From positions 62,001 through 126,000 of the forward strand of contig JAIQZU010000081.1 of assembly GCA_021776915.1 (NCBI GenBank): a stretch of 64,000 nucleotides of DNA. The letters are read 5' to 3'. Positions 1-64,000 of the stretch are shown in pieces (position 1 is the stretch's first letter; each line of letters starts with the position of its first letter). Below the pieces are notes generated by a model. The model had not been told where the DNA came from. It did not search any database and saw nothing but the letters and a program-made list of their open reading frames with translations. The stretch comes from Candidatus Scalindua sp. (GTDB lineage: Bacteria > Planctomycetota > Brocadiia > Brocadiales > Scalinduaceae). The translations under genes were made by a program, and so were the position numbers.

Positions 1-141
1 AGGAGTGTCAGGATATTTTCAAAGCGTATCCTTGAGGAGTGTTTTATAAAGAGAAAAACCGGTTCCGCTATTTCAGAAGGTTAGCGTGCCTGCCCTTCCA
101 CAAAATATCATATTAAAAAAAGAAGAGTATATATTGAAAAT

Positions 142-456
142 CTATTTATAGACTGGTTCCAGTGTTCCGTTATATGGTTTTACTTTAATCTGTTTAGCGC
201 GTTCCTCGGCTTGCGCTGCATCATATTGGAACTGCAATCCCATCCATCCGTCAGGTGTACCCCCAAACGCTTTAGACAGACGAATAGCCATGTTCCACGA
301 CAGATCAGTCTTTTTATTAACCAACATGCTTAATGCTTGCCGGGTTACGCCTAGAATTTTGGCCCCGTCCGTAATGCTTAAATTATAGGGTTCCAAACAA
401 TCTACCCGCACCCCTAATCCTGGATGTGGCGGGTTTTTCATGCGTGTTCTCTTCAT
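142..456 (-). CDS. higA: HigA-family antitoxin (HTH, Xre-like)
   Basis: A 104-residue protein with a helix-turn-helix at about residues 27-50 (ITDGAKILGVTRQALSMLVN), the layout of HigA antitoxins, which bind their toxin and repress their own operon. The N-terminus (NPPHPG) and the segment after the HTH (IRLSKAFGGTPDGWM) are family hallmarks. The ATG at 456 is preceded by a GGAAAGGAAAC-like ribosome binding site. It follows the toxin gene by 14 nt, so the order is toxin first, as in higBA operons. The family assignment is confident. Target and partner specificity are inferred from adjacency. Confidence 0.9.
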   Translation of the reverse strand: MKRTRMKNPPHPGLGVRVDCLEPYNLSITDGAKILGVTRQALSMLVNKKTDLSWNMAIRLSKAFGGTPDGWMGLQFQYDAAQAEERAKQIKVKPYNGTLEPVYK

Positions 457-470
457 GGTTGTTTCCTTTC

Positions 471-800
471 CTAATGATAATCTTCAAAATTCACATCAAA
501 AGCATTACCATTTTCAAACTGAAAGGCAATGCGCCAGTTCGCCCGAACGGTGACACTCCATGTCCCTCTTCGATCACCTTTTAATTCGTGCAAATTGTAC
601 GAATGAATTTTCATTGTCTCAATTAATTTTGCTGAATTTAAACGTGCTAAAATTAAACTGATCCGTTCCAGCATGTTGCGGGGTAATCGTTGAGGATTAT
701 CGTCCTCAAAGAATCGCTTCAATCCTCTGTGTTTAAAACTTTTGATGATTTTTTCTGAGGCATTGCAACTGTATGCATTTATATTCTCCCCCCCCCCCAA
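471..800 (-). CDS. higB: HigB/RelE-superfamily mRNA interferase toxin
   Basis: The core (IKSFKHRGLKRFFEDDNP, LARLNSAK, LHELKGDRRGTWSVTV, NWRIAFQFENGNAFDVNFEDYH) is the HigB toxin fold. In this family it cleaves mRNA on ribosomes and is neutralised by HigA. HigB proteins normally begin at M-I-K-S-F, but here that position is ATC. The reading frame stays open back to a TTG at 800 that leads into an 11-G run. Two upstream ATGs (778 and 763) lie in another frame and join the toxin frame only by a -1 slip on the A6 run at 749-754. The true start is therefore uncertain. Confidence 0.85.
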   Translation of the reverse strand: MGGGENINAYSCNASEKIIKSFKHRGLKRFFEDDNPQRLPRNMLERISLILARLNSAKLIETMKIHSYNLHELKGDRRGTWSVTVRANWRIAFQFENGNAFDVNFEDYH

Positions 801-855
801 TTCCTACTCTCTATACCTTTTTAACCGTGAATTAAAACTCCTTTTTTTAAACAAT

Positions 856-1398
856 TTAATATATAAACTTAACTCTAGTAGTGAAGCTATACAATTTATA
901 CCTGCCCAACCTGGCAAGTTCTTTATAACATTGGTAGCGCATATAAGGGGCCAATCCCTTCCCCCTGAAAGACATTAAGGTATAGGCATCAAATAAATAT
1001 GCCTCATCATCCTTCAATGCAAATCTAAGAAACTTGCTACCAAACTCAACCAGGCCAAACCATGTGAAAGCTACTATCTTACCCCTGTATTTAATACCAA
1101 GACATTTTTTGCCTTCTTTTAGTCTCAGTAACAGATCTTTTTCAGAGAATGTTCGGTCAGGACCGGGAATCACTGATATCTCCTTCATATCTTCCTCTCT
1201 TAAAAAGCCGATTTCATATTCATTAAATCCTTTTTCAAAATCCGGCAGACTTTTATTAAATAATCCTTCCAAGACAAGATAGTACGGGGATATCCTGATA
1301 CCCATTTTTGTCAGGCCATCCTGGACAACCCGCATAAAAGGATTATATTTGAACTTATCCCGGATATGTTTCAAATAGTACATTTTATCTTCAGACAT
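856..1398 (-). CDS. GNAT-like N-acyltransferase, probably broken near its 3' end
   Basis: The 180-residue product has a GNAT-type acyl-CoA loop near residues 144-153 (FRGKGLAPYMR) after a strand-rich region, so it likely transfers an acyl group from acyl-CoA. It starts 1 nt after the stop of the BKACE gene, so the two are probably co-transcribed. The end (SFTTRVKFIY) looks abnormal. In another frame the DNA continues to a TAG at 804-806 as LELSLYIKLFKKRSFNS then RLKRYRE, a basic tail of the kind expected for such a protein. A deletion with a frameshift near 870-885 is the likely explanation. The family call is moderate and the substrate unknown. Confidence 0.6.
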   Translation of the reverse strand: MSEDKMYYLKHIRDKFKYNPFMRVVQDGLTKMGIRISPYYLVLEGLFNKSLPDFEKGFNEYEIGFLREEDMKEISVIPGPDRTFSEKDLLLRLKEGKKCLGIKYRGKIVAFTWFGLVEFGSKFLRFALKDDEAYLFDAYTLMSFRGKGLAPYMRYQCYKELARLGRYKLYSFTTRVKFIY

Positions 1399-1399
1399 A

Positions 1400-2236
1400 T
1401 TATTGAACCCCTAAAACCTCTCTTGCTTCTTTATGGGTATAAGGTGTAAGCCCCAGAGCCCTGGCAATAGCAAGTATCCTTTCTACCTGATCACGATTTG
1501 TAGCAAGCCGCGTTCTCTCTTCGTCGTACCAGATATTATCTTCCAGTCCTACTCTGACTCCGCCACCCGCTAATAAAGACATCACGTTCATCCTGAGTTG
1601 AGAATCTCCGACACCACCAACGGACCAGATAGAACCTTCAGGTAATTCCCTTATCATAAACCCCAGACTTAGAATATCTGCCTGAGCGCAGGCGATATTT
1701 CCTAAAATAATATTAAAATAGTAAGGTGGGTGTATAAATGCTTTGCGAATTAGATATTTAGCGTAGTTGATCATGCCCAGGTCGAATATTTCCATTTCCG
1801 GTTTAATTTTTTCTCTCAACATCTTTTGAGCCAGATCCTTTATCATCTGAGGTGAATTGATGCTTACCTGCTTATTAAAGTTCAAAGAACTGAGCGTTAA
1901 ACTACCAAAATCCGGTTTCAATTCACCATCCAACTCAAGCACCTCTGAACGTTTTTCAAATTCGTGAAAGTGTCTTCCGCTGGTCGAAACACTCAGCACT
2001 AAATCCCTGTTTTTTCCCCGGATTCCACTGATAATTTCTGCATATATATCCTTTTTATATGTTGGAAGTTCCGTGTCGATTTCACGGGCATGAAGATGAA
2101 CTATATTGGCTCCTAACTCTGCCATTTCAAGTGCCTGCTTAATTATCTCTTCAGGAAGCAGAGGAACATGCGAAGTCATCTCTTTTGTCGGGATCAATCC
2201 TGTTGGGGTAAAATTTAAAATGAATTTATTTCTCAT
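1400..2236 (-). CDS. BKACE (DUF849) beta-keto acid cleavage-type enzyme
   Basis: A 278-residue TIM-barrel protein of the BKACE/DUF849 family. Characterised members (Kce) use zinc to condense a beta-keto acid with acetyl-CoA and cleave it. The zinc-site pair is visible as VHLHAR (His47, His49) and the third ligand motif as RVGLEDN (Glu232), the positions used in Kce. Length is normal. It ends 1 nt before the downstream acyltransferase start. Lysine-fermentation genes are absent and the next locus is a glycan cluster, so a role in making an acyl or amino-sugar precursor is possible but inferred. Confidence 0.85.
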   Translation of the reverse strand: MRNKFILNFTPTGLIPTKEMTSHVPLLPEEIIKQALEMAELGANIVHLHAREIDTELPTYKKDIYAEIISGIRGKNRDLVLSVSTSGRHFHEFEKRSEVLELDGELKPDFGSLTLSSLNFNKQVSINSPQMIKDLAQKMLREKIKPEMEIFDLGMINYAKYLIRKAFIHPPYYFNIILGNIACAQADILSLGFMIRELPEGSIWSVGGVGDSQLRMNVMSLLAGGGVRVGLEDNIWYDEERTRLATNRDQVERILAIARALGLTPYTHKEAREVLGVQ

Positions 2237-2388
2237 GAGTATTTATTTTTGATTCCACGCAGGGTATCAAGACTTTTTTTTTAACAAAAGAATCAGTTGA
2301 CATAAAAAAGATTTAAATTCATAGTATAGCTAATTCCCATTTGGAACACAGATGACCGTAGATTTTTAGGATTAAAATAATAATATCT

Positions 2389-2418
2389 TATCTGCGTATA
2401 TCTGAGAAAATCTGCGGC
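2389..2418. repeat. Interspersed repeat-like segment in spacer 2237-2437
   Basis: The spacer between the divergent BKACE and flippase genes holds a segment with tandem-like ATCTGCGTATATCTGAGAAA and ATCTGCGG words, resembling interspersed repeats common in environmental bacterial genomes. No clear promoter could be assigned. The rest of the spacer is AT-rich. Confidence 0.3.
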
Positions 2419-2437
2419 CTAACAATTTATTTACTTT

Positions 2438-3751
2438 ATGAATGTCTCTTACATAATGAATCTTGTCACATCCCAATTAGCCAGGCATATTACACTGGTT
2501 TTTACCGGAAATATTTCTGCCGCAGGTTTGGGGTTCCTGGCGGTGCTGATAGTTGCCAGAAACCTTACCGTAAGCGATTTTGGATTATTTATTATTGTGA
2601 TTTCATTCATGCGTATAGCTGCAAACTTATCAGATTTTGGTATGAATACGGCAATGATAAAGTTTGCTTCATTCTACCTGGTCATGGGAAAAACAGCCGA
2701 AGCCACTCAAGTACTGAGAATGTCTCTTATTGTAAGGTGTATTATCGGCTTTATTCTTGCAGTAATAATATTCACAACGGCCGGGTTGTTGTCTACAGAG
2801 TTGTTTCATTATCCACGTTTAACCCCTCCGCTTAAATTAGCCGCTTTTGGTATGTTGGCAGCTTCCATATCAAATTATTTCAGATCTGCATTTAATACTT
2901 ATCAATTGTTCCGGATGTCCGTTATCCTACAGCTTTTGGTTGATTTTGGCAAGTTTTTCGGCATTATAGTTCTGGTGTCTTCCGTGGGAATAGGTCTGTT
3001 TTCTGCTGTTGCAGTTTTTGCTTTTGCCCCGTTATCAGGCGTCTTATTCGGGTTTGGACAGTTTTATCACAAACTATTTCCAGCGATAAACCCCATCAAA
3101 AGTCTATTTAAGCAGCTCTTCTCTTACTCCAAATGGACATTTGCAGGCAATGTCTGTGGTCTGATACTTTCTTATGTCGGTATTTTTATGCTTGCAAAGA
3201 TGCTGGGCAGCGAAGCAGCCGGTATCTATGGACTGGCGCTAAACCTTGCCCTTATCTTCCCGATACTTGCCAGTTCTTTATGGACAGTTTTACTGCCGGA
3301 GGTCTCAAGATTCAGAGAGATGAAGCAATTTGAAAAATATATAAAAGGCTCCTTCAAAATTTCTTTCTGCATAGGAATTGCAGTTATTCCTTTCCTGTTT
3401 CTTTCTTATAAAATTATCCCATTCTTATTTGGCTTACAATACCTCGATTCCATTCCTGTCTTTAATTGGTTATTGATAGGCTTTACTGTCCTCGTGATCA
3501 ATAGTACCCTCCGCGTAACATTACTCTCCATAAATAAGCCTCACATAATTGCTATGTGGGATTGGCTTAAGTTGGCAGTGATGATTCTCGGTTGCTATTT
3601 TCTTATACCTTTTATAGGGGTCCTTGCTCCTGCAGTATTGACATTGATTTTGAGGGTGAGTACTTTAGTCCTTTTTTCTACGTATGTTTTCAAGAAGATA
3701 AGAGGAGGAAACATATCTTTTCAAAAGGAAACTATGATAACCAGCAAATGA
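2438..3751 (+). CDS. Wzx-like polysaccharide/lipid-linked oligosaccharide flippase
   Basis: A 437-residue polytopic membrane protein, about 12-14 hydrophobic segments, of the MOP/Wzx superfamily. It would move lipid-linked glycan units across the inner membrane. The N-terminus (NISAAGLGFLAVLIVARNLTVSDFGLF) is the classic first two helices with the LG..FG motif of this family. A second start at 2456 (MNLVTSQ) is possible. It opens the long plus-strand glycan locus, and a second intact flippase lies at 15.5 kb. The family call is confident. The substrate cannot be read from sequence. Confidence 0.88.
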   Translation: MNVSYIMNLVTSQLARHITLVFTGNISAAGLGFLAVLIVARNLTVSDFGLFIIVISFMRIAANLSDFGMNTAMIKFASFYLVMGKTAEATQVLRMSLIVRCIIGFILAVIIFTTAGLLSTELFHYPRLTPPLKLAAFGMLAASISNYFRSAFNTYQLFRMSVILQLLVDFGKFFGIIVLVSSVGIGLFSAVAVFAFAPLSGVLFGFGQFYHKLFPAINPIKSLFKQLFSYSKWTFAGNVCGLILSYVGIFMLAKMLGSEAAGIYGLALNLALIFPILASSLWTVLLPEVSRFREMKQFEKYIKGSFKISFCIGIAVIPFLFLSYKIIPFLFGLQYLDSIPVFNWLLIGFTVLVINSTLRVTLLSINKPHIIAMWDWLKLAVMILGCYFLIPFIGVLAPAVLTLILRVSTLVLFSTYVFKKIRGGNISFQKETMITSK

Positions 3752-3757
3752 TACTTT

Positions 3758-4612
3758 TTAATCCTCAAAGGAATATCCTTCCAGAAAAGGAAATTTCTTC
3801 ATCCTATTCTTAACAAGATCGATTAATTCTTGATTCCATTTTGTATCATAGCGGCTCTTATGCGGGGATTGAAAGACGATACCTGCACAATCATTTAAGT
3901 AATCATCTGGTGCATCTGCCCCCAGGAAATGGCAGAGTTCCTTTAAATACTTTTTCGGACTTTCAATAAATGACTCGTACCTCAGCTCAAAGAGATCAGT
4001 GCATTTTATTTGTTGTTTAATATCCTGCACCTTTTCACAGAGAGAAAAATAGAACCCAATGCTATCCATTAAGTCCAGGTGGCGTCCATGTATTTTTGTT
4101 TTCCTGCATATGGTACTTATATTATCATACGGATTTCTAATAACATGAATAAATTTTATATTGATGTTCATAGTATCTCGTAAACGTTCTAAAAGCCCCT
4201 GGACAACATTCAATCGCCATATATCTCCATTACCATTTTTATCCCCGATTATTTGTAGCTTCTTGTATCTGCCCTGCCATTGATTGGGAACGTCATAAAA
4301 ATAGTTACCCCGTGTTCGCCTTCCTTGTGCAAATACTCGAGATCTTTCCAGTAAAAGATGGTAAATTTGTCTCTTACTGAATCCTGCACGAATATACATA
4401 AGTACGTCCAGCTCATGAGCAATTATCATGTTAGGATGAGCATCAAGTAAGGATCCGATTAAGCTGTGCCCGCTTCTTGGATAACCTATGAACATACAAT
4501 ATGTCTCAATATCTTCAAAAAGTTTTCTATTCTTAAAACCCCCATAGAAAGATGCTGAATAAAGCCTTGCTACACCTAATGCTTTTATGAACTGTTTGAG
4601 CATCCAATTCAA
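3758..4612 (-). CDS. PAPS-dependent sulfotransferase family protein
   Basis: A 284-residue protein with the 5'-phosphosulfate loop at residues 43-50 (GYPRSGHS) and a 3'-phosphate motif at residues 157-166 (VIRNPYDNIS). These are the two PAPS-binding signatures of carbohydrate-type sulfotransferases. The stop is 7 nt from the convergent flippase stop. The canonical GxPRSGTT has H in place of the first T, a variation seen in the family. It likely sulfates a glycan made by the locus. A second, more canonical sulfotransferase is encoded at 31.6 kb. Confidence 0.85.
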   Translation of the reverse strand: MNWMLKQFIKALGVARLYSASFYGGFKNRKLFEDIETYCMFIGYPRSGHSLIGSLLDAHPNMIIAHELDVLMYIRAGFSKRQIYHLLLERSRVFAQGRRTRGNYFYDVPNQWQGRYKKLQIIGDKNGNGDIWRLNVVQGLLERLRDTMNINIKFIHVIRNPYDNISTICRKTKIHGRHLDLMDSIGFYFSLCEKVQDIKQQIKCTDLFELRYESFIESPKKYLKELCHFLGADAPDDYLNDCAGIVFQSPHKSRYDTKWNQELIDLVKNRMKKFPFLEGYSFED

Positions 4613-4952
4613 ATATCTTGTTCTCCTATGCGAAAGAATATCAGGTAGTCAACATATTGTTAAAGTGATCCATCGAAACTATAATTGTTTCTATGTAGAA
4701 TCTAAGTCCAACATCTTTATAGGATAAGCGAGACTTATTATTCTAGCGGAATTTTAATTACATTTATGAAAATATTCGGGAAGAAAAGCCCATTAGTTTT
4801 TTACTTTGCACATTCTATCTTATACGTCATATTTTATAAACAAATTATCTACAATTAAAATCATTTTATTTAATGATTCTAAAATATCGTATAGAAGAGT
4901 CTTCTATGCGATTATCACATATTGATAGACTGTCCAGGAGTAGAAATATTTG

Positions 4953-4982
4953 TTGATATCACATACATAAACCTTGTATTAT
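4953..4982 (+). promoter_or_regulatory. Candidate sigma70-type promoter for the glycosyltransferase operon
   Basis: In the 460-bp gene-free AT-rich spacer between the divergent genes at 3758-4612 and 5094, TTGATA at 4953-4958 and TATTAT at 4977-4982 are 18 bp apart, each one mismatch from consensus. It lies about 110 bp upstream of the GT2 start. Nothing else recognisable was seen in this spacer. Confidence 0.45.
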
Positions 4983-5093
4983 TGGTACTTTATTTGAGAT
5001 TCTCTTTCTTCAGATAGTCTGCTCAAATGTAACTGAGAAGGCGGAGCTATGTCTATTTAAAATAAATCTTTTTTGACAGGTACTATTTTCTCA

Positions 5094-6152
5094 ATGCCGA
5101 ATATACCCTTCATCTCAATTATTATCCCTGTACACAATGGTGGTCAATATCTCGAAAGGTGTTTAGATGCCTTAATTGAGTCATCCTGGTCATCTTTTGA
5201 GATTATTGTTGTAGATGATTGTTCAACAGATGATACTGTTACTATCGCTCAACAAAAGAGAATTACAATCCTCCAGCTTTCAGGAAGATCAGGCGCCTCT
5301 GTAGCGAGAAACTTCGGGGCGCAACACGCAAGAGGGAATATCCTTCTTTTTATAGATTCTGATATACTTGTGAAACGGGAAACCATTAAGCTGGTTGCAG
5401 ATGGCTTTCAGCAACATACCGATATTGCGGCAATTTTCGGTTCTTATGACGACAACCCCCAAGAAGAAAACTTTATGTCTCAGTATAGAAATTTATTTCA
5501 CCACTTCAATCACCAGAATTCAGACACGGAAGCCTCTACCTTCTGGACAGGGTGCGGGGCAATACGAAAAAACGTTTTTGAGGAGATAGGGGAGTTTAGA
5601 GACTCTTTTATGGAAGACATCGAATTAGGCTATAGACTCCGCGAGAAAGGATACCGAATCTTTCTGGACAAGGGTCTGCAGGTTAAACATCTCAAGCAAT
5701 GGAAATTTCTATCCATGTTACGTGCGGACATATTTAAGCGGGCAATTCCGTGGTCTCGTTTAATCCTGGAAACAGGATTTATGCCAAAGGAACTCAATCT
5801 GCAACCCTCTCATAAGGCCAGTTCAGTCTCTGTTGCCCTGATGATTTCAGTGGTCCCATTCTTATTTTTTGGTCGTACAAAATTTTTTAATATTCCTGTA
5901 GTCCCCGCCGCCGGTTTTTTCTTATCAATTCTTTTTGTTAATTTCCTTATTCTTAATCGGGAACTGTATGGTTTCTATGCACGGAAAAAAGGATTGAGGT
6001 TTATGGCGCAGGTTATCCCTCTCCATTTCCTCTATTATCTCTATAGCGGCATATCATTTGTCGCATGTTGGGTTTCTTACAAATTATTCCTCCATAGACC
6101 ACCTTATCATATGACAGAAAAGTATAATGCAGGAACACGCCAGAAAACTTGA
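5094..6152 (+). CDS. Family 2 glycosyltransferase with C-terminal membrane segments
   Basis: A GT-A fold GT2 enzyme: ISIIIPVHNGGQYLERCLDAL at the N-terminus, nucleotide-binding VVDDCSTDDT, the DXD-type motif FIDSDI, and an acceptor-side ED (FMEDIELGYRLREKG). The last 110 residues contain hydrophobic segments for membrane anchoring. I prefer the ATG at 5094 because it abuts the conserved core. A TTG at 5073 is the alternative. The gene overlaps the next by 26 bp, indicating translational coupling. It transfers a sugar from a nucleotide donor. Donor and acceptor are unknown. Confidence 0.87.
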   Translation: MPNIPFISIIIPVHNGGQYLERCLDALIESSWSSFEIIVVDDCSTDDTVTIAQQKRITILQLSGRSGASVARNFGAQHARGNILLFIDSDILVKRETIKLVADGFQQHTDIAAIFGSYDDNPQEENFMSQYRNLFHHFNHQNSDTEASTFWTGCGAIRKNVFEEIGEFRDSFMEDIELGYRLREKGYRIFLDKGLQVKHLKQWKFLSMLRADIFKRAIPWSRLILETGFMPKELNLQPSHKASSVSVALMISVVPFLFFGRTKFFNIPVVPAAGFFLSILFVNFLILNRELYGFYARKKGLRFMAQVIPLHFLYYLYSGISFVACWVSYKLFLHRPPYHMTEKYNAGTRQKT

Positions 6153-7938
6153 TAATAAAAAAACAGTTATCATTGGCGGCGGGCCGGCCGGACTGGCTGC
6201 CGCTTATGAGCTTTCTAAAACAGGCGTGGAATCTATTGTACTTGAAAAGGATCAGATGGTAGGCGGAATCTCAAAGACTGTCAATTACAAAAACTACTAC
6301 TTTGATTTAGGAGGCCATCGTTTTTTTACAAAGATAGAGGCAGTTGAAAACATATGGAAGGAGGTGCTTGATGATAATTTCTTACACAAAAAACGGCTCT
6401 CACGAATTTATTATAATAAGAAGTTTTTTAATTATCCCATTCGCCCTCTAAATACTCTCAGAGGGCTGGGGTTGTGGAATGCGTTTCTTATTCTAATCAG
6501 TTACTCTTATGCACATTTATTCCCCGCCGGGCAGGAAGAAACCCTTGAACAATGGGTCTCAAACCGGTTTGGAAAACGCCTTTACAAGACTTTTTTTAAA
6601 ACCTACACCGAAAAGGTATGGGGAATATCCTGTAGTGAAATCAGGGCGGAATGGGCCGCCCAGCGAATAAAGGGACTCTCCCTTGTCAAGGCAGTCAAAA
6701 ATGCGTTAATAAAACCTAAGAATTCCAATAAGAAAGAGGTGATTAAGACATTAATTGACAGCTTTGATTATCCTAAATTAGGACCGGGCATGATGTGGCA
6801 ATCCATGGCAGAAATCATTCAGGGTAATGGCTCTCAGGTCTGCCTGGAATCAGAGGTTGAAGCAATTCTATGGAACAGAAATAATAAAAGCATAGACTCG
6901 GTAGAAATAAATGTAAACGGACAAAGGAAACTTTTTCACGGAACCGATTTTATCAGCAGCATGCCAATAAGAGAGCTTATACAGAAGTTTAAACCCACAG
7001 TGCCTGAAGGAGTACTTAAAGCATCTAATCATCTTAATTATAGAGATTTCCTTACGGTCACCCTGATTGTTAATAAACAGGATGTATTCCCTGACAATTG
7101 GATATATATTCACGAGCCGGATGTGAAACTGGCAAGGGTCCAAAACTACAAGAATTGGAGCCCTTATATGGTGCCGGATCAAAATAAAACCTGTCTGGGG
7201 CTGGAATATTTTTGCTTTGAGGGAGATGAATTGTGGAGTATGCCGGATGAAGAATTGATTGAACTTGGCAAGAGAGAAATGGCCGCTTTGGGTTTAGTGC
7301 AAAAGCATGATGTTGAAGACGGTACTGTTGTGCGAATGCTCAAGGCATACCCGGTTTATGATTCCGGATATCGCGGTTCGCTCAATACAGTACGTAAATT
7401 TCTGGACGGAATTGATAACCTTCAGCTTATCGGACGGAATGGAATGCATCGGTATAATAATATGGATCACTCCATGCTCACTGCCATATATGCCGCAGAG
7501 AATATTAATGGAGCTAATCATAATCTATGGGAGATTAATGAAGAACCGGAATATCATGAGGAGAGAGCCGGGAAGTCTGCCGGAGAGCTTGTACCCGATG
7601 AAATTATTATAAAGTCATTCAACAGAATGGATAAGTTCGGGTTTGCTGCGGCTATCGGAACCGTTTCCGGTTTGTTCATTTTTCTGGCCACCATCTTCCT
7701 CGTCATAAAGGGAGGCGAAGTTGTAGGCCCTAATCTGCAGCTTCTCAACCAATACTTTATAGGGTATTCAGTAACTATAAAAGGAGCTTTTATCGGAATG
7801 GGTTATAGTTTTCTCTGGGGGTTTTTGTTCGGATGGTTATTTGCATATCTCAGAAATCTTTTCCTTGGCTTCTTCATCTATCGCGTAAAGAGAAAAGTGG
7901 AAATGCTTACCTTCAGGGATTTTCTGGATCATTTTTAA
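6127..7938 (+). CDS. FAD-dependent NAD(P)-binding oxidoreductase/mutase-like protein with C-terminal membrane domain
   Basis: A 603-residue protein with an N-terminal FAD Rossmann motif (VIIGGGPAGLAAAYEL, Gly17-Gly22) and family features of the UDP-galactopyranose mutase/protoporphyrinogen oxidase-like group (GGISKTV, GGHRFFTK). The final ~107 residues form two hydrophobic segments separated by a GPNLQLLNQYFIGYSVT stretch, an added domain. That domain is clearly homologous to the whole 108-residue protein encoded immediately downstream. It overlaps the upstream GT2 by 26 bp. Likely role: isomerisation or oxidation of a nucleotide or lipid-linked sugar at the membrane. The reaction is inferred. 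Confidence 0.82.
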   Translation: MQEHARKLDNKKTVIIGGGPAGLAAAYELSKTGVESIVLEKDQMVGGISKTVNYKNYYFDLGGHRFFTKIEAVENIWKEVLDDNFLHKKRLSRIYYNKKFFNYPIRPLNTLRGLGLWNAFLILISYSYAHLFPAGQEETLEQWVSNRFGKRLYKTFFKTYTEKVWGISCSEIRAEWAAQRIKGLSLVKAVKNALIKPKNSNKKEVIKTLIDSFDYPKLGPGMMWQSMAEIIQGNGSQVCLESEVEAILWNRNNKSIDSVEINVNGQRKLFHGTDFISSMPIRELIQKFKPTVPEGVLKASNHLNYRDFLTVTLIVNKQDVFPDNWIYIHEPDVKLARVQNYKNWSPYMVPDQNKTCLGLEYFCFEGDELWSMPDEELIELGKREMAALGLVQKHDVEDGTVVRMLKAYPVYDSGYRGSLNTVRKFLDGIDNLQLIGRNGMHRYNNMDHSMLTAIYAAENINGANHNLWEINEEPEYHEERAGKSAGELVPDEIIIKSFNRMDKFGFAAAIGTVSGLFIFLATIFLVIKGGEVVGPNLQLLNQYFIGYSVTIKGAFIGMGYSFLWGFLFGWLFAYLRNLFLGFFIYRVKRKVEMLTFRDFLDHF

Positions 7939-7966
7939 TTAATACATTAGTGAGGGGTGTATTAAA

Positions 7967-8293
7967 GTGAATGGAATAAAGAAAAAAGAGGAAAAGCTGT
8001 TTAGTGGTATTATCAGGTTTAACGCTAAAATTCTGGGATTGGTTCTCGGCCTGTTGATGGGCCTGGTTGTCTTTATTGCAACTAACTGGCTTGTTATCAT
8101 GGGGGGACATACCACACACGATGGTATAACTGTCATCGGCCCTCATTTAAGTCTCCTGCGCCAGTTCTTCATCGGGTATAAGGTTACTTTCACGGGAAGT
8201 TTTATTGGCTTCGCTTATGGTTTTGCCCTGGGCACCTTAAGCGGCTCGTTAATCGCCTGGATATATAATAAGATTGTGGATTTCAAGAGTTGA
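7967..8293 (+). CDS. Small two-helix membrane protein, paralogue of the preceding protein's C-terminal domain
   Basis: A 108-residue protein with two hydrophobic segments (about residues 25-48 and 72-98). The stretch GPHLSLLRQFFIGYKVTFTG aligns position by position with the C-terminal domain of the upstream FAD protein (GPNLQLLNQYFIGYSVTIKG), and the following Phe/Gly-rich helices also match. It starts with GTG at 7967 behind a GAGGGG-type ribosome binding site, 28 bp after the FAD gene. I know of no functional name for this domain. A membrane partner or anchor in the same complex is the simplest inference. Confidence 0.8.
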   Translation: MNGIKKKEEKLFSGIIRFNAKILGLVLGLLMGLVVFIATNWLVIMGGHTTHDGITVIGPHLSLLRQFFIGYKVTFTGSFIGFAYGFALGTLSGSLIAWIYNKIVDFKS

Positions 8294-8324
8294 AAATCCT
8301 CTCTAAATATAAAAATCTAATCTG

Positions 8325-9512
8325 ATGCGGATCGGAATCGACGCCTCCTGTTGGGCCAATAAAAGGGGATATGGACGTTTTACAAGGGAAATGTTAACTG
8401 CCCTTGTTAAACAAGATAAGGAAAATGAATATGTCTTCTTTATGGATTCGGTTACAGCCGGACCTGGCAACTTTCCACCCAATGTGGAATGTATTATAAT
8501 AAACCTCTCTCAGCCTCCTACTCAAGCAGCTTCCGCATCTGGCAGGCGTTCTATACCTGATATACTGAGGATGGGAAGGAGGGTTTCCAAAGAAAGACTG
8601 GACCTTTTTTTTTATCCCTCTGTCTATACATACTTTCCAATCTTTGGCCGCGTAAAAAAGATTGTGACAATACATGATGTAACTGCGGAAAAATATCCTG
8701 AACTTATTTTTTCAAACAGAACAAATCGCACTCTTTGGAATCTGAAAGTGTGGCTCGCCATAAAACAGGCCGATTTGATTATGACAGTATCCGAATTTTC
8801 CAGGCAGGGAATAATAGAACATTTTGGTATATCAGGAGAAAATATTAGAGTCGTTTCCGAAGCATCGGTTAAAGACTTTCGGCCTATTCATGAAACGGAT
8901 TTTTTGTCTGATACACTTGCCCCTTTTGGCCTGGATATTTCGACAAGATATATCCTTTACGTTGGAGGAATTGCACCGCATAAAAATCTTTCTACCCTCA
9001 TAAACGCCTATTCCAGATTAATAAATGATACCAACCACAAGGATGTCAAACTGGTTCTCGTTGGAGATTACGAGAGGGATGCTTTTCTTATCGATAACAA
9101 TCTTCAAGACCTGCTTAAACACCTTCAATTAAAAGACAAGGTTATTTTTACGGGTTTTATTTCTGATAAAGAGTTAGTCTGTTTTTATAATGCTGCAATG
9201 GTTTTTGTCCTGCCCTCTTTTATGGAGGGATTTGGGCTGCCTGCGGTAGAGGCAATGGCTTGCGGCACACCGGTAATTGGGAGTAAGACCTCTGCGCTGC
9301 CTGAAGTCGTGGGAGACGCGGGACTTTTTTTTGATCCAGACAAACCGGACGAGCTATTGGAGCACCTGACCACTATCGTAGAGGATGGTGCGTTAAGAAA
9401 AAAACTTGCACAGCGTTCTATTCAGAGAGCCGCTACTTTTTCATGGCAGAAATCAGCAGTTCAGACATTAAATGTTTTTAACGATCCGGGAGTAAATGGG
9501 CCAATCTCTTAA
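8325..9512 (+). CDS. Family 4 glycosyltransferase
   Basis: A 395-residue GT-B enzyme. The N-terminal domain begins [21 protein letters not shown], typical of retaining mannosyltransferase-like GT4 proteins. The C-terminal nucleotide-sugar domain has the EX7E motif at Glu301 and Glu309 (EGFGLPAVE) followed by [18 protein letters not shown] near residue 208 is the usual linker-strand signature. It overlaps the next GT4 gene by 17 bp, so translation is probably coupled. Family confident; sugar unknown. Confidence 0.92.
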
Positions 9513-10746
9513 TTTTTGTATGATAACAACATTTTATCCGCCTTATAATTTCGGCGGAGATGGAATATTTGTTTACCGGCTATCTAATGAGTTGGCAAAA
9601 CGCGGTCATAATGTGGATATCATTTATTGCAAAGATGCGTATCTGATGCTTCAGCACAAAGGCCCTAAAGGTAATTTTCCAAATCATCCGAACATAAACA
9701 TACATGGTTTAAAAAGCAGACTTGGCTTAATTTCTCCACTTTTAACCCAACAAACCGGTTATCCTTTATTAAAAAGGAAGGAGATTGAGGCTGTCCTGAG
9801 AAGTAAACGTTTTGACGTTATCCATTATCATAATATATCGCTTGTGGGTGGCCCAAAATTATTAAAACCCAGAAAAGAAGTCACGCTCTATACCATGCAT
9901 GAATATTGGCTGGTTTGCCCGATGCACGTTTTATGGAAGTATAACAGGGAATTATGTACGCAACGGAATTGTTTCTGGTGTAGTCTGGCCTGGAAAAGGC
10001 TTCCACAATTGTGGAGATATTCAGGTATGCTGGAGAAAGCAATTAAAAATGTTGATTGTTTTATTTCTCCCAGCAAATTTACCATGGAAAAACATCATGA
10101 AATGGGATTACAGATACCCATCAAACATATTCCACATTTTTTACCGGCATCAGAAGAAGGTATTGTTGAAGATGAAACGGCAGAAATTGAAGCACAGACA
10201 AAGCCATATTTTCTCTTTGTTGGACGTTTGGAGAAAATTAAGGGGCTGCAAGACCTTCTGCCAATTTTTAAAGATTATCATAATGCGGAACTATTAGTTG
10301 CCGGAGACGGTAAATACGGTAATGTTCTGCGAAAGATGGCAAAAGGGTGCAGTAATGTCAAGTTTCTGGGTCACGTTAGTTTTCAGGAATTGCAAAAGTT
10401 ATATAGAAAGGCAATAGCGGTTATTATCCCTTCCGTTTGTTATGAAGTGTTCGGCATGATCGTAATTGAATCCTTCTCGATGAAGACTCCGGTTATAGTC
10501 AATAATCTAGGGTCACTTCCAAACATTGTAGAAGAAAGCGGAGGTGGATTTGTATATAAGAACAAAGCCGAATTAACTGAAGCAATGGATATTTTACGTA
10601 CTCGCCCTGAAATAAGGGAAGAGTCAGGCGAGAAAGGTTACAACGCCTATAGAAAATACTGGACAGAAGAAAGTTATTTGAAAAAATATTTTGATTTAAT
10701 TTCAAGAATCTCTGTACAGAAAAAAACTATAAAACAACAAATGTGA
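9496..10746 (+). CDS. Family 4 glycosyltransferase
   Basis: A 416-residue GT-B enzyme with N-terminal FYPPYNFGGDGIFVYRLSNELAKRGH (acceptor domain glycine loop), FVGRLEKIKG in the donor domain, and the EX7E pair at Glu317 and Glu325 (EVFGMIVIE). A Cys-rich patch (CPMHVLWKYNRELC, then CFWC) sits in the N-terminal half, a pattern seen in a subgroup of GT4 enzymes. It overlaps the previous GT4 gene by 17 bp. It likely adds successive sugars in the same glycan. Specificity unknown. Confidence 0.92.
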   Translation: MGQSLNFCMITTFYPPYNFGGDGIFVYRLSNELAKRGHNVDIIYCKDAYLMLQHKGPKGNFPNHPNINIHGLKSRLGLISPLLTQQTGYPLLKRKEIEAVLRSKRFDVIHYHNISLVGGPKLLKPRKEVTLYTMHEYWLVCPMHVLWKYNRELCTQRNCFWCSLAWKRLPQLWRYSGMLEKAIKNVDCFISPSKFTMEKHHEMGLQIPIKHIPHFLPASEEGIVEDETAEIEAQTKPYFLFVGRLEKIKGLQDLLPIFKDYHNAELLVAGDGKYGNVLRKMAKGCSNVKFLGHVSFQELQKLYRKAIAVIIPSVCYEVFGMIVIESFSMKTPVIVNNLGSLPNIVEESGGGFVYKNKAELTEAMDILRTRPEIREESGEKGYNAYRKYWTEESYLKKYFDLISRISVQKKTIKQQM

Positions 10747-10807
10747 AACCAGAGAAATCATTTGCTTGATATTCTACATTTATTAGTTGAGCTTACACAT
10801 TTTTAAA

Positions 10808-11563
10808 ATGAATGAAAATTATAAGATTCCTATTCTAACATATCACTCTATTGACAATAGTGATTCTGTTATTTCAATTGATACGACAAGCTTTAAAGAC
10901 CAAATGCGTTTTCTTAAAGATTATTTATTTAACGTAATATCGCTAAACGAGGTTGTCATGCATATACGCAAAAAGCAACCTTTTGCGGAAAAGTCTATTG
11001 CAATTACTTTTGACGATGGTTTCAAAAATATATTTTCGGATGCTTTCCCAGTGTTAAAAGAATACGGATTTAATGCAACTGTTTTTTTAACAACAAATTA
11101 TTGTGAAAGATTGAATAATTGGCCTGGCCAGCCAGACTCTATAAAAGCACAGCCGTTGCTTTCCTGGGCCGAAATCAAGGAGATGAGTCAAACCGGAATG
11201 CAGTTTGGAGCGCATACGATGAATCATCCATATTTGACCAGAATCCCTCTCAAGGATGCTGAAAATGAGATTTTATCATCAAAAAAGATTATAGAAGATC
11301 AACTTCAGGAGGAAGTAAAATTTTTTGCCTATCCTTATGGAGATTTTAATACAGATATAGTCAATGTTGTGAATCAATCCTTTGGCGGAGCCTGCTCAAC
11401 AGAATTAGCAATTGCAGATTCTAAAAGCAATCCATTTATTTTGGAGCGTGTTGATATTTTTTATATTAAGTATGGAATGATCTTTAAAAGGCTTTTTACT
11501 CCTTATGTTTCATGTTATTTAAAATCCAGAAGGTTGTTAAGGGATCTAAGAAGATTTTTTTGA
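10808..11563 (+). CDS. NodB-type polysaccharide deacetylase (CE4)
   Basis: The NodB fold is shown by PILTYHSI at the start, the catalytic/metal ITFDDGF motif (Asp69-Asp70 from this start) and the metal-binding HTMNH motif, typical of CE4 deacetylases that remove N-acetyl groups from glycans. I prefer the ATG at 10808. A TTG at 10787 would add seven residues. The protein is of normal length and intact, whereas a second copy at 19.9 kb is only a remnant. The gene lies in line with the GT4 genes. Function as glycan deacetylase is confident, the substrate inferred. Confidence 0.88.
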   Translation: MNENYKIPILTYHSIDNSDSVISIDTTSFKDQMRFLKDYLFNVISLNEVVMHIRKKQPFAEKSIAITFDDGFKNIFSDAFPVLKEYGFNATVFLTTNYCERLNNWPGQPDSIKAQPLLSWAEIKEMSQTGMQFGAHTMNHPYLTRIPLKDAENEILSSKKIIEDQLQEEVKFFAYPYGDFNTDIVNVVNQSFGGACSTELAIADSKSNPFILERVDIFYIKYGMIFKRLFTPYVSCYLKSRRLLRDLRRFF

Positions 11564-11688
11564 AAAACAACAGTAATTATAAACAGAAATTCGTTCCACT
11601 TTTCAGATCCCTTTCAGTTCCCTTCAAGTTTTATCTTAAGCCAGGAATGAATGTCTTATTCATATATTAATCGTATTTACATTCAACT

Positions 11689-12585
11689 GTGACGGACGAC
11701 AAATCCCCAAAAATCTCGATTATTGTTGCTTCAAAAAACGGGCGTCAAACGGTTGAAGATTGTCTATTATCGATTGAAAAACAAAAAGACCGTTCTATAG
11801 AAATTATCGTAGTAGATCAATCAATTGACGGCACATCACAATTCGTTGAAAATAGATTCCCTGATGTCAGATTGATTAAACTTTCAAGACCTGCGTTAAT
11901 TCCGGAGCTCTGGAGTGCAGGCATTGCAGTATCTTCAGGACAGATTATAGCTATTACCATTGCCCAATTTGTACCTGCCTGCAATTGGATTTCCTCGATA
12001 ATCAAATCGCTCCAACCCCCGTATAGCGCTGTCGGTGGGGCTATAGAAAATTCAGATACAGCTTCTCTTTGCGATTGGGCGTTATATTTTTGTCGTTACA
12101 GTAATTATATGCTACCTTTTGCTAAAAGAGAAGTAAACGACATGGCAGGAGATAATGCCGCATATATACGGGATGCATTGGAACCTTATAAAGGTATTTT
12201 TGAAAAAGGATTCTGGGAAACCAAGGTTAATGCCGCAATGATAAAAGATGGGCGTAAAATATTGTTAACCCCAGATATCGTGGCGGTTCATAAAAAGTCA
12301 TTTGGGCTTATTTCTTTTTCAATACAGAGATTTTCGCACGGTTACCATTATGGTAAAGAACGTTTCCCGGATCAAATGATTATTAAAAGGTTTGTCTATA
12401 TATTGGCTTCCCCTCTGATTCCTTTCGTTCACTTTAGCAGAATCTTACAAAGAGTGCTGCAGCGTGGCCGGTATAAAATAAAATTAGCACTTTCACTACC
12501 TGTACTTTTCGTTTTTATCATGTACTGGACTACCGGTGAATTTTGTGGTTATATTTCAGGGATTGCTGAGCCAACAAATAGATAG
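11689..12585 (+). CDS. Family 2 glycosyltransferase with altered active-site motif
   Basis: A 298-residue GT2 protein starting at GTG 11689. The nucleotide-binding region is present (IEIIVVDQSIDGTSQF). It is paralogous to the proteins at 21.5 and 23.5 kb, sharing the GGA(I/V)EN segment, an xDWAxxFxxY segment and a C-terminal membrane-embedded tail ending in a (T/I)GE motif. In the other two, the metal-site position reads EDHC. Here it is IAQF, so the acidic/His residues are lost. GNNVSY of its relatives is also changed to GDNAAY. It may be inactive or use another mechanism. Confidence 0.8.
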   Translation: MTDDKSPKISIIVASKNGRQTVEDCLLSIEKQKDRSIEIIVVDQSIDGTSQFVENRFPDVRLIKLSRPALIPELWSAGIAVSSGQIIAITIAQFVPACNWISSIIKSLQPPYSAVGGAIENSDTASLCDWALYFCRYSNYMLPFAKREVNDMAGDNAAYIRDALEPYKGIFEKGFWETKVNAAMIKDGRKILLTPDIVAVHKKSFGLISFSIQRFSHGYHYGKERFPDQMIIKRFVYILASPLIPFVHFSRILQRVLQRGRYKIKLALSLPVLFVFIMYWTTGEFCGYISGIAEPTNR

Positions 12586-12620
12586 AATGTAAAAAAGGGT
12601 AAAGTGTTTTTTAAAAAAGA

Positions 12621-13502
12621 TTGAATAAACGAATTCTCGTCATCGGCGCTCATGGGGTTCTCGGCCGTCCCGTTGTCAGGAGGCTTGTAAAAGAGGGCTT
12701 TCAGGTCAGGGTCATGTCGCGTAATATAGATAAAGCCTCTGCCCTCCTTCCCGGGGAAGTTGAGGTAGTCCAGGGAGATTTGAGGGATGCAGTGAGTTTA
12801 CGTGCAGCAGCTCATGACACAGGAATTATCTATCTCAATCTGGCAACATATGCACATAACGCTCATTTTAGAACAGAACTGGACGGAACACTTAATGTCT
12901 TGAAGGCGGCTGAAGACAGGAAAGAGATTCTTGTCGCAAAGATCAGCGGTTTTGGGATAACATTAAATAAAGAGTGGCCTGACGCATTTCAGAAATTTCA
13001 AGCTGAAGAAGCTATCAGGGATTCCGGACATCCGTTCCTGATCATGCGGCCAACAGTGTTCATGGAAACCCTGCCTCTATTTCTGCGAGGCAGATTCCTG
13101 TTCTACGCCGGACAACAACCCTTTGACCGATACTGGATTGCAGGCGCTGATTACGCACGACAACTGGTGGATTTATTTAAAAACCCTGCGTATTGGAATA
13201 AAACATTTAACGTACAGGGTTGCGAAGCCCTGACCTTTAGAGAAGCCGCTCTGCGTTTTGCCAATGCATTCGACCCTCGCATCAAGGTCGTCTCAATCCC
13301 GCTATGGTCTCTCAGGATTGCAGTACTCCTTCGGCTGGCGCGCCCGGATGCCTTCAAGTCTATGAAATTTGCCAACCGTAATCACGAACCGTTTCAAAGT
13401 CAGGAAGCATGGGAAAAGCTGGGGCGACCAGAAATGACCATCGAAGATTACGTACACTCCATGCTTACAACAGGAGACATCCCTGGCAGACATAAAATAT
13501 GA
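12621..13502 (+). CDS. NAD(P)-dependent SDR/NmrA-like epimerase
   Basis: A 293-residue extended short-chain dehydrogenase-like protein with an N-terminal Rossmann motif GAHGVLG followed by RVMSRNIDKA and VVQGDL. The usual YxxxK is not evident, so the NmrA/complex-I-assembly-like branch is more likely than a classic epimerase. It starts with TTG at 12621, with GAATAAACG just after. It follows the GT2 gene at a 35-bp gap. The role could be nucleotide-sugar modification or a regulator. I cannot choose between them from sequence. Confidence 0.78.
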   Translation: MNKRILVIGAHGVLGRPVVRRLVKEGFQVRVMSRNIDKASALLPGEVEVVQGDLRDAVSLRAAAHDTGIIYLNLATYAHNAHFRTELDGTLNVLKAAEDRKEILVAKISGFGITLNKEWPDAFQKFQAEEAIRDSGHPFLIMRPTVFMETLPLFLRGRFLFYAGQQPFDRYWIAGADYARQLVDLFKNPAYWNKTFNVQGCEALTFREAALRFANAFDPRIKVVSIPLWSLRIAVLLRLARPDAFKSMKFANRNHEPFQSQEAWEKLGRPEMTIEDYVHSMLTTGDIPGRHKI

Positions 13503-13555
13503 TTGTTGGTGGACAAATTATTAAAGCAGAACAAAGATGCAGGAGCAATAGATTC

Positions 13556-14764
13556 CTATACCAAATTATCAACCCTTTGTTTCTCCTCTCGGCGTTCCGC
13601 CAATACATCCTGCATAACCTTCAAATAGCTGCGGGCAATCATTAACCAGTCGGAATCCTTCACCGACATACGGGCTTGAGTAGCCATATGATTCAATGTT
13701 TCCTTGTTCGCAATCAGATACCGGATTTTTTTGGCAACGTCTGCCGGATCTCTCTTAATAAACAACCCATTTTTCCCTTCGTGCAGGAAATAAGGGATTC
13801 CTCCAACACGGGTTATAAGCACGGGCAATCCACAGGCAAGCGCCTCGTAACCAACCAGAGGCGAGATGTCGAAGGCTGTGGGAAGCACAAGGAGATCGGA
13901 TGCTGCGTAGTAGCGCTCGATGTCAAAACGATGGCCCAGTAAGCAAACATCATCGCCAAGCCTGTTGAGTTTAGTTCTAAAGGGTTCATCTGAATCGCTT
14001 CCAGCTATGATAAGCCGGCAATCTAACCCATTCATGGAAAGTCGAGAGAGTGCATCAAGAACAATATCCAGTCCTTTTCTCTTGAATTCATTTGCTACAA
14101 AGATCAGAACGAAGACCTCTTTGCCCCACTTTAGCTCGGCTCGTACTTCCCGACGCAACCGATCGGAGGGCTGAAACCGTTCGAGATCAACCCCATTTGG
14201 AATGATCATGATCTGATCGGGGTCGGTTCCATACAACCTGGTAACTTCCTTGGCTGACGCCTGAGAAAGAGCGATAAAACGGCTATGAACTCTCCAGCGG
14301 AAGCGAATAGCATCACGGGCAAGAACAAAAAGGTGAAGTGGGTTTCGGATAAGTAGGCGCCATCGCTGTGGGTTTTCAATAATAAAGGACTTGTGGAGCG
14401 AACGGATTACGAACAAGTCTCCGATTAATGCGTCCACATGACAAAGGATGATCACATCATCTCTCCTATGCCGGCGGTAACGCCACCATATTACAATGGT
14501 ACCCAGGATAGAGAAGACAACTATATTCCACCAGAATCGAAAAGTCCTGGCCATCCGGCTCCCAACGTCGGGAGCCGCTTCACTTATGCCGATACTCCGG
14601 AGGGTAAACTGCTCACAATCGTAGCCGAGTTGTTTAAAAGCACGTTCAAGATAAAAAGCAGGAGAGCTGACTCCATGCCCTGGCCCTATCATTCGCGCAC
14701 ACTGAACAATAAGAAACTTGCCTTGAGATTTTTCTGTAATTTTCTTTGCCTTGTTATTTGGCAT
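13556..14764 (-). CDS. Family 4 glycosyltransferase (minus strand)
   Basis: A 402-residue GT-B glycosyltransferase with VSSPAFYLERAFKQLGYDC at the N-terminus, IIPNGVDLERFQPS as the inter-domain linker, FVANEFKRKGLDIVLDAL, and a donor-site motif of DX7E form (DISPLVGYE, Asp for the first Glu) followed by ALACGLPVLITRVGG. The conservative Glu-to-Asp change may affect activity. It is the only minus-strand glycosyltransferase in this part of the locus and converges on the SDR gene, so it is probably transcribed separately. Confidence 0.9.
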   Translation of the reverse strand: MPNNKAKKITEKSQGKFLIVQCARMIGPGHGVSSPAFYLERAFKQLGYDCEQFTLRSIGISEAAPDVGSRMARTFRFWWNIVVFSILGTIVIWWRYRRHRRDDVIILCHVDALIGDLFVIRSLHKSFIIENPQRWRLLIRNPLHLFVLARDAIRFRWRVHSRFIALSQASAKEVTRLYGTDPDQIMIIPNGVDLERFQPSDRLRREVRAELKWGKEVFVLIFVANEFKRKGLDIVLDALSRLSMNGLDCRLIIAGSDSDEPFRTKLNRLGDDVCLLGHRFDIERYYAASDLLVLPTAFDISPLVGYEALACGLPVLITRVGGIPYFLHEGKNGLFIKRDPADVAKKIRYLIANKETLNHMATQARMSVKDSDWLMIARSYLKVMQDVLAERREEKQRVDNLV

Positions 14765-14832
14765 ATTAAAAATATTTGAGTATTTCTCGTAAGATTAAAG
14801 GTGGATTCGCTATCGCTTAATCCACGTCCTTC

Positions 14833-14883
14833 TGGATTCCTTGCGAAAGCAAGGATTTATTCCTCTCTTTCGAGAGGATTCCA
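14833..14883. repeat. Paired GAAA-tetraloop hairpin repeat
   Basis: Two adjacent perfect hairpins: CCTTGC-GAAA-GCAAGG at 14839-14854 and CCTCTC-TTTC-GAGAGG at 14862-14877, framed by TGGATTCC and ATTCCA ends. Two more members of the family lie at 50.25 kb and 51.16 kb. It looks like a REP-type intergenic repeat, not a terminator, because no T-run follows. Confidence 0.75.
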
Positions 14884-15145
14884 GTCGTGTCAAAAGCTGG
14901 CGTAAGCCTAAGTTATTTTAGCAGATTTATATTCCCGTTAATGCTACTGAATATAGCAGGATAAATCAATCGCCGTTTTACTAACTCTGTATTACGAAAT
15001 GAAAATTATTCCAAATAATTACCTAAAGTAACCTGGGAATTGTAAAATAATAACACCCTAGAATAAAACTCCTATTCCTTTTAATATTGAAACATTCATC
15101 TAAAGGAAAAAGAATTAGAATCCCTACTTATATCTGAATAATAGA

Positions 15146-15280
15146 ATGATAATTGTCTTAACAGATTTAGATGGGATGTTGTTAGAACATGGTACTTACT
15201 CATATAGCAACGCGTAAGAGTCCGTTGCCAGAGATGCTTGGAGATGCTGCCATTGCCATGTCTGGGAAATCCCGATGGTC
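15146..15280 (+). pseudogene. Mannosyl-3-phosphoglycerate phosphatase-like HAD remnant
   Basis: The ATG at 15146 opens a 23-codon reading frame containing IVLTDLDGMLLEHGTYS, the phosphatase nucleophile motif (DLDG[T]LL) and N-terminus of the HAD-type mannosyl-3-phosphoglycerate phosphatase family, and stops at 15217. About 10-60 bp later, across frame changes, the DNA reads SPLPEML and then EMLPLPCLGNPDG, which resembles the C-terminal GDSPND..ML...PVLV..PDG segment of the same family. The middle of the gene is missing. The 5' part is convincing, the 3' part tentative. The surrounding 14765-15517 spacer holds no intact gene. Confidence 0.55.
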
Positions 15281-15528
15281 ACACGTTGCCGAACAGTTCA
15301 GGAAACTGTTTCGATTGTGGGTTTCCTGAAAACCCCACGTTTAAACATTGCAGAATGGGCCAAGCGACATTATGTTCAAAAATCTTCTCCCGAACTCCCA
15401 ACCGTGTTGGTATTGAGGATTTGATAGACTTTTTCGTAAAAACTTTGATCATTTTGATCGTGGATGAAGAAAAGGGTGTGCCGCCACTTTCGTTTTTGTT
15501 CCTGAAGGAATACTATTTTGGCAAATGA
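15238..15528 (+). other. Open frame with zinc-ribbon-like and hydrophobic pieces, probably decayed
   Basis: A 96-codon open frame overlaps the HAD remnant at its start and the flippase start at its end (11 bp). It contains NCFDCGFPENPTFKHCR, a half zinc ribbon, then IEDLIDFFVKTLIILIVDEE. I recognise no family. Its N-terminal part is better explained as phosphatase remnant in one frame. It may be leftover coding DNA or a real small protein coupled to the flippase. Confidence 0.25.
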
Positions 15529-16837
15529 GAGGCTCCATTGGATTTATAAGAAAACAGCAGGGATATTTGCCCTGAACATCGGTCATTTTTTCCTGATGTT
15601 TTTAAATGGTCTTATACTGACCCATTATCTATCTGCTTCGGGTTATGGCCTATATGTTTATATTGTCTCCTGGGTTGGGATGTTCAGCCTGTTCAGTGTT
15701 CTTGGGATGGATACTCTGTTGCTTCGTCAAGTGGCAGTTTACAAGACCAGAAAGGAATGGTCATGGTTATCCGGAATAATCAAATGGGCTAATATATTTC
15801 CTGTCTTGGCTTCACTACTGGCCATGCTGGCTATTACCATTCTAATCCGAACTCAGTCAATTGCCCTAAAGGATATAAATATAATCCTGCCGATTATTTG
15901 GCTGCTGATACTGTTAAATGTTTCAGTTCAGTTACAATCTTCTACCCTTCTGGGCTTTAGTCGTGTCATTGCTGGGCAGCTATCCGCAACGCTGGTTATA
16001 CCAGCTGTAGTAGTTATTTTGGTGTTATCAATACGCATCTTTACAGGACCTGTTCTATCGATTAATGAAGTTCTAGCTTCGAGGGTTATAGCTTTATGCT
16101 GTGCTCTTGTGATCAGTAAATGTTTCATCAAACAATCCATTCCTGATGAAGCAAAAAACACAATACCTGAGTTTGACCATAAGATGTGGCTATTTTCCGC
16201 TGCTCCCTTATGTTTAATTCAAGGGCTTGAATATATAAATCGTAATATTGATTTAATGTTGCTTGGAGCCATTTCCGACAAAGAAGCAGTTGGAATCTTT
16301 TCAATAGCAACACACGGGGCAACATTCATCTCATTTGCTTTACATACAGTCAATACAGTAATGGCGCCAACCATCGCCCGTTTTTGGGCCTCCGGAGATG
16401 TAATCCGCCTTCAGAAGTTAATCACCAAAGGAGCAAGGCTGGCATTTTCAGTCTCTTTTCCTATAACCGTAGCGATGATATGGTTTGGACCTGTTTTGTT
16501 ATCACTTTTCGGTAAAGAATTTTGTGAAGGCTATTACGCTCTGGTTATTTTAAGCTTAAGTGAATTGTTGAATACAGCTATAGGTTCAGTAGCTTATATA
16601 CTTATATTGACCGGTTATGAGAAAGAAACTGTTATCGGTTTAGGTATTGGAGCATCGCTCCACTGTCTCATAAGTTTATGGCTCATACCTGCACATGGAG
16701 TAAATGGGGCGGCTATTGCTACAGCTGTAAGTTTACTGGTCTGGAAAGTTTTTTTAGTCTGGCGGGTTTGGAGACGGCTGAAAATAGTGCCAACGATTTT
16801 AGGACATATTTCAGGGAAGCAGGCGGTTAATATTTGA
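15518..16837 (+). CDS. Wzx-like polysaccharide flippase
   Basis: A 439-residue polytopic MOP-superfamily membrane protein (FALNIGHFFLMFLNGLILTHYLSASGYGLYVY is the usual first-helix pair with the SGYG motif) with about 12 hydrophobic segments. It starts with TTG at 15518. It would export lipid-linked glycan units. This is the second intact flippase of the locus, and a third copy survives as an N-terminal fragment at 21.2 kb. This suggests either several glycans or repeated acquisition of glycan cassettes. Substrate unknown. Confidence 0.88.
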   Translation: MANERLHWIYKKTAGIFALNIGHFFLMFLNGLILTHYLSASGYGLYVYIVSWVGMFSLFSVLGMDTLLLRQVAVYKTRKEWSWLSGIIKWANIFPVLASLLAMLAITILIRTQSIALKDINIILPIIWLLILLNVSVQLQSSTLLGFSRVIAGQLSATLVIPAVVVILVLSIRIFTGPVLSINEVLASRVIALCCALVISKCFIKQSIPDEAKNTIPEFDHKMWLFSAAPLCLIQGLEYINRNIDLMLLGAISDKEAVGIFSIATHGATFISFALHTVNTVMAPTIARFWASGDVIRLQKLITKGARLAFSVSFPITVAMIWFGPVLLSLFGKEFCEGYYALVILSLSELLNTAIGSVAYILILTGYEKETVIGLGIGASLHCLISLWLIPAHGVNGAAIATAVSLLVWKVFLVWRVWRRLKIVPTILGHISGKQAVNI

Positions 16838-16876
16838 TTTTTCTTGTTGATACTTACAAATGAATAGGAGTGGAAT

Positions 16877-17365
16877 ATGGAAATAATAAAAGGTGAGCAT
16901 TGTGTTATTTTCCCTGAGGTAAGTATAGGCCCAGGGACGCGTCTGGGTAATTTTGTTCTCATACGCAGCGATACTATTATCGGCATCAATTGCACTATTG
17001 GATCCTACGTGGATATTGAGGGTGAAGTGAGAATTGGCGATCATGTATCTTTGCAGAGTTCTTGTTATTTGACACGGGGAGTAATTGTTGAAGATGAGGT
17101 TTTTTGCGGACCGCGTGTGATTACCATGAATGATAAGCGAATAACTTATCGAAGACCAACTTTGACCTTTGTACGGACCGCTCCACGCATCTTACGGGGA
17201 GCCCGTATTGGCGGAGGCAGTATATTGCTGCCTGAAGTAACGGTGGGTGAAAATTCGTTGGTAGGTGCAGGCAGTGTAGTTGTAAGTGATGTGCCAGAAG
17301 GGGCAATTGTAGCTGGGAATCCTGCCAAAGTCATCGGTTGGGTACCACTGGAGCAGCGCTTATGA
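16877..17365 (+). CDS. Left-handed beta-helix (hexapeptide) acyltransferase
   Basis: A 162-residue protein made of hexapeptide repeats (for example ISIGPGTRLGNFVLIRSDTI, IGSYVDIEGEVRIGDHVSLQ, IGGGSILLPEVTVGENSLVG) ending VAGNPAKVIG, the hallmark of LbH O/N-acetyltransferases such as WbpD/WlbB that acylate amino sugars on nucleotide donors. RBS AGGAG lies 7 bp before the ATG at 16877. Its stop overlaps (ATGA) the start of a truncated BKACE reading frame, so the two were once coupled. Function as sugar acyltransferase is likely. Confidence 0.9.
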   Translation: MEIIKGEHCVIFPEVSIGPGTRLGNFVLIRSDTIIGINCTIGSYVDIEGEVRIGDHVSLQSSCYLTRGVIVEDEVFCGPRVITMNDKRITYRRPTLTFVRTAPRILRGARIGGGSILLPEVTVGENSLVGAGSVVVSDVPEGAIVAGNPAKVIGWVPLEQRL

Positions 17366-17590
17366 ATATTTTGGATAACCTAATTATTAATGCAGCGATT
17401 ACCGGTTGTGTTCATACCAAAGAAAACACACCCTGTTTGCCAGTCTCCTTGGAATAAATATATACTGCGTTAGACATGTTCGTGATGGCGGAACGTATGT
17501 TCCGTCTGGTTTGGGAGATAGGAAGCTTACCGGCTACTTCCGCAGAAGATCAAGAAATTATCGTCTTAAACTCTATAATCTTAAATGACC
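17362..17590 (+). pseudogene. BKACE (DUF849) remnant with missing middle
   Basis: From the ATG at 17362, overlapping the acyltransferase stop, the frame reads LIINAAITGCVHTKENTPC then LPVSLE and stops at 17455. This is the standard BKACE N-terminus (AAITG....TKE..P.LP), and the intact gene at 1400 belongs to the same family. The following 130 bp, across two frames, resemble a scrambled BKACE C-terminus (GGTYV..GL.D, then PATSAEDQEIIV). Identification of the 5' part is good, the 3' part is tentative. It is non-functional. Confidence 0.6.
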
Positions 17591-17611
17591 GATTGTTAAT
17601 GGGGGTTGTTT

Positions 17612-18727
17612 ATGCGCATTTTAATAACAAGTTTCTACATGAATGGTCCAAGCGGGACTACTATTTTTGTTAGAGACTTGGCTCTGGAACTTCTCCGGCA
17701 GGGACAACAACCGATCGTTTATTCCCCGCATCATGGACTCGTCTCACAAAAACTGATTGAATCAGGGATATCGACAATTTCCAGTCTTGACGAACTCACA
17801 AATAATCCGGATATTATCCATGGTCATCACATGATAGAAACCGGACAGGCTCTCTCTTTTTTCCCAAATACTCCGGCTATCTTTTTCTGTCATGATCACA
17901 CTGGCTGGCATGATTGCCCCCCCATACATCCGCATGTTTATCGATATTTTGGGGTAAGCAAACTATGCGTCGAAAGATTAAAGCAGCAACAGGCACCCAC
18001 GGACAAAACTTATATCTTCCACAATTTTGTAGATCTCCAGAAATTCCAACAGCGCCCCCCCCTTCCTGATAAGCCGGTCCGGGCCTTGGTTTTCAGCAAT
18101 TACGCTAGCGCAAAAACTCACCTACCTGCAGTTGAAAAAGCCTGCAAAAAAGCCGGTTTAGAGCTGGATGTTGTCGGCTTCGGAGTCAGTCGACAGACAA
18201 ACCACCCAGAAAACCTTCTTGGAAAATATGATCTGGTTTTTGCAAAAGCCAAAGCGGCCATCGAAGCTATGGCTGTTGGTTCTGCAGTGATTTTGTGCGA
18301 TTTCGGAGGCGTTGGTCCGTTGGTTACCTCAAAGAATTTTTATAGCTTGCGTGATTTGAACTTTGGCTACCAGTCTCTTGCGTTTCCCCTCTTGCCGGAT
18401 AACATATTGACACAAATTGAACTCTACAATCCGTATGAATCAGCCAAAGTTCAGGAACTGATAAGGCTTAATTGTGGATTGGAAAAATCCGTGCGGGAAC
18501 TGATAAACATATATCGAGAGGTGTTAGAAGAGCACAGGCAAGCAGCTAATCATCTCTGCGTGGTTCGCAAGCCAAAGTACAATGTGAACCCCTTTCGTGT
18601 AAAACTCATGCTGGCTTACCTTTTTCTTCAAAACCGGGTGTCAGATAAGTACATTCAAATGTTGACAAAAAACTGCTATATTAGAAAAGTCTCGGAGTTA
18701 ATCTATAGGAATATTTTTCGAACTTAA
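17612..18727 (+). CDS. Family 4-like glycosyltransferase
   Basis: A 371-residue GT-B protein: MRILITSFYMNGPSGTTIFVRDLALEL with the acceptor-domain glycine loop, IIHGHHMIETG, and a donor-domain segment VFAKAKAAIEAMAVGSAVILCDFGG. This subgroup lacks the first Glu of EX7E and keeps only the second, so catalysis may differ. The ATG at 17612 is preferred because a GGGGG ribosome binding site lies 6-11 bp upstream. TTG at 17606 is the alternative. It sits between remnants, so it survived as an intact island in a decaying segment. Confidence 0.82.
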   Translation: MRILITSFYMNGPSGTTIFVRDLALELLRQGQQPIVYSPHHGLVSQKLIESGISTISSLDELTNNPDIIHGHHMIETGQALSFFPNTPAIFFCHDHTGWHDCPPIHPHVYRYFGVSKLCVERLKQQQAPTDKTYIFHNFVDLQKFQQRPPLPDKPVRALVFSNYASAKTHLPAVEKACKKAGLELDVVGFGVSRQTNHPENLLGKYDLVFAKAKAAIEAMAVGSAVILCDFGGVGPLVTSKNFYSLRDLNFGYQSLAFPLLPDNILTQIELYNPYESAKVQELIRLNCGLEKSVRELINIYREVLEEHRQAANHLCVVRKPKYNVNPFRVKLMLAYLFLQNRVSDKYIQMLTKNCYIRKVSELIYRNIFRT

Positions 18728-18817
18728 TTAATTCCTGAAAAAGTCTTTTTCCCAAATAAACCCAATATAATACAGCTTATATTTTAAATTGTTTTTGCCC
18801 GCTTAATTCAGTAAATC

Positions 18818-19878
18818 ATGGATAAACACCTTTCTTTGACAAGATTTAAGTCTATACACCTGGAAATTACAAATGTGTGTGATTTTACATGTGATTTTTG
18901 CCCGAGTAAAAATCAAAAAAGAGAAAAGGTCTTTATGGAAACATCCCTGGCAAAAAATATTATTCGTGAAATATCTGAAAATAATTTAACTAAATGTGTT
19001 ACGTTCCACATTATGGGCGAACCTCTTTTGCATCCTGATGTTGTGGAACTGTGCCGGTTCGCGGAGGACTCAGGTGTAGCCGTATCGTTGTTTACTAATG
19101 GCGCTCTTCTAAACCAGCAAATGAATAACAGACTTTTTGCGGCAGGCTTAAGCAAGTTGGATGTAAGCTTTAGAACACCAAATGGTTATGCGTTTAAAAA
19201 GAGAATAAACTCTAAGATGCCCACCTTTGAAACGTATTAAGGACAAGATAAAGGATTTGCTGTCTTGTAAAATCGAATTCGGCGGCCAGACGGAAATCTG
19301 TATAAATTTTTTTAAAAAGAGACTTTTATTTGCTTTATTATGTCCTGTAAATACATATCATATTACTGATCAAGTAGATAATATGACTCTGATGAAAGAA
19401 TTACAAAACTATTGCCTTGATAAGTCAGAACAAGTGGGTAAAGACGTGACAAGGTATAAAAAAGTCAGAATTAAACCAGATTCCATTATGGTAGAAATAT
19501 GCAAAAATATATATATCATATAATAAAATGTTTTCCTTTTTTTTATCAGAGAACTATACTAATAGATCTTATTCAAATGCAGTATTTGGCGGATGTGACG
19601 CACTCCGTAGGCATTTTGGAATACTGGCAGATGGCAAAGTAACAACTTGTTGTTTAGATTATAATGGTGAGAACATTGTCGGAAACGTAAGAAGTCAAAA
19701 GCTGATTGATATTTTGGAAACAGATCAAGTAAGATCAATCAGAAGAAATTTTGATAGATATCATCCTCCAACAGAATTATGTAAGAGATGTTTGGGAAGT
19801 CCAAATATATTATTATCATTCGCTAAGCAATTCTCAAGTGTTGGCTCTGATTTAATAAAAAGGATAAAGGCGCGTTAG
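18818..19878 (+). pseudogene. Radical SAM/SPASM protein broken by two frameshifts
   Basis: Three consecutive frames (18818-19240, 19227-19523, 19528-19878) together encode about 350 residues, the length of a radical SAM-SPASM enzyme. The first carries the 4Fe-4S motif CDFTCDFC (Cys21, Cys25, Cys28), GEPLLHPD and TNGALL. The last has a SPASM-like C-terminus (GGCDALRRHFGILADGKVTT, CCLDYNGENIVGN, CKRCLG). Breaks fall near 19227-19240 and 19490-19530, in AT-rich DNA without long homopolymers at the first. Either true decay or assembly errors. I favour decay given the neighbouring remnants. Confidence 0.75.
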
Positions 19879-19920
19879 GCTCACTTAAAAATAAAACACT
19901 CATTGGTACCACAATAACCC

Positions 19921-20139
19921 TTGTTGCAGGAAAGTGATTACTCACAAAACTCTGCCAATATTTACCACTCTATCGACGACAGCGGCTCAGTCATCTCAAC
20001 AGCACCTTCATTATTCTGGAAGCAGGTCGAATTTTTGAAGGAAGAAGAATTCCAAACGCTTTCTTTATCTGAGGCCTTGGGCATTATAGAGCAGGGAAAG
20101 CAGTTTTTTCGTGATATGAAAGCATTTTTTGAAAAATGA
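19921..20139 (+). pseudogene. Polysaccharide deacetylase remnant
   Basis: A 72-codon frame reading IYHSIDDSGSVIS, FLKEEEFQTLSLSEALGI matches the first ~65 residues of the intact deacetylase at 10.8 kb (TYHSIDNSDSVIS, FLKDYLFNVISLNEVV). The catalytic DDG and HxxxH regions are missing. It then ends in FFRDMKAFFEK, resembling the last residues of the intact copy (LLRDLRRFF). This looks like a 5' and a 3' end joined after internal loss. The 3' resemblance is short, so this second part is tentative. Confidence 0.7.
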
Positions 20140-21221
20140 ACCTGATAAATAGTAGTATCCGATATGGAAAAGTGGCCTTGAAGGGGTTACTATGTAATAA
20201 GGCTTCAACCCCTCCCTTCCTGGTTTTGTTTATCACATCCGCCTGCAATCTGTCTTGTGGACACTGTTTTTACTGGAAAAAACTCAATCAAAAGGATGAC
20301 CTGACGACTAATGAGATCAAAAAACTCTCTGAGGAGTTGGGCAGTATAGAAAATCTTAACATTACGGGGGGAGAACCATTTACCAGAGAGGATTTCAGTG
20401 AAATATGCCGCCTGTTCATAAACAACAATTCGGTAAAGAAAATCTACGTATCCACGAACGGATTTTTTACAGATCGAACATACTCTCAGGTTAAAAAAGT
20501 TTTGAAAGAGACATCTCTGGACTTACTGGTCATTGAAATATCATTGGATGGTATGGCCGATTATCACAATAAATTGAGAGGGAACGGGGAGTCTTTTCAA
20601 AAAGCGCTTGATACTTACAATATGCTGTCAGAGTTAGGAAAAAGGGACAGGAGATTACAGATTCACGCTAACTCAACGGTAACATCAGAGAATATTGAAG
20701 AGGTTCGACAACTGTCTCATTTTCTTTTTGATCACTGTTCTTCGATTGAACATCATGGTATCGCTTTAATTCGAGATAATTGGAAAGAACAGTCCTTACA
20801 AAAGCCGGCGGCAGAAAAGTACCGGAAGCTTTGCCTCCATATTGAAACGTTATGGAAAATACGCAAAAAGAAACGTGCCGGCTCCCTGGTAGAACCTTTG
20901 TTGCAATATGCCAAATTGGAAACGATCAGGGAGGGACAGCAAGTCATCCCCTGCCTCGCAGGCGTTTTGAGTGCTGTAGTGTACGACAACGGAGATGTCG
21001 GAGTTTGCGAGATTCATAAACCTCTCGGAAATCTGCGGAACAGGAGTTTTTTTGAAATATGGAAGTCACCGGAAGCCCGAATACTTCGAAATGCAATCAG
21101 GGCCAAAAAGTGTTTCTGTACACATGAAATTTCCATGTGGCCTAGTATTGTTTTTCAACCTCTTCAACTAATCAGGGCCATGATTGGAACAACGCTCAAG
21201 AAAAAATTACAGGAAAGTTAA
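20136..21221 (+). CDS. SPASM-domain radical SAM enzyme
   Basis: A 361-residue radical SAM protein. The SAM-binding 4Fe-4S motif is CNLSCGHC (Cys37, Cys41, Cys44) after FITSA, followed by NITGGEPF and STNGFF. The C-terminal region (CLAGVLSAVVYDNGDVGVCE, LGNLRNRSFFEIW, KKCFCTHE) is a SPASM-type auxiliary-cluster domain. Such enzymes in glycan clusters often modify sugars or activate partner proteins. The reaction is unknown. It overlaps the deacetylase remnant by 4 bp and continues directly into the flippase remnant. It is intact, unlike the neighbouring radical SAM pseudogene. Confidence 0.88.
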   Translation: MNLINSSIRYGKVALKGLLCNKASTPPFLVLFITSACNLSCGHCFYWKKLNQKDDLTTNEIKKLSEELGSIENLNITGGEPFTREDFSEICRLFINNNSVKKIYVSTNGFFTDRTYSQVKKVLKETSLDLLVIEISLDGMADYHNKLRGNGESFQKALDTYNMLSELGKRDRRLQIHANSTVTSENIEEVRQLSHFLFDHCSSIEHHGIALIRDNWKEQSLQKPAAEKYRKLCLHIETLWKIRKKKRAGSLVEPLLQYAKLETIREGQQVIPCLAGVLSAVVYDNGDVGVCEIHKPLGNLRNRSFFEIWKSPEARILRNAIRAKKCFCTHEISMWPSIVFQPLQLIRAMIGTTLKKKLQES

Positions 21222-21222
21222 T

Positions 21223-21486
21223 ATGGCAACGATAAAATCTTCTCAATCGGCCAAAGCTATCAGCAACATTGCGGCTTTAGGAAGCAGCGAGATAATCTCT
21301 CAATTCGTGGCTTTTATCGGGTTGACTTGCATTGCCCGCACACTTGGTCCGGAAAGATTCGGCATCATCAGATTTACCTTTATCCTGTGTGGGTGCATCT
21401 TTGGGACAGGAACCGTGAGTATATTAAATCAAATATTGCCAACGATAATCACAGTGTCAATAAGGGATGACAACCCTGAACAATAA
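21223..21486 (+). pseudogene. Wzx-like flippase N-terminal fragment
   Basis: The ATG at 21223 starts 87 codons reading NIAALGSSEIISQFVAFIGL, IARTLGPERFGIIRFTFIL, the typical first two helices of a MOP-family flippase with the LGPERFG motif, then the frame ends at 21486 after about one fifth of a normal 430-residue protein. The next glycosyltransferase starts inside its 3' end at 21467. It lies just behind the radical SAM gene. A truncated remnant, probably non-functional. Confidence 0.75.
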
Positions 21487-22378
21487 AAAGAAGATATCGG
21501 TCATTATACCATCTGTTAACGGTCTTCCAATTATAAAAGAATGTCTTGAATCAATCTACAGACAAAGTAACAGTGATATAGCAGAGGTTATAGTCGTTGA
21601 TTGCAGCAACGAGCAGACACGAAAGGTTATTAGTGAAACCTTTAAGGAAGTCATCTTAATTCATCCGCAAAGGGAAAAAACAATTCCTGAGCTTAAAGCG
21701 ATTGGTATAAAAGAGGCAAAGTGCGATATTCTTGCTATGATTGAAGATCATTGTATAGTATCTGAAAACTGGTTTACTGAAATACTGAAGGCACATGAAT
21801 CTGATTACTTAGCAATTGGTGGTGCTGTAGAAAATGCCTGTTGTGACAGGATATTAGATTGGGCAACCTTCTTTTGCGAGTATAATGCCTTCATACAACC
21901 AGTGCCATTTGGGATTGTTCGTGATTTGCCGGGAAACAATGTTTCTTACAAAAGGAAAGATATCATAAGTACGTTAGGTGAATCGATTGACAAGGAAGTA
22001 CGGGAGGGGGTTTTGCACCAAAAACTTATGGAACATGGCTATGAACTTTTTTCAACACCTTCGCTGGTTGTTTATCACAAAAAGGCCTTTAATTTTTTTG
22101 AATTTATGACACAACGATTTTACTATTCTCAATCTTTTGCGGGAACGAGGAATATGGAATCTTCAATCACTAAACGGATTGTATATAGTGCGTTTTGTTT
22201 ATTCTTGCCATTTCTGTTGATGTTGCGTTTATGTTTTAGAGTATTTTCAAAAGACAGGTTACTGAAAGAATTTACATTATCAATACCGTTTCTCTTTGTC
22301 TTTACCATAGTCTGGGCAATAGGTGAATCTTGGGGTTATCTATTCGGAACAGGAAATAGTTTATTGCGTATTAAATAG
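21467..22378 (+). CDS. Family 2 glycosyltransferase (paralogue of 23.5 kb gene)
   Basis: A 303-residue GT2 protein with KISVIIPSVNGLPIIKECLE, IVVDCSNEQT and the metal-site region LAMIEDHCIVSENWF, followed by GGAVEN and LPGNNVSYKR. The C-terminal ~80 residues are hydrophobic and end WAIGESWGYLFGTGN. It is about as similar to the 305-residue neighbour at 23.5 kb as a duplicated gene would be, and more distantly like the 11.7-kb gene. The three suggest duplication followed by specialisation within one locus. The start overlaps the flippase remnant. Confidence 0.88.
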   Translation: MTTLNNKKKISVIIPSVNGLPIIKECLESIYRQSNSDIAEVIVVDCSNEQTRKVISETFKEVILIHPQREKTIPELKAIGIKEAKCDILAMIEDHCIVSENWFTEILKAHESDYLAIGGAVENACCDRILDWATFFCEYNAFIQPVPFGIVRDLPGNNVSYKRKDIISTLGESIDKEVREGVLHQKLMEHGYELFSTPSLVVYHKKAFNFFEFMTQRFYYSQSFAGTRNMESSITKRIVYSAFCLFLPFLLMLRLCFRVFSKDRLLKEFTLSIPFLFVFTIVWAIGESWGYLFGTGNSLLRIK

Positions 22379-22428
22379 AGATTAATTTGAGTACGAAGCT
22401 ATGAATGCTTACATGGCAATATACAATT

Positions 22429-23472
22429 ATGAATGATTTCAATGAAAACTTGTTACTTCTTGACACTTTAAATCTTTGCTGCCCAGGATGTAAAGCTCAA
22501 TTACAAAGGTCTGCAAAATCGTATAGCTGTATCGCATGCAAAAAAGATTTTCCTATTATGTACGGAATTCCTGACTTCAGATTGTTTGGCGACCCTTATC
22601 TGGGCTTTGAGGATGATTATGCGAGAACACAACTGATTGTAGAAAATATGAATCGCTTAGATTTTGCCGGTTTACTCAAATTTTATTGGAGCAATTCCCC
22701 TGAGACACCAGACAGTTTGAGAGAAAAATTTGTTCGTACCGCATTGCTGGGAGAGAATAAGGCAAAGGAAATACTAAAATCGTTCCCACAATCGGAGGCA
22801 GATAAACATAAAACAATTTTAGAAATTGGCTGTGGAACAGGGGGATTTATTGTCACTGCAGCTAAACGTTACAAGTACATCGTCGCAATAGATATAGCGC
22901 TTCGTTGGCTTATGATTTGTCGGAAGCGGGTGGAAGGAATGAATATTAAAATTCCCTTAATTTGTTGTTGTGCTGAGTTTCTTCCATTTCCTAAAAATTA
23001 TTTTGATCAGGTTGTGGCTTCTGCAACTATAGAACATACTCGCTCACAGAAATCTGTTTTCAGCGAATCTTACCGTGTTTTGAAGCAAAACGGTGTTATG
23101 TTTGTCAGTACTCCAAACAGGTTTAGCTTATCCGCAGAACCACACGTATATTTGCGGGGTGTAGGATTTTTACCCAGGAAATGGATGGGTTTATACGTTC
23201 GATTAATTAAAGGTATGGAATATGAAAATAAGCGCTTAATGTCATATTTTGAATTGAAAAAAATGTTTCTGAAGTTTAAGAATGTAAAATTTTCTTTTCC
23301 TGATATTGATGATGCGTCTCTGAATCAACTTGGGGCATGGGAAAGATTTCAGGTAAAGGTTTATCGGAAAATACGACTTTTAAGTATCTTTGGGCTCTTT
23401 CTGCTTTTTTTTGGACCTATGTATTATGTCCTTGGGCAGAAACCGATTCAAGATAGTGATATAAAACATTAA
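22429..23472 (+). CDS. SAM-dependent methyltransferase with N-terminal zinc ribbon
   Basis: A class I methyltransferase (ILEIGCGTGGFIVTAA as the SAM-binding motif I, then EFLPFPKNYFDQVVASATIEH, LKQNGVMFVSTPNRFS) preceded by a small Trm112-like zinc ribbon (CCPGCKAQL, CIACKKDFP, YGIPDFR). The tail is hydrophobic. I prefer the ATG at 22429. An upstream ATG at 22405 adds eight residues. It sits between two paralogous GT2 genes, with only 8 bp before the second, so it likely methylates a sugar of the glycan. Target inferred. Confidence 0.85.
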   Translation: MNDFNENLLLLDTLNLCCPGCKAQLQRSAKSYSCIACKKDFPIMYGIPDFRLFGDPYLGFEDDYARTQLIVENMNRLDFAGLLKFYWSNSPETPDSLREKFVRTALLGENKAKEILKSFPQSEADKHKTILEIGCGTGGFIVTAAKRYKYIVAIDIALRWLMICRKRVEGMNIKIPLICCCAEFLPFPKNYFDQVVASATIEHTRSQKSVFSESYRVLKQNGVMFVSTPNRFSLSAEPHVYLRGVGFLPRKWMGLYVRLIKGMEYENKRLMSYFELKKMFLKFKNVKFSFPDIDDASLNQLGAWERFQVKVYRKIRLLSIFGLFLLFFGPMYYVLGQKPIQDSDIKH

Positions 23473-23480
23473 AGAAAATA

Positions 23481-24398
23481 ATGGAAAATGAAATATGGCC
23501 CGTTCTTTCTATAATTATTGCGGCTCACAACGGAAAAACGGAATTAAATTCGTGTTTGGCGGCCCTGAAGAATCAGTTTTTTCCGGATGAACCTGTTAAT
23601 AAATATGAAATTATAGTTGTAGGGTATTTACATGATGCACGAAAAAAGAGTATCAGCAAGAAATATCCTGAAGTTAAAATATTGCAGGTGGCAACCCCTT
23701 TATCTGTACCTGCTTTAAGATCTATTGGCATTAAGGCTTCGAAAGGAGATATTATAGCCCTTTTGGAGGATCATTGTTTTCCTGCAAACGATTGGATACA
23801 GACAATTTTGTCTAATCATCAAAAGGGATACCAGGTTGTTGGTGGTGCGGTAGAAAATAGCCTTGTGGAACGCTCAATTGACTGGGCAGTATACTTTTTT
23901 GAATACAGCGCCTTTATGAATCCTATATCTGAAGGCACAACTACATCCCTGCCTGGAAACAATGTCAGCTACCGTCGTTCAGCTATGAAATATTTTGAAG
24001 ATCTATTGGATCAAAATCTGTGGGAATTTTTCTGGCACAAGAGACTGATGAAAAATGAAGTTCTTTTATACTCGACTCCGGATATGATTGTATATCATAA
24101 CAGGCCTTTCCATATAATGAGATTCTGGCATCTATCTTTTATACATGGATGCAATCATGCCGTCACAGGTTTGAGCCACTCTAATTTGCAAAAATTACTC
24201 TGGGTTATTTCAACAGTTTTTATTCCTGCCATACTTACATTCAGGATTAGTAGCCGTATTCTTAGAAAACAGAGATATTTGAAGGAGTTTATTAAGGCAT
24301 CTCCAATCATTCTATGGTTTTATATTGGATGGACGGCAGGAGAGTTCATGGGCACATTAACAGGTCGGGTAATTAGCGAAACAGGCTGGGGAGAGTAA
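23481..24398 (+). CDS. Family 2 glycosyltransferase (paralogue of 21.5 kb gene)
   Basis: A 305-residue GT2 protein with LSIIIAAHNGKTELNSCLAAL, YEIIVVGYLHDARKKS, the metal-site motif LLEDHCFPANDW, GGAVENS, LPGNNVSYRRS and a hydrophobic C-terminus ending GWTAGEFMGTLTGR. The equivalent of the usual DD in the nucleotide site is replaced by GYLHD here. It lies 8 bp after the methyltransferase stop and is followed by the remnant of a MocA gene. Together with the methyltransferase and the 21.5-kb paralogue it forms a three-gene unit. Confidence 0.88.
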   Translation: MENEIWPVLSIIIAAHNGKTELNSCLAALKNQFFPDEPVNKYEIIVVGYLHDARKKSISKKYPEVKILQVATPLSVPALRSIGIKASKGDIIALLEDHCFPANDWIQTILSNHQKGYQVVGGAVENSLVERSIDWAVYFFEYSAFMNPISEGTTTSLPGNNVSYRRSAMKYFEDLLDQNLWEFFWHKRLMKNEVLLYSTPDMIVYHNRPFHIMRFWHLSFIHGCNHAVTGLSHSNLQKLLWVISTVFIPAILTFRISSRILRKQRYLKEFIKASPIILWFYIGWTAGEFMGTLTGRVISETGWGE

Positions 24399-24430
24399 AT
24401 TTCAAAATAATTTTATAGAATTACGATAAC

Positions 24431-24644
24431 ACAGAAGAAATGATAGAGAAGACACGGCCTGGTATTATTTCTATTATTTCGCCTCCGGCACAGCATTTCG
24501 ATCACCGCCGGACATCTCTTAAAAAAGGATGTCATGTTTTCTGCGAAAAACTATTCTTTGGTTTCGCCTCGTTAAAGGACGAAAGTCGTAGCCGGCGGAG
24601 AACCTGTTAATACTTTTAAGGCGGTAACAAGAAGTATGATGAAA
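24431..24644 (+). pseudogene. MocA-family oxidoreductase remnant with internal deletion
   Basis: The DNA from 24431 matches the intact gene at 27154-28230: TRPGIISIISPPAQHFDH and KKGCHVFCEK match intact TRPDIVSIITPPAQHFEH and KQGCHVFCEK, about 75-80% at the base level by eye. It then jumps to intact positions about 27970-28095 (CTCGTTAAAGG, CCTGTTAATACTTTTAAGGC, GTAACAAG). The intact gene carries the direct repeat AAAGCCGTTT at 27441-27450 and 27966-27975, exactly at the deletion ends. A second small deletion occurs near the 3' part. It is non-functional. The next gene starts inside its tail. Confidence 0.88.
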
Positions 24645-25364
24645 ACCTTCAGCCAGACTGAATATGGAAAGAGCCGTGTTGCAGTTGTGATTCTGGCAAA
24701 GAACGAAGAGAAGACTATAGGTAAAATCATTAATGATACTGCGAGATTTGTCCATGAGGTAATTGTCATGGATGGCCATTCAAGAGATGAAACTGCTAAC
24801 TGTGCAAGAAGTGCTGGTGCTATGGTATACACTGACGATGGCAAGGGAAAAGGATCTGCGATGCGAATGAGCCTTAAATTAACTACCGCAGATATTATAG
24901 TATTCATGGACGCTGATGGCTCCCACGATCCCAACGATATTCCCAAGTTAGTGTTGCCTGTTGTGAGAAACAAAACAGATCTTTGTGTGGGAAGTCGCTT
25001 CTCTGGTGGCAGCGATGAGCTTTCCGTCAATGTTGGTCAATTGATCCGTACCTTTGGGAATCTTTCAATGAACATTGCCATAAATAAAAGATGGCACGTT
25101 AATCTTACGGACACCCTAAACGGGCTAAGGGCAATCAAACGTCAAGCTGCGTTGTCGATAGGTCTCAGGGAAGACATTCATACCATTGAACAGGAGATAG
25201 TGATGAAAATGCTTAGTCATGGTTACCGTGTAATAAATGTTCCTACCCATGAATATGCACGCAAGTTTGGCCGGAGCCATATCAATATTTGGAAGGAATG
25301 GCCTAGATTCGTCTGGTGTTTGATTATAAATCTTATTCACAAAGAACGAATAAACCATTTGTAA
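24636..25364 (+). CDS. Dolichyl-phosphate mannose synthase-like GT2
   Basis: A 242-residue GT2 enzyme of the DPM1/polyprenyl-phosphate sugar transferase type: VAVVILAKNEEKTIGKIIND, VIVMDGHSRDETA, DXD motif VFMDADGSHDP and LCVGSRFSGGSDE. The C-terminus has only a modest hydrophobic segment. Such enzymes charge a polyprenyl phosphate with a sugar that a GT-C enzyme then uses. The next gene is a GT-C enzyme at a gap of 1 bp, which fits. The first codons overlap the MocA remnant, so the start may have been created by that deletion. ATG 24639 is an alternative. Confidence 0.87.
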   Translation: MMKTFSQTEYGKSRVAVVILAKNEEKTIGKIINDTARFVHEVIVMDGHSRDETANCARSAGAMVYTDDGKGKGSAMRMSLKLTTADIIVFMDADGSHDPNDIPKLVLPVVRNKTDLCVGSRFSGGSDELSVNVGQLIRTFGNLSMNIAINKRWHVNLTDTLNGLRAIKRQAALSIGLREDIHTIEQEIVMKMLSHGYRVINVPTHEYARKFGRSHINIWKEWPRFVWCLIINLIHKERINHL

Positions 25365-25365
25365 G

Positions 25366-27144
25366 ATGTTTAGATTACAGAGTGTTATAGAAAGATTACG
25401 ATCTATGAGATGGTGCGGAGGGAGTTTGATTCTTGGAATCTTACTCGTCTTGATTGGGATATTCTTTCCACGAGATTGGTACGACACCTTACCGAAACAA
25501 GAGGACTTACCGGCTCCTTCAATTAAAGGTGTTACCCTGTTTCAGTATTCTATAGTTATTGAGGGCTTATTATTTATTTGGATTTCTCTAAAGCGCTGGA
25601 CTTTAACACGTACCTCTGAAGCAAACAGGTTATCTATCACTGCAGTGTCTGAAGATGATGAACTTATTAGTAAACAAATAGCTCTCTGGCTTCTGGCGGC
25701 CATAACGCTATTGGCATTCATATTACGTCTAGTAAATTTGAACTTAGACCTTTGGCTTGATGAAATTACCCCAATTATGCGCTATCGTCACTTTTCGGCG
25801 TTACAGGTTGTAGGGAGCTACCTCAGCTCCAATAATCATCTGTTTAACACGCTACTACTTAAGATTACCATTGCTGTTTTCGGGGAAAAAGAATGGTCCA
25901 TTCGTCTTCCGGCTGTAATCTTTGGCACAGCCACAATTCCTGCGATATATTGGGTCGCTCGAATAGTAATGACACGGCTGGTAAGTTTAAGTATCGCACT
26001 TTTGTTGGCGGTGTCCTATCATCACATCTTCTTCTCTCAAAATGCTAAAGGATATTCGGCGTATCTGTTTTTTTCATTGCTTTCGTCAGGACTGCTTGTG
26101 AAAGGCTTACAGATGGATTTGGTTAGAATTTGGATATTTTACATCATAACAATGTTTTTTAACTTTGCCTCGCTTCTTAACAGCGTGTTCGTGTTTATCT
26201 CCCATATTTTCACCAGTGGTGTCTTTCTACTCATTTTGAGTCAACGGGGAGCGTTCCCGATGCTTCTTTTAAGACGTCTCACAGGAGTATTCCTGGTAAC
26301 GGGCTTGCTGGGTTTTCAATTGTACTCTTTGATTCTGCCTCAGGCATATGAGGTTATACATATGGTCTATACCAATTTGGCTACTGGCTATCGGATGTTT
26401 TCATGGGAGTTATTAAAGGAAATTATTCGCGGCATATCTGCCGGCTTTGGGTCAGGTATACTCTTCGGAGTTTTGCCTTTTCTCATAGTTAGTATCGTTG
26501 GTTTTGTTGCCCTATTTAAAAGACAGTGGGTTTTAATCATGTCGCTAACTATGCCCGGAATATTTATGGCTCTTTATCTGATTGTAAAGAGCCTGACTTT
26601 TTCTCCACGACACTTTCTGATTATTCTTCCACTTGTCATCATTTCAGCAGTAAATGGTATTTTTATCGTCGCCAAGTTTGTTGCAAAGCCCTTGAGGAAA
26701 AACGAAAAAATATTTACAGCAAGGGTTGGTATAGCGTTGTTATTAATTGTATGCATTATATCTCTAGCATCACTTAAATATTATTACTCAACCCCCAAGC
26801 AGGCCTATCGATCTTCTATTAAGTACCTGGAAGCAAAGCGCAAACCAGGCGAGATTGTTATTGTAATCCATATCGCAGAAGCAGGTTATCGTTATTATGG
26901 AGAACGTCTCGGAATTAATCTTAATGAAGGTAAGGACTATTTCTTTGTCCGTACAATAGAATCCTTTAATGAAGTATTTTGTTCTCACGGAAAAATAGGT
27001 TGTTTTTTGGTAACCACTTTTCCACGAGCTCTTAATATTAACCACCCTGACCTTGAGGAGCGAATTAAAAAAGATTGGACTGTGATCAAAACGTTTCCGG
27101 GAACTATTGGAGATGGGCAAATTTCAGTTTGGAAGAAACTCTAA
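25366..27144 (+). CDS. GT-C type (PMT/ArnT-like) membrane glycosyltransferase
   Basis: A 592-residue protein with about 12 hydrophobic segments. The first external loop has the acidic motif of the family (LRLVNLNLDLWLDE, Asp/Glu pair in the DE motif) followed by helices and SLSYHH-like regions, as in lipid-phosphate-sugar dependent GT39/GT83 enzymes. A non-membrane tail (~100 residues) follows. Adjacent to the DPM1-like gene by 1 bp, it probably uses that gene's polyprenyl-sugar product. Acceptor unknown (lipid, glycan or protein). Family call good, exact family number uncertain. Confidence 0.8.
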   Translation: MFRLQSVIERLRSMRWCGGSLILGILLVLIGIFFPRDWYDTLPKQEDLPAPSIKGVTLFQYSIVIEGLLFIWISLKRWTLTRTSEANRLSITAVSEDDELISKQIALWLLAAITLLAFILRLVNLNLDLWLDEITPIMRYRHFSALQVVGSYLSSNNHLFNTLLLKITIAVFGEKEWSIRLPAVIFGTATIPAIYWVARIVMTRLVSLSIALLLAVSYHHIFFSQNAKGYSAYLFFSLLSSGLLVKGLQMDLVRIWIFYIITMFFNFASLLNSVFVFISHIFTSGVFLLILSQRGAFPMLLLRRLTGVFLVTGLLGFQLYSLILPQAYEVIHMVYTNLATGYRMFSWELLKEIIRGISAGFGSGILFGVLPFLIVSIVGFVALFKRQWVLIMSLTMPGIFMALYLIVKSLTFSPRHFLIILPLVIISAVNGIFIVAKFVAKPLRKNEKIFTARVGIALLLIVCIISLASLKYYYSTPKQAYRSSIKYLEAKRKPGEIVIVIHIAEAGYRYYGERLGINLNEGKDYFFVRTIESFNEVFCSHGKIGCFLVTTFPRALNINHPDLEERIKKDWTVIKTFPGTIGDGQISVWKKL

Positions 27145-27153
27145 CTTTACACA

Positions 27154-28230
27154 TTGAGAACTAAAATTGCTATTATTGGCTTAGGAGCAGCGGCACATAA
27201 CATACACTTGCCTGCTTATGCAATGATCGGGGATAAAGCTACTGTGGTTGGCGGTTGTGATATCAACGAGAAGGCAAGGGATAGAGCCGGTAAGGAATGG
27301 AATATACAGGCAGTTTACGATAACGCAGATGAAATGATAGACAAGACAAGGCCTGATATTGTTTCTATCATTACGCCTCCTGCACAACATTTTGAGCATT
27401 GCCAGATAGCTCTTAAGCAAGGATGTCATGTTTTCTGTGAAAAGCCGTTTATGGAAAATCTGGAACAGGTAGACAAAATTATTGAAATGGAAGATCATGC
27501 CAAACGCCATGCCGTCGTTAATAACGAGTTCAGATATATGCAAATCCATTCCAAGGCTAAAGAACTAATAGGAAAACCAGAATTTGGAGAGTTGCAATAC
27601 CTTCACGCATGGCAAACCTTCATCCCAACTGACCATACAGAAGCTGGTTGGAGGAGTCAATTGGAAAAGAGGGTTTGCTTTGAATTTGGCAATCACGTCT
27701 TTGATCTTATACGGTTTTTCTTTGGGAAAACACCCACAAAAATATTCGCACATATGCCCAAGCCGGTACCAGGCATTAAGACTGATTTGATAAACGTTGT
27801 ATCTGTCGAATTTGATGACGGACGCGGTGCTTCCTTTATTTTAGATCGACTTTGTAAAGGGCCGGAACGTTACTTAGACGTTCGTCTGGATGGTGATTAT
27901 GCCTCTATACATACTTTTATTGGTGGAGAACTCAGGTGTCAGATTGGTATGCATACGAGAGAACGAAAGCCGTTTCTTGATTTTAGTCTCGTTAAAGGTG
28001 GAAAGGCTGAGCTGCAGGTTGGTAACAGATCGAGAGTCATAGCCAAGGATCCTCTTAATCCTTTTAAAGCAGCAACAAGTGTGCTGTTTTCCAGATTTAT
28101 AGATGCTATTGAAAATAAAATTGTACCTCCGTGCAATGCCAAAGATAGCCGAGACACATTAGCCCTAATTCTTGCTGCTTATGAATCTGCTACTTCCGGA
28201 TTGCCGGTTGTGCTTAGTAATTGTAACTGA
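27154..28230 (+). CDS. Gfo/Idh/MocA-family NAD(P)-dependent sugar oxidoreductase
   Basis: A 358-residue oxidoreductase with an N-terminal Rossmann motif (IAIIGLGAAAHNIHLPAY, GCDIN) and the family EKP motif (CEKPFMEN) with the catalytic-region FRYMQIH and GNHVFDLIRF. It starts with TTG at 27154, 9 bp after the GT-C gene. Members oxidise or reduce sugars such as UDP-GlcNAc derivatives or inositols, here probably a glycan precursor. Its degraded relative lies at 24.4 kb. Substrate unknown. Confidence 0.9.
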   Translation: MRTKIAIIGLGAAAHNIHLPAYAMIGDKATVVGGCDINEKARDRAGKEWNIQAVYDNADEMIDKTRPDIVSIITPPAQHFEHCQIALKQGCHVFCEKPFMENLEQVDKIIEMEDHAKRHAVVNNEFRYMQIHSKAKELIGKPEFGELQYLHAWQTFIPTDHTEAGWRSQLEKRVCFEFGNHVFDLIRFFFGKTPTKIFAHMPKPVPGIKTDLINVVSVEFDDGRGASFILDRLCKGPERYLDVRLDGDYASIHTFIGGELRCQIGMHTRERKPFLDFSLVKGGKAELQVGNRSRVIAKDPLNPFKAATSVLFSRFIDAIENKIVPPCNAKDSRDTLALILAAYESATSGLPVVLSNCN

Positions 28231-28262
28231 CTGATAACAATCAATTTTAGCAATACGTTAAT

Positions 28263-29324
28263 ATGACAAATAGTTCTGCAAAAATTGAATCTAATAATAC
28301 CTCATACCATTCAATGGAAACAAGACGTTTAAAAATTGGTATTGTTGGAGCCGGCCTAATGGGGCGCTGGCATGCAAAAGCAGCAAGGCGTGCGGGGGGA
28401 CGTATAAATGCAATAGTGGATTCAAATATTGAAACTTCAAGCCGTCTGGCCGGTAAATACTCTTATGCAAAAAGTTTTTCTTCAGTCGAACGAATGTTGA
28501 ATCAGACTAAAATAGACGTGCTTCACATCTGTACTCCTCTGGATACTCATGTTGATATTGCAGAACTTGCACTCGATGCAGGGATTAATGTGGTTATTGA
28601 AAAACCGATTACGCCAACGGCTGCTGAAACTGAACGAATTTTAAAGCAAGCAGCAAATAATGGTGTAATTATATGCGCAGTCCATCAATTCCTCTTTCAG
28701 GAAGGAGTACAAAAGGCTACGAGATTATTATCCCAAATCGGTAGAGTGATTCATATAGAGAGTACTATTTGTTCAGCAGGAGCCAGCGGTTTTGCTGGAA
28801 GACAGCGTGATTTGATTGCGGCAGATATCCTGCCTCATCCACTTTCATTAATGCAGTTTTTTGTGTCAGGAGGTGTTTCTGAAAAAGGTTGGATGATGGA
28901 ACGAGTTGACTGTGGAGAATTTCGAGCTTTTGCAAAGACATCGCAAATTAGCTTATCTATTTTTATAAGCATGAATGCACGTCCCACAGAATGTTCCCTG
29001 AAGATTGTGGGAACAGAGGGAACAATCCATATAGACATGTTTCATGGATATTCATTTTTAGAATCAGGAAAGATTTCGCGTACGCATAAAATCTTACATC
29101 CATTTTTATTTTCTGCCAGCAAGTTTTTTTCAGCTACCGGAAACCTTAGTCGTCGTATTGTTCAACGCGAGTTAGCCTCCCCAGGCCTTTATAAAATGAT
29201 TAATTCTTTTTACAGGTCCGTACTAACACATAGCAAATGCCCGATTTCACGTGAAGACATACTCGCTGTGGCCATAGTTCGTGACAAGTTGTTGCAGAGT
29301 GTGGGACTTGATAAAGTATTCTGA
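28263..29324 (+). CDS. Gfo/Idh/MocA-family oxidoreductase, second copy
   Basis: A 353-residue MocA-type oxidoreductase: Rossmann motif KIGIVGAGLMGRWHAKAARR, IVDSN, and the EKP motif (IEKPITPTAAETE), then VCAVHQFLFQEG and DILPHPLSL in the substrate domain. It follows the first MocA gene by 32 bp. The pair of non-identical MocA proteins could act in sequence on one sugar (for example a dehydrogenase step then a reductase step). That is inference. An N-terminal extension of ~22 residues precedes the Rossmann strand. Confidence 0.88.
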   Translation: MTNSSAKIESNNTSYHSMETRRLKIGIVGAGLMGRWHAKAARRAGGRINAIVDSNIETSSRLAGKYSYAKSFSSVERMLNQTKIDVLHICTPLDTHVDIAELALDAGINVVIEKPITPTAAETERILKQAANNGVIICAVHQFLFQEGVQKATRLLSQIGRVIHIESTICSAGASGFAGRQRDLIAADILPHPLSLMQFFVSGGVSEKGWMMERVDCGEFRAFAKTSQISLSIFISMNARPTECSLKIVGTEGTIHIDMFHGYSFLESGKISRTHKILHPFLFSASKFFSATGNLSRRIVQRELASPGLYKMINSFYRSVLTHSKCPISREDILAVAIVRDKLLQSVGLDKVF

Positions 29325-29449
29325 AGAATGGATTCTAAGCCGTCGCTGGTGTTAATCAAACTAATATACACGCCAGTAGCAATACGACATATTTCTTTCT
29401 CCCATCACAAGGATGATAGAAGTGTTTTTAAATGTAGGAAGTCTTTTAA

Positions 29450-30379
29450 TTGGATAAATCGCCAATAATCAAAGATACTGCGCAATTTAAGCTTGATGAT
29501 TCCCGCAGTTATGATTCTTATGCTGAGGATTATCATCGTTGTGTGGGTAGACTATGTGAACCATTTGTCAGGCAGATGGTAACACTTGCTCATTTGAAAC
29601 AGGGGCAGAGAGTTCTTGACGTGGGCACAGGCACAGGGATTGTAGCTAACTATGCTGCAAAATTACTTGACAATTCCGGCTCGGTAGTTGGGATTGATTT
29701 GTCGGAAGGAATGCTTAAGATATGTGCTAGTACTGCAAAGAAAGAAGAGCTTACCAATGTACAGTTCCTCCGCATGGATACAGAGAACCTTGCCTTACCT
29801 GCAGAATCATTCGATTCAGTTTTTTCTATGAATGCTATTGACCATTTTCCTGATGCGGCACAAGCATTAAAAGAAATATATCGATGTTTAAAACCGGGAG
29901 GCCATCTTGTGGTTGCAATAGGCTGCAGAATACCTCCGTGGGGCGGCGGCCGCCTTAAGGCATATTGTGTTGGAATTAACAGGAAAGTTAAACAATATTT
30001 TCAGCCTCATATTTATGCCCCAAATTTCATTTTAAATTTCATGCATAGACATTTGGGGCATCTCCCCGCCCCTCCACATTCAAGTTGGGGCGGTGCGAAT
30101 CCTGGAAAAAATATATTCACGCTTATCAAGGTTGCAGGTTTTGACATAAAGGGTGTGTCCTGGAGGCATAATATGATTCCTATTCAATCGACAGAAGAAT
30201 TTTGGAACTCTCAAACAGCAATTGTTACAGAAGTTAGGAAACGACTTATAAATGCCGATCCGGATACAACGAATTCCCTTTATTTAGAATTTAAAAATTT
30301 AGCAGACACAGCATTATCCCGCGGAGGCAGATTGTACTATTGTGGGGCTGTTTTTATGATATGTGCAATACGAAAATAA
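29450..30379 (+). CDS. UbiE-like SAM-dependent methyltransferase
   Basis: A 309-residue class I methyltransferase, TTG start at 29450. Motif I is VLDVGTGTGIVANYAAK, followed by GIDLSEGML, the post-I motif FDSVFSMNAIDHFPD and LKPGGHLVVAIG. It is the second methyltransferase of the locus and sits between the MocA pair and a GT4 gene. Substrate unknown. Methylation of a sugar or lipid carrier of the glycan fits the neighbourhood. Confidence 0.87.
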   Translation: MDKSPIIKDTAQFKLDDSRSYDSYAEDYHRCVGRLCEPFVRQMVTLAHLKQGQRVLDVGTGTGIVANYAAKLLDNSGSVVGIDLSEGMLKICASTAKKEELTNVQFLRMDTENLALPAESFDSVFSMNAIDHFPDAAQALKEIYRCLKPGGHLVVAIGCRIPPWGGGRLKAYCVGINRKVKQYFQPHIYAPNFILNFMHRHLGHLPAPPHSSWGGANPGKNIFTLIKVAGFDIKGVSWRHNMIPIQSTEEFWNSQTAIVTEVRKRLINADPDTTNSLYLEFKNLADTALSRGGRLYYCGAVFMICAIRK

Positions 30380-30401
30380 TACTAATTAACGTTAATAAAG
30401 A

Positions 30402-31526
30402 ATGATCCTGGGAGTAAACGTAATACGGCTTACAAGGCCATTTACCGGAGTTGGACGGTATATTGAGTGTGTGTTGAAGGAATGGAGCCAAATGGATATC
30501 CCTTTTGAGAAAATCATACTCTACACCCATACTCCATTAAATCAGGATCGGGTGGTATTTCCCCTTGACCGTTACCAGTGCGAAATCTTTGGGTCAAAAC
30601 TTCCTGATCCTTTATGGGAATGGATGGCTTTGAGGAAAAAGGCAGATAAAGATAAAATAGATGTGCTATTCTGTCCTTCTTATACCATACCAATAGGTTA
30701 TCAGGGAAAATGTGTGGTTTTCAATCATGGGCCTGCAGAAAATACAACGTTGTCTTTTCAATGGTGGAGATCAAAGGCTTATGAAAGGTTATATAGATAC
30801 AGCGCCCATAGAGCAAACAAAGTATTAGCCAACTCTTATTCTGTTAGCAAACGTCTAATAAATGTTTATGGTGTTTCACCAAACAAGATTAAAGTAACGT
30901 ATCTTGCCTCCAGCAATGCCCTTCAGCCTATTTCAGATAAGCGGCTTATCGAAGAAACCAGGAATAGATATCTGAATGGAAATCATTCATATATATTATT
31001 TGTCGGAAAATTAGCAAGACGTCATTATATTCCGAACTTACTTCAGGCTTTTGCTGAACTTTATCAGGAAAATACTTTTCCTCATAAACTTCTTATTGTA
31101 GGCCCTGACTATCTTAATTTAAATATTCCAAAACTTGCAAAAAATCTAAATGTAGAGAAATCGGTCGTTCATATACCTTATGTAAGCCATTTGAATCTTC
31201 CAGCATTATACAATGCCGCAGAATTTTTTGTATTCCCGGCATCGGAAGCTGAAGGTTTTGGATTACCGGTTATTGAGGCTATGGCATGCGGAACACCTGT
31301 CTTAACTGTAAACCAGGGTAGTCTGTCTGAATTTGCACCAGGCGCATCACATCTGGTCAAAAATAGTTCAGTTGAACAACTTAAATTGGGTTTACGAGAA
31401 ATGATTTTTAATCCTATTATGCGAAATGAGCTAAAAGAAAAAGGATTAGAGCGAGCAAAGTCTATAACCTGGAAAAAGACTGCCGATATAACAATGGATT
31501 TACTCTGGAAAGTAGCGAATGCCTAA
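30402..31526 (+). CDS. Family 4 glycosyltransferase
   Basis: A 374-residue GT-B enzyme beginning ILGVNVIRLTRPFTGVGRYIECVL (TGVGRY glycine-loop) with LFVGKLARRHYIPNL in the donor domain and the EX7E motif (EGFGLPVIE) followed by [14 protein letters not shown]. The start is close (22 bp) behind the methyltransferase stop. Typical retaining GT4, probably mannosyl/rhamnosyl-like, but sugar cannot be read from the sequence. Confidence 0.92.
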   Translation: MILGVNVIRLTRPFTGVGRYIECVLKEWSQMDIPFEKIILYTHTPLNQDRVVFPLDRYQCEIFGSKLPDPLWEWMALRKKADKDKIDVLFCPSYTIPIGYQGKCVVFNHGPAENTTLSFQWWRSKAYERLYRYSAHRANKVLANSYSVSKRLINVYGVSPNKIKVTYLASSNALQPISDKRLIEETRNRYLNGNHSYILFVGKLARRHYIPNLLQAFAELYQENTFPHKLLIVGPDYLNLNIPKLAKNLNVEKSVVHIPYVSHLNLPALYNAAEFFVFPASEAEGFGLPVIEAMACGTPVLTVNQGSLSEFAPGASHLVKNSSVEQLKLGLREMIFNPIMRNELKEKGLERAKSITWKKTADITMDLLWKVANA

Positions 31527-31577
31527 TCACATAAAAATATAATTCAATTGTTTCGCAAGAAGAAAGGTAAGTAGTTA

Positions 31578-32606
31578 TTGAGAAAAACCACTGAACAAAT
31601 ACCGTCGTTCCTGGAATGTGTTGATGATCCGTTTGGTATCACCTGGCGAGTTGTTAATCTCATCAAACGGTTCAAACCACGAAAAACAGTTCAATTCTTG
31701 AAAGGATATGTGAGATCAATTCACTATGAACGCCCGATCTTCGTGATTGGGGCGCCACGATCTGGCACGACCATGGTTTTTCATCTCCTTCGTGAAAGTA
31801 GTCAATTAGGATCTCTTCAACGAGAAGGCCATGACATCTGGCGAATGTACCATCATCCACGATATGGCGGCTGGCGGTCTGATATCGTGAATGATGGAGA
31901 AGTCAGATTCAGTGAGCGGAGGTTTATTAATGCTTACTTTTACTGCCATTTCGGTTTAAAACGTTTTATTGAGAAGACGCCTGAAAATTCATTGCGTATC
32001 CCTTATCTTCTTGAGCTTTTCCCAGATGCTTATTTTGTTGTGGTGAAGCGTAACCCATGTGATGTCATAAACTCAATTACTAATGGATGGCGACACCCGA
32101 AAGGAAGGTTTCGGGCATATTATGTACCGGAAGAACTAAGAATTCCCGGACATCCTCATCGCAGGATGTGGTGCTTTGCTCTCATTGAAGGATGGCGCAA
32201 TTACGTGGATTCTCCAATTCATCATATTGCATTTGCACAGTGGCTGCAATGTACAAAGGCGATCGAAATCGCTCGCGAAATAGTTGCGCCTTCAAATTGG
32301 CTTGATATCTATTTTGAAGATTTACTTGCCAGTCCGGCGGAAACACTATCCCGCATTTGTGAAGGAATTGGAATACAGAATGAGACTTCCATGCGTAAAA
32401 AACTTTCATATCTCCTGGCTGAACCGGTTAATGCCCTGTCAGCTCCCGGTTTAAACAAATGGCGGCGAGAGAACAAGCAGGAGATAACCGAATTGCTGCC
32501 GAAAATTGCCGCCACGGCGCTGGAAACCGGCTACGTGATAGACATAGAAACCGGTGATTTTGAGATAAAGAATAGTAAAAATAAAAAAAATGGTCCCCAA
32601 CTATGA
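31578..32606 (+). CDS. PAPS-dependent sulfotransferase
   Basis: A 342-residue sulfotransferase (TTG start at 31578) with canonical 5'-phosphosulfate motif GAPRSGTT at residues 58-65 and a 3'-phosphate motif VKRNPCDVINSI at residues 156-167. It uses PAPS to sulfate a hydroxyl of a carbohydrate. The stop overlaps the start of the next gene (ATGA), so the two proteins are translationally coupled. It is the second sulfotransferase of the locus, and more canonical than the one at 3.8 kb. Confidence 0.9.
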   Translation: MRKTTEQIPSFLECVDDPFGITWRVVNLIKRFKPRKTVQFLKGYVRSIHYERPIFVIGAPRSGTTMVFHLLRESSQLGSLQREGHDIWRMYHHPRYGGWRSDIVNDGEVRFSERRFINAYFYCHFGLKRFIEKTPENSLRIPYLLELFPDAYFVVVKRNPCDVINSITNGWRHPKGRFRAYYVPEELRIPGHPHRRMWCFALIEGWRNYVDSPIHHIAFAQWLQCTKAIEIAREIVAPSNWLDIYFEDLLASPAETLSRICEGIGIQNETSMRKKLSYLLAEPVNALSAPGLNKWRRENKQEITELLPKIAATALETGYVIDIETGDFEIKNSKNKKNGPQL

Positions 32607-33718
32607 TAGGCAAACCCCGCTTAATTGTTACTTCTATTATTCGTTATGCAGGACAGGAACATGCCAGCGGTTTTGTGCGATTACTTGATATTGAAAACAA
32701 GCGGGTTCTAATGAAGTCTTCCGTTCCTGAGTGTGTTTTTCGCTCTAAAGATCTGAATCCACGTGGTGGTCTGCGTGGGGTAAGAGGCGTTTCTGTTCAT
32801 GAAGATCGTCTTGTCATCGCTAACACAGAACGATTATTAATTTACGATTCAAAATGGATGCTGACTGAAGAGATTACTCATCCCTTGATGAGCGGCATCC
32901 ACGATATATTGGCTGAAGAGGACGGCATCTGGGTTACCTGTACCATGAACGACCTTTTGCTAAAGGTTGATTGGACAGGAAAGATTATTGCCGACTGGGA
33001 GTGGCGGTATGACAATAATCTAATAGCTGAATTTGGATTGCGGAATCTACCTGGGATCAATCGAGATCTGGACTACCGGAATCCTGAAACTCATCGGGAT
33101 GGCTTGTTTAACACCGTACATCTCAATTCCGTAAACCGTGACCCAGAAGGTATTCTTCTCTCTTTTGGCCGCATTCTCTCACGCATCGAATATAGAAAGG
33201 CAAAAACTGGGCGTATTCTCGGCAAAATCGCCAAATCCCTCGGGATAAAAAGACGTAGAAATGTCGGCACCAAGCAGAGGATCAAAGCCTCTATACCCGA
33301 CTGCAAGATTGAGGGTTCATCGTCTGCAATCGTTCTACTGCGAGAAGACAACCGCACCGAAATTCTTAAGCGAATAAAAGATATCAGCATTCCTAATCAC
33401 AACGTGATCAAGGTCGAAAATTCGCTCATTTATAATGACTCCAACAATAGTAATGTGGTAGTTACCGAACTGAACCGGAGAGGCTATGATCGCAAGGTTA
33501 AAATCCCGGGGAAACCCGGCTTTGTCCGTGGACTAGCCCAACTGGATAAACATACCTTTTTTGTCGGTAACCAGAAACCTGCTGCTGTATATGAGGTAGA
33601 TTTAAACACTTCCCAGGTGTTATCAACCTGCCCATTAGATGGCGAACCAAATGAATCGGTCTATGGAATATGCATTATCCCTGCAGAATTCAATGACCCA
33701 CCAACGAGTCTTAGTTGA
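32603..33718 (+). CDS. Beta-propeller-like protein, unknown function
   Basis: A 371-residue protein with no clear signal peptide. It shows repeated strand patterns (RGVRGVSVHEDRLVIANTER, ILAEEDGIWVTCTMNDLLLK, NNSNVVVTELNRRGYDRKV, GFVRGLAQLDKHTFFVGNQK) reminiscent of blades of a beta-propeller. It overlaps the sulfotransferase stop by 4 bp. I do not recognise a named family. A substrate-recognition partner for sulfotransfer, or a sulfation-linked sensor, are inferences from coupling only. Confidence 0.72.
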   Translation: MIGKPRLIVTSIIRYAGQEHASGFVRLLDIENKRVLMKSSVPECVFRSKDLNPRGGLRGVRGVSVHEDRLVIANTERLLIYDSKWMLTEEITHPLMSGIHDILAEEDGIWVTCTMNDLLLKVDWTGKIIADWEWRYDNNLIAEFGLRNLPGINRDLDYRNPETHRDGLFNTVHLNSVNRDPEGILLSFGRILSRIEYRKAKTGRILGKIAKSLGIKRRRNVGTKQRIKASIPDCKIEGSSSAIVLLREDNRTEILKRIKDISIPNHNVIKVENSLIYNDSNNSNVVVTELNRRGYDRKVKIPGKPGFVRGLAQLDKHTFFVGNQKPAAVYEVDLNTSQVLSTCPLDGEPNESVYGICIIPAEFNDPPTSLS

Positions 33719-33927
33719 AGAAGGTATCTGTAGACACGCCATTCTTCGAACACATTTAGAATTAGGTTAACCTCTGGGATCAAATTTGTTGCCGTGCGTG
33801 TTTACACAATGTACCATTGACTATATGATAAATCCTCGCTCAAAGATGCTAAATAAAAATTCAGCTTATGACATAAGCAGAAAAGTTTTTAAAACTATTG
33901 AATACGATCCCATATTAGGATTTTAAA

Positions 33928-34947
33928 ATGAGTTCTGATAAATATCCACTTGCGTGGAGAAGGAAAATCCTTTTCTGGAATATTCTGGTTTTGTTGTTTT
34001 TTGTTTTTAGCCTACTCAGTACTGAGATTATTCTCCGGCTTACATACCCTGAAGAAAGGATCTACGGAGATTATTGGGAGCGCGGGGCTTTCAAGTTCTC
34101 GGAACTGACAGGATCTCGACACACTCCAGGGTTTAAAGGCCGTGCATATCGCCGAGGAGTATTTGATATCCCCGTTGAGATTTCTAAAATCGGACTTAGA
34201 CAAAAAAATGTTGAATTACAGCTACGTTATTCTAAAAAGGTTCTGGTATTAGGTGACTCATTCACTTTTGGTCTTGGCGTTAGAGAAGAGTCAACATTTG
34301 CCTCACTCATTCAAAAGTCATTGAACCATGTCGGGATTGGTGTTATAAACGGAGGACAAGGAGGATTCTGTATTACTCAAGAGGTTAAATGGGGAATACA
34401 ACTGGATCAAAAAATTAAATCACAGATAATTGTCCTGTGTGCTTTCTTATCCAATGATATTAAAGACGACTACTACCAAGGATATGAAAACGTTGAAGTA
34501 AAGTACGGCTATCGCCTATACAAAGGGCGGATTCTACCTGGATCAATTTTTGATTTCATACGCACGCATTCGTACCTGTGGATGTATGTTGCAGAAAAAA
34601 AGAGTAAGTTGCTTAGGGGTAGCAGGAATAATGAGTTCGAAAAAGTAACTACAAATAAAGCTGAAAAGGTCATGCAGCCTACATTCAAAGCGCTAAAACT
34701 ACTCAATGAGTACTGTAAAAATAATGGTATCAGGTTAGGTGTGGTAATGATACCATCTAGAGAGGGTACTACAATATTTGATTTTCCTTTCAAAACTTGG
34801 TTAAGGGCAAAATCAATACCGGTATTAGATCTAAGAGAAAAGGGCTTTACCATGCATGATTATTATATCGGAGATGGTCACTGGAATGAACATGGGCACA
34901 GAAAGTGTGCAAGTTACCTTGTGCCATTTGTGAACAATTTGAAATAA
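33928..34947 (+). CDS. Membrane-anchored SGNH/GDSL hydrolase-like protein
   Basis: A 339-residue protein with an N-terminal hydrophobic segment (residues ~14-36), then the SGNH nucleophile block GDSFTFG (Ser111), a GQGGF glycine block, an Asn block (LSNDIKDD), and a C-terminal catalytic DGHWN (Asp316, His318). These proteins are esterases or O-acyl transfer partners acting in the periplasm, e.g. AlgX/AlgJ-like enzymes that acetylate exported polysaccharide. The gene is followed immediately by the TPR membrane gene. Acyl esterase versus acyltransferase is not resolvable by eye. Confidence 0.85.
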   Translation: MSSDKYPLAWRRKILFWNILVLLFFVFSLLSTEIILRLTYPEERIYGDYWERGAFKFSELTGSRHTPGFKGRAYRRGVFDIPVEISKIGLRQKNVELQLRYSKKVLVLGDSFTFGLGVREESTFASLIQKSLNHVGIGVINGGQGGFCITQEVKWGIQLDQKIKSQIIVLCAFLSNDIKDDYYQGYENVEVKYGYRLYKGRILPGSIFDFIRTHSYLWMYVAEKKSKLLRGSRNNEFEKVTTNKAEKVMQPTFKALKLLNEYCKNNGIRLGVVMIPSREGTTIFDFPFKTWLRAKSIPVLDLREKGFTMHDYYIGDGHWNEHGHRKCASYLVPFVNNLK

Positions 34948-34989
34948 TTGCCGGTAATAACTTATCTCTACCAACGAGATGATTTTAAT

Positions 34990-36852
34990 ATGAGCCGTTA
35001 TCGATCAGAAATTATAGTATGCCTCTTTTTAATCATAACAACCCTTGCAGTCTATTGGCAGACGCTAAATTTTGATTTTATCATCTGTGATGACACAGAT
35101 TATGTAACCGAAAACCTCCATGTCCGTGCCGGATGGACGGTGGAAGGGGCTGTCTGGGCCTTCACGACCAAATTTCATCGTCACTGGCATCCTTTGACAT
35201 GGCTCTCCCACATGACGGATTGTCAGCTATTTGGGCTGAACCCGGCCGGGCATCATCTGAGCAGCTTGTTTCTCCACCTGGCAAATACTGTGTTGCTTTT
35301 TTTCGTATTTAAACTGATGACAGGTACGCTTTGGAGGAGCGCTTTTGTTGCGGCTTTATTTGCATTACATCCGCTTCATGTGGAGCCGGTTGCCTGGATA
35401 TCTGTCCGCAAGGACCTTCTCTGCACTTTTTTCTGGATGCTGGCGATGTTAGCCTATGTCCGCTATTCTAAATCTCCGGGATTCTGTAGATATGTGCCGG
35501 TGCTTTTAGCGTTTATCCTGGGCCTGATGGCTAAATCGATGGTCGTAACCCTGCCTTTTGTACTCCTTTTGATGGACTATTGGCCTCTCAAGCGTTCCCG
35601 GCCAGGACAATCTAAAGGAGAGAGAAACACAGGAAACCGTAAATTTTTGAATTTCATGTATCAAAAATTATTTGAATTTCGCCTGATTTGGGAGAAGGCC
35701 CTTTTGTTCATTTTTGTTGGAGCCGCTTCAGTTGTAACTCTTTCGGCCATGCAACAGCAAACGGTGCTAAACGTACATACATCAAGATTATTACGTACGG
35801 AGCATCTTATAGCAAACGCTTCCTATATAAGCTACATTTGCAAGACGTTCTGGCCCCTTAACCTGGCGGTTCCTTATCCAGACCATTCTGCGACTTCAGC
35901 CTGGCAGTCAGTCGGGTACGGGTTACTCCTTATTTTCATAACCTTTTTAGTTTTTTGGAAAAGGCGGCAGTATCCTTATCTGCTTGTAGGGTGGTTGTGG
36001 TACCTTATAACTCTTATGCCGGTGGTTGGTATAGTGGGTTATGGGCCTACAAACATGTTTGACCGATATACTTATTTGCCGCTTATCGGCCTTTTTATCA
36101 TTATTGCCTGGGGCGTACCGGACCTTTTGAAGGCATGGCGCTATCAACGAATCGTGCTTGCCATATCTACCGGCATTCTGCTTTTATGCCTCATAACGCT
36201 CACATGGTTTCAGGTACAATATTGGAAGGATAGCGCTACGCTCTTCAACCATTCGCTCGATGTAACTGTCAACAACTATAAAGCACATAATATAATGGGG
36301 GTTATTCGCTCTGAGCAGGGGAAGGCCGAGGAAGCTTTTGACCATTATTACAGGTCGCTTAGTATTAAACCCAACTACGAAAAGACACACTACAATCTGG
36401 GAGTTATTCTCGCCGAGCAGGGAAAGCGTGAAGAAGCCATTGATCATTATTATAAAGCGATAAGACTCAAACCCAGGCGGTCAATGGCACATTATAACCT
36501 GGGACTTCTTCTGGCTCAACAGGGGAGACTTGAAGAGGCCATTGACCATTATTACAAAGCGATAAAATTCAAACCTGACTATGCAAAATCACATTACAAT
36601 CTGGGGCTTATTCTGGCTCAACAGGGGAAGCTTGAAGAGGCTATTGATCATTATTACAAAGCGATAAGTATTAAACCCGACTATGCGAAGGCACACTACA
36701 ATCTGGGGGTTTTTCTCACTAAACAGGGAAAGCTTGAGGAGGCCATTAAACATTATTCAAAAGCAATAAGTATCAAACCCGACTATGCGAAGGCACACCG
36801 TAATTTAGAACATGTTTTGCGGCTGATGGGCAAATCAACCGAAGGGAGCTAA
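34990..36852 (+). CDS. GT-C/TMTC-like membrane protein with C-terminal TPR repeats
   Basis: A ~620-residue protein. The N-terminal ~390 residues have about 9-10 hydrophobic segments with an acidic motif in the first loop (FIICDDTDYVTENLHV) and HWHPLTWLSHMTDCQLFGL, as in TMTC/PMT-related O-glycosyltransferases widespread in planctomycetes and Nitrospirae. The C-terminus has five to six 34-residue TPR repeats (HYNLGLILAQQGKLEEAIDH pattern). I prefer the ATG at 34990. TTG 34948 adds 14 residues. TPR parts may bind the acceptor protein or partner. The 3' end overlaps the convergent tmk gene by 4 bp. Confidence 0.82.
   Translation: MSRYRSEIIVCLFLIITTLAVYWQTLNFDFIICDDTDYVTENLHVRAGWTVEGAVWAFTTKFHRHWHPLTWLSHMTDCQLFGLNPAGHHLSSLFLHLANTVLLFFVFKLMTGTLWRSAFVAALFALHPLHVEPVAWISVRKDLLCTFFWMLAMLAYVRYSKSPGFCRYVPVLLAFILGLMAKSMVVTLPFVLLLMDYWPLKRSRPGQSKGERNTGNRKFLNFMYQKLFEFRLIWEKALLFIFVGAASVVTLSAMQQQTVLNVHTSRLLRTEHLIANASYISYICKTFWPLNLAVPYPDHSATSAWQSVGYGLLLIFITFLVFWKRRQYPYLLVGWLWYLITLMPVVGIVGYGPTNMFDRYTYLPLIGLFIIIAWGVPDLLKAWRYQRIVLAISTGILLLCLITLTWFQVQYWKDSATLFNHSLDVTVNNYKAHNIMGVIRSEQGKAEEAFDHYYRSLSIKPNYEKTHYNLGVILAEQGKREEAIDHYYKAIRLKPRRSMAHYNLGLLLAQQGRLEEAIDHYYKAIKFKPDYAKSHYNLGLILAQQGKLEEAIDHYYKAISIKPDYAKAHYNLGVFLTKQGKLEEAIKHYSKAISIKPDYAKAHRNLEHVLRLMGKSTEGS
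36277..36831 (+). repeat. Tandem 102-bp TPR-coding repeat array
   Basis: The coding DNA of the TPR region consists of about five near-identical 102-bp units (34 codons) such as TATGCAAAATCACATTACAA and later copies TATGCGAAGGCACACTACAA. Adjacent units differ at few bases, implying recent duplication or gene conversion, and are likely prone to copy-number change. Confidence 0.85.
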
Positions 36853-37694
36853 TTTAATATTTTACTTACGGCATTCCAGACCTTTTCTGCTATCTCTTCT
36901 CTGGGTTTTATTTGATTGTTTTTCGTGCACTCAATCGTATGCCAGTTACTATCGCCGTTAGCAAGATCTAAGTATACATCTTGAACCCTCTTTAAGTATC
37001 CTGTATCGACTTCGTGTAGATCCGCATCTGATTTAAAGCCTTCTGATTCTTTTGTCCTGGTTCTGATTAATTCCTGTGAAATCTCTATTGGAACGTGCAG
37101 GTAAATTGTAAGGTTGGCCCTGGGGATAGCGTAGGTTTTATATTCAAGTTCCCTGATCCATTCAAAAAACTTTTTTCGTTCCTTAATATCTCTAATCTTT
37201 GCTCCCTGATGTGCCATATTCGAGCAGACATATCGATTGGATATTATTATGTTTCCTTCAAGAAGCCATTTGTTCATCTGGTCTTTTGTCTCCCATCTGT
37301 CACCTGCATAAAGCAGGGAAGTAAGATATGGATTGACCTCATCAGGTCTTGACTCAACATATTCTGTTTTGTAATTGTCAGAGATTGAATTTTTTTCTGT
37401 AGAAAATGGATGCATTTTAAGATGGTTTTTTAATTCTTGTGGCCAGCCGAATCCTCCTTTCAAATATTTTTCTATCATGTTTGCAAAAAAGGATTTACCG
37501 TATTGCGGAAAATCTGTCATTTGTACCTGGTAGCCCTCTTTTGACAGCCTCTCCACGAGTAGACTGGTTTGTACGGTTTTCCCGCTCCCATCTGTTCCTT
37601 CAACGACTATAAGCTTACCTTTCTTTATATCCGCATTCTGATCAGGTGATAATGACGTGTGGGAAGTCAATTTCTTGGATAAAGTCATAGTCAA
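36849..37694 (-). CDS. tmk: Thymidylate kinase
   Basis: A 281-residue dTMP kinase with P-loop GTDGSGKT at about residues 33-40, DFPQYG (DRY/DFP loop) and LLYAGDRWETK (dTMP-binding), followed by an NRYVCSNMAHQGA motif and the LID region TRTKESEGFKSDADLHE. It phosphorylates dTMP to dTDP. It is longer than the usual ~210 residues, with an N-terminal extension (~26 residues) and an insertion in the lid/centre. Its 3' end overlaps the TPR gene by 4 bp. The family is confident. Confidence 0.87.
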   Translation of the reverse strand: MTMTLSKKLTSHTSLSPDQNADIKKGKLIVVEGTDGSGKTVQTSLLVERLSKEGYQVQMTDFPQYGKSFFANMIEKYLKGGFGWPQELKNHLKMHPFSTEKNSISDNYKTEYVESRPDEVNPYLTSLLYAGDRWETKDQMNKWLLEGNIIISNRYVCSNMAHQGAKIRDIKERKKFFEWIRELEYKTYAIPRANLTIYLHVPIEISQELIRTRTKESEGFKSDADLHEVDTGYLKRVQDVYLDLANGDSNWHTIECTKNNQIKPREEIAEKVWNAVSKILN

Positions 37695-37817
37695 ATCTCC
37701 TGGTTTACTGATATAGAATTATGGCGCTACAGCACAAGGACAAATAGTAACAAGGCATATACAAAAATCAAATGATTTGTTGTAAAAGGGGATATATTTG
37801 ATACAATTTTACGTAAT

Positions 37818-39308
37818 ATGTATATAAAATTTTTAAGTTTACTGAGTTTCAAAATAATAATTTGCTTTATTTCTCTGCTTTTCCTCAGCCAAAAGGTATG
37901 TGCGGAAGGTGAAGTTGAAGAACTAAGGAAAGATATTTTAGAACTTGAAAAGATTGCAAATCCGTTTGTGCGGATCTTCCAAAAGGTATCAAGTTTGGTG
38001 GCGCCTTCTGTTGTGAGCATAGTGGCAGAAGGCGCTTATGGTACTTTTACAAGTCCCCATGAAGAGGGATCTTCACCTTTTGTCCATCCCGGAGAAAAGA
38101 ATAAAAACCCCCAGAATTCTAATAAGCCAAGTTTTGGCTCTGGAATCATAATAAAAAAAAACGGGTATATCCTTACTAACTGTCATGTCATAGAAGGTTT
38201 TGAAAACGGCAGGATAACTGTCACATTATATAATGGGGACAAGCATGATGCTTCCGTTATTGGCAAGGACACAAACACTGACCTGGCAATTTTGAAGATT
38301 GCGTGTGACAATCTCAGGGAAGCAATTCTTGGAGACCCGAAAAGTGTGAAGGTGGGAGAGTGGGTAATTGCTATTGGCAATCCCTTTGGATATAGCCAGA
38401 CAGTTTCTTCCGGTATAGTAAGTGCAATAGGGAGAACACATGTTACACCATTTGCAAAGCCTTTTGCATACGAGGATTTTATTCAGACTGACGCAGCAAT
38501 TAATCCGGGTAATAGTGGCGGTCCATTGGTGAATCTGCGAGGCGAAATCATTGGCGTTAATTCCGCTATCGCAACACGCACTGGAGGATTTCAGGGAGTA
38601 GGATTTGCAATATCTATGGAGATTGCAAATGAAGTTATATCTGGTCTCATTGAAAAAGGCCGGGTCGTAAGAGGCTACCTGGGTGTAGGGCTTCAGAATA
38701 TAAGTGATAACCTTGCCACATATCTGAATTTAGAAAGCAAAGGAGATGTGTTGAGGGAGTTTCAGCTTGAATCTGACAAAGGAGCCTTCATTTCTGAAGT
38801 GTGGCAGGATACTCCTGCATCAAGAGGAGAGATTCTTCCCGGAGATGTCATCGTTGAGTTTGGCAGCCATGAGATTTTAGATGCAGATGATCTGCAGAAA
38901 GCCATAAGGGTTTCGACAGTTGACAGTAAAGTGACGATAAAAATCATTCGCAATAAAAAAGAAAAGTTGCTGACAATCAAAATGGATCAACAGCCTGAAA
39001 GCATGTCAGGGAGGAAATACGTAACAATAAAGGCGCTTGTCGGACAGGCAAGCCTGGGTATGGGCCTGGCGATTGAAAATCTGCCACAGGAAGATAAAGA
39101 AAGGCATGGAGTAATAGTAAGGCATGTTGTAAGTGGTAGTCCGGCAGAAAGGGCAGGTATATTACCCGGTGACATAATAATAAAAGTCGGTTCCAGCGAA
39201 GTTAACTCACTTAATGAATTCCAGTCAGTACTGCAGGGGTTTGTTGAAAAGGGTGTGCCGGTGTCTGTATTTATCAAATCAAAGGGCTATGTTACCTTGA
39301 AGTATTAG
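37818..39308 (+). CDS. DegP/HtrA-type periplasmic serine protease with two PDZ domains
   Basis: A 496-residue secreted protease with an N-terminal signal peptide (hydrophobic residues 10-24, cleavage after ~VCA), trypsin-like catalytic triad His123 (TNCHVIEG), Asp155 (NTDLAIL), Ser233 (NPGNSGGPLV), and two PDZ domains in the C-terminal half (GYLGVGLQNI, GDVIVEFG; then GMGLAIENLP, AGILPGDIIIKVG). It degrades or chaperones misfolded envelope proteins. The 123-bp divergent spacer from tmk contains a weak promoter-like TTGTAA...TACAAT. Convergent with topA (22 bp apart). Confidence 0.93.
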   Translation: MYIKFLSLLSFKIIICFISLLFLSQKVCAEGEVEELRKDILELEKIANPFVRIFQKVSSLVAPSVVSIVAEGAYGTFTSPHEEGSSPFVHPGEKNKNPQNSNKPSFGSGIIIKKNGYILTNCHVIEGFENGRITVTLYNGDKHDASVIGKDTNTDLAILKIACDNLREAILGDPKSVKVGEWVIAIGNPFGYSQTVSSGIVSAIGRTHVTPFAKPFAYEDFIQTDAAINPGNSGGPLVNLRGEIIGVNSAIATRTGGFQGVGFAISMEIANEVISGLIEKGRVVRGYLGVGLQNISDNLATYLNLESKGDVLREFQLESDKGAFISEVWQDTPASRGEILPGDVIVEFGSHEILDADDLQKAIRVSTVDSKVTIKIIRNKKEKLLTIKMDQQPESMSGRKYVTIKALVGQASLGMGLAIENLPQEDKERHGVIVRHVVSGSPAERAGILPGDIIIKVGSSEVNSLNEFQSVLQGFVEKGVPVSVFIKSKGYVTLKY

Positions 39309-39330
39309 CTCTTCTTTCCGCCTGCGGTAT

Positions 39331-41676
39331 TTACTTCTTTTTTTTAGTGACAGTTTTCGGCTTGCTTTTTCCTCCTCTTTTTTTCTTCTCAGGAGCCTTT
39401 TCGGCAAGATCAAGGCATTCCTTAAGTGTCAAGTCTTTAGGCTCTTTGTCCTTAGGTATCTTGACATTCTTTTTCCCCGCTTTTATATAAGGCCCGTACC
39501 GTCCGTTTAGAATTTGTATGTCCGGATTTTCATCAAATGACTTAATGAGTTTTTCAGCATCCGCTTTGCGCTTGGCTTCTATTAATTCAATGGCTCTCTC
39601 CTGGACTACGGTATATGGATCATCACCTGTTAAGGAAACAAACTTACCGTCGTGCCGGATATATGGCCCGAACCTGCCAATTGCAGCAACTATTACTTTG
39701 TCTTCATAGGTTCCAACTTCTCTTGGAAGTTTAAATAAATCTATAGCCTCTTCATATGTGATGGCATCCAGCCGCTGTTCCTTTAGCAGGCTGGCATATT
39801 TAGGCTTTTCTTCTCCAAGCTCTTCAGTCGTGCCGATTTGTGCCACAGGGCCGAATCGCCCTAATCTGACTAATAAAGTTCGGCCTGTTTTGGGATCCTT
39901 ACCAAGTTCTCTTGAGGTGTCTACTTCTGATCTGTCTATTGCCTCTGTAATTTTTACTTTTTCGTGAAAACTTCCATAAAATTTGCTGATCATTTTGTCC
40001 CATGCCAGCTTACCGGTGGCAATATCATCGAATTCTTCTTCTATTGACGCTGTAAATGAATAATCTAATTCTCTTGGAAAATTTTCAACGAGGAAATCGT
40101 TGACTACCACTGCTACATCTGTTGGAAAAAGCTTCGCTTTTTCTGCACCCGTAATTTCCTTTCTTGTGTTTGCGTTAACTTCGTTGTTTGCCAGGATCAG
40201 TTCCTGATATTGCCTCTCCCTGCCATCTCTGTGTTCCTTGAGTACATATCCTCTTTTTTGTATGGTAGAAATGGTGGGTGCATAGGTAGACGGCCTGCCA
40301 ATACCCATCTCCTCAAGTTTCTTAACAAGGCTTGCTTCTGTATACCTCGCTGGTGGCCTTGTAAACCGCTCAACAGCCTTCATTTTGTCAAGGCAGAGTT
40401 CTTGTCCAACGCTCAGGGGTGGTAACATTTCTTTGCTTTCCTCATCTTCCTTTTCTTCATCAGTTGTTTCAAGGTAGACCTTAAGGAATCCATCAAACGT
40501 AATGACCTCACCTGTGGCTTTCATGGTTTGAGGAACGGTGGATATGCCGATGGTTGCCGTGGTTCTTTCTATCCTGGCGTTGGCCATTTGTGAAGCAATT
40601 GCCCGTTTCCATATCAATTCATAGAGGCGTTTCTGGTTTCTGTCGCTACCTGTACTTTTTTCCGAAAAATCTGTGGGCCTGATGGCTTCGTGAGCTTCCT
40701 GGGCAGAACCGGACTTGGTTGTGTATTGTCTTGTTTCTGAATATTCGGCGCCGTATGCAGATGTTACTTCTTTTGCAGCGATATCCATCGCCAGTGTTGA
40801 GAGGCTTACAGAGTCAGTTCTCATATATGTAATCTTACCTGATTCGTATAACCGTTGTGCCAGGGTCATGGTCTGCGCTACCGAGAACCCGAGCTTAAGA
40901 CTGGCTTCCTGTTGTAACGTAGAAGTAGTAAACGGAGCAGACGGTTTTTTCTGCCCCGGCTTCTTCACTAGATCATTTATTGAGAACGTAGCACCAATAC
41001 ATTTGGCCAGAAAGTCCTGAGCTTCCTTCTCTGAGGAAAACCTTTCAGGCAATTCCGCCTTTAATATTTTATTATCGCCAACCAGGAACTCTGCACTGAC
41101 TTTGAAGAATGATTGACAGTCAAATTGCTCAATTTCCCGTTCTCTTTCTACCACCATTCTTACCGCTACAGATTGAACCCTTCCCGCAGAAAGGCCGAAG
41201 CGGATTTTTTTCCATAAAATCGGGGAGAGCTCAAATCCTACAAGTCTGTCCAGAACCCGTCTGGCCTGTTGCGCATTGACAAGATCAGTATCAATGCTTC
41301 TTGGCGATTCGATGGCGTTAAGTATTGCCTGTTTTGTAATTTCACTGAAAACGATTCTACGCGTATTTTTATCATTCAACTTAAGAGCTTCGCTCAAATG
41401 CCACGATATCGCCTCTCCCTCACGGTCCTCATCCGTGGCCAGCCATACAACTTCTGCGCTTTTTGCTGATTTTTTTAGTTCCCTTATAACGTCTTTTTTT
41501 TCTTTAGGAATTTCATATGTAGGCTGAAAACCATTTTTAATGTCAATGGCGTCATTAGCCTTCGGGAGGTCCCTGACATGACCGAAACATGATTTTACGA
41601 TAAAATCCTTGCCAAGATAACCTTCGATGGTTTTTGCTTTTGCCGGTGACTCTACGATTACAAGGTTTTTTACCAT
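39331..41676 (-). CDS. topA: DNA topoisomerase I
   Basis: A 781-residue type IA topoisomerase relaxing negative supercoils. TOPRIM domain at the N-terminus (VIVESPAKAKTIEGYLG; ATDEDREGEAISWH), catalytic tyrosine at Tyr284 (GKITYMRTDS), and a C-terminal series of glycine-rich topoisomerase repeats (LVRLGRFGPVAQIG, VAAIGRFGPYIRHDG, ILNGRYGPYIKAG) instead of Cys4 zinc fingers, as found in Bacteroidetes and some Planctomycetota. The tail is a Lys-rich stretch. It is preceded by a 19-bp palindrome at 41734-41752, a possible operator. Confidence 0.95.
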   Translation of the reverse strand: MVKNLVIVESPAKAKTIEGYLGKDFIVKSCFGHVRDLPKANDAIDIKNGFQPTYEIPKEKKDVIRELKKSAKSAEVVWLATDEDREGEAISWHLSEALKLNDKNTRRIVFSEITKQAILNAIESPRSIDTDLVNAQQARRVLDRLVGFELSPILWKKIRFGLSAGRVQSVAVRMVVEREREIEQFDCQSFFKVSAEFLVGDNKILKAELPERFSSEKEAQDFLAKCIGATFSINDLVKKPGQKKPSAPFTTSTLQQEASLKLGFSVAQTMTLAQRLYESGKITYMRTDSVSLSTLAMDIAAKEVTSAYGAEYSETRQYTTKSGSAQEAHEAIRPTDFSEKSTGSDRNQKRLYELIWKRAIASQMANARIERTTATIGISTVPQTMKATGEVITFDGFLKVYLETTDEEKEDEESKEMLPPLSVGQELCLDKMKAVERFTRPPARYTEASLVKKLEEMGIGRPSTYAPTISTIQKRGYVLKEHRDGRERQYQELILANNEVNANTRKEITGAEKAKLFPTDVAVVVNDFLVENFPRELDYSFTASIEEEFDDIATGKLAWDKMISKFYGSFHEKVKITEAIDRSEVDTSRELGKDPKTGRTLLVRLGRFGPVAQIGTTEELGEEKPKYASLLKEQRLDAITYEEAIDLFKLPREVGTYEDKVIVAAIGRFGPYIRHDGKFVSLTGDDPYTVVQERAIELIEAKRKADAEKLIKSFDENPDIQILNGRYGPYIKAGKKNVKIPKDKEPKDLTLKECLDLAEKAPEKKKRGGKSKPKTVTKKKK

Positions 41677-41733
41677 ATAGTTACATTGCTTTGTTTAAAC
41701 AATGAAAATTCGCATCTGTAAAAATAAAACGGT

Positions 41734-41752
41734 TTTGATAACCGTTATCAAA
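41734..41752. promoter_or_regulatory. 19-bp palindrome upstream of topA (candidate operator)
   Basis: TTTGATAACCGTTATCAAA is a perfect 9-bp inverted repeat around one central base, 58 bp upstream of the topA start codon. Its position and symmetry suit a dimeric regulator. No protein can be named. Confidence 0.5.
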
Positions 41753-41945
41753 GGTTAAAAATTAAAACAAAGGCGCTGTCAAGTGTCAAGGGTTTTCTGC
41801 TCTGAGGTTCTTCTCTGTTTTTTTGTAAATATTTGGTTACCACAATTAAATCTAAGCTGCCGAATGGCATTGTGCCTTCCCCTGAGATGTCAATATTCTA
41901 TGTCTGTAGTTGAGTCAAGTTAGGTCGCTATCACGACAAAATTCC

Positions 41946-41985
41946 TCGACTCCGCTCGGAATGACGTCACACTGAGCGGAGTCGA
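41946..41985. repeat. 12-bp inverted repeat, interspersed-repeat type
   Basis: TCGACTCCGCTC (41946-41957) and GAGCGGAGTCGA (41974-41985) are perfect arms around a 16-bp spacer containing ATGACGTCA. This resembles a widespread interspersed repeat family in environmental genomes. It lies in the topA-dnaA spacer. Confidence 0.7.
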
Positions 41986-42040
41986 AGTGTTATCAACATT
42001 GTCCTATGCATTAAATTAGGCCTTCGGCAACTATTTACAC

Positions 42041-42090
42041 GGTAGGAGCCCGCCATGGCGGGCGATCGCCAACGGGAGTTGGCTCCTACC
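42041..42090. repeat. Nested-palindrome repeat element (cruciform-like)
   Basis: A 50-bp element with a 10-bp outer stem (GGTAGGAGCC/GGCTCCTACC), inside which three smaller palindromes follow one another: CGCCATGGCG, GGCGATCGCC and AACGGGAGTT. It could fold as a cloverleaf-like structure. It resembles known REP-type elements of environmental bacteria. It lies ~440 bp upstream of dnaA. Confidence 0.75.
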
Positions 42091-42532
42091 AAAACCTTGA
42101 AATTCATATACATATATTTAGAGTGTTGCTGCTTGTGCCCTGTATTATTGTTAATATGTTAATTCACTATAACGGTAGTTTTAATTACCGTTCTGGCGAC
42201 TAAAATTAATGATTTATATGCCCAGTTCCTGCTTGATATTTTAGATACATAACAGTATAATCACCCAACGTTTTCAATTGTGAAAAATATCTTACCATTG
42301 GCCTTGATGGCAATTTATGCCATGTTTTTCATGGCCGGTTTAGGGCGGAAAAAATAAGTAGGTTTCGCCTCCCCGTAACTGTTGAGGAAAATACAACATT
42401 CTCAACTTTTATAAGCTTCTCGGTTAATATACAGAATCTTTGGCCTGGTTTTTTGAAAAAGACATCTTAAGAACAACAGATAGTTAACAGAAAAAACCCA
42501 TTGAAACACACTAAAACCATTCACAGTATCTT

Positions 42533-43885
42533 ATGAACCACCATTTGCCTGATAACGAAAAACAAATATGGAAATTTGTCCAGAAGAAAATTAAAGAGAA
42601 GGTCTCTTCACAACAATTTACAACGTGGTTTGAAAGTCTAAAGTTAATCAAATTCCATGCAGACAACACTTATATTCTTGCCCCAAATTCCTTTTGCAGG
42701 GAATGGATAGAAAACAACTATATGGATGTTCTTTCCTCAACATTAAGAGAAGTAACAAAAACCGGATATAAAGTAAAACTGGTCACTGACAGTAAAGAAG
42801 CCAAAAAAGACAAACCTTCTATTCAAAGTAACAAGCTTTCGCTAAAGGAGAAAAATAACACCTACATAAACAAGAATTATAGCTTCGATAATTTCCTGGT
42901 TGGGCCCTGTAACCGTCTGGCACACGCGGCTGCGCTTGCAGTGTCTGCGTCTCCCGGCACGGCCTACAATCCATTATTCATCCACGGACCTGTTGGCCTG
43001 GGTAAAACACATCTACTCCAGGCCATATTCCTGGAAGTACAAAAACGTTCCAGCGGGCAAAAGGTCTTATACATGCCATGCGAAAGCTTTGTTAACCATT
43101 ATATATCTACTATAAAGACTGGTGACTGGGACAGTTTTAGAAACCAATACAGGCAAATCGACACACTTTTAATAGATGATGTACATTTCCTGGCAAACTC
43201 TCAAAGCACGAGGGAAGAGTTTTTTCATACCTTCAATGCTCTTTATACTTGTCAGAAGCAAATTGTTTTATCAAGTGACTGCCCTCCTGAAGAGATACCG
43301 GCAATAGAAGAACGCCTCATCTCGCGATTCAGGTGGGGCCTGATAACCAGAATAGACCCCCCCGGTTTTGAAACCAGCGTTGCTATAATCGAGAAAAAAA
43401 CAGCTCTCATGAATATGGAAATTTCCTACGATGTGGCCCGTTATTTAGCAGAACATGCTACTTCCAGTATAAGAGAAATTGAGGGTACACTTACAAATAT
43501 TAATAGATATGCAATAATTAGTGAGAACAAAATAGACCTGAACTTTGTAAAGCAGATTATTGGTCGACCCACAAAGCATAAAAGCTATATAGGTATTGAA
43601 GAAATACTAAATACCGTTACAAAACATTTTGGAGTTCAACTCTCGCAGCTACATTCCAAAAGAAAGCTCAAGTCGATTACATTGCCCAGACAAGTCGCAA
43701 TGCATTTGACTCGAAAGCTTACCAACCTATCATTAGAGGAAATAGGGGGTTATATGGGTGGCCGTGATCATACAACGGTTATGCATGCAGATGAAAAAAT
43801 AAAAAATCTCAAAAAACAGGATCGAAGCATGTCTGCAACATTAAGAAAACTGGAAACCCTAATCACAAAACAACACAAGGGCTGA
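42533..43885 (+). CDS. dnaA: Chromosomal replication initiator DnaA
   Basis: A 450-residue DnaA. N-terminal domain I (QIWKFVQKKIKEKVSSQQFTTWF), then a charged linker, domain III AAA+ ATPase with Walker A GPVGLGKTH (residues 152-160) and Walker B LLIDDVHFL, and the C-terminal HTH ending in the DnaA signature GGRDHTTVMHADEKI. It binds DnaA boxes at the origin and melts DNA. Next is the dnaN-gyrB run at a 309-bp gap. Order and homology leave no doubt. Confidence 0.97.
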   Translation: MNHHLPDNEKQIWKFVQKKIKEKVSSQQFTTWFESLKLIKFHADNTYILAPNSFCREWIENNYMDVLSSTLREVTKTGYKVKLVTDSKEAKKDKPSIQSNKLSLKEKNNTYINKNYSFDNFLVGPCNRLAHAAALAVSASPGTAYNPLFIHGPVGLGKTHLLQAIFLEVQKRSSGQKVLYMPCESFVNHYISTIKTGDWDSFRNQYRQIDTLLIDDVHFLANSQSTREEFFHTFNALYTCQKQIVLSSDCPPEEIPAIEERLISRFRWGLITRIDPPGFETSVAIIEKKTALMNMEISYDVARYLAEHATSSIREIEGTLTNINRYAIISENKIDLNFVKQIIGRPTKHKSYIGIEEILNTVTKHFGVQLSQLHSKRKLKSITLPRQVAMHLTRKLTNLSLEEIGGYMGGRDHTTVMHADEKIKNLKKQDRSMSATLRKLETLITKQHKG

Positions 43886-44194
43886 TTACCTGTTCATATA
43901 TTGTAGATTCATTTCCGGCTATTACGAACCATTATGACAAAGACATAAAAATTTACAATTTTATAGTATATACGAAGAGCTTTTTTACTAGAAACTGACA
44001 CTAAACCTTCTTTTAAATAGCAATCAACAAAAAACCTTAAGTCCTTGTTTAACAATATGTTAAAATATATAATATTGTATTTTGTCTTTTAACATGACTA
44101 TATAATACTAATAGGTATAATAGTTTCTTTAATTAAACAATAACATATATATATTAAAATGCCGTTTACATTAAATAACTTTTAATTTAATAAA
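43886..44194. other. AT-rich dnaA-dnaN spacer (candidate unwinding element and promoters)
   Basis: A 309-bp spacer without genes, very AT-rich. It has a TTAACA-ATA-TGTTAA inverted repeat at 44049-44063 and several TATAAT-like boxes (near 44068, 44098 and 44116), so it probably contains the dnaN promoter and could serve as a DNA unwinding element of the origin. No perfect DnaA box was seen. Confidence 0.45.
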
Positions 44195-45303
44195 ATGAAG
44201 ATCAAAGGAAATAAAGAAGCAATTAAAAAAGGGTTTCATGCCGTAGAAAGCGTAATATCAGGTTCAAATATAAACCCAATGCTTCAAAATGTTAAAATTG
44301 TAGCAAAAGACAAAACATTGGAGCTTTCTACTACCGATCTGGAAGTTAGTGTAAGTTATCTAATAGACTCTGTTGACGTTATTAAACCAGGCGAGATGGT
44401 AGGGCCGGAAAATAAAATTGCTTCAATAGTAAAGGAGTGGTCGGAAGATAACATAGAAATAGAAGAAAAAGGCAAGAAATGTATAATCGCCGGGAAAAAC
44501 AGCTATTTTAAAATTCTATGTTCAGATCCAGAAGAGTTTCCCACGATTCCTCAGTTTGTAAATGAAGAATACATAGAAATAGATAAAGATATATTAATAG
44601 AAATGATAAAGAAAACATCCTTTATTATATTGGGTGACAAGACAAGATTTGGTACTAACGGTGTATTTTTAGACATAAGCGAGAATCTTATAAAAATGGT
44701 TGCAAATGATGGACGAAGATTAGCGGAGGTGAAGAAAAAGATAGATAATCCGAATGGTATTACGAGAAATTGTATAATTCCCATAAAAGGGGTCTCACAG
44801 ATGCTCAGAATAATAAGTGAAGAGGAAGACACTGTGAAGCTACGGGTAGAAGAAAAGCGTATACTTGTAAAAACAGGAAATGCGACGCTGTGTTCACAAT
44901 TGTTGGAGGGGCAATATCCAAAGTATGAGGAAGTGATACCATCTAATCTTGACAAGCATGCCAGTCTTAATAGACAAGAATTTACTACTGCAATTCGCAG
45001 GGGATCTATTATGACAACAGAAGAGTATAAACTGCTGAAGTTTAAGTTTACCAGTGAAACACTTGAGATAAGATGTACATCGCCGGATGTGGGTGAAGCG
45101 AAGACTGTTATACCGGTAGAATATTCTGGAGATGAGTTGGAAATAGGGTTAAACCCCGAATTTGTGTTGGATTTTCTTAAAAATGTTAATACCGAAGATA
45201 TCAAGCTAGACATGAAGGATTCTGGAACTGCAGGTGTATTTAAGGCTGGGGGAGGGAGTACATACGTGGTAATGCCAATGAATTTAGGAGAAGAGAGCAC
45301 AAC

Positions 45304-45307
<4 letters not shown>
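44195..45307 (+). CDS. dnaN: DNA polymerase III beta subunit (sliding clamp)
   Basis: A 370-residue beta clamp with three clamp domains (N-terminal IKGNKEAIKKGFHAVESVIS; middle LDISENLIKMVANDGRRLAEVKK; C-terminal ending GSTYVVMPMNL). The YVVMPM(N/R)L end is the clamp hallmark. It encircles DNA and holds polymerase III. Its stop overlaps the GTG of the next gene by 4 bp (45304-45307). Confidence 0.96.
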
Positions 45308-48091
<2,784 letters not shown>

Positions 48092-48110
48092 TATATGGTG
48101 AGTTTTTTGT

Positions 48111-48959
48111 TTAAGAAACAGTGTTATTTTTTTCATCCCACTGCCCGGTAAAGACAAACTCTGCAGGACCGGTCATGTAGGTTTTATTATCATCTGTCCA
48201 TTCAACCTTTAGCTCTCCGCCGGGAAGTTGAGCATATATCACTCTTTCAGTTAATTTGTTCAAAACACATGCAACGCCGGCAGCAACCGCTCCGGTTCCG
48301 CAGGCTAATGTTTCTCCTGAACCCCTTTCCCAGGTGCGCATTTTAATTTTGTTTCTGGACACTTGCTGTACAAAATGGGCATTTATTCTTTCAGGAAAAA
48401 GCTCGTGATTTTCAATTGCTTTGCCAACAACGTTTAACTGTACGGAGGCAACATCTTCAACAAAGGTTATGCAGTGGGGGTTACCCATAGAGACACATGT
48501 GATGTTCACTGTTTTCCCATCTACCCGAAGCGGTTCATTTATTACCTGCATGTTCTCGCCTGTCATTGGTATTTCATTTCTAAGCAGCCTGGGAGTTCCC
48601 ATTTCCACCTTCACCTGAGAAACATTGTTGTTTGAGACGGTTAACTCTATTGTCTTCAACCCTGCAGATGTTTCAATCGTCATTCTATCGCTTCTCTTTA
48701 ATCCGGATTCATATAAATATTTAGCCACGCACCTTATACCGTTACCGCACATCTGTGCTTCGCTGCCATCTGCGTTAAAAATACGCATCCTGGCGTCAGC
48801 AACCTGTGAGGGCATGATGAGTATTAAGCCGTCACTCCCAACACCAAAATGTCTGTCACTTATTGCAATTGCCAGTTTTGACGGATCTGTTACGCTCTCT
48901 TCAAAACAGTTAACGTATACGTAGTCGTTTCCAATTCCCTGCATTTTGGTAAATTTCAA
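48111..48959 (-). CDS. dapF: Diaminopimelate epimerase
   Basis: A 282-residue DapF converting LL- to meso-diaminopimelate for lysine and peptidoglycan synthesis. Both catalytic cysteines are visible: Cys71 in MCGNGIRC and Cys220 in ETLACGTGAVAA. N-terminal KMQGIGNDYVYV is the family start. It converges with gyrB (19 bp apart). Presence of DapF indicates DAP-type peptidoglycan synthesis, of interest if this is indeed an anammox planctomycete. Confidence 0.96.
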   Translation of the reverse strand: MKFTKMQGIGNDYVYVNCFEESVTDPSKLAIAISDRHFGVGSDGLILIMPSQVADARMRIFNADGSEAQMCGNGIRCVAKYLYESGLKRSDRMTIETSAGLKTIELTVSNNNVSQVKVEMGTPRLLRNEIPMTGENMQVINEPLRVDGKTVNITCVSMGNPHCITFVEDVASVQLNVVGKAIENHELFPERINAHFVQQVSRNKIKMRTWERGSGETLACGTGAVAAGVACVLNKLTERVIYAQLPGGELKVEWTDDNKTYMTGPAEFVFTGQWDEKNNTVS

Positions 48960-49005
48960 ACAACATTCCTTCCTGATAAAAAACTTGAATGTAATGTGGT
49001 GTCTT

Positions 49006-50037
49006 TTAACGTACCGCTTCTTTTGGCTTGTTTTTCTTTATCATTAACCCACTCGCCTTTTCCGGGTCGATTGGAGGGACGCTCAGGACTCTTTGCATAG
49101 AACCCGGTTGGGCTTTTGATATTATTACGTCAGCGGTTGGATCAGATTTCGCTTTACTGCTTCTTACCGTTAACTGTGCGGCTATTTTCAATTTTTCATC
49201 ATTAATTTCACCCCTGATAATTGCCAGCGGCCCGGGGATATCCTTTAATTCCAGCAGAAAATCACTGTCTGTAGCCAGCTTTTCTACAGAAAGATTTTCC
49301 TCTTCCCTCCGGCTGACAATGACCTTGGTCTTGTCATCAAGACGAAAATGTCTTCCTACCTTTAATAATTTAACATTGTTCAGGTCGGAATCTCCGTGAT
49401 TAAATGAGTCCTTAATCCGGTTGGCAAATTCAGGATCGGTGAGGAGGCAGCCTCCGGATGCGCACGGATAATCCGTCATCTGAAAAATATCAGCGAGTTG
49501 TATCTGATCCTTTCGTGAACGTCCCTTAATTTCCAGCAATTCATCCCTGTTGACAAGGCCTGTTTTTTCCGGAATTGTCGGTTCAAGGTGTTTTGCGCAG
49601 AGGGGTCTTAATACAAGCCCTGTTAAGCCGGCCTCTTTGTCAATTGTCTTCATCGCGTCTTTTCTCTGTGACATTGGACGCTGACCAAGGACCTCTCCTG
49701 TTATTATAAAGTCCGCCCCGATTTCCCTCATATATTCCCCTGCCGCCCTGAAAATATTTATTCGGCAATCAATACAGGGATTCATATTTTTGCCGTAACC
49801 GTGTTTTGGCTTCTTTACGATTTCCATAAAACTGCGGGTTGTATTTATAACCTTAACCGGTATCCCGAGTTTTTCAGAAACTTTTACTGCTTCCAGTTTA
49901 CAATTACCCTTAGATGTACAAAGACAGAAAATCGTGGTAAAGGTCAGGGCAATAACATCAATTCCCTGTTTTTTGATTACGTGAATGGCCAGAGTGCTGT
50001 CCAATCCTCCGGATAATAATGCAAGTGCTGTTGTCAT
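49006..50037 (-). CDS. PP-loop ATP pyrophosphatase, MnmA/ThiI-like
   Basis: A 343-residue protein with an N-terminal PP-loop SGGLDST (residues 9-15), a CxxC-type pair (MNPCIDCRINIF; also CLCTSKGNC), and a C-terminal region (PLAIIRGEINDEKLKIAAQL) like the NFACT-R-type appended domain. Proteins of this class are usually annotated as tRNA 2- or 4-thiouridine-related synthase-like. The substrate is unproven. The start ATG at 50037 fits the conserved core MTTALALLSGGLDST. Confidence 0.82.
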   Translation of the reverse strand: MTTALALLSGGLDSTLAIHVIKKQGIDVIALTFTTIFCLCTSKGNCKLEAVKVSEKLGIPVKVINTTRSFMEIVKKPKHGYGKNMNPCIDCRINIFRAAGEYMREIGADFIITGEVLGQRPMSQRKDAMKTIDKEAGLTGLVLRPLCAKHLEPTIPEKTGLVNRDELLEIKGRSRKDQIQLADIFQMTDYPCASGGCLLTDPEFANRIKDSFNHGDSDLNNVKLLKVGRHFRLDDKTKVIVSRREEENLSVEKLATDSDFLLELKDIPGPLAIIRGEINDEKLKIAAQLTVRSSKAKSDPTADVIISKAQPGSMQRVLSVPPIDPEKASGLMIKKNKPKEAVR

Positions 50038-50173
50038 GTCTAATTGTTTGTTTTAAAAAAAGTTAACGCAAGAAACCATGCTGATTTAACAAAAAACATA
50101 TAATTACAGTTTTGGTTATCTTACACAAAATAATTGTATTATAGGAAAGAGTCATTTTAGCAAATAAAAGGTT

Positions 50174-50202
50174 TTGACACAAATATAAATCAGTGATAGA
50201 CT
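50174..50202 (+). promoter_or_regulatory. Candidate sigma70-type promoter for the MEMO-like gene
   Basis: TTGACA at 50174-50179 and TAGACT at 50197-50202, 17 bp apart, match the -35 perfectly and -10 at 4 of 6. They lie ~110 bp upstream of the probable start codon at 50314 in the spacer after the PP-loop gene (divergent). Confidence 0.45.
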
Positions 50203-50246
50203 CGACTTACAATCTTATCACGCCCAATTCATAGAGAAAAAGAGAT

Positions 50247-50296
50247 GGAATCCTTCCGAAAGGGAGGTGAAAGAACCCTGCTTTCGCAGGGAGTCC
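50247..50296. repeat. GAAA-tetraloop hairpin repeat (copy 2)
   Basis: Two hairpins: CCTTCC-GAAA-GGGAGG (one G-T pair) at 50252-50267 and CCCTGC-TTTC-GCAGGG (perfect) at 50276-50291, framed by GGAATCC and AGTCC ends, as in the copies at 14.83 kb and 51.16 kb. It underlies the first codons of the long MEMO open frame, arguing that translation starts downstream at 50314. Confidence 0.7.
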
Positions 50297-50313
50297 AGGG
50301 GGGATCTGGAAAA

Positions 50314-51117
50314 ATGGATAGACAGCCAATAGCTTCAGGAAGTTTTTATCCTGGAAACAAAGAAGAATTGGCAGGCATACTTAAGACGCTTATGGACGAT
50401 AGCCTGGAAAAACGGCAAGCCCTGGGCGCAATCTCTCCACATGCCGGTTATATATATTCAGGCAGCGTGATGGGAAGTGTTTTTTCGAGGATAGACGTCC
50501 CTGATACTGTTGTGATATTAGCGCCAAATCATACGGGAAGCGGAGCGCCTTATTCAATCTGGCCGGAAGGACGCTGGATAACACCACTCGGAGAAACATC
50601 CACAGACGAAGAACTTGTCAATGAGATACTGAATTCATGTGAATTGATTGAGAAAAATGAGTCTGCTCATACAAACGAACACGCTGCTGAAGTTATACTA
50701 CCATTTCTGCAATATAGCAATCCGCAGGTTAAGATTGCTGTTATCGTAATCAGATCGAACAATTTTGAAGATTTGAGCACGGTTGGTAAATCTATTGGGG
50801 ATGTTCTTAAAACAATAAGGCCCGGTGCCCTTGTTGTCGCCTCGTCTGATATGACCCACTATGAGTCTCAACAATCTGTGAATAAGAAAGATAAATCTGC
50901 AATAGCAGAGATAGTTGCCTTGCGGGTAGAGGGGCTTCACCGGGTTGTTCAGGAATTGGATGTTAGCATGTGCGGGGTCAGCCCCGCAATCTCAATGATG
51001 GTTTGTTCAAAGCAGAGGGCAGCTACGAAGGCTGAATTAATTATGTATGCAACCAGTGGAGATGTTACTGGTGATTACGACCATGTAGTCGGATATGCCG
51101 GAGTAATAGTTGAGTAA
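50314..51117 (+). CDS. MEMO1-family protein
   Basis: A ~267-residue MEMO-family protein (part B of the AmmeMemoRadiSam set). The metal-site and conserved blocks are visible: ISPHAGYIYSG (His), LAPNHTG, THEHAAEVILPFLQY-like (HTNEHAAEV), SSDMTHYE, VSMCGVSPA (Cys) and GDYDHVVGYAGV. Bacterial members of the family are associated with radical SAM and AMMECR1 genes, which are not seen here. Function unknown. The ATG at 50314 is preferred because the earlier codons overlap a repeat element. Confidence 0.85.
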   Translation: MDRQPIASGSFYPGNKEELAGILKTLMDDSLEKRQALGAISPHAGYIYSGSVMGSVFSRIDVPDTVVILAPNHTGSGAPYSIWPEGRWITPLGETSTDEELVNEILNSCELIEKNESAHTNEHAAEVILPFLQYSNPQVKIAVIVIRSNNFEDLSTVGKSIGDVLKTIRPGALVVASSDMTHYESQQSVNKKDKSAIAEIVALRVEGLHRVVQELDVSMCGVSPAISMMVCSKQRAATKAELIMYATSGDVTGDYDHVVGYAGVIVE

Positions 51118-51155
51118 TTAAAATGTTCAGTTCAATCTGCAAAATTGACGGCAGG

Positions 51156-51203
51156 CCTCTCTTTCGAGAGGATTCCAAGACTGGAATCCTCTCGAAAGAG
51201 AGG
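51156..51203. repeat. 48-bp perfect hairpin repeat (copy 3)
   Basis: Arms of 22 bp, starting CCTCTCTTTCGAGAGGATTC and its reverse complement, with a 4-nt loop (AGAC), form a perfect palindromic structure. The inner CCTCTC-TTTC-GAGAGG is the same as in the 14.86-kb copy. It precedes the GT2 gene's preferred start by 61 bp. No T-run follows, so it is not a standard terminator. Confidence 0.8.
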
Positions 51204-51264
51204 AGCGTGTCCTTTCCTATTCGAAGTTCATAACTTCTGTTGCTATCAACATAAATACCTATCC

Positions 51265-51960
51265 ATGTATCACGATCCGAACATTTCTATTATAATCCCT
51301 GCAATAAATGAAGAAGAATCCATTGGCCTGGTTCTAAATGACATTCCCAAAGATATAGCAAGAGAGATTATTGTTGTAGATAATGGCAGTCATGACAATA
51401 CCGCTAATGTGGCAAAGGGTCTTGGCTCAACGGTAATGTTGGAGCCATTAAAAGGTTATGGTTCTGCCTGCCTCAGGGGTATATCCGTACTTAAAAAAGA
51501 TACTGATATTGTCGTTTTTCTTGATGCCGATTATAGCGACTATCCCCAGGATATGCATACAATTCTGAAACCAATATTAACCGGCAGGGCAGAAATGGTT
51601 ATAGGTTCTCGAATGTTGGGCACGAGAGAAAAAGGTGCGTTACTTCCACAGGCTTTTTTTGGAAATAAGCTGGCCGTTTTTTTAATCCGGTTATTCTGGG
51701 GGTTCAGGTATACGGACCTGGGCCCGTTCAGGGCAATCAGATATGAAGCATTGCTTGCCTTGAATATGGTCGACAAAAATTTCGGATGGACTGTTGAGAT
51801 GCAGATTAAGGCATTGAAGAAAGGGCTTAGGATTACGGAAGTTCCTGTAAGGTATCGCCGCCGTATTGGAAAATCGAAGATCACCGGCACTTTTTCAGGG
51901 ACAGTGCGTGCGGGTGTAAAAATTATTTATACCATCTTCAAGTATGGTTTTTCCAAGTAA
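51265..51960 (+). CDS. Dolichyl-phosphate mannose synthase-like GT2
   Basis: A ~231-residue GT2 enzyme with ISIIIPAINEEESIGLVLNDIP, IVVDNGSHDNTANVA, DXD motif VVFLDADYSDYPQD and IGSRMLGTREKG, TDLGPFRAIR, as in polyprenyl-phosphate glycosyltransferases of the DPM1 type. The ATG at 51265 is preferred because the upstream in-frame codons run through the hairpin repeat. The stop overlaps the long open frame of the next GT2 gene by 17 bp. Confidence 0.88.
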   Translation: MYHDPNISIIIPAINEEESIGLVLNDIPKDIAREIIVVDNGSHDNTANVAKGLGSTVMLEPLKGYGSACLRGISVLKKDTDIVVFLDADYSDYPQDMHTILKPILTGRAEMVIGSRMLGTREKGALLPQAFFGNKLAVFLIRLFWGFRYTDLGPFRAIRYEALLALNMVDKNFGWTVEMQIKALKKGLRITEVPVRYRRRIGKSKITGTFSGTVRAGVKIIYTIFKYGFSK

Positions 51961-52048
51961 CGTAATCACTCACGCAGTCGCTCCCCGGACTGGAAAACGC
52001 CGAGGACAAGAAGGACGCAAAGAAAAACAATTTTTTTTCGGTAAATAT

Positions 52049-52705
52049 ATGATGCCACTTAAAGAAATCTCAATAATAATACCTACTCTTAATGAGGAAA
52101 AGGTTATCAACCAATGTCTTGAAACCGTGGTGAATATTCCCGGTATTGAGGTAATAGTTTCTGATGGCGGCAGTACGGACAGGACAGTAGAGATTGCCGG
52201 ACAGCACAGCGATGTTAAAGTAGTTTCTTCTCTAACCGGGCGGAGCATTCAGATGAATAATGGGGCAACATGCGCCAGAGGCGAAATCCTCCTCTTTCTT
52301 CATGCAGACTGCGTGCTATCAAGGGAGGATGTTTTGAAGATTCGACAGATTTTTGATAGCGGCATATTTGTGGGTGGCGCCTTTAAGATCAAATTATTGT
52401 CTGATAAACGCACTTACAGATTGATAGAAATGGGTATAAACCTTCGCTCGAAGATATTTAAATTACCTTATGGAGATCAGGGAATATTTGTGAAGAGGTC
52501 TATATTTGAGAAATTGGGTGGTTTCAGAGAAATGCCGGTTTGTGAGGACCTCGACTTTATATGCCGCCTTAAAAAATGCGGAAGGATCACTATGCTTAAT
52601 GATAGAATTTTTTCTTCCGTAAGAACGTGGAAAAATTACGGCATCCTGCGAACCTCACTCAGGAATCAATTATTATTAGCTTCATATATGTTCAGGCAAG
52701 ATTAA
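52049..52705 (+). CDS. GT2-family transferase (rSAM/selenodomain-associated type)
   Basis: A ~218-residue GT2 protein: ISIIIPTLNEEKVINQCLETV, VIVSDGGSTDRTVEIAG, FLHADCVLS, YGDQGIFVKRSIFEKLGGF and ED (CEDLDFICRLKK). This is the layout of the small transferases often found as 'rSAM/selenodomain-associated transferase 2'. I prefer ATG 52049 (next 52052). The upstream frame (51944) extends through non-homologous DNA. It follows the DPM1-like gene, perhaps in one operon. Substrate unknown. Confidence 0.82.
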   Translation: MMPLKEISIIIPTLNEEKVINQCLETVVNIPGIEVIVSDGGSTDRTVEIAGQHSDVKVVSSLTGRSIQMNNGATCARGEILLFLHADCVLSREDVLKIRQIFDSGIFVGGAFKIKLLSDKRTYRLIEMGINLRSKIFKLPYGDQGIFVKRSIFEKLGGFREMPVCEDLDFICRLKKCGRITMLNDRIFSSVRTWKNYGILRTSLRNQLLLASYMFRQD

Positions 52706-52755
52706 CAGGATAAACAAGGATTGATTTGCATTAGAAGAATGGAATAATTTGTCAA
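52697..52755. repeat. Direct repeat, left copy
   Basis: CAAGATTAACAGGATAAACA continuing to TTTGTCAA. A similar 62-bp copy lies at 53081-53142, the two flanking the small gene at 52846-53079. The core CAAGATTAACAGGATAAA is a common interspersed repeat word. Identity between copies is high but not perfect. Confidence 0.6.
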
Positions 52756-52845
52756 TAGACAATGTTTTAATTGACAGGGATATTATATAGGGTAGGATGG
52801 AATGTACTTGTTACGCTATTATCAAATTTATTAAAGGAGATATTC

Positions 52846-53079
52846 ATGACTACACGTTATAAAGATTACGATTTAGATACTTCAACATCAAAATCAGGTG
52901 GCAGTGATGTCTGGATGACTTCTATTCATATCAATAAGCTTAGTTCCGATGGCTATCAAACACAACCATTTTATTGTGAAGAGGGTTTTGAAACCGAAGA
53001 GGAGGCAAATGATCATTCAATAAATTTAGGCAAACAGATAATTGATGGCAATCACCCTACTCTTAAACTTAAGTTTTAG
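52846..53079 (+). CDS. Small hypothetical protein flanked by direct repeats
   Basis: A 77-residue protein (MTTRYKDYDLDTSTSKSGGS, WMTSIHINKL, EGFETEEEANDHSINLGKQI) with a perfect AAAGGAGA ribosome binding site 6-13 bp before the ATG. The pattern suggests a small alpha/beta domain such as those of unknown-function cold-shock/stress proteins, but I recognise no family. Imperfect ~60-bp direct repeats on both sides suggest it travelled or duplicated as a unit. Confidence 0.6.
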   Translation: MTTRYKDYDLDTSTSKSGGSDVWMTSIHINKLSSDGYQTQPFYCEEGFETEEEANDHSINLGKQIIDGNHPTLKLKF

Positions 53080-53080
53080 A

Positions 53081-53142
53081 CAAGATTAACAGGATAAAAC
53101 AAGGATTAATTTATATTAGGAGTGGATAGAATTATTTGTCAA
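53081..53142. repeat. Direct repeat, right copy
   Basis: Second copy of the repeat at 52697-52755 (CAAGATTAACAGGATAAAAC to ATTTGTCAA), beginning just after the small gene's stop. Confidence 0.6.
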
Positions 53143-53176
53143 ATAATTAAGTAGTCGTGTCCCCGAATTTATTTTA

Positions 53177-53410
53177 CTACTCACACCCATATAATTCAAC
53201 ATGACTTGATACTCCGGAAGGGATAAATTTATACTTAGGATTTAATGAACCACCACTTCCATAAAGAACAAAATGACCAGGTAAACGAACTATAATAAAA
53301 CTACTAATATCCCTATCATGCTTCGGCCACACTTCTTTTTCAGCACGAATAAGTACTTCTGCTATTTTGCGACGATTGGCTGGAAAAAGTTCAGGAACTG
53401 AAAAGTTCAA
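53177..53410 (-). CDS. Small hypothetical protein (uncertain)
   Basis: A 77-codon frame (LFPANRRKIAEVLIRAEKEV, HDRDISSFIIVRLPGHFVLY, GVSSHVELYGCE) with composition like a real protein, but it begins at TTG and has no clear RBS. It could be the C-terminal part of a larger gene or a real small protein. The rest of the 53143-53681 stretch holds only the MITE-like element. Confidence 0.35.
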   Translation of the reverse strand: MNFSVPELFPANRRKIAEVLIRAEKEVWPKHDRDISSFIIVRLPGHFVLYGSGGSLNPKYKFIPSGVSSHVELYGCE

Positions 53411-53489
53411 TTAACCAGCAATACTTATCCTGTCAAATTTGTTAATAAAAAAAGCATACGGGTTGTGAGGATGGTTTTAATCTTATTAT

Positions 53490-53666
53490 TATCTAAATTG
53501 AGCGATTTCGTAGCCGCAACCTCAAAGCTGAGCTTAGCTCTGTGAGGTTGCATAACTTACGCAAATCCATCAGGTGATGTAAAACGCAGGCTACCCGCCT
53601 GTACCTATTCGGGCAGGAAGTCAGCGACTACAATGGCATGTAAAATAAAATCGCTCAACTTAGATA
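53490..53666. mobile_element. MITE-like element with terminal inverted repeats
   Basis: TATCTAAATTGAGCGATTT at 53490-53508 and its reverse complement (one mismatch) at 53648-53666 bound a 177-bp AT-mixed segment without a gene. The interior holds short palindromic words (GCAACCTCA/TGAGGTTGC and GTAGCC). The size and TIRs suit a non-autonomous MITE. The target-site duplication is not certain. Confidence 0.6.
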
Positions 53667-53681
53667 TTAAGTGTTTTTGTA

Positions 53682-53900
53682 ATGTTCTCCGGAACATTCA
53701 GTACAAATGATAATATAGTTTTTGCTGAAATTGAAACAGGCGTTAATATAGGACAGAAGGCGTCTCCATTTAAGCTGTCGACCTTTGACGGCAAGGAATT
53801 AGAGTTGGAATCTTTTGCTAAAGACAAGGTTACATTGCTGGTACTTGGCGCTACATGGCGTCCTTCATGCAGACATGAAATACCTATCCTTAAGGAATAA
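53682..53900 (+). pseudogene. Thioredoxin-like (TlpA/ResA) fragment
   Basis: A 72-codon frame reading IGQKASPFKLSTFDGKELEL, then LLVLGATWRPSCRHEIPILKE and a stop. This is the N-terminal half of a thioredoxin-like peroxiredoxin/ResA domain, ending right after the active site. The usual WCxxC is WRPSC, with the first Cys turned to Arg (TGT to CGT, one base). The C-terminal half of the fold is missing. It lies 15 bp after the MITE-like element and 25 bp before the flavoprotein-ferredoxin fusion. Confidence 0.72.
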
Positions 53901-53925
53901 GATAATATTTCATAAAAAAGATATT

Positions 53926-56328
53926 ATGAATTTTGTATCTAACTATTTTAATTGGCTGCAAAGGGACAATCCCAAAAACATTGTCGAGAGTTATCCCGAA
54001 ATAGACGAACAAAAAGAAACTTCTGTCCCGGGTGTCTATATTGTGGGTGATTTGACCGGTATTCCCTTACTTAAACTCGCAGCAGATGGCGGGGCTAAAA
54101 TAGTAAAACAACTTTTCTCTGACCAAAAAACTGCCTTGGGAAAAAAGAAGGATGCCGAAGTTTACGATTTAGTCATTGTCGGCGCCGGACCGGCAGGTAT
54201 TTCCACAGCAATAGAATGTAAAAAAAAAGGCATTAATTACCTCGTTTTAGAATCAAACCGCATCTTAAACACGATAGAAAATTTTCCGAAGGAAAAACCC
54301 ATTACCTTGAAGCCGGATGGAGTACAACTGGAATTACCATTGGAAATGAACGATGGATTCAAGGAGACTCTCCTTGATGAACTTAAGTCACAAATAGAAA
54401 GGCAAGGCCTGAATTTCGAAGTTGGGGCCTTTGTTCAAAAACTCAGCCGCAAAGATAACATAATCCATATTGAAACAAACAAAGATACTTATATGGCGGA
54501 AAAGGTTGTGTTGGCCATAGGAAAAGCCGGTAACAGCAGACAGCTCAAGGTGCCCGGTGAATTATTACCAAAAGTATTCAATAAATTGTACGATCCCGGA
54601 GAATTTGCAGATAAAAATATTCTGGTTGTTGGTGGTGGTGACAGCTCGTTGGAGTGTTCTATTGCACTTGCAAAATCAGGAAATAGAATAATCCACTCAT
54701 ATCGTAAGGAAGAGTTCTCGAGGCCAAAAGAAGAAAACATGAACAAATTTCATGATCTGGTGGAGCAGGGCAAGATTACACCAGTTTTTGAATCAACGGT
54801 TACAGAAATACGGGAAAAAGAGATTATCCTGAAAACAAAAGATGATGTTAAAACCATACCTAATGACGTTGTCTTTACCCTCATTGGGCGTGAACTGCCC
54901 ACACAATTCTTCAAGCGAAGCGGCATACGCATGGAGGGAGAGAAGGGATTATTATGGTGGTGGTTTATGGTAGCATCGATAAGTTTTTTTTCCATGCTCT
55001 ATTTTGGTAAGGTCGGGATCGCTTTTGATGTGTTTGCAGGGTCTGATACTATATCGGCAAAGATAATTGCGTATTTAAGCGCACCCTTTCAAGCTCCGCT
55101 TAATTGGAGCCTTTCGGGTTACAAATGGTATCCATCATTAAACTTCATCCTGGGGTGGACGGGTTCAATAATTTTCCTGATTTCCGGAATATGCTCACTG
55201 GGATTTTTAGCAAGATACGGTAACGTTTATTTTCGGACTCCATGGCGTGCGTTTAAGTATACATATTTCATGGGAGTATGCGCATTTTTTACGATATTGT
55301 ATTTTTCTAAATTGTTGCATAACACTGCCGGAACGGCAGAATGGATCGAATCACCCACATATTGGTATTCACTTTTCTATTGCGTAACAATGCTCATCTT
55401 TGGTTTGCGTCGTTCATATGTCAGAAAAACACGCTATGTCTATCTGCAGATGACAGCCCTTGTGTCGATTCAAATCTTTTTTCTTTTCCTGCTTCCATTT
55501 CACCTGTACGAGCCGTTTATTCTCGACAACCTTGGCGCACAGCACTGGATAGTATCAGAACTATTCCCGAGCGGCAAATGGAGTAGTTTTGCTTTCATCT
55601 TGTTCTGGCCGCTGAATATGTGGGAATTTGGAAGCAGCTCTTTCTGGACATGGTTTCCTTTTGTACAGACGGGTTTGATTCTATTCTTTTTAATCAGGCA
55701 TTACGGGAAAGGTGTATATTGTGGTTGGATTTGCAGTTGTGGAGGTATGGCAGAAACGCTGGGAGATGAATACAGGCGTAAGACGCCACATGGCCCAGGG
55801 GCAAAAAGGCTTGAAAACATTGGCCAGATCGTCCTTTTTGCTGCCATCATTTTTACCCTGATTATCTATTTGAATAAATCAGGTATGTGGCGTTCGTTTC
55901 CTCTTTTGAGTTATACGATGACAGGTATATACAAATTTTCAATAGATGTTGTTTTTGCAGGCATACTCGGTCTTGGCGTCTACTTTTTTCTTGGTGGGAG
56001 AATTTGGTGCAGATATGGATGCCCACTTGCCGCACTCATGAACATATACACAAGATTTTCCAGATACCGGATTTTATCAGAAAAAAAAGACTGCATCTCC
56101 TGTGAAATCTGTACAAGAGTATGTCATATGGGAATAGATGTTATGAATTTTGCAAACAAGGGTACCCCCATGAACGATGTACAGTGTGTACGATGTTCGG
56201 CCTGCGTAACAGAGTGTCCTATGGATGTCCTTTCCTTCGCAAAGTTAAAAAATGCAGACATTCACAACTTGAGCAGAGAACAAATTCCTTATTATGGAAA
56301 AGATAACTGGCGCGCCGGGATAAAGTAA
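53926..56328 (+). CDS. Membrane flavoprotein fused to NapH/polyferredoxin-like domain, permuted
   Basis: An 800-residue protein. Near the N-terminus is TSVPGVYIVGDLTGIPLLKL (from residue 32), the flavin-binding GD motif that in thioredoxin-reductase-like enzymes sits at the C-terminus. It is followed by an FAD Rossmann motif GAGPAG (residues 86-91), a second nucleotide motif GGGDSS (residues 236-241) and no CxxC disulfide site. From ~343 there are several hydrophobic segments, then iron-sulfur motifs: CGWICSCGGM, CRYGCP, CISCEICTRVC and CVRCSACVTECP, as in NapH/NosR. It likely carries electrons from NAD(P)H or ferredoxin through the membrane. Partner and direction unknown. Confidence 0.85.
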   Translation: MNFVSNYFNWLQRDNPKNIVESYPEIDEQKETSVPGVYIVGDLTGIPLLKLAADGGAKIVKQLFSDQKTALGKKKDAEVYDLVIVGAGPAGISTAIECKKKGINYLVLESNRILNTIENFPKEKPITLKPDGVQLELPLEMNDGFKETLLDELKSQIERQGLNFEVGAFVQKLSRKDNIIHIETNKDTYMAEKVVLAIGKAGNSRQLKVPGELLPKVFNKLYDPGEFADKNILVVGGGDSSLECSIALAKSGNRIIHSYRKEEFSRPKEENMNKFHDLVEQGKITPVFESTVTEIREKEIILKTKDDVKTIPNDVVFTLIGRELPTQFFKRSGIRMEGEKGLLWWWFMVASISFFSMLYFGKVGIAFDVFAGSDTISAKIIAYLSAPFQAPLNWSLSGYKWYPSLNFILGWTGSIIFLISGICSLGFLARYGNVYFRTPWRAFKYTYFMGVCAFFTILYFSKLLHNTAGTAEWIESPTYWYSLFYCVTMLIFGLRRSYVRKTRYVYLQMTALVSIQIFFLFLLPFHLYEPFILDNLGAQHWIVSELFPSGKWSSFAFILFWPLNMWEFGSSSFWTWFPFVQTGLILFFLIRHYGKGVYCGWICSCGGMAETLGDEYRRKTPHGPGAKRLENIGQIVLFAAIIFTLIIYLNKSGMWRSFPLLSYTMTGIYKFSIDVVFAGILGLGVYFFLGGRIWCRYGCPLAALMNIYTRFSRYRILSEKKDCISCEICTRVCHMGIDVMNFANKGTPMNDVQCVRCSACVTECPMDVLSFAKLKNADIHNLSREQIPYYGKDNWRAGIK

Positions 56329-56511
56329 TACTCTTTTTTGCCTCTGCATTCCTGGCGCTCCCGCCAACTAGTCAGTTCGGACAGGTCTGCGAGAAACAAA
56401 AGAACAACTCAAAAGTAAAGCGATATTTCATCTGAGAAAATCTCAAAAACTTCCTTAGAGGCTGAAGAAATATTTTAAACATCCGAAAATTGCGTATGCT
56501 GCATGATTACT

Positions 56512-57582
56512 CTATTTAATTGGCGGAATAATAATTGGTAACTGATGAACGGGTGGAGGGTTCCCTCCTCTCCCTGAGCGGACAAAGCGTCCCGGACGAC
56601 CTACCGTGGTTTCAGGGTCTGGATTGGAAACCCCATACCTTAAGGTCATGGGTATATAGTCTACATTAAACAGTGTCAAATCGTATTGTTCAAATCTCAT
56701 CCAGTGATCAAAATCGTGATTGGCTGGGGTGTCCGGTGGTATTAACTCTTCGGCTGTGACTCTCGGGAAGTGCACTTCGAAGCTGCCTAAACCATCAGTC
56801 CTGAATGGAGCTCGGATAGAGCTGTCCGGCAAGTGTGGAAGCCCATGAATCTGGTGTGGAAGTCCAAGAAAAGAACTGCCCGGGAAAGAGGAACCGGCAT
56901 CATAAAAACCTAAAGCAGATGAAGAAGGATTATAATAGTCTCTTGGTACACTTGATGTAACACTCCAGCTTATAACTTCATCCTCGCGCAAGTAGCCATC
57001 TTCCCAAGCATCGCCATTAACGGTTAGGGTTGCTTCTATGTTGTACTCATATGAGGGGTCATCATTCACCCACGTGTATGTCAGAATGCGTTGAAAATAA
57101 CCTGAACCTTGCCAAGAAGGTTGTGGCAATGGATTAGTTATTCCGTAAGTATAATCGAACCATAGTTGGTCTGTATCAAAATTATAACCTATTATTTTGT
57201 GATCCATCCGTATCCAATGCATGTAATTCATAGGCGGATCTGGTAATGGGAAGTGGACTTCGTATCCGCCCAGAAAATCAAAGTTGTTCTTGAAGAGGTC
57301 GAAGCAATGGAGGCCGCTGGACGAATTATGGGAGCCCGCATTATGAAATCCACTATCTTGACCTAGCGATGTTACCGCCTGGAGAGACCAGCGTTGGACT
57401 TCATTTTCTTTTACCCTTCCGTCATCCCAAGCGTCCTTCTTGAGCGACAACCTGCCTTCCATCGCACTATACGGACTTCCATCTTCGTGGATCCATATGT
57501 ATTTCAGACTCTTATCTGCGCATGAACTAAACAAAGCCATGACGGATACCATGCTAATAATGTAAAAAAGGTTCCTTATCAT
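56512..57582 (-). CDS. Lipoprotein with a duplicated domain, unknown function
   Basis: A 356-residue secreted lipoprotein with a signal peptide and lipobox LFSSC (Cys21). Two copies of one domain follow: KDAWDDGRVKENEVQRWSLQ with FHNAGSHNSSSGL, and GDAWEDGYLREDEVISWSVT with FYDAGSSFPGSSF, each followed by FEVHFP-like and HWMR-like stretches. The C-terminal tail is Pro-rich. I do not recognise the family. A surface-exposed structural or binding role is possible. Confidence 0.75.
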   Translation of the reverse strand: MIRNLFYIISMVSVMALFSSCADKSLKYIWIHEDGSPYSAMEGRLSLKKDAWDDGRVKENEVQRWSLQAVTSLGQDSGFHNAGSHNSSSGLHCFDLFKNNFDFLGGYEVHFPLPDPPMNYMHWIRMDHKIIGYNFDTDQLWFDYTYGITNPLPQPSWQGSGYFQRILTYTWVNDDPSYEYNIEATLTVNGDAWEDGYLREDEVISWSVTSSVPRDYYNPSSSALGFYDAGSSFPGSSFLGLPHQIHGLPHLPDSSIRAPFRTDGLGSFEVHFPRVTAEELIPPDTPANHDFDHWMRFEQYDLTLFNVDYIPMTLRYGVSNPDPETTVGRPGRFVRSGRGGNPPPVHQLPIIIPPIK

Positions 57583-57899
57583 AATTTTGACCTCCCTCCA
57601 AAGTATGATTGTATGGAAAATGTTTCGCGAATACAGAAACGTGATGTAAGTGATTGAATTGATGATTTAGCTTCTAAGTTGAAAGCTGATATATGGGAGA
57701 AGAAATGTGAAACAGTAATGGCAAAAGCGGTTTTTTACATTATCACTCCTCCTGAAGTATGAAATGCATGTAACTGCTAATATTTACCGAGAGCAAGTAC
57801 ATGCCAGATGAGACGATAGGAAATTGCTTTCTAAAGGTTTAGTAAGAGTAGTAAAATAATTAATAAAATTCAAGTGTTTTTTGAAGATTATGTCCTGAA
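57583..57899. other. Spacer between lipoprotein and IS630 element
   Basis: A 317-bp AT-rich spacer with no recognisable gene or repeat. A 61-codon frame at 57900-58085 with a TTG start overlaps the transposase 3' end on the other strand and is not supported as a gene. Confidence 0.3.
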
Positions 57900-58050
57900 T
57901 TGATTGATTTTAGTAATAAAGTGGAAGGGATTGATACAGACGAGATGGATTATGATACTTGCCTTATAATACAGGAAATATTAAGTGATGAAATTGACGA
58001 TCCAGAGTTTCTTGAATTTGCTTTAAATGAGTTATCTTCATATATACTAC

Positions 58051-59083
58051 CTAAGCCACAGCATAGGATACTTTATCGTTTTTGAAAAACGACAGGATAA
58101 GTTTCTTTTCTCTTTTAATAGATTCAAGATCAAGTATAGCCCTCTTTTTTAATGATTCTCCCTTTTTAAGCGGCTTTTTAGAAGTGCCTATGTTTCGCAT
58201 TTGATTCCAAACAAGTTCGTCAGGATTAAGATCTGGTGCATAAGGTGAGCAAATACATTTCCAATTTCCCGTTGAGACCCTTTATATATTCTTTAATAAC
58301 TTTGGCTTTATGCACCGGATGGCCATCCATGATTATAAAAATACGCTTACGTCTATAACGCATGAAGTTTTTAAGGCATTCAATAAATTTGGTTGCATTA
58401 AAACGACCATTATAAACCATATACCAGAAGCCTCCTTTATTGGATAATGCCGATATCGCATTAATTGATTGCCTTTGTCCACTTGTTTGAACAATTGGTG
58501 TTTTCCCTTTTAATCCCCATGTTCGTTGCAGTGGATCATCTGACCGTATCGATGCTTCATCCAACCAGAATATTTCAGCTTTCCTTTGCTTTGCACGCTT
58601 TCTAATACAAATATAATCTCTTTTAAGCCATTTATTAATTGCTTTAGGATCACGTTCGTATGCCCGGCGTAAAGGCTTTTGAGGTGTTAACCCCTGACGA
58701 CGTAAAAGCCTTCCTACTGAGTTGGCACTCAATTTAATACCAATGCGATCCCAAATCAAATCAGAAATTATTTCTCGTGTCCAAAGTCCAAAGTCAAAAT
58801 TGTATTGGCGAGGATCCTTATCAACTATCCAACGTTTGACTTCTTGTTCTTCTTGTATCGTTAATTTACGTCTTCGACCAGGTTTCGGTTTAGGTGCAAG
58901 GCTGTCAATGCCTTCTTCCCTTGCTTTCTTGAGCCAACGAAATATACTCTTTGGGCTTAGACCATAACTTGCTGTAACATTGCAAGGTTTCTCACCATCC
59001 AACACTCGCTTTACTGATGTGCGTCTAATAAAAGCTTTTTCTTGTATCGATAACTTACGGCCATCTGTTTTCATTTGCGCCAT
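58051..59083 (-). pseudogene. IS630-family transposase, frameshifted before the last catalytic residue
   Basis: The 285-codon frame 58226-59083 encodes the N-terminal HTH (SIQEKAFIRRTSVKRVL, GLSPKSIFRWLKKA) and DDE region (FWLDEASIRSDDPL, FIIMDGHPVHKAK) but ends with YLLTLCTRS. In the +1 frame the DNA continues SPYAPDLNPDELVWNQMRN, the IS630 'SP..PDLNP(D/I)E' with the last catalytic Glu, through SFFKNDKVSYAVA to a TAG at 58051-58053. A +1 frameshift near 58245-58255 is needed. It could be programmed, but the locus looks inactive. Terminal repeats were not identified with certainty. Confidence 0.8.
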
Positions 59084-59285
59084 TATATCATAATTAAAAT
59101 ATAATGGTAGTCTTATTTATGGCCTCGGTAATATCTTAAAAAATAATATTGAATAAAACTTGAATAATTATTGATTTTTCACAGGTCTTTGTTTTAATAA
59201 CCACACTGGACACTCTAACAAAAACTAATTTTTTCAACATCTGCTACGAATAATCTACTTCAGCTAAAATAGTTGGCACAAGAGG

Positions 59286-59369
59286 ATGGAACAAACTGCC
59301 AAAACTGCTGACCAGGCGAAAAATATCTTTCTTGCCAATGTGAGTTACAAAATTTCTAACAATGATTAA
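59286..59369 (+). pseudogene. Histidine kinase H-box-like fragment
   Basis: A 27-codon frame, ATG at 59286, reads AKTADQAKNIFLANVSYK and stops 6 bp into the next kinase gene. It resembles the pre-H-box AxAAxxAKxxFLANMSHE segment of histidine kinases (the downstream kinase has AANKAKSTFLANMGHE), with the His-Glu replaced. It appears to be a small remnant of another kinase, or a chance resemblance. Confidence 0.45.
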
Positions 59370-61257
59370 AAATAAAGACAACATTACCAGTAAACGTGTA
59401 AAAATGATCAAACGCTTTTCAGTTATTTTTTTTCTTTTATCGGTGCTAACGGGCTCTCTCCTGATACTATTCTACTATAACGAATTCAGGACGGATAGGG
59501 GTGCCATAGAAAAGATTGAGCTTCACGGTGTTGAGCTACAGGAGAGAATGATCATGGCCGATTTCAGATCAATTGTATCTGATTTAAATTTTCTTGCCGG
59601 GCAAAACGATTTGCAAAGAATGCTTATAAACAAGAAGCCTGGGCATCGGCAAGCGTTAGCCAGAGAATATCTCAGGTTCTGTGAAAAGAAAGGCCTCTAT
59701 GACCAGATACGTTTCCTCGATGAAACAGGCGTGGAAATTGTGAGGGTAAATTTCAACAGTGGTCATCCCTTTGACGTGTCGGAAGAAGAACTTCAATCCA
59801 AGGCAAAGCGGTATTATTTTAAAGATACTCTGGCCCTTGACCGAGGAGAGGTGTTTGTTTCTCCGTTCGATCTTAATATTGAACAAGGAATAATCGAGCA
59901 ACCCTTTAAACCGATGATTCGTTTTGGCACTCCGGTTTTTGACGGTAACGGGCAGAAAAGGGGGATTGTGGTTCTAAATTACCTAGGAGAACAATTGATC
60001 CAGAATTTCAAAGGGACATCCGTTTACAGCGAAGGGTTTTGGCTCATAGGGAATAAGCCGGGAGACGAATGGAGAATTATGTATGAAGATAGCGAGGATC
60101 TGAGTGTAAGCCCTGGGGCATTTGGAATTGCCTTCCCAAACGCGTGGCCGCGTATATCCGGCGCAGAATCTGGACAACTTCATGATGTAAACGGTTTATT
60201 CACATTTGTCACGGTGTATCCTCTTGAAACAAGTGAATATTATTGGAAAATTGTCTCTTACGTCTCACCGGAGATTCTAAATGCTCAAACCCATAAATTA
60301 CGAAACAAACTTCTCCTGTTATATGCAGTTCTCCTTGTCCTCACGTGTGCCGGTGCATGGTTTCTCGCCAACGCACAGATAAACCGCAAACAGGCGGAAC
60401 AAGATCTGAGAAAACATCGGGACAACCTTGAGGAACTTGTGAAGGATCGCACCTCTGAACTCACCGTTGCCTATGAGCGGTTGCAGAAGGAGATGAGCGA
60501 ACGCAAGCAGACGGAAGCAAGACTACAGTTGGCCAAGGACTCCGCTGAAGCCGCTAACAAGGCAAAGAGCACCTTTCTGGCAAATATGGGCCACGAGTTG
60601 CGCACCCCGCTGAATGCCATTATCGGTTACAGCGAGATTTTGATAGAGGATGCCGATGATCTGAAACTAAAGAATTTTGCCTCCGATCTACAAAAGATTG
60701 AGACATCTGGCAAACACCTGCTTTCACTCATCAACGATATCCTTGATATCTCCAAGATCGAAGTCGGCAGGATAAAACTCCATCTTGAAACCTTTGATGT
60801 CAGGCCTCTCATCGATGAGGTGGTAGGTACCATACGGCCGCTGGCAGAGAAGAATACTAATACCCTGGAGGTCCATTACGCCTCCAACCTTGACACCATG
60901 CGCGCCGATCCGGACAAGGCACGACTGGCCATCTCCAATCTTCTCAATAACGCCTGCAAGTTCACCGAGCAAGGCACCATCACATTGAATGTTACTCGTG
61001 AGGCAGTAAATGGTGATAACTGGCTTATTTTCAGTGTGAGTGACACCGGCATCGGCATAGGACCTGAAGAAAAGGAAGAACTATTCCAGCCGTTCACACA
61101 GGCAGATTCTTCATCTACACGTAAATTAGAAGGTGCCGGTCTGGGGCTGGCAATCAGTAAGCGTTTCTGCCAGATGATGGGGGGAGATATCACTGTCAAG
61201 AGCGAGTTAGGGAAGGGATCTACGTTCACCATGCGGTTGCCCGTCAATGGTGGCTGA
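59362..61257 (+). CDS. Cache-type membrane sensor histidine kinase
   Basis: A 631-residue kinase. A membrane segment near residues 16-37 is followed by an extracytoplasmic region of Cache/PDC type (FRSIVSDLNFLAGQNDLQRM, YYFKDTLALDRGEVFVSPFD), a second membrane segment (~317-337), a coiled-coil linker and the kinase core: H-box MGHELRTPLNAI (His411), N-box ISNLLNNACKF, and G-boxes DTGIGIGPEE and GAGLGLAISK. No receiver domain is attached. The cognate regulator is not in this window. The first ATG at 59362 overlaps the upstream fragment. Confidence 0.9.
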   Translation: MIKNKDNITSKRVKMIKRFSVIFFLLSVLTGSLLILFYYNEFRTDRGAIEKIELHGVELQERMIMADFRSIVSDLNFLAGQNDLQRMLINKKPGHRQALAREYLRFCEKKGLYDQIRFLDETGVEIVRVNFNSGHPFDVSEEELQSKAKRYYFKDTLALDRGEVFVSPFDLNIEQGIIEQPFKPMIRFGTPVFDGNGQKRGIVVLNYLGEQLIQNFKGTSVYSEGFWLIGNKPGDEWRIMYEDSEDLSVSPGAFGIAFPNAWPRISGAESGQLHDVNGLFTFVTVYPLETSEYYWKIVSYVSPEILNAQTHKLRNKLLLLYAVLLVLTCAGAWFLANAQINRKQAEQDLRKHRDNLEELVKDRTSELTVAYERLQKEMSERKQTEARLQLAKDSAEAANKAKSTFLANMGHELRTPLNAIIGYSEILIEDADDLKLKNFASDLQKIETSGKHLLSLINDILDISKIEVGRIKLHLETFDVRPLIDEVVGTIRPLAEKNTNTLEVHYASNLDTMRADPDKARLAISNLLNNACKFTEQGTITLNVTREAVNGDNWLIFSVSDTGIGIGPEEKEELFQPFTQADSSSTRKLEGAGLGLAISKRFCQMMGGDITVKSELGKGSTFTMRLPVNGG

Positions 61258-61379
61258 TTCAGGGGCATTCTGTGCCTGTCATTATGAATAAAAAAGTGTT
61301 TATAAAAAATCTCAACAGTGTTTTAATAACAACAAATCACACACAATAAAATCAGTAACCCGTAGAAAAGGAATGGAAC

Positions 61380-61787
61380 ATGGAAAATGTAGTATGGGAT
61401 GAAAGATACAGTGTTCATGTCAGGGCACTCGATGAACAACATCAAAAGCTTATCAAGATGATAAATGCGTTAATCGGGCTTTCTGAAGTTTCCGTCGGTT
61501 CAGAAGCAATATCAGATGCCTTGACCGAAATGACCAATTACGCCCAGTATCATTTTAGTAAGGAGGAGCAGTATATGCTTGAATATGATTTTCCAGGATA
61601 TCAGTCGCACAAAAGAGAACACAGGGAATTTAAACGAAAAGCAGCAGACCTTTGTCTGAATGCCATGCAGAACAAGACGACCGTACCAATGGAAATCCGT
61701 AAATATTTAAAGCATTGGTGTGTAAACCATATTTTTAAATCTGACCTGAAATACGGAGCATTTTTTAAGAAAAAAGATATCAAATAG
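61380..61787 (+). CDS. Bacteriohemerythrin
   Basis: A 135-residue hemerythrin-domain protein with all di-iron ligand positions: His21 (DEQHQK), His58 and Glu62 (YHFSKEE), His77 and His81 (HKREH), His117 and Asp122 (NHIFKSD). It reversibly binds oxygen at a non-heme diiron site, as an O2 carrier, scavenger or sensor. It follows the histidine kinase by 122 bp, suggesting oxygen-linked signalling or protection. Fits a microaerophilic/anaerobic lifestyle. Confidence 0.95.
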   Translation: MENVVWDERYSVHVRALDEQHQKLIKMINALIGLSEVSVGSEAISDALTEMTNYAQYHFSKEEQYMLEYDFPGYQSHKREHREFKRKAADLCLNAMQNKTTVPMEIRKYLKHWCVNHIFKSDLKYGAFFKKKDIK

Positions 61788-61842
61788 AAATCTGAAGATT
61801 TAGGACTCTTTTTTTAAATATTTTCTTAGAGAGGGTTTATTA

Positions 61843-62943
61843 ATGGTAAAGAGGTTATTATTGTCACTGGTCATATTGCTGTGCCTTGCCGGCCAATCAT
61901 TTACGGCAAGTTCTAACGATGGTATTATAAGCCCCAGTAACAATTCAACATTAGGAAATGCATGGACCTATTTCAAGATTTATCCAACAGATGACACCTA
62001 TGTAAATTGTTATGTTTTGGATATTGGAACAGAAAGAGGTAGTTGGGATATTGCGCATGTTGGTGTTCCGCGAGAAACCGAAGACAAGTTGTCTGATGGT
62101 TCAGTCTACACCCTGGTTACTGGCATCCCCCTTACGGGTCAACCAATCTATGTTAAATTTTCTTATTACGGCATACACCCAGCTGATCCATACCGAGAGA
62201 ATCCAAATAGGCCATATCCACAATTAGATTCATGGAATGAAAAGTATTATACCTATAACACTATACAAACTCCACAGATCATTTTACCAGGCTCGGAAGA
62301 TGTTGGTTCTACCGAACTGGGATCTAAGGTACAATTCTGCTGGAAACCTAACGGAGTACAAGTTGATAGATGGGCGCTTACAGTAGATCGCTACCAGTTG
62401 GACCCTCTATCTGGTTCTAAAACCTTTGGGTCTCGTTATTATCATAGCGGTGCAAAATACGGGTCCTCGGCGACCAATTCACTTATAGCAGATGGCCTGC
62501 CGACACATGGTTTTAGTGCAAACCAATACCTTGTTGCAACCATTTCTTACGCTAGACGTAATGTTTCATACCTTTACAAACCCGGACGGCGCCGTTATAT
62601 GGTAAGTCCCACCCCAGGCTCCACACTGTACAACTTCTCAAATTATACTTTGAGCTGGAATGATGATGGACAACCATTGGGTTATACTTACGTATCTATT
62701 GGATATTCTCCCGGAGGCACGGAGATCCAACCGGAAACATCTGCTGGTTACTTTGGTTACTCAACATCAATGAGTTTTCGTCTGCCTAATACAGCAAACA
62801 GGGATATCTATGTTCGAACAAAAACAAGAACTTGGGATTATCTTAGAATGAAATTTAAATGGGAGTATACGGACACCCTGTATAAGACCTTTAACAAATT
62901 CACAATGTATCCATATCCTTATAGTAACCATCTGCCCAGATAA
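61843..62943 (+). CDS. Secreted protein of unknown function with beta-rich repeats
   Basis: A 366-residue protein with a signal peptide (VKRLLLSLVILLCLAGQSFTA). The mature part starts ISPSNNSTLGNAWTYFKIYP and has at least three beta-sandwich-like segments with similar starts (SPSNNSTL; LPGSEDVGS; SPTPGSTLYNFSNYTLSW). These resemble Ig/fibronectin-like modules, but the exact family is not recognised. An AGAGAGGG-type RBS precedes the ATG. Placed 55 bp after the bacteriohemerythrin gene. Confidence 0.75.
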   Translation: MVKRLLLSLVILLCLAGQSFTASSNDGIISPSNNSTLGNAWTYFKIYPTDDTYVNCYVLDIGTERGSWDIAHVGVPRETEDKLSDGSVYTLVTGIPLTGQPIYVKFSYYGIHPADPYRENPNRPYPQLDSWNEKYYTYNTIQTPQIILPGSEDVGSTELGSKVQFCWKPNGVQVDRWALTVDRYQLDPLSGSKTFGSRYYHSGAKYGSSATNSLIADGLPTHGFSANQYLVATISYARRNVSYLYKPGRRRYMVSPTPGSTLYNFSNYTLSWNDDGQPLGYTYVSIGYSPGGTEIQPETSAGYFGYSTSMSFRLPNTANRDIYVRTKTRTWDYLRMKFKWEYTDTLYKTFNKFTMYPYPYSNHLPR

Positions 62944-63131
62944 TTCGTTTGATATGATATTTAGGTGAATTTTTTTAAAAAAAGATTTCCGCAAAAAGAT
63001 TGATTTCATCTATCAGGTAAATCCCTTAATTTAGGCAACATTACAACCTATTTTTCTGTTGACATGATTAATATAAAAAATTATCCTTCTTTCTCAGTTT
63101 GGAAATCCACTATATATAAACATTGCTAAAG

Positions 63132-64000
63132 ATGGTAAATGACAGAAAATCATTAGTATTCATAAGTGCTGGATTCGTTAGTGTGGTGGTTTATGGATTA
63201 TTGACTTACGAATCTCGCCTCACTTCTCCGTCATTGCTTCGCTTTATTATACTTTACACTGTCATTTTTTTTCTGTTTTTGTTATCTGCCTATATCGTAT
63301 GTAAAAACCCCCTTTGTGAAAAGAATTCGACTCTCATCACTATTGCTGTTTTCGCAGTATCTTTTCGCCTCATTGTCCTTTCAGGCGAGCCCTTGTTCGA
63401 CGATGATATGCATCGCTATCTCTGGGATGGAAAGGTATGGTCTAACGGTATAAATCCCTACTTTTATCCTCCCTCTGACTATCAGCTGGAGTCTCTCAGG
63501 GATGATAATTGGGAGGGGGTTAATTATAAACACGTACCGACAATCTACCCGCCTCTTGCACAGATGTTATTCCGCGCTTCCTGGGAACTCGCACCGGGCA
63601 ACGCTATATTCCTCAAAGGCATCTTTATTTTATTCGATCTGGGCGTTTTATTATTTGTTGCCGTTATCCTTGGCCTTCTAAAGATGCCCAGGTCTATGCT
63701 CGTCCTCTACGCATGGAACCCCCTCGTAATCAAGGAGTTCGCCAACTCAGGACATATAGATGTTGTGGCCATTTTTTTTGTCATGCTATTTTGTCTCCTC
63801 TCCCTTAAGGGATTGCGGTCACTTTCGGCGATTGCCCTGGGCCTGGCAGTCCTGACAAAGCTCTATCCGCTTGTCCTGCTTCCGGTACTTATTAGATATT
63901 TAAAGATCAGACATCTTGCCATAATTGGGGCAGTCATATTCCTGGGATATCTACCCTTCCGGGAGGCGGAAGAGCTTATATTTGAGGGGTTGTTTACCTA
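63132..64000 (+). CDS. GT-C mannosyltransferase-like membrane protein (partial, runs off the end)
   Basis: From ATG 63132 the frame is open to the window edge (289 codons). It has an early membrane helix, RLIVLSGEPLFDDDMHRYLWDG (acidic DDD in the first external loop, as in GT-C enzymes), PYFYPPSDY, IYPPLAQMLF, YAWNPLVIKEFANSGHIDVV and more helices. This is the pattern of polyprenol-phosphate-mannose-dependent alpha-mannosyltransferases (GT87-like). Complete length and substrate cannot be seen. Confidence 0.82.
   Translation, partial: MVNDRKSLVFISAGFVSVVVYGLLTYESRLTSPSLLRFIILYTVIFFLFLLSAYIVCKNPLCEKNSTLITIAVFAVSFRLIVLSGEPLFDDDMHRYLWDGKVWSNGINPYFYPPSDYQLESLRDDNWEGVNYKHVPTIYPPLAQMLFRASWELAPGNAIFLKGIFILFDLGVLLFVAVILGLLKMPRSMLVLYAWNPLVIKEFANSGHIDVVAIFFVMLFCLLSLKGLRSLSAIALGLAVLTKLYPLVLLPVLIRYLKIRHLAIIGAVIFLGYLPFREAEELIFEGLFT

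Follow-up and report, generated by a model that had tools for sequence, protein, structure and literature searches.

The 64,000-nucleotide stretch of Candidatus Scalindua DNA analyzed here (the window) carries, in a surface-sugar gene cluster, a dead fragment of a Gfo/Idh/MocA-type oxidoreductase gene at 24421-24631, with an intact relative 2.9 kb downstream (Table 1). That this remnant is real is clear from its alignment, and that the dead gene has undergone an internal deletion is well supported. The best overall explanation, to which we assign a probability of roughly two in three, is that the remnant belongs to a third lineage of MocA-type genes and that a single deletion of ~525 bp, most likely between short direct repeats, removed its middle.

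The remnant comprises three collinear pieces matching the intact gene on the same strand. Homology of the 5' piece to the intact gene is beyond doubt (E = 2.4e-30), the ungapped alignment of 24421-24549 with 27315-27443 being 84% identical. The 3' pieces are weaker, yet well above shuffled controls with two scoring schemes: the jump-alignment score is 30, with none of 60 shuffles exceeding 15, and an independent score is 61.9, with 43 the highest value among 2000 dinucleotide shuffles. Arm 2 was also recovered as an independent ungapped repeat, and arm 3 is identical at 27 of 33 positions to the homologue in the Planctomycetota MAG MohnsGC08_bin191 (L033). In a plain local alignment the 3' part lay near background (1 of 486 random windows scored higher), because such an alignment leaves the 28-nt gap before arm 3 unbridged. 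Relative to the intact gene, ~526 bp are missing between arms 1 and 2 and 28 bp between arms 2 and 3, and ~20% of the gene survives.

The collinear arms, including those of the 3' part, agree with a preliminary description of this DNA, which had, however, placed the remnant at 24431-24644 and proposed that it retains both ends of the gene. The second proposal fails: the homology extends from about codon 54 to about codon 309 of the 358, such that the first ~54 and the last ~49 codons are missing. The flanks (24361-24420 and 24632-24700) have no similarity to the missing gene ends, with shuffles reaching the observed score in 13-68% of cases; instead, one flank holds the end of a glycosyltransferase gene and the other the beginning of a second. 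Besides being hollowed, the gene has thus been truncated on its two outer sides, and the earlier picture of a gene emptied from inside, although right with respect to the internal deletion, is incomplete.

Table 1. Coordinates in the window of the remnant, its intact relative, the repeat copies and the adjoining genes.
Feature	Position	Strand	Details
Family 2 glycosyltransferase gene	23481-24398	+	PF00535 E=7.5e-14; ends 22 nt before remnant
Remnant arm 1	24421-24543	+	Intact 27315-27437, codons about 54-95, middle of Rossmann domain; 104/123 identical, gap-free
Remnant arm 2	24544-24598	+	Intact 27964-28018; 38/55 identical; contains 49-nt ungapped repeat D2, 71%
Deletion junction zone	24544-24561	+	Aligns about equally well to both breakpoints
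Remnant arm 3	24599-24631	+	Intact 28047-28079, codons about 298-309; 26/33 identical past 28-nt gap
Family 2 glycosyltransferase gene	24636-25364	+	ORF; PF00535 E=1.5e-21; ATG 24636, 4 nt past last homologous base of remnant
Intact Gfo/Idh/MocA family oxidoreductase gene	27154-28230	+	358 aa; PF01408 E=4.5e-24, PF22725 E=1e-11, PF02894 E=1e-8
AAAGCCGTTT, first copy	27441-27450	+	Codes KPF of EKPF motif
AAAGCCGTTT, second copy	27966-27975	+	525 bp downstream of first copy, same codon phase; codes KPF

In the remnant the reading frame continues through the junction (24440-24610) before it ends, giving an ORF of 56 residues that matches the Pfam PF01408 (Rossmann domain) profile at positions 58-93, and the EKPF motif has become EKLF. 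The distribution of substitutions over codon positions 1/2/3 is 4/2/3 for remnant-specific changes, compared with 3/1/12 in the two intact copies together; this shift is suggestive only, not being significant with 25 changes (Fisher p = 0.087). Collinear homology to the family together with the loss of essential parts identifies the remnant as a pseudogene.

The ~526-bp junction was analyzed in detail by scoring single deletions with breakpoints near the junction against the remnant, with the intact gene standing in for the parent. The preliminary description correctly reported a 10-bp sequence, AAAGCCGTTT, at both edges of the missing segment in the intact gene. On the + strand of the window AAAGCCGTTT occurs at these two sites only, and the intact gene has no exact 10-mer direct repeat other than this pair, which sits at the junction. 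The accompanying claim, that the remnant jumps from one copy to the other, holds for the large gap but not to the base: at the presumed surviving repeat the remnant reads AAAACTATTC, not AAAGCCGTTT, and the deletion products that tie for the best score have net losses of 526-527 bp, their first deleted base lying at any position from 27438 to 27455. A net loss of 526 bp fits best; the exact repeat-to-repeat deletion of 525 bp scores 3 points below the best and requires a further 1-nt loss, which would fit a T run in arm 2. Slippage or annealing between the repeats, as earlier proposed, is nonetheless plausible, and deletion between repeats is the best candidate mechanism, since chance would rarely place a repeat of at least 10 bp at a junction of this kind: among 20,001 random junction zones matched in size and drawn from the coding sequence of the window, about 1e-4 (i.e. 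~1/10,000) have microhomology of that length or more. With the neighboring gene used as a stand-in for the parent, it is probable that the internal deletion arose between two short identical sequences. Given that 525 bp corresponds to 175 codons, the first deletion product would have stayed in frame.

The alternative that weighs most against the repeat mechanism is that the remnant is real, but that the internal deletion was illegitimate, with breakpoints just outside the 10-bp repeat, which would then reflect a coincidence of two K-P-F codon triplets. Consistent with this possibility, a deletion of 527 bp that begins outside the repeat, at 27455, ties for the best score, and some exact 10-mer repeat is present in about 47% of codon-shuffled versions of the intact gene. 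The L033 homologue, whose distance from the remnant equals that of the intact gene, reads AAAGCCGTTT at the first site and GAAAATGCCTTTC at the second, i.e. it is without the second exact copy; in more distant relatives the second site encodes RRPY (L035) or KRPF (L040). The improbability of finding such a repeat at the junction by chance argues in the other direction and, on balance, we regard an illegitimate deletion as rather unlikely.

With respect to the second, shorter deletion that was described earlier, the 28-nt shortfall is evident whether the remnant is compared with the intact gene or with the L033 homologue, although more than one placement fits, leaving its position ambiguous. 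No repeat of note was seen at its edges, as read from the alignment.

The intact gene is not the source of the remnant. In a three-way comparison over 116 bases, the remnant differs from the intact gene at 19 positions and from the L033 homologue at 19, whereas the latter two differ from each other at 18. These near-equal distances imply that the intact gene is neither the parent nor a recent sister of the remnant, and the three sequences represent about equally old lineages. The comparison of other genomes, which the preliminary description had suggested for finding a complete second gene, yielded none: nothing above about 34% identity was found in the 59 nearest genomes and the single match among 392 sampled genomes of the phylum was at 33%. 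The genome collection contains a single close relative, L033 (at 78% protein identity), in which one copy matches strongly, and all matches in the plasmids searched were below 60% identity. Within the same genome there is no parent copy elsewhere, the matches being the remnant and the intact gene only.

These comparisons also bear on the possibility of an assembly artefact, i.e. that the remnant is a chimeric or collapsed stretch from a strain variant of the intact gene. Although the genome is in 89 contigs and its estimated contamination is 3.6%, a chimera built from the present intact gene would match it exactly, whereas the remnant differs by 16% in arm 1 and by more in the other arms; further, the remnant has no other match in the genome and is bounded by neighboring genes on both sides. 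We thus consider an artefact very improbable. Retention of the remnant for a function, either as a leader or spacer for the downstream glycosyltransferase or as a homology patch guiding recombination between glycan-locus variants, might be argued from the 84% identity of arm 1 and from the purine-rich AAGGCGGTAACAAGAAG just ahead of the ATG at 24636, but is the least credible of the explanations considered, given the broken reading frame and motif and that no conservation of the remnant was found in the nearest genomes, the phylum sample or the genome collection.

The favored history, in which the remnant derives from a third MocA-type lineage by deletion between repeats, may be envisaged as follows. 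The remnant would be a non-functional leftover in a mosaic surface-glycan locus, and its outer ends would have been lost where the neighboring glycosyltransferase genes joined it, or through deletions there. Its middle would have been lost in a single deletion of ~525 bp, most likely by slipped mispairing or annealing at two short direct repeats similar to the two AAAGCCGTTT copies in the intact relative, which presupposes that the parent carried such a repeat. The second loss of ~28 bp, together with single-base insertions or deletions and substitutions, would have occurred afterwards.

The setting of the remnant is itself a patchwork. The L033 locus and the window have blocks in common (window 10829-12564, 27159-28217, 28318-29332 and 29363-30568) with 76-83% DNA identity but in a different arrangement. 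Tandem duplication of the upstream glycosyltransferase gene together with a MocA gene, as in the L033 arrangement, was considered and rejected as a source of the remnant, because the counterpart of that glycosyltransferase gene in the window lies at 11689-12585, not beside the remnant. The same two MocA-type genes are also paired in an Acidobacteria MAG (L035), which carries a mannosyltransferase-like gene and a family 4-type glycosyltransferase as well; comparison of L035 8001-15414 with window 25366-31526 reveals that the tandem MocA-type genes, the mannosyltransferase-like gene and the glycosyltransferase recur, though in a different order. This recurring set is a glycan cassette common to different phyla.

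Other damaged genes were observed upstream. A radical SAM/SPASM gene at 18818-19878, which is homologous over its full length to L033 10561-11637, is split by frameshifts such that its Radical_SAM and SPASM domains are in separate ORFs, and has a G+C content of 33.8% compared with 40.1% for the window. At 19921-20139 there is an N-terminal fragment of a polysaccharide deacetylase-like gene, of which about 50 residues match L033 6172-6939 and which leads into the beginning of the next radical SAM gene. The tail of this fragment weakly resembles the C terminus of the 10787-11563 gene (p = 0.06), with no resemblance to that of the L033 gene, and it is possible that a C-terminal end has been retained. 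The ORF at 21184-21486, which matches the Polysacc_synt flippase profile at positions 3-41 below the cut-off and overlaps the start of a glycosyltransferase gene at 21467, is probably another truncated gene. In a mosaic glycan locus with other dead pieces just upstream, a decayed fragment lying between exchanged genes is to be expected.

The overall results reveal ordinary gene decay in a mosaic glycan locus. They provide one clear case of stepwise gene erosion next to an intact relative and illustrate the mosaic nature of the locus, while leaving the current understanding of gene decay unchanged. With respect to the Gfo/Idh/MocA family (PF01408 with PF22725/PF02894), the intact neighbor is a full member, whereas in the remnant part of the Rossmann domain survives, but the nucleotide-binding start, the EKPF motif and most of the C-terminal domain are gone. 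A known parallel is provided by the recA remnants of Calyptogena clam symbionts, in which the gene was lost by successive deletions leaving recognizable pieces, the larger deletions being ascribed to illegitimate recombination or to replication slippage without RecA (PMC3202245). Unlike in the clam symbionts, the genome studied here is not a reduced symbiont genome, being 3.79 Mb, an intact related gene lies close by, and the deletions are not ordered by a series of relatives. Despite these differences, the MocA remnant resembles the clam-symbiont recA (PMC3202245) in that internal sequence has been lost, with recognizable pieces of the gene left behind.

Follow-up and report, generated by a model that had tools for sequence, protein, structure and literature searches.

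The locus raised the question of whether an 800-aa protein of Candidatus Scalindua sp., described in a first-pass annotation as a thioredoxin reductase (TrxR)-like flavoprotein in permuted order fused to a membrane polyferredoxin, is a genuine fusion and which electron transfer it may serve. The gene lies in a window of 64,000 nucleotides, meaning the whole stretch of DNA analyzed (Table 1), and the architecture of the permuted fusion protein was well supported. Its start Met matched the start position of most relatives in the alignment, and the full-length AlphaFold model from a 55-sequence alignment reached a pLDDT of 86.2 and a pTM of 0.81. Pfam and NCBIfam matches were obtained for Pyr_redox_3 (5.8e-41), YpdA (3.6e-46), TrxR (3.9e-23), and NapH (1e-15), with the three NCBIfam matches (YpdA, TrxR, and NapH) all under their curated cut-offs. 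An assembly artefact was ruled out because dozens of independent MAGs showed the identical fusion. Neither Rfam nor tRNA scans gave any hit in the window.

Table 1. Coordinates, in window positions, of the permuted gene, its motifs, and neighboring glycosyltransferase genes.
Feature	Position	Strand	Basis
Whole gene, permuted TrxR/YpdA-like flavoprotein + NapH-like membrane polyferredoxin, 800 aa	53926..56328	+	Single ORF, 55-member full-length alignment, AlphaFold
Permuted last FAD-binding block, residues 20-68	53983..54129	+	phmmer, segment moving, block HMM
TSVPGVYIVGDL, residues 32-43	54019..54054	+	Inside permuted FAD block
FAD Rossmann motif GAGPAG, residues 86-91	54181..54198	+	phmmer, family alignment
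NADPH Rossmann motif GGGDSS (236-241) + basic motif SYRKEEFSRPK (258-268)	54631..54729	+	Family alignment
Membrane part, eight predicted helices	54949..55977	+	DSSP of AlphaFold model
Loop motif C599-x3-C603-x-C605, cytoplasmic	55720..55740	+	Three Cys invariant
C695-x3-C699-P motif, as in NapH/NosR/CcoG	56008..56022	+	Invariant
First [4Fe-4S] ferredoxin motif C723-x2-C-x2-C-x3-C733, then invariant H734	56092..56124	+	Alignment; Pfam Fer4 dicluster
Second [4Fe-4S] ferredoxin motif C754-x2-C-x2-C-x3-C764	56185..56217	+	Alignment; Pfam Fer4 dicluster
TIGR04283 'arsenosugar biosynthesis glycosyltransferase', 1.2 kb upstream	51944..52705	+	229.5 bits vs cut-off 182
Dolichyl-phosphate-mannose-synthase-like glycosyltransferase	51145..51960	+	58% identity to L028:13217-13963

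The first-pass placement of a flavin block (TSVPGVYIVGDL) ahead of the FAD and NAD(P) motifs was exact to the residue. TrxR 3cty was matched twice by phmmer, with residues 23-67 aligning to its C-terminal end (269-315) and residues 75-341 to its front. An HMM of residues 20-68 built from 55 relatives matched the C-terminal FAD block of ordinary flavoproteins encoded by the same genome (i-E 4.4e-8 and 1.1e-5); in the better hit, a protein of 472 aa with Rossmann motifs at 13 and 182, the match fell behind both, at residues 297-340. When residues 20-68 were placed behind the core, the YpdA score rose from 160.8 to 174.2 bits (+13.4) and that of TrxR from 86.8 to 96.8 bits (+10.0), whereas a shuffled segment lowered them to 159.2 and 77.6 bits, respectively. 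Coverage of the TrxR model ended at 250/300 in the permuted protein compared to 2-300 in the canonical TrxR of the same genome. The block was N-terminal in 55/55 aligned relatives, and among these G41, G86, G88, G91, and G199 of the FAD site were invariant with D42 (54/55) and E109 nearly so. The block was modeled at a pLDDT of 90-92 with a confident beta strand (37-39) that would pair within the FAD fold, and superposition of the flavin part on YpdA 7a7b with Foldseek (E 9e-21, TMt 0.73) placed about 267/323 residues in sequential order, which fits a last block located elsewhere. Folded alone, the flavin module reached a pTM of 0.73 with a domain arrangement unlike that of the full-length model. 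Judged by sequence comparison, the N-terminal block is a true circular permutation of a TrxR/YpdA-type flavoprotein because its profile finds the flavin block that ordinary flavoproteins carry at the C-terminus; the proposed combination of permutation and fusion was borne out by the profile, phmmer, segment-moving, and model-coverage comparisons.

The basic motif following the NADPH Rossmann motif was of the 2'-phosphate type, including R260 (invariant), R266 (54/55), and K268 (53/55) that we take to resemble NADPH-binding TrxR motifs, and it suggests a preference for NADPH. The closest family in both sequence (E 1.5e-30) and fold was YpdA/Bdr (TIGR04018; PDB 7a7b and 7a76), which has the FAD and NADPH motifs in common with the permuted protein but differs from it in that the latter carries its last FAD block N-terminally, lacks the active-site Cys, and is fused to a membrane Fe-S part. 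With YpdA and TrxR as the best sequence and fold matches, the protein could be a membrane-anchored thiol-disulfide reductase resembling YpdA (bacillithiol disulfide reductase) or TrxR, a role that is nevertheless very improbable. The CxxC was missing, as already observed in the first pass, Ala in GAGPAG takes the place of the YpdA redox Cys (GGGPCG), no Cys was conserved in residues 1-345 across the 55 members, and the scores were far under the family cut-offs for both YpdA (157.4 vs. 339.9 bits) and TrxR (TIGR01292; 81.7 vs. 343.45 bits), the FAD-NADPH-FAD order of the latter, which ends in a C-terminal GD motif, also being absent. Thiol-disulfide chemistry was rejected on the missing Cys. 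A functional analog was found in the TrxR-type ferredoxin/flavodoxin NADP+ reductases (3ab1, 3lzw, 6gar, and 6gas), which likewise have a TrxR-like fold without CxxC and transfer electrons from NADPH to a one-electron carrier. Those reductases are unpermuted, form soluble dimers, and use a separate ferredoxin, whereas the permuted protein would have its carrier built in and be membrane-anchored.

The eight helices were predicted at residues 342-363, 401-430, 439-463, 472-499, 503-536, 572-593, 624-651, and 659-684, and the loop charges fit the positive-inside rule with cytoplasmic N- and C-termini, such that the flavin module and all Cys motifs are predicted by the model to face the cytoplasm. 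The NapH-like membrane part with two [4Fe-4S] motifs was recovered by a NapH-family match and by location of C723-C733 and C754-C764, both motifs being 96-100% conserved, with C599, C603, C605, C695, C699, C723, C726, C729, C733, H734, C754, and C757 invariant in the 55 members and C760 and C764 >90% conserved. Compared to NapH/MauN (TIGR02163; also NosR/CcoG), the helices, a CxxxCP-type motif, and the two cytoplasmic C-terminal [4Fe-4S] motifs were common to both, while the permuted protein had four extra helices in front, the flavoprotein fusion, and a first motif of the form CxxxCxC. Of the two CxxxCP motifs of NapH/MauN, only the second was present (CRYGCP) with CGWICSC in place of the first, and the score was 58 vs. 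213 bits. No nap genes were identified in the neighborhoods examined. Heme-mediated transmembrane electron transfer was ruled out because the family alignment showed no conserved His, and hence no His pair, in the extra helices.

The search for related loci identified 66 genome loci in Scalindua, Anammoxibacter, Fibrobacterota, Lentisphaerota, Ignavibacteriota, Bacteroidota, Aminicenantota, Acidobacteriota, Myxococcota, Spirochaetota, Chrysiogenota, candidate phyla, and one archaeon. This naturally occurring, circularly permuted TrxR/YpdA fold has been kept over at least 10 bacterial phyla plus the archaeon, apparently always fused to a membrane polyferredoxin that puts flavin and clusters in a single chain, and the fusion was retained wherever the contig was intact. 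Five seemingly shorter copies in Planctomycetota that might have held other C-terminal partners (G063, G075, G107, G108, and G253) carried the same membrane part, and one further copy (G292) was cut off by a contig end. The family was found in 41/294 Planctomycetota genomes, with both halves in one frame in complete copies, and a second subfamily with equal permuted order and fusion was present in other Planctomycetota. No described family with this architecture was found in the open-access literature searched, and the family is conserved but apparently unnamed. In the phylogenetic tree, the window protein grouped with Scalindua and next with Anammoxibacter (support 100) within a mixed Lentisphaerota/Fibrobacterota group, and this nesting of the anammox copies suggests horizontal spread.

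Redox fusions of several domains are common in anammox bacteria, and the presence of the family in Scalindua and Anammoxibacter could reflect a component of anammox catabolism acting in hydrazine, nitrite, or ferredoxin electron flow. Its distribution largely refuted this role, which is extremely improbable: the family was carried, patchily, by 11/62 genomes of the anammox order, only in the Scalinduaceae and Anammoxibacteraceae, and was absent from 99-100% complete genomes of other anammox families and from several near-complete (~95%) Scalindua, while most carriers were non-anammox bacteria and several Scalindua copies were disrupted. Of the first-pass claim, the membrane NAD(P)H-to-Fe-S electron-transfer role holds as a reading of the anatomy, but its fit with anammox redox metabolism was not sustained. 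The disrupted Scalindua copies (L003, L005, G375, G381, and G382) contained frameshifts or in-frame stops due to either decay or assembly error.

Gene neighborhoods of the relatives, which often include genes for joining arsenic to sugars or nucleosides, instead point to organoarsenical (arsenosugar-type) biosynthesis. The operon at L028 consisted of Rieske/FMN_red, the permuted gene, ArsM, a TIGR04283+TIGR04282 fusion, DUF547, TIGR04169, ArsS (427 bits vs. cut-off 300), and a DPM-like glycosyltransferase. DUF547 was situated within about 6 kb of the permuted gene in 25 loci and ArsS in 12, with the roles of DUF547 and TIGR04282/04283 themselves deduced from context. ArsS (TIGR04167) was encoded in 34/50 other carrier genomes, and in eight of the 16 ArsS-less carriers ArsM was fused to, or next to, a radical SAM gene (42/50 in total), with neither arrangement in G004, G005, G009, G032, G033, G037, G038, and G042. 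Among the Planctomycetota (n = 294), ArsS was present in 29/41 carriers vs. 62/253 non-carriers (Fisher 1.6e-8) and lay ≤5.2 kb from the permuted gene in 10 genomes from six lineages (~0.08 expected), p-values that overstate the association because the genomes are not independent, five of the ten co-localized Planctomycetes being of one genus and genome counts being phylogenetically correlated. The permuted protein is not needed for ArsS, since 62/91 ArsS-bearing Planctomycetota were without the family, and radical SAM-ArsM genes were spread through the anammox order, in most cases in its absence.

A permuted-order paralogue (31-36% identical) closed arsenic-type operons in two Scalinduaceae relatives (G371 and G372), with the G371 operon also holding an FMN reductase and an NADPH-producing glucose-6-phosphate dehydrogenase (G6PD). 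The Scalinduaceae paralogue operons comprised FMN reductase, G6PD, DUF547, GT2, radical SAM-ArsM, and the paralogue (L146), and DUF547, PHO4, radical SAM-ArsM, a small ORF, and the paralogue (L145). In the archaeal carrier SI037_bin40 (L149 and L053), the permuted gene overlapped a TIGR04282 gene, and elsewhere a single contig held in a row a phosphatase-family ORF (LMWPc, ArsC-like by motif), radical SAM, ArsM, and MTA-phosphorylase genes as a candidate archaeal organoarsenical pathway.

The window genome itself carried both TIGR04283, in the window, and TIGR04282 (206.8 bits vs. cut-off 134), on another contig, and a homolog of its dolichyl-phosphate-mannose-synthase-like glycosyltransferase followed ArsS in Ignavibacterial operons. 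DUF547 was located 14 kb downstream of the permuted gene on the same contig, beyond a ~14 kb segment (56329 to extrapolated 70336) of signaling genes and an IS630-like transposase (58226-59083). This segment appears to have split the gene pair because DUF547 directly follows the permuted gene (15-142 nt) in three other Scalindua. After DUF547 came FMN_red, CMD peroxidase, PHO4, GT2, DUF3179, and an 856-aa natural radical SAM/SPASM-ArsM fusion (contig 141469-144036; L132:9470-12037; window-extrapolated 79469-82039) ~23 kb downstream of the permuted gene, such that DUF547 and the fusion span 14-26 kb downstream. This fusion combines the ArsM-type methyltransferase and the radical SAM partner expected of an organoarsenical locus, and full-length versions of it (48-92% identical) were identified in most Scalinduaceae, Anammoxibacteraceae, and a few other families of the order, with shorter (about 600 aa) and more distant fusions in other anammox genomes. 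ArsS (TIGR04167) was absent from the window genome, so that any organoarsenical product of Scalindua may be something other than a classical arsenosugar.

In view of these neighborhoods, the protein probably does not belong to the anammox energy machinery but supplies electrons specifically for the making of organic arsenic compounds. The reading we favor, at somewhat better than even probability, is a membrane-bound reductase that passes electrons from NADPH through FAD to [4Fe-4S] clusters and on to organoarsenical synthesis or to a quinone. According to sequence and model, the complete but permuted TrxR/YpdA-type module would bind both FAD and NADPH at the cytoplasmic face, the eight helices would act as membrane anchor, and the NapH-like tail would hold two [4Fe-4S] clusters on the same side. 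Hydride would pass from NADPH, potentially supplied by the pentose phosphate pathway whose genes were present in several of these operons, to FAD and then as single electrons to the clusters because no dithiol is available. The acceptor is suggested by gene neighborhood, and the electrons would enter organoarsenical synthesis by reduction of the radical SAM protein (ArsS or, in the Scalinduaceae, the radical SAM-ArsM fusion) or alternatively by reducing As(V) to As(III) and so keeping methylarsenicals trivalent; a membrane quinone may be a partner.

A general membrane NAD(P)H:quinone oxidoreductase with menaquinone as acceptor, functioning in NADPH redox balancing with the arsenic genes incidental, is possible but rather unlikely. 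The NapH-like part and the invariant polar helix residues Y481, Y485, Y504, and Q516 could form a quinone site, and in Ignavibacteriota (L019, L034, L041, L046, and L052) the permuted gene heads apparent oxidative pentose phosphate operons encoding G6PD, 6-phosphogluconolactonase, 6PGD-like, and transaldolase-isomerase (transaldolase-PGI) proteins without adjoining arsenic genes. However, these same Ignavibacteriota have ArsS elsewhere in the genome, and the clustering with ArsS, ArsM, or radical SAM-ArsM was repeated in multiple phyla.

Within the organoarsenical reading, the potential of NADPH may be too high to reduce a radical SAM cluster unaided. A more tentative proposal, to which we give roughly one chance in three, is that these unnamed, widespread permuted NADPH:[4Fe-4S] reductases are the dedicated donor for C-As-forming radical SAM chemistry, with the membrane part perhaps lowering the potential. 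ArsS is described as forming the C-As bond (Cheng et al., 2021, as cited in PMC12159101), and an arsenosugar pathway of ArsM and ArsS is known from Synechocystis (PMC8552651). The genes of this pathway were recurrent neighbors of the permuted gene, which is not among its described enzymes. The open-access literature found named neither a reductase of this kind nor a physiological electron donor for arsenosugar-type biosynthesis, and the organoarsenical link of the permuted family is new as far as searched. The membrane reductase in arsenic loci together with the radical SAM-ArsM fusion across anammox genomes constitutes a testable gene set.

Two further ORFs were observed beside the permuted gene. 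Just upstream, a truncated 72-aa TlpA/redoxin-like remnant (GVNIGQKASPFKLSTFDGKELELESFAKDKVTLLVLGATWRPSC...) without the first active-site Cys was found at window positions 53682-53900 (+), and downstream, a 356-aa lipoprotein-like ORF at 56512-57582 (-) gave no Pfam match and was composed of two similar halves.
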